This document shows, one piece after another, positions 1-10,639 of a DNA stretch of 10,639 bases. A program made the translations under genes and the position numbers. Source of the stretch: Conexibacter sp. (GTDB lineage Bacteria > Actinomycetota > Thermoleophilia > Solirubrobacterales > Solirubrobacteraceae); the NCBI GenBank assembly GCA_025964295.1, contig JAOPZD010000104.1, forward strand, positions 1 through 10,639. The letters run 5' to 3'. The first letter of the stretch is position 1, and each line of letters starts with the position of its first letter. Below the pieces are notes generated by a model that did no database searches, was not told the origin of the DNA, and worked only from the letters and a program-made list of their open reading frames with translations.

Positions 1-2034
1 GATGACCTTGCCGGGCCGCACGGTCAGGGCGACGTCGTCGACGGCGACCGTGCCGCCGTAGCGGACGGTGACGCCGCTGATCTCCAACGCGCGAGCGGGC
101 ACGGGCTGCGCCTCCCCGGCGGCCAGCGTCGTGGGCGTCGGCCACGAGCGCCTCCACGGGATCACGCGCCGCAGACGCTGGTCGATGAGGCGGCCGACGG
201 TGTTCACCTCCCGCGCGATGCCGTTCTGGTGGCTGACGACGATGATGAGCAGGAACAGGCCGCCGATGAGCGGCACGTAGTTGTCCACGGACCCGCCCCC
301 GAAGATCGAGTGCGAGATCTGCACGCCCAGCGTCCCGGGGGCGAGGATCGCGCCGAAGAACGAGCCGAGCACATAGCCGAGGCCACCGAGGACCGCCCAG
401 GCGACCATCGTGATCGACTGGAAGCTCGTGAAGCCGGTGTACACGAGGGTCGTGCTCTGGAACGCGAGCAGGATGCCACCGACCGCGGCGATCCCCGCCG
501 ACAGGGCGAAGGCGTACACCTTGGCGCCCACGACGCTGATGCCCAGCGCGGCGGCGGCGCGCTCGTTGGTCCGGACCGCGATCAGGCGCCGCCCGGTCCG
601 GCCGCGGCGCACGTTGGCGACGGCGAGCGCGACGACGACGAACACCAAGAGCGTCAGCAGGCCGTAGCGCGCCGGGTGGTCGACGGACTGGAAGTCCAGG
701 CCAAGGATGTTCGGCGAGTCCACCTGCGTGCCGCCGAAGCCGCCGGTGAGGTCGCCGTTGTTGAAGACCATGAGCTCGAGCGCGCTGCCGAGGCCGAGCG
801 TCACCACCGCGAGGTTGATGCCGCGCGCCCGGACCGCCGGCAGGGCGAACAGGACCCCGAGCGGGACCGTCGCGACGACGCCGACGACGGCCGCCGCCAG
901 GAACGGCAGGTCAAGGACCACGGCGGAGCGCCCCGCGATCCAGGCGCCGAAGCCGGCGAACGCGAACTGCGCGAGGGAAAGCTGGCCGGCGTACCCCGTC
1001 AGCACCACGATGGACAGCACGACGAGGCCGGTCGCCAGGGTGGAGGTGATCGCCAGGCTCCAGTCCTCGGCGAGGACCCCCTGCAGGACGCCCACCACGA
1101 GGACGCCCAAGGCCACGTACCCCGGCCGGATCCGGCCGGTCCCGATCGATGGCAGCCGCTGCAGGAAGTAGTCGCGCAGCGGAAGCGCCCGCCCACTGAT
1201 CACGATCATCACGATGATGACCAGGAACGGCACGCTCGAGCTCACGCCCGGTGTCTGCACGTAGCGCTGGATGATCGTCTGGGCGATGCCGAGCGCGATC
1301 GCCGCGGCGAACGCGACGGGGAACGAGCGGAAGCCGGCGATCAGCGCGGCCGCCATTGCCGCCACCACGATGCTCGTGGCGGTGCCCACCTCGAGCGTCA
1401 CGATCGGGGCGAGGAGGATCGCACCGAGCGCGGCGAGCGCCGAGCCGAGCGCCCAGTTGGCCATCGCGATGACGTCGGGCGACCAGCCCAGGGCCGCGGC
1501 GGCACGCTGGTTCTCGGCGACGGCCGTCGTTGCCAGCCCGAACTTCGTCTTGCGGTAGGTGAACCACAGGGCGCTGGTCAGCAGCGCGGCGATCCCCAGC
1601 AGGATCAGCCGGTCGACGGGCACGGTGACCCCGCCGCCGAGTCCGATGATGCTCGACGGCAGCTCGCTGTGGACCAGCAGCGTCTCGTCGCTGTACTGGA
1701 GCACCGCGTAGGACTGCAGCGTGATCAGGACCCCGAGCGTGGAGACCACCCGGACCAGCGGCGAGGCCCTGCGCAACGGCCGCATCAGCAGCAGGTGCAC
1801 GAGGACGCCGAGCACCGCGGCGATGAGGATGCCGAGGATCGCCGCCGGCACGAACGGGAGATGCTGCTGGTACTGCAGCTGCCACCAGGCGTAGCCGCCG
1901 ACCAGGCCCATCGCGCCCTGAGCGAAGTTGAGCACGCCGGAGCCGCGGTAGATCAGCAGCAGCCCCTGGGCGGCGAGGGTGTAGACGGCTCCGATGCCGA
2001 GGCCATAGATGCCGAACTGGATGACCTCAGACAT
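1..2034 (-). CDS. Fused branched-chain amino acid-type ABC transporter, LivH-LivM-LivG (3' end beyond window)
   Basis: The reverse strand is open for 678 codons from ATG at 2034 to base 1. Residues 1-285 form a LivH-type permease, hydrophobic throughout, with NFAQGAMG near 36-43 and an EAA-like coupling loop around 171-189 (AENQRAAAALG). After a linker (286-305) comes a LivM-type permease, about 306-605, with its signature TGYAGQLSLAQFAF at 346-359 and a second coupling loop at 486-505. A basic, Pro-rich linker leads to a LivG-type ATPase from about 648 (ALEISGVTVRYGGTVAVDDV), with the A-loop Tyr at 659. The window ends just before the Walker A motif. The predicted role is inner-membrane import of the ligand delivered by the lipoprotein at 5737-7044. 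A separate LivF ATPase is expected to the left. The start overlaps the P450 stop (TGATG) and has only a weak Shine-Dalgarno, which suggests translational coupling. Family identity is firm; substrate unknown. Confidence 0.93.
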   Translation of the reverse strand, partial: MSEVIQFGIYGLGIGAVYTLAAQGLLLIYRGSGVLNFAQGAMGLVGGYAWWQLQYQQHLPFVPAAILGILIAAVLGVLVHLLLMRPLRRASPLVRVVSTLGVLITLQSYAVLQYSDETLLVHSELPSSIIGLGGGVTVPVDRLILLGIAALLTSALWFTYRKTKFGLATTAVAENQRAAAALGWSPDVIAMANWALGSALAALGAILLAPIVTLEVGTATSIVVAAMAAALIAGFRSFPVAFAAAIALGIAQTIIQRYVQTPGVSSSVPFLVIIVMIVISGRALPLRDYFLQRLPSIGTGRIRPGYVALGVLVVGVLQGVLAEDWSLAITSTLATGLVVLSIVVLTGYAGQLSLAQFAFAGFGAWIAGRSAVVLDLPFLAAAVVGVVATVPLGVLFALPAVRARGINLAVVTLGLGSALELMVFNNGDLTGGFGGTQVDSPNILGLDFQSVDHPARYGLLTLLVFVVVALAVANVRRGRTGRRLIAVRTNERAAAALGISVVGAKVYAFALSAGIAAVGGILLAFQSTTLVYTGFTSFQSITMVAWAVLGGLGYVLGSFFGAILAPGTLGVQISHSIFGGGSVDNYVPLIGGLFLLIIVVSHQNGIAREVNTVGRLIDQRLRRVIPWRRSWPTPTTLAAGEAQPVPARALEISGVTVRYGGTVAVDDVALTVRPGKVI

Positions 2035-3377
2035 CACTTCATGACCATCGGGAGCGACGTCAGCCCGTTGAACGTCGCGGAGTTCAAGCGCACCGGGTCG
2101 GCGGCGAGCTCGAAGTCCGGGAACCGGTCGAGCAGGTGCTCGAGGGCCATGCGTGCCTCCAGCCGGGCGAGGTTGGAGCCGAGACACCGATGCGGTCCCC
2201 AGCCGAAGCCCATGTGCGGCGGGTTGGGCAGACGCGTGACGTCAAGGACGTCCGCGTTGTCCCACACGGTGTCGTCGCGGTTGGCGCTCGCGTACAGGAC
2301 GTACAGGAGGTCACCCTCCTCGATCACCTGGCCGGCGATCTCGGTGCGCTCCGTGGCCGTGCGCAGCAGGCCCCAGACCGGCGACAGGTAGCGGACCAGC
2401 TCGTCGATCGCCGTCGGGATCAGCTCGGGCTGGTCGATCAGGAGCCGGCGCTGGTCCGGATGCTGCGCCAGCAGCCGGACCATGCCGGAGATGACGTGGC
2501 GGGTCGTCTCGTTGCCGGCGAACAGGAACGTGTTGGCGAAGGCCACCATGTCGGGCTCGCTCAGCCGCTCGCCGTCGATCTCGGCGTTGAGCATCGCCGA
2601 GAGCATGTCCTCGGCCGGCTCCTCGCGGCGCAGACGCAACCGGTCGCGGACGTAGCGGTACATCGCGGCCGAGCTCTGGCGCAGCTGCTGCTCGGCCTCG
2701 CGGTCACCCTCGTCGAACGTGAGCGCGACGTCGTCGGACCACCTGACGAACTGGGCGCGGTCTTCGGGCGGCACGCCGAGGAACACGGCGATCACCTCGG
2801 CCGGGATCGGCACCGCGACCGCCTTGACGAAGTCAACCGTCTCGCCGGGCCGGATCGCGTCGAGCGCCCCGAAGATGATCTGCTCGATCTCGTCGTGGTA
2901 GTGGGAGACCATCCGCGGCGTGAAGGCCTTGGACACGAACTTGCGCAGGCGGGTGTGCCGCGGCGGGTCGACGATCGTGATCCTCGCGCCGGCGACGTCG
3001 CCGTCCGGTGCCGCCTTGCGGTGGCGCGCGAGCGACACCTCGCGGCGCAGCTCGGCGCGCGACATCTCGCCGCGGTCCAGGCGGCCACGCTGCTCGTCGT
3101 CGAGCAGGTCGGCGACCTGCTCGGGGAAGACGTTGTCGGTGAGCGTGAAGCCGCTCTCCGATGAGAAGAGCTCAGGTTGGGAGTTGACGTCCCGGATGTC
3201 CTCGTACCGCGACAGGACCCAGAACTTGCCCGGCTCGTACCAGTACACCGGCGCCTCGCGGCGCAGCTCCGCGAACGTCTCGTAGGGGTTGGCGTAGAAC
3301 TCGCGCGCGTCGAAGCGCGCGCGCTCGACGATCGGGGTTGCGTTAGGCAACGGACCGCTCTCCTCTTCTCCTGACAT
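2034..3377 (-). CDS. Cytochrome P450
   Basis: Soluble bacterial P450 of 447 residues without a membrane anchor. All hallmarks are visible: substrate/C-helix region DPPRHTRLRKFVSKAFTPR at 137-155; I-helix oxygen-activation motif AGNETT at 287-292; K-helix ExxR as ELVR at 326-329; and heme loop FGWGPHRCLG at 391-400 with the thiolate ligand Cys398. It would hydroxylate or otherwise mono-oxygenate a small organic substrate using electrons from ferredoxin and its reductase, neither encoded here. The segment between FSS (71-73) and DPPRHT (137) is about 65 residues, well longer than the usual B-C region, and is highly charged. It is followed directly by the permease fusion with a 1-base overlap, and has its own promoter with a TetR-type palindrome upstream. 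The ATG at 3377 has little Shine-Dalgarno. A purine-rich AGGAGAAGAGGAG at 3360-3372 precedes an in-frame TTG at 3350, so the true start may be nine codons later. The CYP family cannot be assigned by eye. Confidence 0.96.
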   Translation of the reverse strand: MSGEEESGPLPNATPIVERARFDAREFYANPYETFAELRREAPVYWYEPGKFWVLSRYEDIRDVNSQPELFSSESGFTLTDNVFPEQVADLLDDEQRGRLDRGEMSRAELRREVSLARHRKAAPDGDVAGARITIVDPPRHTRLRKFVSKAFTPRMVSHYHDEIEQIIFGALDAIRPGETVDFVKAVAVPIPAEVIAVFLGVPPEDRAQFVRWSDDVALTFDEGDREAEQQLRQSSAAMYRYVRDRLRLRREEPAEDMLSAMLNAEIDGERLSEPDMVAFANTFLFAGNETTRHVISGMVRLLAQHPDQRRLLIDQPELIPTAIDELVRYLSPVWGLLRTATERTEIAGQVIEEGDLLYVLYASANRDDTVWDNADVLDVTRLPNPPHMGFGWGPHRCLGSNLARLEARMALEHLLDRFPDFELAADPVRLNSATFNGLTSLPMVMK

Positions 3378-3421
3378 CGGCCTGAAACGCCGTCCCGGCC
3401 GACCCTTTGCTCCCGTCGGCG

Positions 3422-3450
3422 ACGCTACAGACCGAGCGCTCGGTTGTCAA
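3422..3450 (-). promoter_or_regulatory. Promoter of the P450-transporter pair with embedded operator
   Basis: On the minus strand, TTGACA (3450-3445) is followed after 17 bp by TAGCGT (3427-3422), an actinobacterial-style sigma70 TAnnnT -10 box. Transcription would begin near 3415, giving about 38 bases of leader before the ATG at 3377. The spacer is almost entirely the 14-bp palindrome at 3431-3444. The promoter lies just after the stop of the ABM gene (3467), so it can drive P450 and transporter independently of read-through from the upstream operon. It is called from sequence match alone. Confidence 0.7.
3431..3444. promoter_or_regulatory. TetR-type operator, copy 1 (P450 promoter)
   Basis: Perfect 14-bp palindrome ACCGAGCGCTCGGT filling the -35/-10 spacer, where a bound protein would block RNA polymerase. 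The same palindrome recurs at 7173-7186, and identity between the two sites extends over 22 bp (3430-3451 versus 7172-7193). Length and symmetry are typical of TetR-family operators. Assignment to the tandem TetR at 7262-8527 is inferred from adjacency. Confidence 0.75.
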
Positions 3451-3466
3451 CGAGTCAGAGACCATG

Positions 3467-3769
3467 TCACGCCGCCCCAAGGAACGTCCCGTGCACCGCC
3501 TCGCGACCCTCGATGAGGTCACTGCAGGCGTCCAGGATCGCGCGCAGGCGCGGGTCCTCGCGATGCGCCTGACCGGCCGCCGCGTCGGCGTACTGCTCGT
3601 AGAACCAGACGGCCGAATCGTCGGGCGTGGCGTGCATCCGGTAGATCTCGACCCCAGGGTCGTCCTGCGCCACGCCGATGAGCGGGCGCATGCGCGAGAG
3701 CAGCTCCTCGAAGCATCCGTGGCGCGCGATGAACTTCACGAACAGGGTGGGCTTGGCGTCATCGATCAT
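3467..3769 (-). CDS. ABM-fold (antibiotic biosynthesis monooxygenase / YgiN-like) protein
   Basis: Small 100-residue protein matching the dimeric alpha-beta barrel ABM family, which includes cofactor-independent quinol and polyketide monooxygenases and some non-enzymatic members. Visible family features are the opening strand TLFVKFIARHG (8-18), the helix FEELLSRMRPLI (20-31), DDPGVEIYRMH (36-46), the strand AVWFYEQYAD (53-62) and the downstream His69 in GQAHREDPRL. The full family length is present. An AGGAG sits 7 bases before the ATG. It is the fourth gene of the minus-strand operon, 30 bp after the SDR stop, consistent with oxidation of a phenolic or quinol intermediate, though the substrate is unknown. 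Small stress-related relatives exist, so the catalytic role is only likely. Confidence 0.85.
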   Translation of the reverse strand: MIDDAKPTLFVKFIARHGCFEELLSRMRPLIGVAQDDPGVEIYRMHATPDDSAVWFYEQYADAAAGQAHREDPRLRAILDACSDLIEGREAVHGTFLGAA

Positions 3770-3799
3770 GAGCGTGCTCCTGTGGTGTGGACGCAGCGC

Positions 3800-4696
3800 T
3801 CATGCGCGCCGCGGGTTAAGCGTGGTCGGGACGAAGGGGTCCGAGCCATCGACGATCTCGTGCCACCGCTCGATGATCTTCTCTGGTGTGAGCGACCGAT
3901 CGAAGAAGCCCGCGCCGTCGACGAAGTACTCGCGCGCGACGACGCCGGCGCCGGCGTTGTACATCTCCCCGGTGGTCGGGCACGTCGCGTGCGCGAGGAC
4001 GGCGAAGATCGGTGAGACCTGCTCTGCGCGGTTCGGGTCGGGCCCGTCCGCCGGAGCCTGTGGGACGCCCGCAACCTCGCCACCCGTCGCGGGATCGACC
4101 CACATGGCTGTGCGCGCCGACGGGTTGACTAGGTTGACCTTGACGCTCTCCTCCAGGCCCTCGGTCGCCAGGCACTTGGTCAAGCCGATGATGCCGGACT
4201 TCGACGCCCCATACGACACGCGGCTGGGCAGGCCGAGGACGCCGGCGCTCGACATCGTGTTGACGATGCGCCCGGTGCCCGAGGCGACGAGATGCGGCCA
4301 GGCCGCGAAGCACATCGCGGCCGTGCCGACGAGGTTGACGGTGACGTGCCGGACGAAGTTGTCCACGTCGGTCTCGGCCAGCGGGCGCGTCTCGAAGATG
4401 CCCGCGCTGTTGATCAGCGCGTCCAGGCGCCCGAAGGCCTCGATGGCCGTGGCGACGATCGCCTCCGCTCCCTCCTGCGTCGCGATGGACGCCACCGCGG
4501 CGACCGCCTCGCCGCCGTCGGCCCGGATCTCGTCGACGACCGCGTCGGCGGGGCTCGGCGCGCCGTCTCGCCCGGCAAGGTCGTTGATCACGACGCGGGC
4601 CCCGCGTGACGCGAGCAGCCGGGCGTGCTCCCGCCCAAGCCCTCCCCCGGCGCCGGTGACGATCACGACACGTCCATCGAAGCGCAACTGCTCCAT
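3800..4696 (-). CDS. Short-chain dehydrogenase/reductase, MFE-2 / 3-hydroxyacyl-CoA-type
   Basis: Classical SDR of 298 residues. The Rossmann glycine motif is TGAGGGLG at 14-21. Asp39 in VINDL, at the end of the second strand, predicts NAD(H) over NADP(H). NSAG is at 96-99, and the catalytic tetrad is Asn121, Ser149, Tyr162 and Lys166 (YGASK). The NDL region and the C-terminal extension (roughly 235-298, with LAHATCPTTGEMYNAGAG) resemble the dehydrogenase unit of peroxisomal multifunctional enzyme type 2 and its stand-alone bacterial relatives, which oxidise 3-hydroxyacyl-CoA or hydroxysteroid-like alcohols. It probably oxidises an alcohol made by the P450 or arising from a CoA-bound intermediate. 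I chose ATG 4696 because GAGGGA lies 7 bases upstream and the fold begins directly after it; an open frame continues upstream but lies inside the amidohydrolase gene. The gap to the amidohydrolase stop is 11 bp, so co-translation is likely. Confidence 0.93.
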   Translation of the reverse strand: MEQLRFDGRVVIVTGAGGGLGREHARLLASRGARVVINDLAGRDGAPSPADAVVDEIRADGGEAVAAVASIATQEGAEAIVATAIEAFGRLDALINSAGIFETRPLAETDVDNFVRHVTVNLVGTAAMCFAAWPHLVASGTGRIVNTMSSAGVLGLPSRVSYGASKSGIIGLTKCLATEGLEESVKVNLVNPSARTAMWVDPATGGEVAGVPQAPADGPDPNRAEQVSPIFAVLAHATCPTTGEMYNAGAGVVAREYFVDGAGFFDRSLTPEKIIERWHEIVDGSDPFVPTTLNPRRA

Positions 4697-4707
4697 GGTG
4701 CGTTCCC

Positions 4708-5607
4708 TCAGCCGCGCCCGCGGCGCGACAGGTAGGCGTCGGGTTCCCAGCGCAGCACGCGGCGCAGCGCCTGGCCGTACATGAGCTCGAGGTCGCTCCG
4801 GCCCAGCCCGTCGATCTCGCGGAGGTAGTCCGTGGCGTCGGCGTACGTGTTCAGGCTGCCGGTACGCGTGATGTCGCTGCCCCACAGCACGCGCGCGGAC
4901 CCGTATGCCTCGACGATGCGCTTGATGCCGGTCCAGAGGTCCCGGAACGGGTAGGGCTCGTGCGACAGCGCCGCCGCGCCGGTCAGCTTGAGCGCCACGT
5001 TGGGGTGCTTGGCCAGCGCGAGGACCGCGGGCAGGCGCTCCCACGGGTCATCGGGCGCGAGGCCGTACGCCGGCGGGGCGTGACCGACGCCCAGATGGTC
5101 GACCATGAACGGCACGTCCTCGTAGCGCCGGAAGATGTCGGTGACCGCGTCGGGCACCGGGTGGGGCAGCGAGAGCGCGACGGCGACGTGCTGGTCGCGA
5201 CACGCGCCGAGCACCCGCTCGTAATCCCCTGCCGCGAGACGCTCGGGATCGATGCGCAGCAGCCGCACGCCCCGCATGCCGCGCGCGACGTCGCGCGCAA
5301 GCACCTCCTCGAGGTCCGGAGCGGTGTGGTCGATCCACCCGACGACGGCGAACTTGCGGGGGTACTCGGCGAAGGTCTCCAGCTCGAGGCTGTTGTCATT
5401 GCCGTAGACGCCCTGCGGCGTCAGCACGCCGCCGTCGACGCCGGCGGCGGCCATCTCCACCACGAGCGTCTCGGGAGGCATCGGCACGCCCGTCTGGATG
5501 AGGATGTTCAGCGCGCGGGCCGCCATGTCGCCGCGGTACTCGCGGCGCCACGGCCGTGTGGGCCGGTCAGGCAGCCAGCAGTGCAGCTGGGCGTCGAGGA
5601 TCTCCAT
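4708..5607 (-). CDS. Amidohydrolase-related TIM-barrel hydrolase/decarboxylase (Amidohydro_2-like)
   Basis: A 299-residue protein of the amidohydrolase-2 type, a family that includes ACMSD-like decarboxylases and lactone hydrolases. It begins MEILDAQLHCW; His9 is the second His position of the usual DxHxH strand-1 motif, with Gln7 in place of the first His. The strand motif GVRLLRID is at 113-120, MVDHLG with His171 at 168-173, LKLTG at 207-211, and GSD with the catalytic-position Asp245 at 243-245. The C-terminal MYGQALRRVLRW (276-287) corresponds to the family's N-A-x-R-L-F ending. It may hydrolyse a lactone or amide, or decarboxylate an intermediate of the pathway. CAGGAG lies about 10 bases before the ATG. 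The gene follows the binding-protein gene after 129 bp and is 11 bp before the SDR, so it belongs to the same operon. The specific reaction cannot be assigned. Confidence 0.88.
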   Translation of the reverse strand: MEILDAQLHCWLPDRPTRPWRREYRGDMAARALNILIQTGVPMPPETLVVEMAAAGVDGGVLTPQGVYGNDNSLELETFAEYPRKFAVVGWIDHTAPDLEEVLARDVARGMRGVRLLRIDPERLAAGDYERVLGACRDQHVAVALSLPHPVPDAVTDIFRRYEDVPFMVDHLGVGHAPPAYGLAPDDPWERLPAVLALAKHPNVALKLTGAAALSHEPYPFRDLWTGIKRIVEAYGSARVLWGSDITRTGSLNTYADATDYLREIDGLGRSDLELMYGQALRRVLRWEPDAYLSRRGRG

Positions 5608-5703
5608 CGGTTCGGGACTCCTGGGGAAAGGGGATGAGAGGTCGCCACCGCCCGCCCCGGGCGCCGCGAAGCGGTCGCCGGAGCGGACGGATGGCGGGTT
5701 CGA

Positions 5704-5730
5704 GAGCTCGCCGGTCCCGCCGCCGAGCTC
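5704..5730 (-). terminator. Intercistronic hairpin after the binding-protein gene (attenuator/partial terminator)
   Basis: Six bases after the stop codon of the lipoprotein gene, the minus-strand transcript can fold an 11-bp stem (5730-5720 with 5714-5704) with one G-G mismatch and a 5-base loop; the outer part is the self-complementary GAGCTC. No U-tract follows, so it is not a textbook intrinsic terminator. Hairpins here often stabilise the upstream message or cause partial termination, leaving more binding protein than enzymes, which would suit this operon. Function is inferred. Confidence 0.5.
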
Positions 5731-5736
5731 GGGTAT

Positions 5737-7044
5737 TCAGGCCTTCGGGTCGAACGGCTTGCCGTCGAGCAGGTTGGTCATGTCGAAGAAGCGACCGTTC
5801 TCGTAGGCGCCGATCTTCCCGTCCTTGACGACCGAGAGCCCGATCTTGCGATTGAACATCCGCGGGTACTTGCCGCCCAGGCCCGTGAACTCCTGGGTCA
5901 GGTCGAGATCCGCCTGCAGGCCGTCCATCTTCAGGTCGGACGCCTTGTTCGCCGCCTCGATGAACGTGGCGTGGTCGATCGTCCCCTTCATCCCCTGGAC
6001 GATCTTCGTGAACGCCACCAGCGACGCCCAGGTGACCTGCGCGCGGCCGTTGTCGCCGTTCGGGACCCCGGCGGCCTTCGTGGCGTCCCGGTAGTCGTTC
6101 CAGATCGGGAGCGAGATGTCCGAGGCGGTGTTCGCGATGACCGCGCCCTCGAGCTCCGGCGCGAAGGCGGAGAGCTGGTCCGGGCCCACGACGCCGGCGT
6201 TGAAGCCCAGCTTCTGCTTCTTGCCCTGCTGCTTCCAGGTGGTCATCCACTGCTGGAACGAGGTCGGGTTGGTGAGCGAGCCGGCGAACAGGCAGTCCCT
6301 GCCGTCGGTGGCGCGCGCCACATAGGGCGTGATGTCGGGGACCGACAGCTGCGGCAGCGTGACGGTCGTTACGCCTCCGACGCCGAGCGACTTGCCCGCG
6401 TTGTTGACGATCATCGCCTGGAACTTGCCGATGTCCAACGCGTAGTTGGTGAAGGCGATCTTCTTGCAGCCCTGCATCGCCAGACCGGCGACGACGCCCT
6501 CGATGGTCGACAGCGAGCAGGTCGCGGTGGGGAAGGAGACGGGGCTCGTGAACTCGTCGACCGCGAGGTTGCAGGCGGCGCCGAACCAGGCCGTGTGGCC
6601 CTTCTCATAGACCGGGACCACGTTGGGCGCGAAGTACGACGTCCCGCCGACGGCCGCGACCACGCCGTCCTTGATCGCCTGGCGCGCGCAGTTGACCGAG
6701 TCCTGGGTGACCTGGTGGTCGTCGCAGGTCTCGATCTGGAGCGGGCGGCCGTTGATGCCGCCCTTGTGGTTGATGTAGGTCTCGTAGGCCTTGCCGACGT
6801 TGATGGCATTGGGGATGCCGTCGTTGTTGAGGCCCTGACCCTTGATGGGCGCCTGGATCATGATCTTGATCGACGAGCCATTCGGCTTGTCGGCGGATGC
6901 CGCGGTGGCGGACCCGCCGGACGACCCGCCTGAGCCGTCATCGCTACTGCCGCACGCGGCGACGCCGACGGCGAGGACCCCGACGACAGCTCCAACCCCC
7001 AGCGCACGGAACGACCGCCAGCGCTTGACCCCGTTGCTCTCCAT
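5737..7044 (-). CDS. LivK-type ABC transporter substrate-binding lipoprotein
   Basis: A 435-residue extracytoplasmic binding protein of the type-1 periplasmic fold (Peripla_BP_6 / LivK-like). The N-terminus has a basic n-region (KRWRSFR), a hydrophobic stretch and the lipobox VAAC at 28-31. Cys31 is the lipidation site, followed by the flexible Gly/Ser linker usual for lipoproteins of monoderms. Family strands follow: SIKIMIQAPIKGQG; NVGKAYETYINHKGGINGRPLQI with the typical GGINGR turn; and AVGGTSYFAPNVVPVYEKG. Several Cys residues (for example in ETCDD, VNCARQ, AACNL, TATCSL, QGCKK, RDCLF) may form disulfides. ATG 7044 is chosen because AGGAGG lies 6 bases upstream and the signal peptide begins there; an upstream in-frame GTG (7095) lacks both. 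It is the first gene behind the palindrome-controlled promoter and is separated from its presumed membrane partner (livHMG) by four enzyme genes. LivK relatives bind amino acids but also aromatic acids, so the ligand is open. Confidence 0.94.
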   Translation of the reverse strand: MESNGVKRWRSFRALGVGAVVGVLAVGVAACGSSDDGSGGSSGGSATAASADKPNGSSIKIMIQAPIKGQGLNNDGIPNAINVGKAYETYINHKGGINGRPLQIETCDDHQVTQDSVNCARQAIKDGVVAAVGGTSYFAPNVVPVYEKGHTAWFGAACNLAVDEFTSPVSFPTATCSLSTIEGVVAGLAMQGCKKIAFTNYALDIGKFQAMIVNNAGKSLGVGGVTTVTLPQLSVPDITPYVARATDGRDCLFAGSLTNPTSFQQWMTTWKQQGKKQKLGFNAGVVGPDQLSAFAPELEGAVIANTASDISLPIWNDYRDATKAAGVPNGDNGRAQVTWASLVAFTKIVQGMKGTIDHATFIEAANKASDLKMDGLQADLDLTQEFTGLGGKYPRMFNRKIGLSVVKDGKIGAYENGRFFDMTNLLDGKPFDPKA

Positions 7045-7156
7045 GACTCTCCTCCTGTGTGGTTCCGGTGGACCCTGCACCCCTTGCGGCAGCACGACGT
7101 CGCCCCGCGCCGGGGGCGTCCTCTCTCCTGCGCCGCAGGCTCGGGATCAACCGAGC
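7045..7156 (-). other. Leader of the binding-protein transcript with two short hairpins
   Basis: From the predicted start near 7156 to ATG 7044, the leader is about 112 bases. It holds two short perfect inverted repeats: CCTGCG/CGCAGG around a single base at 7127-7139, and GCCCC/GGGGC at 7102-7117. The strong Shine-Dalgarno AGGAGGAGAG is at 7047-7056. No known riboswitch architecture is recognised. The hairpins may be incidental at this G+C content. Confidence 0.35.
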
Positions 7157-7162
7157 GCGGCG

Positions 7163-7192
7163 AAGCTACCTGACCGAGCGCTCGGTTGTCAA
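7163..7192 (-). promoter_or_regulatory. Promoter of the binding-protein/enzyme operon with embedded operator
   Basis: Minus strand: TTGACA (7192-7187), an 18-bp spacer, then TAGCTT (7168-7163) as the -10 box. The palindrome at 7173-7186 begins directly after the -35 box, exactly as in the P450 promoter. It would drive the binding-protein gene and the amidohydrolase, SDR and ABM genes behind it. It is called from sequence match and from the repeat of the same layout 3.7 kb away. Confidence 0.7.
7173..7186. promoter_or_regulatory. TetR-type operator, copy 2 (divergent region)
   Basis: Perfect palindrome ACCGAGCGCTCGGT, identical to 3431-3444. It lies between the divergent tandem-TetR gene and the binding-protein gene, 76 bp before the TetR ATG, so it could serve both repression of the operon and autoregulation. 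The regulator-operator pairing is inferred from position. Confidence 0.75.
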
Positions 7193-7205
7193 CCGGGCGC
7201 TCGGC
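7192..7205. promoter_or_regulatory. Second, imperfect operator copy
   Basis: ACCGGGCGCTCGGC matches the perfect palindrome at 12 of 14 positions and is centred 19 bp from it, about two helical turns, so it lies on the same DNA face. It overlaps the -35 edge of the minus-strand promoter by one base and extends toward the TetR gene. Two adjacent sites would allow cooperative binding or a four-headed contact by a dimer of the tandem TetR. No such second site is seen at the P450 promoter. Confidence 0.5.
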
Positions 7206-7250
7206 TGCGTGGTCGCGCACCGCCGACTACGGTTGTATTCGTGTCCCCGA

Positions 7251-7257
7251 AGAGAGG
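7251..7257 (+). promoter_or_regulatory. Ribosome binding site deciding the TetR start
   Basis: AGAGAGG ends 4 bases before ATG 7262, favouring that start over the long upstream extension of the open frame, which would run back through the promoter region and the neighbouring gene. An in-frame GTG at 7241 lies 7 bases after a TACGGT (-10-like, 7228-7233), so a leaderless GTG start adding seven residues is a weaker alternative. Confidence 0.55.
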
Positions 7258-7261
7258 CTCG

Positions 7262-8527
7262 ATGACCGACTCCCTGCTCACCAAGGAACAGACCTCAACC
7301 CAGATCCTCGTCACGTCCGCGCGCCTCTTCGCCGACCACGGCTACGACGCGACCCGCATCAAGGAGATCGCCGAAGCGACCGGCCTCTCGAAAGCCTCGC
7401 TCTACAACCACTTCTCGGCGAAGAGCGAGATCCTCTATGAACTGCAGATGCGCTCCTGGCAGGAGCACATCGCCGGCGCGGAAGAGGCGCTCAAGCAGGC
7501 CGGCGGCGACGACCGGGCCGCGATCGAGTTGCTCGGGCGAGCACATGTCCATGCGCTCCTGGGCCTGCCGACGAGCATCGGACTGACCGCCCTCGAGACG
7601 AAAGGGCTGTCCGAGGTTCAGCACCAGGCCGTCGATGCGGAGCGCGCGCAGTACCAGGAGTTGGTGAGCGGGGTGGTGCGCCGGGGGCAGAAGAGCGGAC
7701 TGCTGCGCGACGACGTCGGAGAGCGCGAGCTGGTTCTCGCGTTTGCGACGCTGCTGAATGGCTCCCTGATCGGCCGCGCGCACGAAGACGGGCAGGCGAT
7801 CACCGAACTGTCGGACACGGCCACAGGGCTCTTCCTCGACGGCTTGCGAGATCCGCAGTGGGCGCCCGGACCGGCCTCCAGCTCGCCCAAGCGCCGTGCC
7901 TTCCAGTTCGACGTTCCCGCCATCCTGGCCGAGGATGAGACGTTCGGGTCCGCCCGGTCGAACGAGATCCTCGACACGGCGATCCTGCTGTTCTGGGAGA
8001 AGGGCTACGCGCCGACGACGACCCGCGACCTCTCCAGGGCACTCGGCCTGGCGAACAGCTCGCTCTACCACCACATCGCCGAAAAGGAACAGCTCCTCTT
8101 CGGCGCCTACCAGCGGGGCTACCGCAAGCTCTACGCCATCATGGAGGACACCTTCGGCTCCGTCGACAAGGACGAGATTGATCGGGTCCAAGCCTTCCTG
8201 ACCATCCACACGGAGTCGATGCTGCTCGACTCCCACCGGTCCAGCATGATGGTCAACGGCGTCCGCTACCTCGCCTCCCGCCGGCTCGAGCTGGTCGTCG
8301 ACCTCCACCACCGCGTCCGCAGTGCCTTGCGCGCCGTCATCGAGGACGCGCAGGCCACCGGCGCGGCGCGCACGGACCTCCCGTCCGAGACGACCGCGCG
8401 GCTTTTGCTCGGCGGATGCCAGTGGAGCACGCAGTGGTACCAGCCCGAGGGTCCGTGGACGGCGCGTCAGGCAGGTGCCCTGCTCGCCAAGGTGTGGACC
8501 GAAGGGGCGGTACGCGCGCCGGCCTGA
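7262..8527 (+). CDS. Tandem (double) TetR-family transcriptional regulator
   Basis: A 421-residue protein, about twice the length of a normal TetR repressor, containing two complete TetR units. Unit 1 (about 12-197) has its helix-turn-helix at 33-52 with IAEATGLSKASLYNHFSAK; unit 2 (about 232-421) has it at 253-272 with LSRALGLANSSLYHHIAEK. The halves share the pattern A-x-G-L-x-x-x-S-L-Y-x-H-x-x-x-K and are joined by a Pro/Ser-rich linker (198-230). Each N-terminal three-helix head is followed by its own helical ligand-binding or dimerisation domain. TetR proteins normally repress as dimers and release DNA on ligand binding; this one may work as a covalent pseudo-dimer. It is divergent from the substrate-binding operon with palindromes in between, so it is the likely local repressor and may regulate itself. 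Ligand unknown. Start chosen by the RBS at 7251-7257. Confidence 0.93.
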   Translation: MTDSLLTKEQTSTQILVTSARLFADHGYDATRIKEIAEATGLSKASLYNHFSAKSEILYELQMRSWQEHIAGAEEALKQAGGDDRAAIELLGRAHVHALLGLPTSIGLTALETKGLSEVQHQAVDAERAQYQELVSGVVRRGQKSGLLRDDVGERELVLAFATLLNGSLIGRAHEDGQAITELSDTATGLFLDGLRDPQWAPGPASSSPKRRAFQFDVPAILAEDETFGSARSNEILDTAILLFWEKGYAPTTTRDLSRALGLANSSLYHHIAEKEQLLFGAYQRGYRKLYAIMEDTFGSVDKDEIDRVQAFLTIHTESMLLDSHRSSMMVNGVRYLASRRLELVVDLHHRVRSALRAVIEDAQATGAARTDLPSETTARLLLGGCQWSTQWYQPEGPWTARQAGALLAKVWTEGAVRAPA

Positions 8528-8964
8528 CCCGCGTGTGCCTGGGTCGGCGCCGCTACGTGCCGTCCCGGAACGACATGCAGGTCGTCCATACCGAGCCATC
8601 ACGACGACCGCCCTACGGGCGGCCGTGCACGGCCAGTCTCCCCCACTTCGACGCGACGGTTACTCCGCCGAATGGAACTCCGGCGTGCTGAGCGCGGCGA
8701 CGCGCTGGCGCAGCGGTGCGATGGGGTCCTCGTGGGAGTCGGCCGTGCCTGGCCGATCGCCGCTCGGGCGCTCGTCACCGAGCGCTGCACCAGCCAGGGG
8801 CGCCCGACTGGGTCGTCGGGCTCTCCATCACGGGCCGACGGTACTCCAACGCGGCTGCCGTGCCGCGACCACGCTGAGGTGTCGCGCCGGCGTGTGGATC
8901 CTGCCCCGTCGAGGATCCCCACCAAGCCACCGGCAGCGCTTCGGCCAGGAGGTAGGCTCACCCA
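8528..8964. other. Gene-free stretch between the tandem TetR and the VOC gene
   Basis: 437 bp with no convincing coding frame on either strand; the open frames here are short, lack starts or family features, or run as shadows into the VOC gene. It contains the paired inverted repeats at 8608-8634 and the VOC ribosome binding site at its right end. No tRNA, transposase remnant, CRISPR or clear promoter was recognised. It probably marks the boundary between the TetR-controlled cluster and unrelated genes. Confidence 0.6.
8608..8634. terminator. Overlapping inverted repeats, possible terminator of the TetR gene
   Basis: A perfect hairpin CCGCCC-TAC-GGGCGG (8608-8622) overlaps by two bases a 14-bp perfect palindrome GGCCGTGCACGGCC (8621-8634), about 80 bp after the TetR stop. 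There is no T-tract, but U-less hairpin terminators are proposed for high-GC actinobacteria. The palindrome could instead be a protein-binding site. Low certainty of function; the symmetry itself is plain. Confidence 0.4.
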
Positions 8965-9348
8965 GTGTCCAGAGTCAACGTGCGGTACATGGTCGACGAC
9001 GTGGATCGGGCCGTCGACTTCTACACCAAGCACTTCGGCTTCGAGCTTCTTTCGAGCAAGGCCCCTGCCTTCGCCGACGTCGCGCGCGGCGACCTGCGGC
9101 TCCTGCTCAGCGGGGCTACGAGCTCGGCGGGTCGTGCGATGCCCGACGGAGCCCAGCCGAAGCCCGGCGGCTGGAACCGCTTTCAACTGGTCTTCGACGA
9201 CCTCGCGGCGGAGGTGGCCCGTCTTCGCGCCGTCGGCGTCACGTTCCGCAACGACATGGTCACCGGCCCGGGCGGATCGCAGATCCTCGTCGAAGACCCG
9301 TCGGGCAACCTGCTGGAGTTGTTCCAGCCCGCTGGCGCGCCGACCTAG
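8965..9348 (+). CDS. VOC-superfamily (glyoxalase/bleomycin-resistance fold) protein
   Basis: A 127-residue single-domain VOC protein. The opening strand and helix VRYMVDDVDRAVDFYTKHFGFEL (6-28) and the repeat-like second half NRFQLVFDDLAAEVARLRAVG (71-91), ending in ILVEDPSGNLLELFQP, are typical; these folds act as homodimers. The expected metal ligands are incomplete: the first-strand position is Arg/Tyr (RYM) and the second-half His position is Gln74, while the terminal Glu118 (LLELF) is kept. It may therefore be a metal-independent binding or resistance-type protein and not a glyoxalase I. The start is GTG 8965, with AGGAGG at 8947-8952, 12 bases upstream. It shares no operon with its neighbours and converges on the histidine kinase gene, overlapping it by 3 bp at a shared CTAG. 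Confidence 0.88.
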   Translation: MSRVNVRYMVDDVDRAVDFYTKHFGFELLSSKAPAFADVARGDLRLLLSGATSSAGRAMPDGAQPKPGGWNRFQLVFDDLAAEVARLRAVGVTFRNDMVTGPGGSQILVEDPSGNLLELFQPAGAPT

Positions 9349-10639
9349 TCCGATCGGCCCTCATCGACGGCGCCCGGGAGCCACAGGCTGCCGGTCGTCC
9401 CTGCGTCCGCGTGCCTGCAGGCGACGCGGGCCAGGTCGAGGTGCGGGGTCGGGCGAAGGTGGTGGTGGCTAGCGGAGCAGATTCTCAGCTGGCCGCGGTG
9501 GGCGGTGGCGATCGCGTCGACGAGAGCGAGTCCGAGGCCGGCCCCGGGTCCGGTGCGCGAGGACTCATCCTGGCGGAAGCGCTCGGCGGCGTGCTCGAGG
9601 AAGTCGGGCGCGATGCCGGTGCCTTCGTCGTGGACGGTGAGGACCACCACTGGTGTCAGCAGGCCGTCGGCCCGCACAGCGGCCAGGGTGATCGTGCCGT
9701 CGCCATCCCGGACCGCGTTGTCCACCAGGTTGCCGAGCGCTCGTTCGAGCAGGCCGCGGTCGGCGTGGACGGTGAGTGCGGAGGGCGCCTGGACCTCCAC
9801 CCTCCTTGAGGACTCCGGCTCGAGTTGGCTGCGCGCGCGGCGGGCGGCGGTGTTGAGCATGTCCGCAACGCTGACGTCCTGCGCGTTGGGCGTCGTGCTA
9901 CCGAGCGCGCCGAGCGCCAGCAGGGTCTCGGCGAGCTCGATGAGCTCGGTGCTGTCGACGGCGAGCCGGCGCAACGTGGCCTCGTACTCCTCGGCGGGGC
10001 GTGGCTTGCGCAGCGCGAGGTCGATCTCGGCGGCCAGCGTGGTCAGCGGCGTTCGCAGCTCGTGACTGGCGTCGTGGATGAACTGCTCCTGGCGATCGGC
10101 GGCGCGCTGCTGGGCGTCGAGCATGGCGTTGAGCGTCGCGCCCAGACGGCTGATCTCGTCCGGCGGTCCCGGCGCGACGTCGAGGCGCACGCCGGCGGCA
10201 CCCTGGGCGATCTGCTCGGCCTGGGCGCGGTAGCGCTCGACGGGATCCAGCGCGGCGCGCGCCAGGCGGTAGCCGACGAACGAGGCCAGCGCGAGGGCCA
10301 GGACGTTGGCGATCGCGAGTTGGGCGAGCAGCTCGCGCAGGGCCTCGTCGCGCTGGTCCAGCCGCACGGCGCTGACCGCCACCCGCACGGGACCATCGCC
10401 ACCGACGGGCACCGCGAGGATGCGCAGGTGTCGACGACGTGGCGAGAACAGGTACCCGCGGCCGGTCTTGAGCTGGTGCTGGGCGGCCTGTCGGGCCTGG
10501 GCCGGGGTGAGTAGCCCGCCGTTGCCGGCCAGGCCGGCGCCGGAGGCGAGGATCGTCCTGTCGGCCGCGACCAACTGCCCCAGCCGACCCTGGTCGCGCA
10601 GGGAGGCCAGCGCCTGCGCCGGCGCCGCACGCCGCGCGG
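9345..10639 (-). CDS. Sensor histidine kinase (5' end beyond window)
   Basis: The reverse strand is open from the right edge to a TAG at 9347-9345; 430 residues are visible and the N-terminus is missing. In order: the end of an extracytoplasmic sensor domain; a transmembrane helix (LAIANVLALALASFVGYRLA, about 105-125); a HAMP linker; HisKA with the H-box IHDASHELRTPLTTL, whose phospho-accepting His is encoded at 10064-10062; then HATPase_c with N-box ERALGNLVDNAV, G1 HDEGTGI, F-box ERFRQDESS and G2 GPGAGLGLALV. The protein autophosphorylates and passes phosphate to a response regulator, probably encoded beyond the right edge. The last 45 or so residues after AHRGQLRI are unusual: an SHHH stretch and extra Cys precede a late TGSLWLP resembling the family's final strand. 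The signal sensed is unknown, and no link to the TetR cluster is evident. Confidence 0.93.
   Translation of the reverse strand, partial: ARRAAPAQALASLRDQGRLGQLVAADRTILASGAGLAGNGGLLTPAQARQAAQHQLKTGRGYLFSPRRRHLRILAVPVGGDGPVRVAVSAVRLDQRDEALRELLAQLAIANVLALALASFVGYRLARAALDPVERYRAQAEQIAQGAAGVRLDVAPGPPDEISRLGATLNAMLDAQQRAADRQEQFIHDASHELRTPLTTLAAEIDLALRKPRPAEEYEATLRRLAVDSTELIELAETLLALGALGSTTPNAQDVSVADMLNTAARRARSQLEPESSRRVEVQAPSALTVHADRGLLERALGNLVDNAVRDGDGTITLAAVRADGLLTPVVVLTVHDEGTGIAPDFLEHAAERFRQDESSRTGPGAGLGLALVDAIATAHRGQLRICSASHHHLRPTPHLDLARVACRHADAGTTGSLWLPGAVDEGRSD

What the first reader, a model, noticed from the sequence alone, without database searches (positions are those of the whole stretch)
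3430..7193. Identical 22-bp operator-promoter block at two places, palindrome locked in the -35/-10 spacer
Blocks 3430-3451 and 7172-7193 are identical over 22 bp, including ACCGAGCGCTCGGT and the TTGACA of the minus strand. In both, the palindrome starts directly after the -35 box and a TAnnnT -10 box follows at 17 or 18 bp. The exact geometry repeated 3.7 kb apart is hard to explain by chance and defines a local regulon splitting the cluster into two transcription units.
Basis: partly seen in the sequence, partly recalled or inferred. Interest (0 to 1): 0.72.

Follow-up and report, generated by a model that had tools for sequence, protein, structure and literature searches.

The report
Twin repressor-controlled promoters of one cluster
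Two matching on/off switches in front of the two halves of a gene cluster look like landing sites for one repressor protein encoded next door, a well-known kind of control that is unusual here mainly because the repressor is two repressors fused into one chain.

Summary
In detail: 3430-3451 and 7172-7193 are identical over 22 bp, and TTGACA (minus strand) abuts a perfect 14-bp palindrome ACCGAGCGCTCGGT, with TAnnnT 17 or 18 bp after TTGACA. The window's only two TTGACA, both strands, are these two; an exact 14-mer appeared in 0 of 400 simulated windows. A third, imperfect copy (7192-7205) lies between livK and the divergent regulator gene. Best reading: a TetR-type operator inside the -35/-10 spacer, used twice, repressing livK-amidohydrolase-SDR-ABM and P450-LivHM, probably also the regulator. 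The candidate regulator is a double TetR in one chain; among the rows shown its only full-length solved match is Mce3R. Both halves have PfmR as best solved relative, and PfmR's promoter consensus resembles the site (PMC7022988). PaaR of Burkholderia uses such repeats in the same spacer position (PMC2770484). So the geometry is a known kind. Odd point: Mce3R binds non-palindromic DNA, this candidate site is a perfect palindrome. Binding, transcription starts and conservation in orthologous clusters are untested; no own genome or orthologous locus could be fetched.

The parts
3430..3451 (-). Block 1: -35 TTGACA (3450-3445), operator O1 ACCGAGCGCTCGGT (3444-3431); -10 TAGCGT follows at 3427-3422, spacer 17; predicted transcription start about 3415
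   Evidence: start inferred
3417..3428 (-). Continuation of the block 1 similarity over the -10 region (GTAGCGTCGCCG)
7172..7193 (-). Block 2: -35 TTGACA (7192-7187), operator O2 ACCGAGCGCTCGGT (7186-7173); -10 TAGCTT follows at 7168-7163, spacer 18; predicted transcription start about 7156
   Evidence: start inferred
7158..7169 (-). Continuation of the block 2 similarity over the -10 region (GTAGCTTCGCCG)
7192..7205 (.). O3, imperfect operator ACCGGGCGCTCGGC (2 mismatches), 19 bp centre to centre from O2, upstream of the livK -35 and between livK and the regulator gene
7241..8527 (+). Double TetR regulator (GTG at 7241 or ATG at 7262); two TetR_N stretches, C-terminal half TetR_C_24; candidate repressor
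5737..7044 (-). Periplasmic binding protein (Peripla_BP_6, livK-like), first gene behind block 2
4708..5607 (-). Amidohydrolase_2 family protein
3800..4696 (-). SDR oxidoreductase; its 4 solved relatives at 1e-40 are (3R)-hydroxyacyl-CoA dehydrogenase / 17-beta-HSD4 / MFE-2 type proteins
3467..3769 (-). ABM (antibiotic biosynthesis monooxygenase) domain protein, last gene of the livK group
2034..3377 (-). Cytochrome P450, first gene behind block 1; best solved relatives are two CYP125MRCA entries, then CYP126
1..2034 (-). LivH/LivM-type permease (two BPD_transp_2 stretches) behind the P450 gene; the last residues before the window edge look like the start of an ABC ATPase (my reading)

Best explanation
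The two blocks are two copies of one regulated promoter. A TetR-type repressor, most likely the double TetR protein encoded divergently at 7241-8527, sits on the 14-bp palindrome that fills most of the -35/-10 spacer and so keeps RNA polymerase off; an inducer from the pathway releases it. Block 2 drives the solute-binding protein, amidohydrolase, SDR and ABM genes, block 1 drives the P450 and the membrane permease of the same Liv-type transporter, so the two halves of one uptake-and-oxidation route switch together. O3 beside O2 gives a second, weaker site that probably tightens livK repression and covers the regulator's own promoter (autoregulation). Shown: sequence, geometry, non-chance repetition, gene order, domain content, and (as a prediction) a single-chain two-headed TetR fold like Mce3R. 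Inferred: which protein binds, repression rather than activation, the inducer, autoregulation and the transcript boundaries.
Against: No binding or transcription data. No orthologous locus or own genome could be examined, so conservation and specificity are untested. Mce3R, described in PMC11667970 as the first solved double TetR, binds non-palindromic 25-bp sites, which does not predict a perfect palindrome. The two recognition helices here are alike but not equal (SKASLYNHF and ANSSLYHHI). PfmR's in vitro consensus (CTGACCGATCGGTCAG) is in another register from ours. The -10 boxes are weak (3 of 6).
Confidence: 0.72

Rival explanations
1. The palindromes are real TetR-type operators, but a different TetR elsewhere in the genome binds them; the double TetR controls something else or binds a neighbouring asymmetric site.
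For: Mce3R binds asymmetric sites (PMC11667970). On one alphaproteobacterial plasmid a single-domain TetR carries the same helix as both halves of the plasmid's double TetR, so a single TetR could compete for the same palindrome.
Against: No other TetR among the window proteins scanned; both halves of the double TetR are PfmR-like and the PfmR promoter consensus resembles the site; O2 and O3 lie in its own divergent gap.
Confidence: 0.18
2. The blocks are a recently copied promoter segment; identity reflects a duplication or gene conversion, with regulation incidental.
For: 22 identical bp plus 11 of 12 further bp with one 1-bp shift.
Against: The similarity stops one base upstream of the -35 box (upstream flank no better than random, 91%) and near the predicted start downstream, that is at functional borders; O3 shows a palindrome without the -35 and -10 boxes of the minus-strand promoter.
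Confidence: 0.06
3. Chance similarity in 70% GC DNA.
For: 22 bp is just above the longest repeat of simulated windows (21 bp in 6 of 300); perfect 14-bp palindromes are common here (8 in the window); in phage records a 34-bp stretch of block 2 matches capsid genes of Streptomyces phages at 91% (E 2e-3), so long partial matches do occur in coding DNA.
Against: No exact 14-mer in 400 simulated windows; both TTGACA hexamers of the window abut it; both blocks lie between genes at the head of gene groups; 0 exact 14-mers in 11.94 Mb of 6 plasmid records.
Confidence: 0.02

Closest known systems
PaaR (BCAL0210) of Burkholderia cenocepacia and its paa promoters
   Same: TetR-type repressor; near-perfect inverted repeats between -35 and -10 at several promoters of one degradation pathway, that of paaA being ACCGACCGGTCGGT, 12 of 14 identical to ours (PMC2770484, passages read)
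   Different: Not described as a double TetR in the passages read; target genes are phenylacetate genes, none of which was seen in this window; the centre of the palindrome differs
PfmR / TTHB023 of Thermus thermophilus
   Same: Best solved-structure relative of both halves; promoter-derived consensus TACCGACCGNTNGGTN; two sites at its own promoter (PMC7022988, passages)
   Different: Single TetR unit (190 aa); its selected consensus CTGACCGATCGGTCAG is in another register; controls fatty-acid and phenylacetate genes
Mce3R of Mycobacterium tuberculosis
   Same: Double TetR in one chain; the only full-length structural match among the rows shown; autoregulated, two operator sites at its target promoter (PMC11667970: abstract, sections 20 and 25, passages)
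   Different: 16% identity over the structural alignment; its sites are 25-bp asymmetric, not palindromic; different target genes
KstR2 (Rv3557c)
   Same: Among the best solved relatives of the C-terminal half
   Different: Single TetR unit; I did not compare its operator with ours

Membership tests
TetR-family operator in a core promoter (PaaR-like arrangement) | Inverted repeat of about 14-18 bp overlapping the -35/-10 region | tested here: met
TetR-family operator in a core promoter (PaaR-like arrangement) | Same repeat at more than one promoter of the cluster | tested here: met
   O1 and O2 exact, O3 imperfect
TetR-family operator in a core promoter (PaaR-like arrangement) | Regulator binds the repeat and mutation of it relieves repression | not testable with these tools
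   needs EMSA, footprint or reporter
PaaR regulon | Controls paa phenylacetate degradation genes | tested here: not met
   no paa gene among the 9 window proteins scanned against Pfam; genes outside the window not seen
Double TetR (Mce3R-like) regulators | Two complete TetR units, each with its HTH, in one chain | tested here: met
   two TetR_N stretches; halves 27% identical over 89 aa
Double TetR (Mce3R-like) regulators | The two units fold on each other as one two-headed repressor | tested here: met
Mce3R ortholog | Non-palindromic 25-bp operator sites | tested here: inconclusive
   the candidate site is a perfect 14-bp palindrome, but what the protein binds is untested
Mce3R ortholog | Located upstream of a mce (yrbE-mce) operon | tested here: not met
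   neighbours are livK, P450 and others; no mce or yrbE family at E 0.001 in the 9 proteins
PfmR-like DNA recognition | Site with half-sites ACCGA / TCGGT | tested here: met
   comparison of the site with sequences in PMC7022988; the register of the selected consensus differs, and binding is untested

The most novel reading that the evidence does not exclude
A subclass of double TetR regulators is pseudo-symmetric: both built-in DNA-reading heads recognise the same half-site, so one polypeptide chain alone reads a perfect palindrome, unlike Mce3R. Because such chains may also pair (as Mce3R does), one pair could hold O1 and O2, 3.74 kb apart, and loop the cluster so that both promoters are switched as one. 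A second subclass points the same way: six alphaproteobacterial double TetRs (two of them near-identical) carry almost the same helix in both halves ([EK]AGS[IV]YYHF, 6 of 6) beside a shared repeat TCTAACnnnnGTTnGA that recurs on all six plasmids.
Probability: 0.35. Interest if true: 0.55.

Novelty: new member of a known kind. Interest (0 to 1): 0.3.

Why it matters
It predicts the regulator, the operator and the target genes of an uncharacterised uptake and oxidation cluster, so function can be tested directly. Beyond that it offers a clean case for a small open question: whether double TetR repressors always read asymmetric DNA, as the solved example Mce3R suggests, or whether some read palindromes with two equal heads.

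Tried and rejected
Genome-wide count of the 14-mer: not possible, no own genome is held. Relatives of the regulator in genome contigs: 35 stretches matched the short patterns, 0 were confirmed; in viral contigs 98 matched, 0 confirmed. The 20-mer TTGACAACCGAGCGCTCGGT: 0 exact matches in genome contigs; the 22-mer: 0 in viral contigs. So I could not test conservation of the promoters in orthologous clusters. Similar DNA for the 56-bp region 7160-7215: plasmids 12 records, E 0.3 to 4; of these I fetched three and read one, Caballeronia, which lies inside a long open frame that looks like a transporter (my reading). Phages: 45 records, 15 listed; 14 of the 15 lie in annotated capsid, portal or adaptor genes, one record has no annotation; the best (E 2e-3) match 34 bp of block 2 at 91% in capsid genes. 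I took these for chance, but they show that such matches occur in coding DNA. No Rfam family at gathering score in the window. Hairpin or terminator reading: the sites are not in the terminator list. The livK-like protein and the amidohydrolase have no solved relative at 1e-5, so the substrate stays open; the CYP125-like and MFE-2-like hits only hint at a steroid, terpenoid or branched acyl substrate.

Palindromes beside other double TetRs were tested at 13 regions, the window's own and 12 loci that I chose from the hits (60 shuffles each). Only 4 of 13 had a best inverted repeat reached in at most 5% of shuffles: window, L021, L025, L027. In the window the best one was not the 14-mer but a longer repeat spanning the right half of O2 and the left half of O3; L025 and L027 are near-identical there. 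L003, L024, L026 and L028 did not pass on their own (0.15, 0.78, 0.08, 0.30), though they share the repeat with L025 and L027 at the same aligned place; L001, L019, L020, L022 and L023 showed nothing clear (0.2 to 0.63). So double TetRs are not generally next to a palindrome. L021 has one although its two helices differ, which goes against a simple helix rule.

The paper library held no paper using the exact 14-mer as an operator (one unrelated paper); related strings gave that paper and two on phenylacetate degradation. Searches for tandem or double TetR wording returned mostly noise; PMC10663510 (passages) concerns a single TetR and was not used. Mce3R was found through the structure-sequence search. 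Searches (0 papers; 15 of 47 listed; 12 of 182 listed; 10 of 11 listed) were seen as listings; only PMC2770484, PMC11667970, PMC7022988 and PMC10663510 were opened, none in full.

Full report
WHAT IS THERE. The 22-bp blocks at 3430-3451 and 7172-7193 are identical. Read on the minus strand each is G-TTGACA-ACCGAGCGCTCGGT-C: a consensus -35 hexamer with a perfect 14-bp palindrome directly behind it. TAGCGT (3427-3422) and TAGCTT (7168-7163) follow at spacers of 17 and 18 bp. Two additions: the likeness continues over the -10 region as GTAGC[G/T]TCGCCG, 11 of 12 with a 1-bp shift (random 20-bp pairs score as well in 0.24%, 40-bp pairs in 2.6%), and it is absent upstream of the -35 box (91%). A third, imperfect palindrome ACCGGGCGCTCGGC lies at 7192-7205, 19 bp centre to centre from the second perfect one.

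IS IT CHANCE. Length alone is a modest argument: in 300 order-3 Markov windows the longest repeat reached 21 bp six times and never 22, and the window holds 8 perfect 14-bp palindromes. Content is a strong one: 0 of 400 simulated windows held an exact 14-mer, the mean number with up to 2 mismatches was 0.26 against 4 observed, and the window's only two TTGACA hexamers on either strand (1.8 expected) both abut the palindrome. One of the four places (9732) is inside the kinase reading frame and is presumably background. As an outside background the exact 14-mer has 0 matches in 6 plasmid records totalling 11.94 Mb, four of them actinobacterial (two further records were not searched), and ACCGAnCGnTCGGT has one place in each of 2 of 4 actinobacterial records, 10.46 Mb. 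One of those two, in Embleya, stands in front of a reading frame that looks like an SDR, with a near copy 67 bp further on (the record is not annotated there), so the sequence class is used elsewhere; the other lies within a 375-aa open frame.

NEIGHBOURS. Minus strand behind block 2: livK-like binding protein, amidohydrolase_2, SDR, ABM protein; behind block 1: cytochrome P450, then a LivH/LivM-type permease. The transporter's binding protein and membrane part thus stand behind different copies of the same promoter, which gives a plain reason for having two copies. The P450's best solved relatives are two CYP125MRCA entries and CYP126, the SDR's are MFE-2 type hydroxyacyl-CoA dehydrogenases; the substrate is unknown. 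The plus-strand gene 7241/7262-8527 encodes the only TetR-type protein found in the window. Its two close relatives begin near the GTG at 7241, and TACGGT at 7228-7233 would fit a leaderless start there (inference).

LINK BETWEEN REGULATOR AND SITE. Searched separately, each half has PfmR (3vpr) of Thermus as best solved relative. PfmR's promoter-derived consensus TACCGACCGNTNGGTN, quoted in PMC7022988 (passages), agrees with our site and its flank at 11 of 13 specified positions (my count), and a natural site, CCTACCGACCGGTCGG, binds at 0.3 nM. A caveat: the consensus selected in vitro (CTGACCGATCGGTCAG) is in another register. The helices read SKASLYNHF and ANSSLYHHI here and SKAALYHHF in PfmR (alignments). 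PaaR of Burkholderia has near-perfect repeats between -35 and -10 of paaA, paaZ and paaH, that of paaA being ACCGACCGGTCGGT, 12 of 14 identical to ours; [quoted passage not shown] These precedents make both the site and the mode ordinary.

HOW IT MOST LIKELY WORKS. Repressor on the palindrome excludes RNA polymerase from a promoter with good spacing; inducer releases it. Spacers of 17 and 18 bp do not need an activator of the MerR type (recalled). O3 adds a second contact at the livK and regulator promoters. Steps shown: sequence and geometry. Steps inferred: binding, repression, inducer, autoregulation, two transcripts.

WHAT IS ODD. Mce3R's solved complex has one chain spanning an asymmetric 25-bp site with two unlike heads (PMC11667970, abstract and sections 20 and 25). 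Here the candidate site is a perfect palindrome, twice. Either the two heads read the same half-site, or chains pair like head with like head, or another protein binds. As a side test I looked at 12 other double TetR loci. Six alphaproteobacterial ones share TCTAACnnnnGTTnGA upstream of the regulator, have almost the same helix in both halves (6 of 6), and the pattern occurs on all six plasmids 4 to 8 times forward against 0 to 1 for the reversed control. On the one plasmid checked, 8 of 8 sites lie between the listed genes (from the annotations, which may be incomplete). Against this: only two of the six repeats, on near-identical sequences, beat shuffles on their own, the six are related genes, and the checked plasmid also has a single TetR with the same helix, so who binds is open. 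Of the other six loci only L021 has a clear palindrome, and its helices differ. The evidence is suggestive, not a rule.

LIMITS. No own genome, no orthologous cluster, no expression data. Recalled, from no call: the MerR spacing argument, the general TetR mechanism, and the reading of TAnnnT as a -10 box.

VERDICT. A real, well-built TetR-type operator-promoter module used twice in one cluster; a new member of a known kind. The double TetR with a palindromic site is the part worth a specialist's attention.

Noticed in passing
L003, L024-L028 (plasmids NZ_CP085157.1, NZ_CP030943.1, NZ_CP018081.1, NZ_CP022419.1, CP010856.1, NZ_CP114787.1): A repeat TCTAACnnnnGTTnGA recurs on all six alphaproteobacterial plasmids (4 to 8 forward matches each, control 0 to 1) and lies upstream of a double TetR whose two helices are nearly identical. 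On NZ_CP085157.1, the one checked, 8 of 8 sites lie between listed genes, mostly acyl-CoA degradation genes. Looks like a plasmid-wide catabolic regulon.
   Followed up: partly
window 7228-7243: TACGGT followed by GTG at 7241: a possible leaderless start of the double TetR gene; relatives P0001 and P0002 begin near this GTG rather than at the ATG at 7262.
   Followed up: partly
window 7150-7158: An isolated half-site ACCGAGCGC close to the predicted livK start (read).
   Followed up: no
window 3340-3377: The P450 start is ambiguous: an ATG at 3377 or a TTG further in, behind a purine-rich GGAGAAGAGGAG stretch (read).
   Followed up: no
window 1-2034: LivH- and LivM-type permease parts are encoded as one continuous reading frame with two BPD_transp_2 stretches.
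   Followed up: no
L018 1501-1514 and 1568-1581 (Embleya sp. NBC_00888): ACCGACCGGTCGGT and a near copy 67 bp further on, in front of a reading frame that looks like an SDR: another probable TetR operator pair of the same class.
   Followed up: partly
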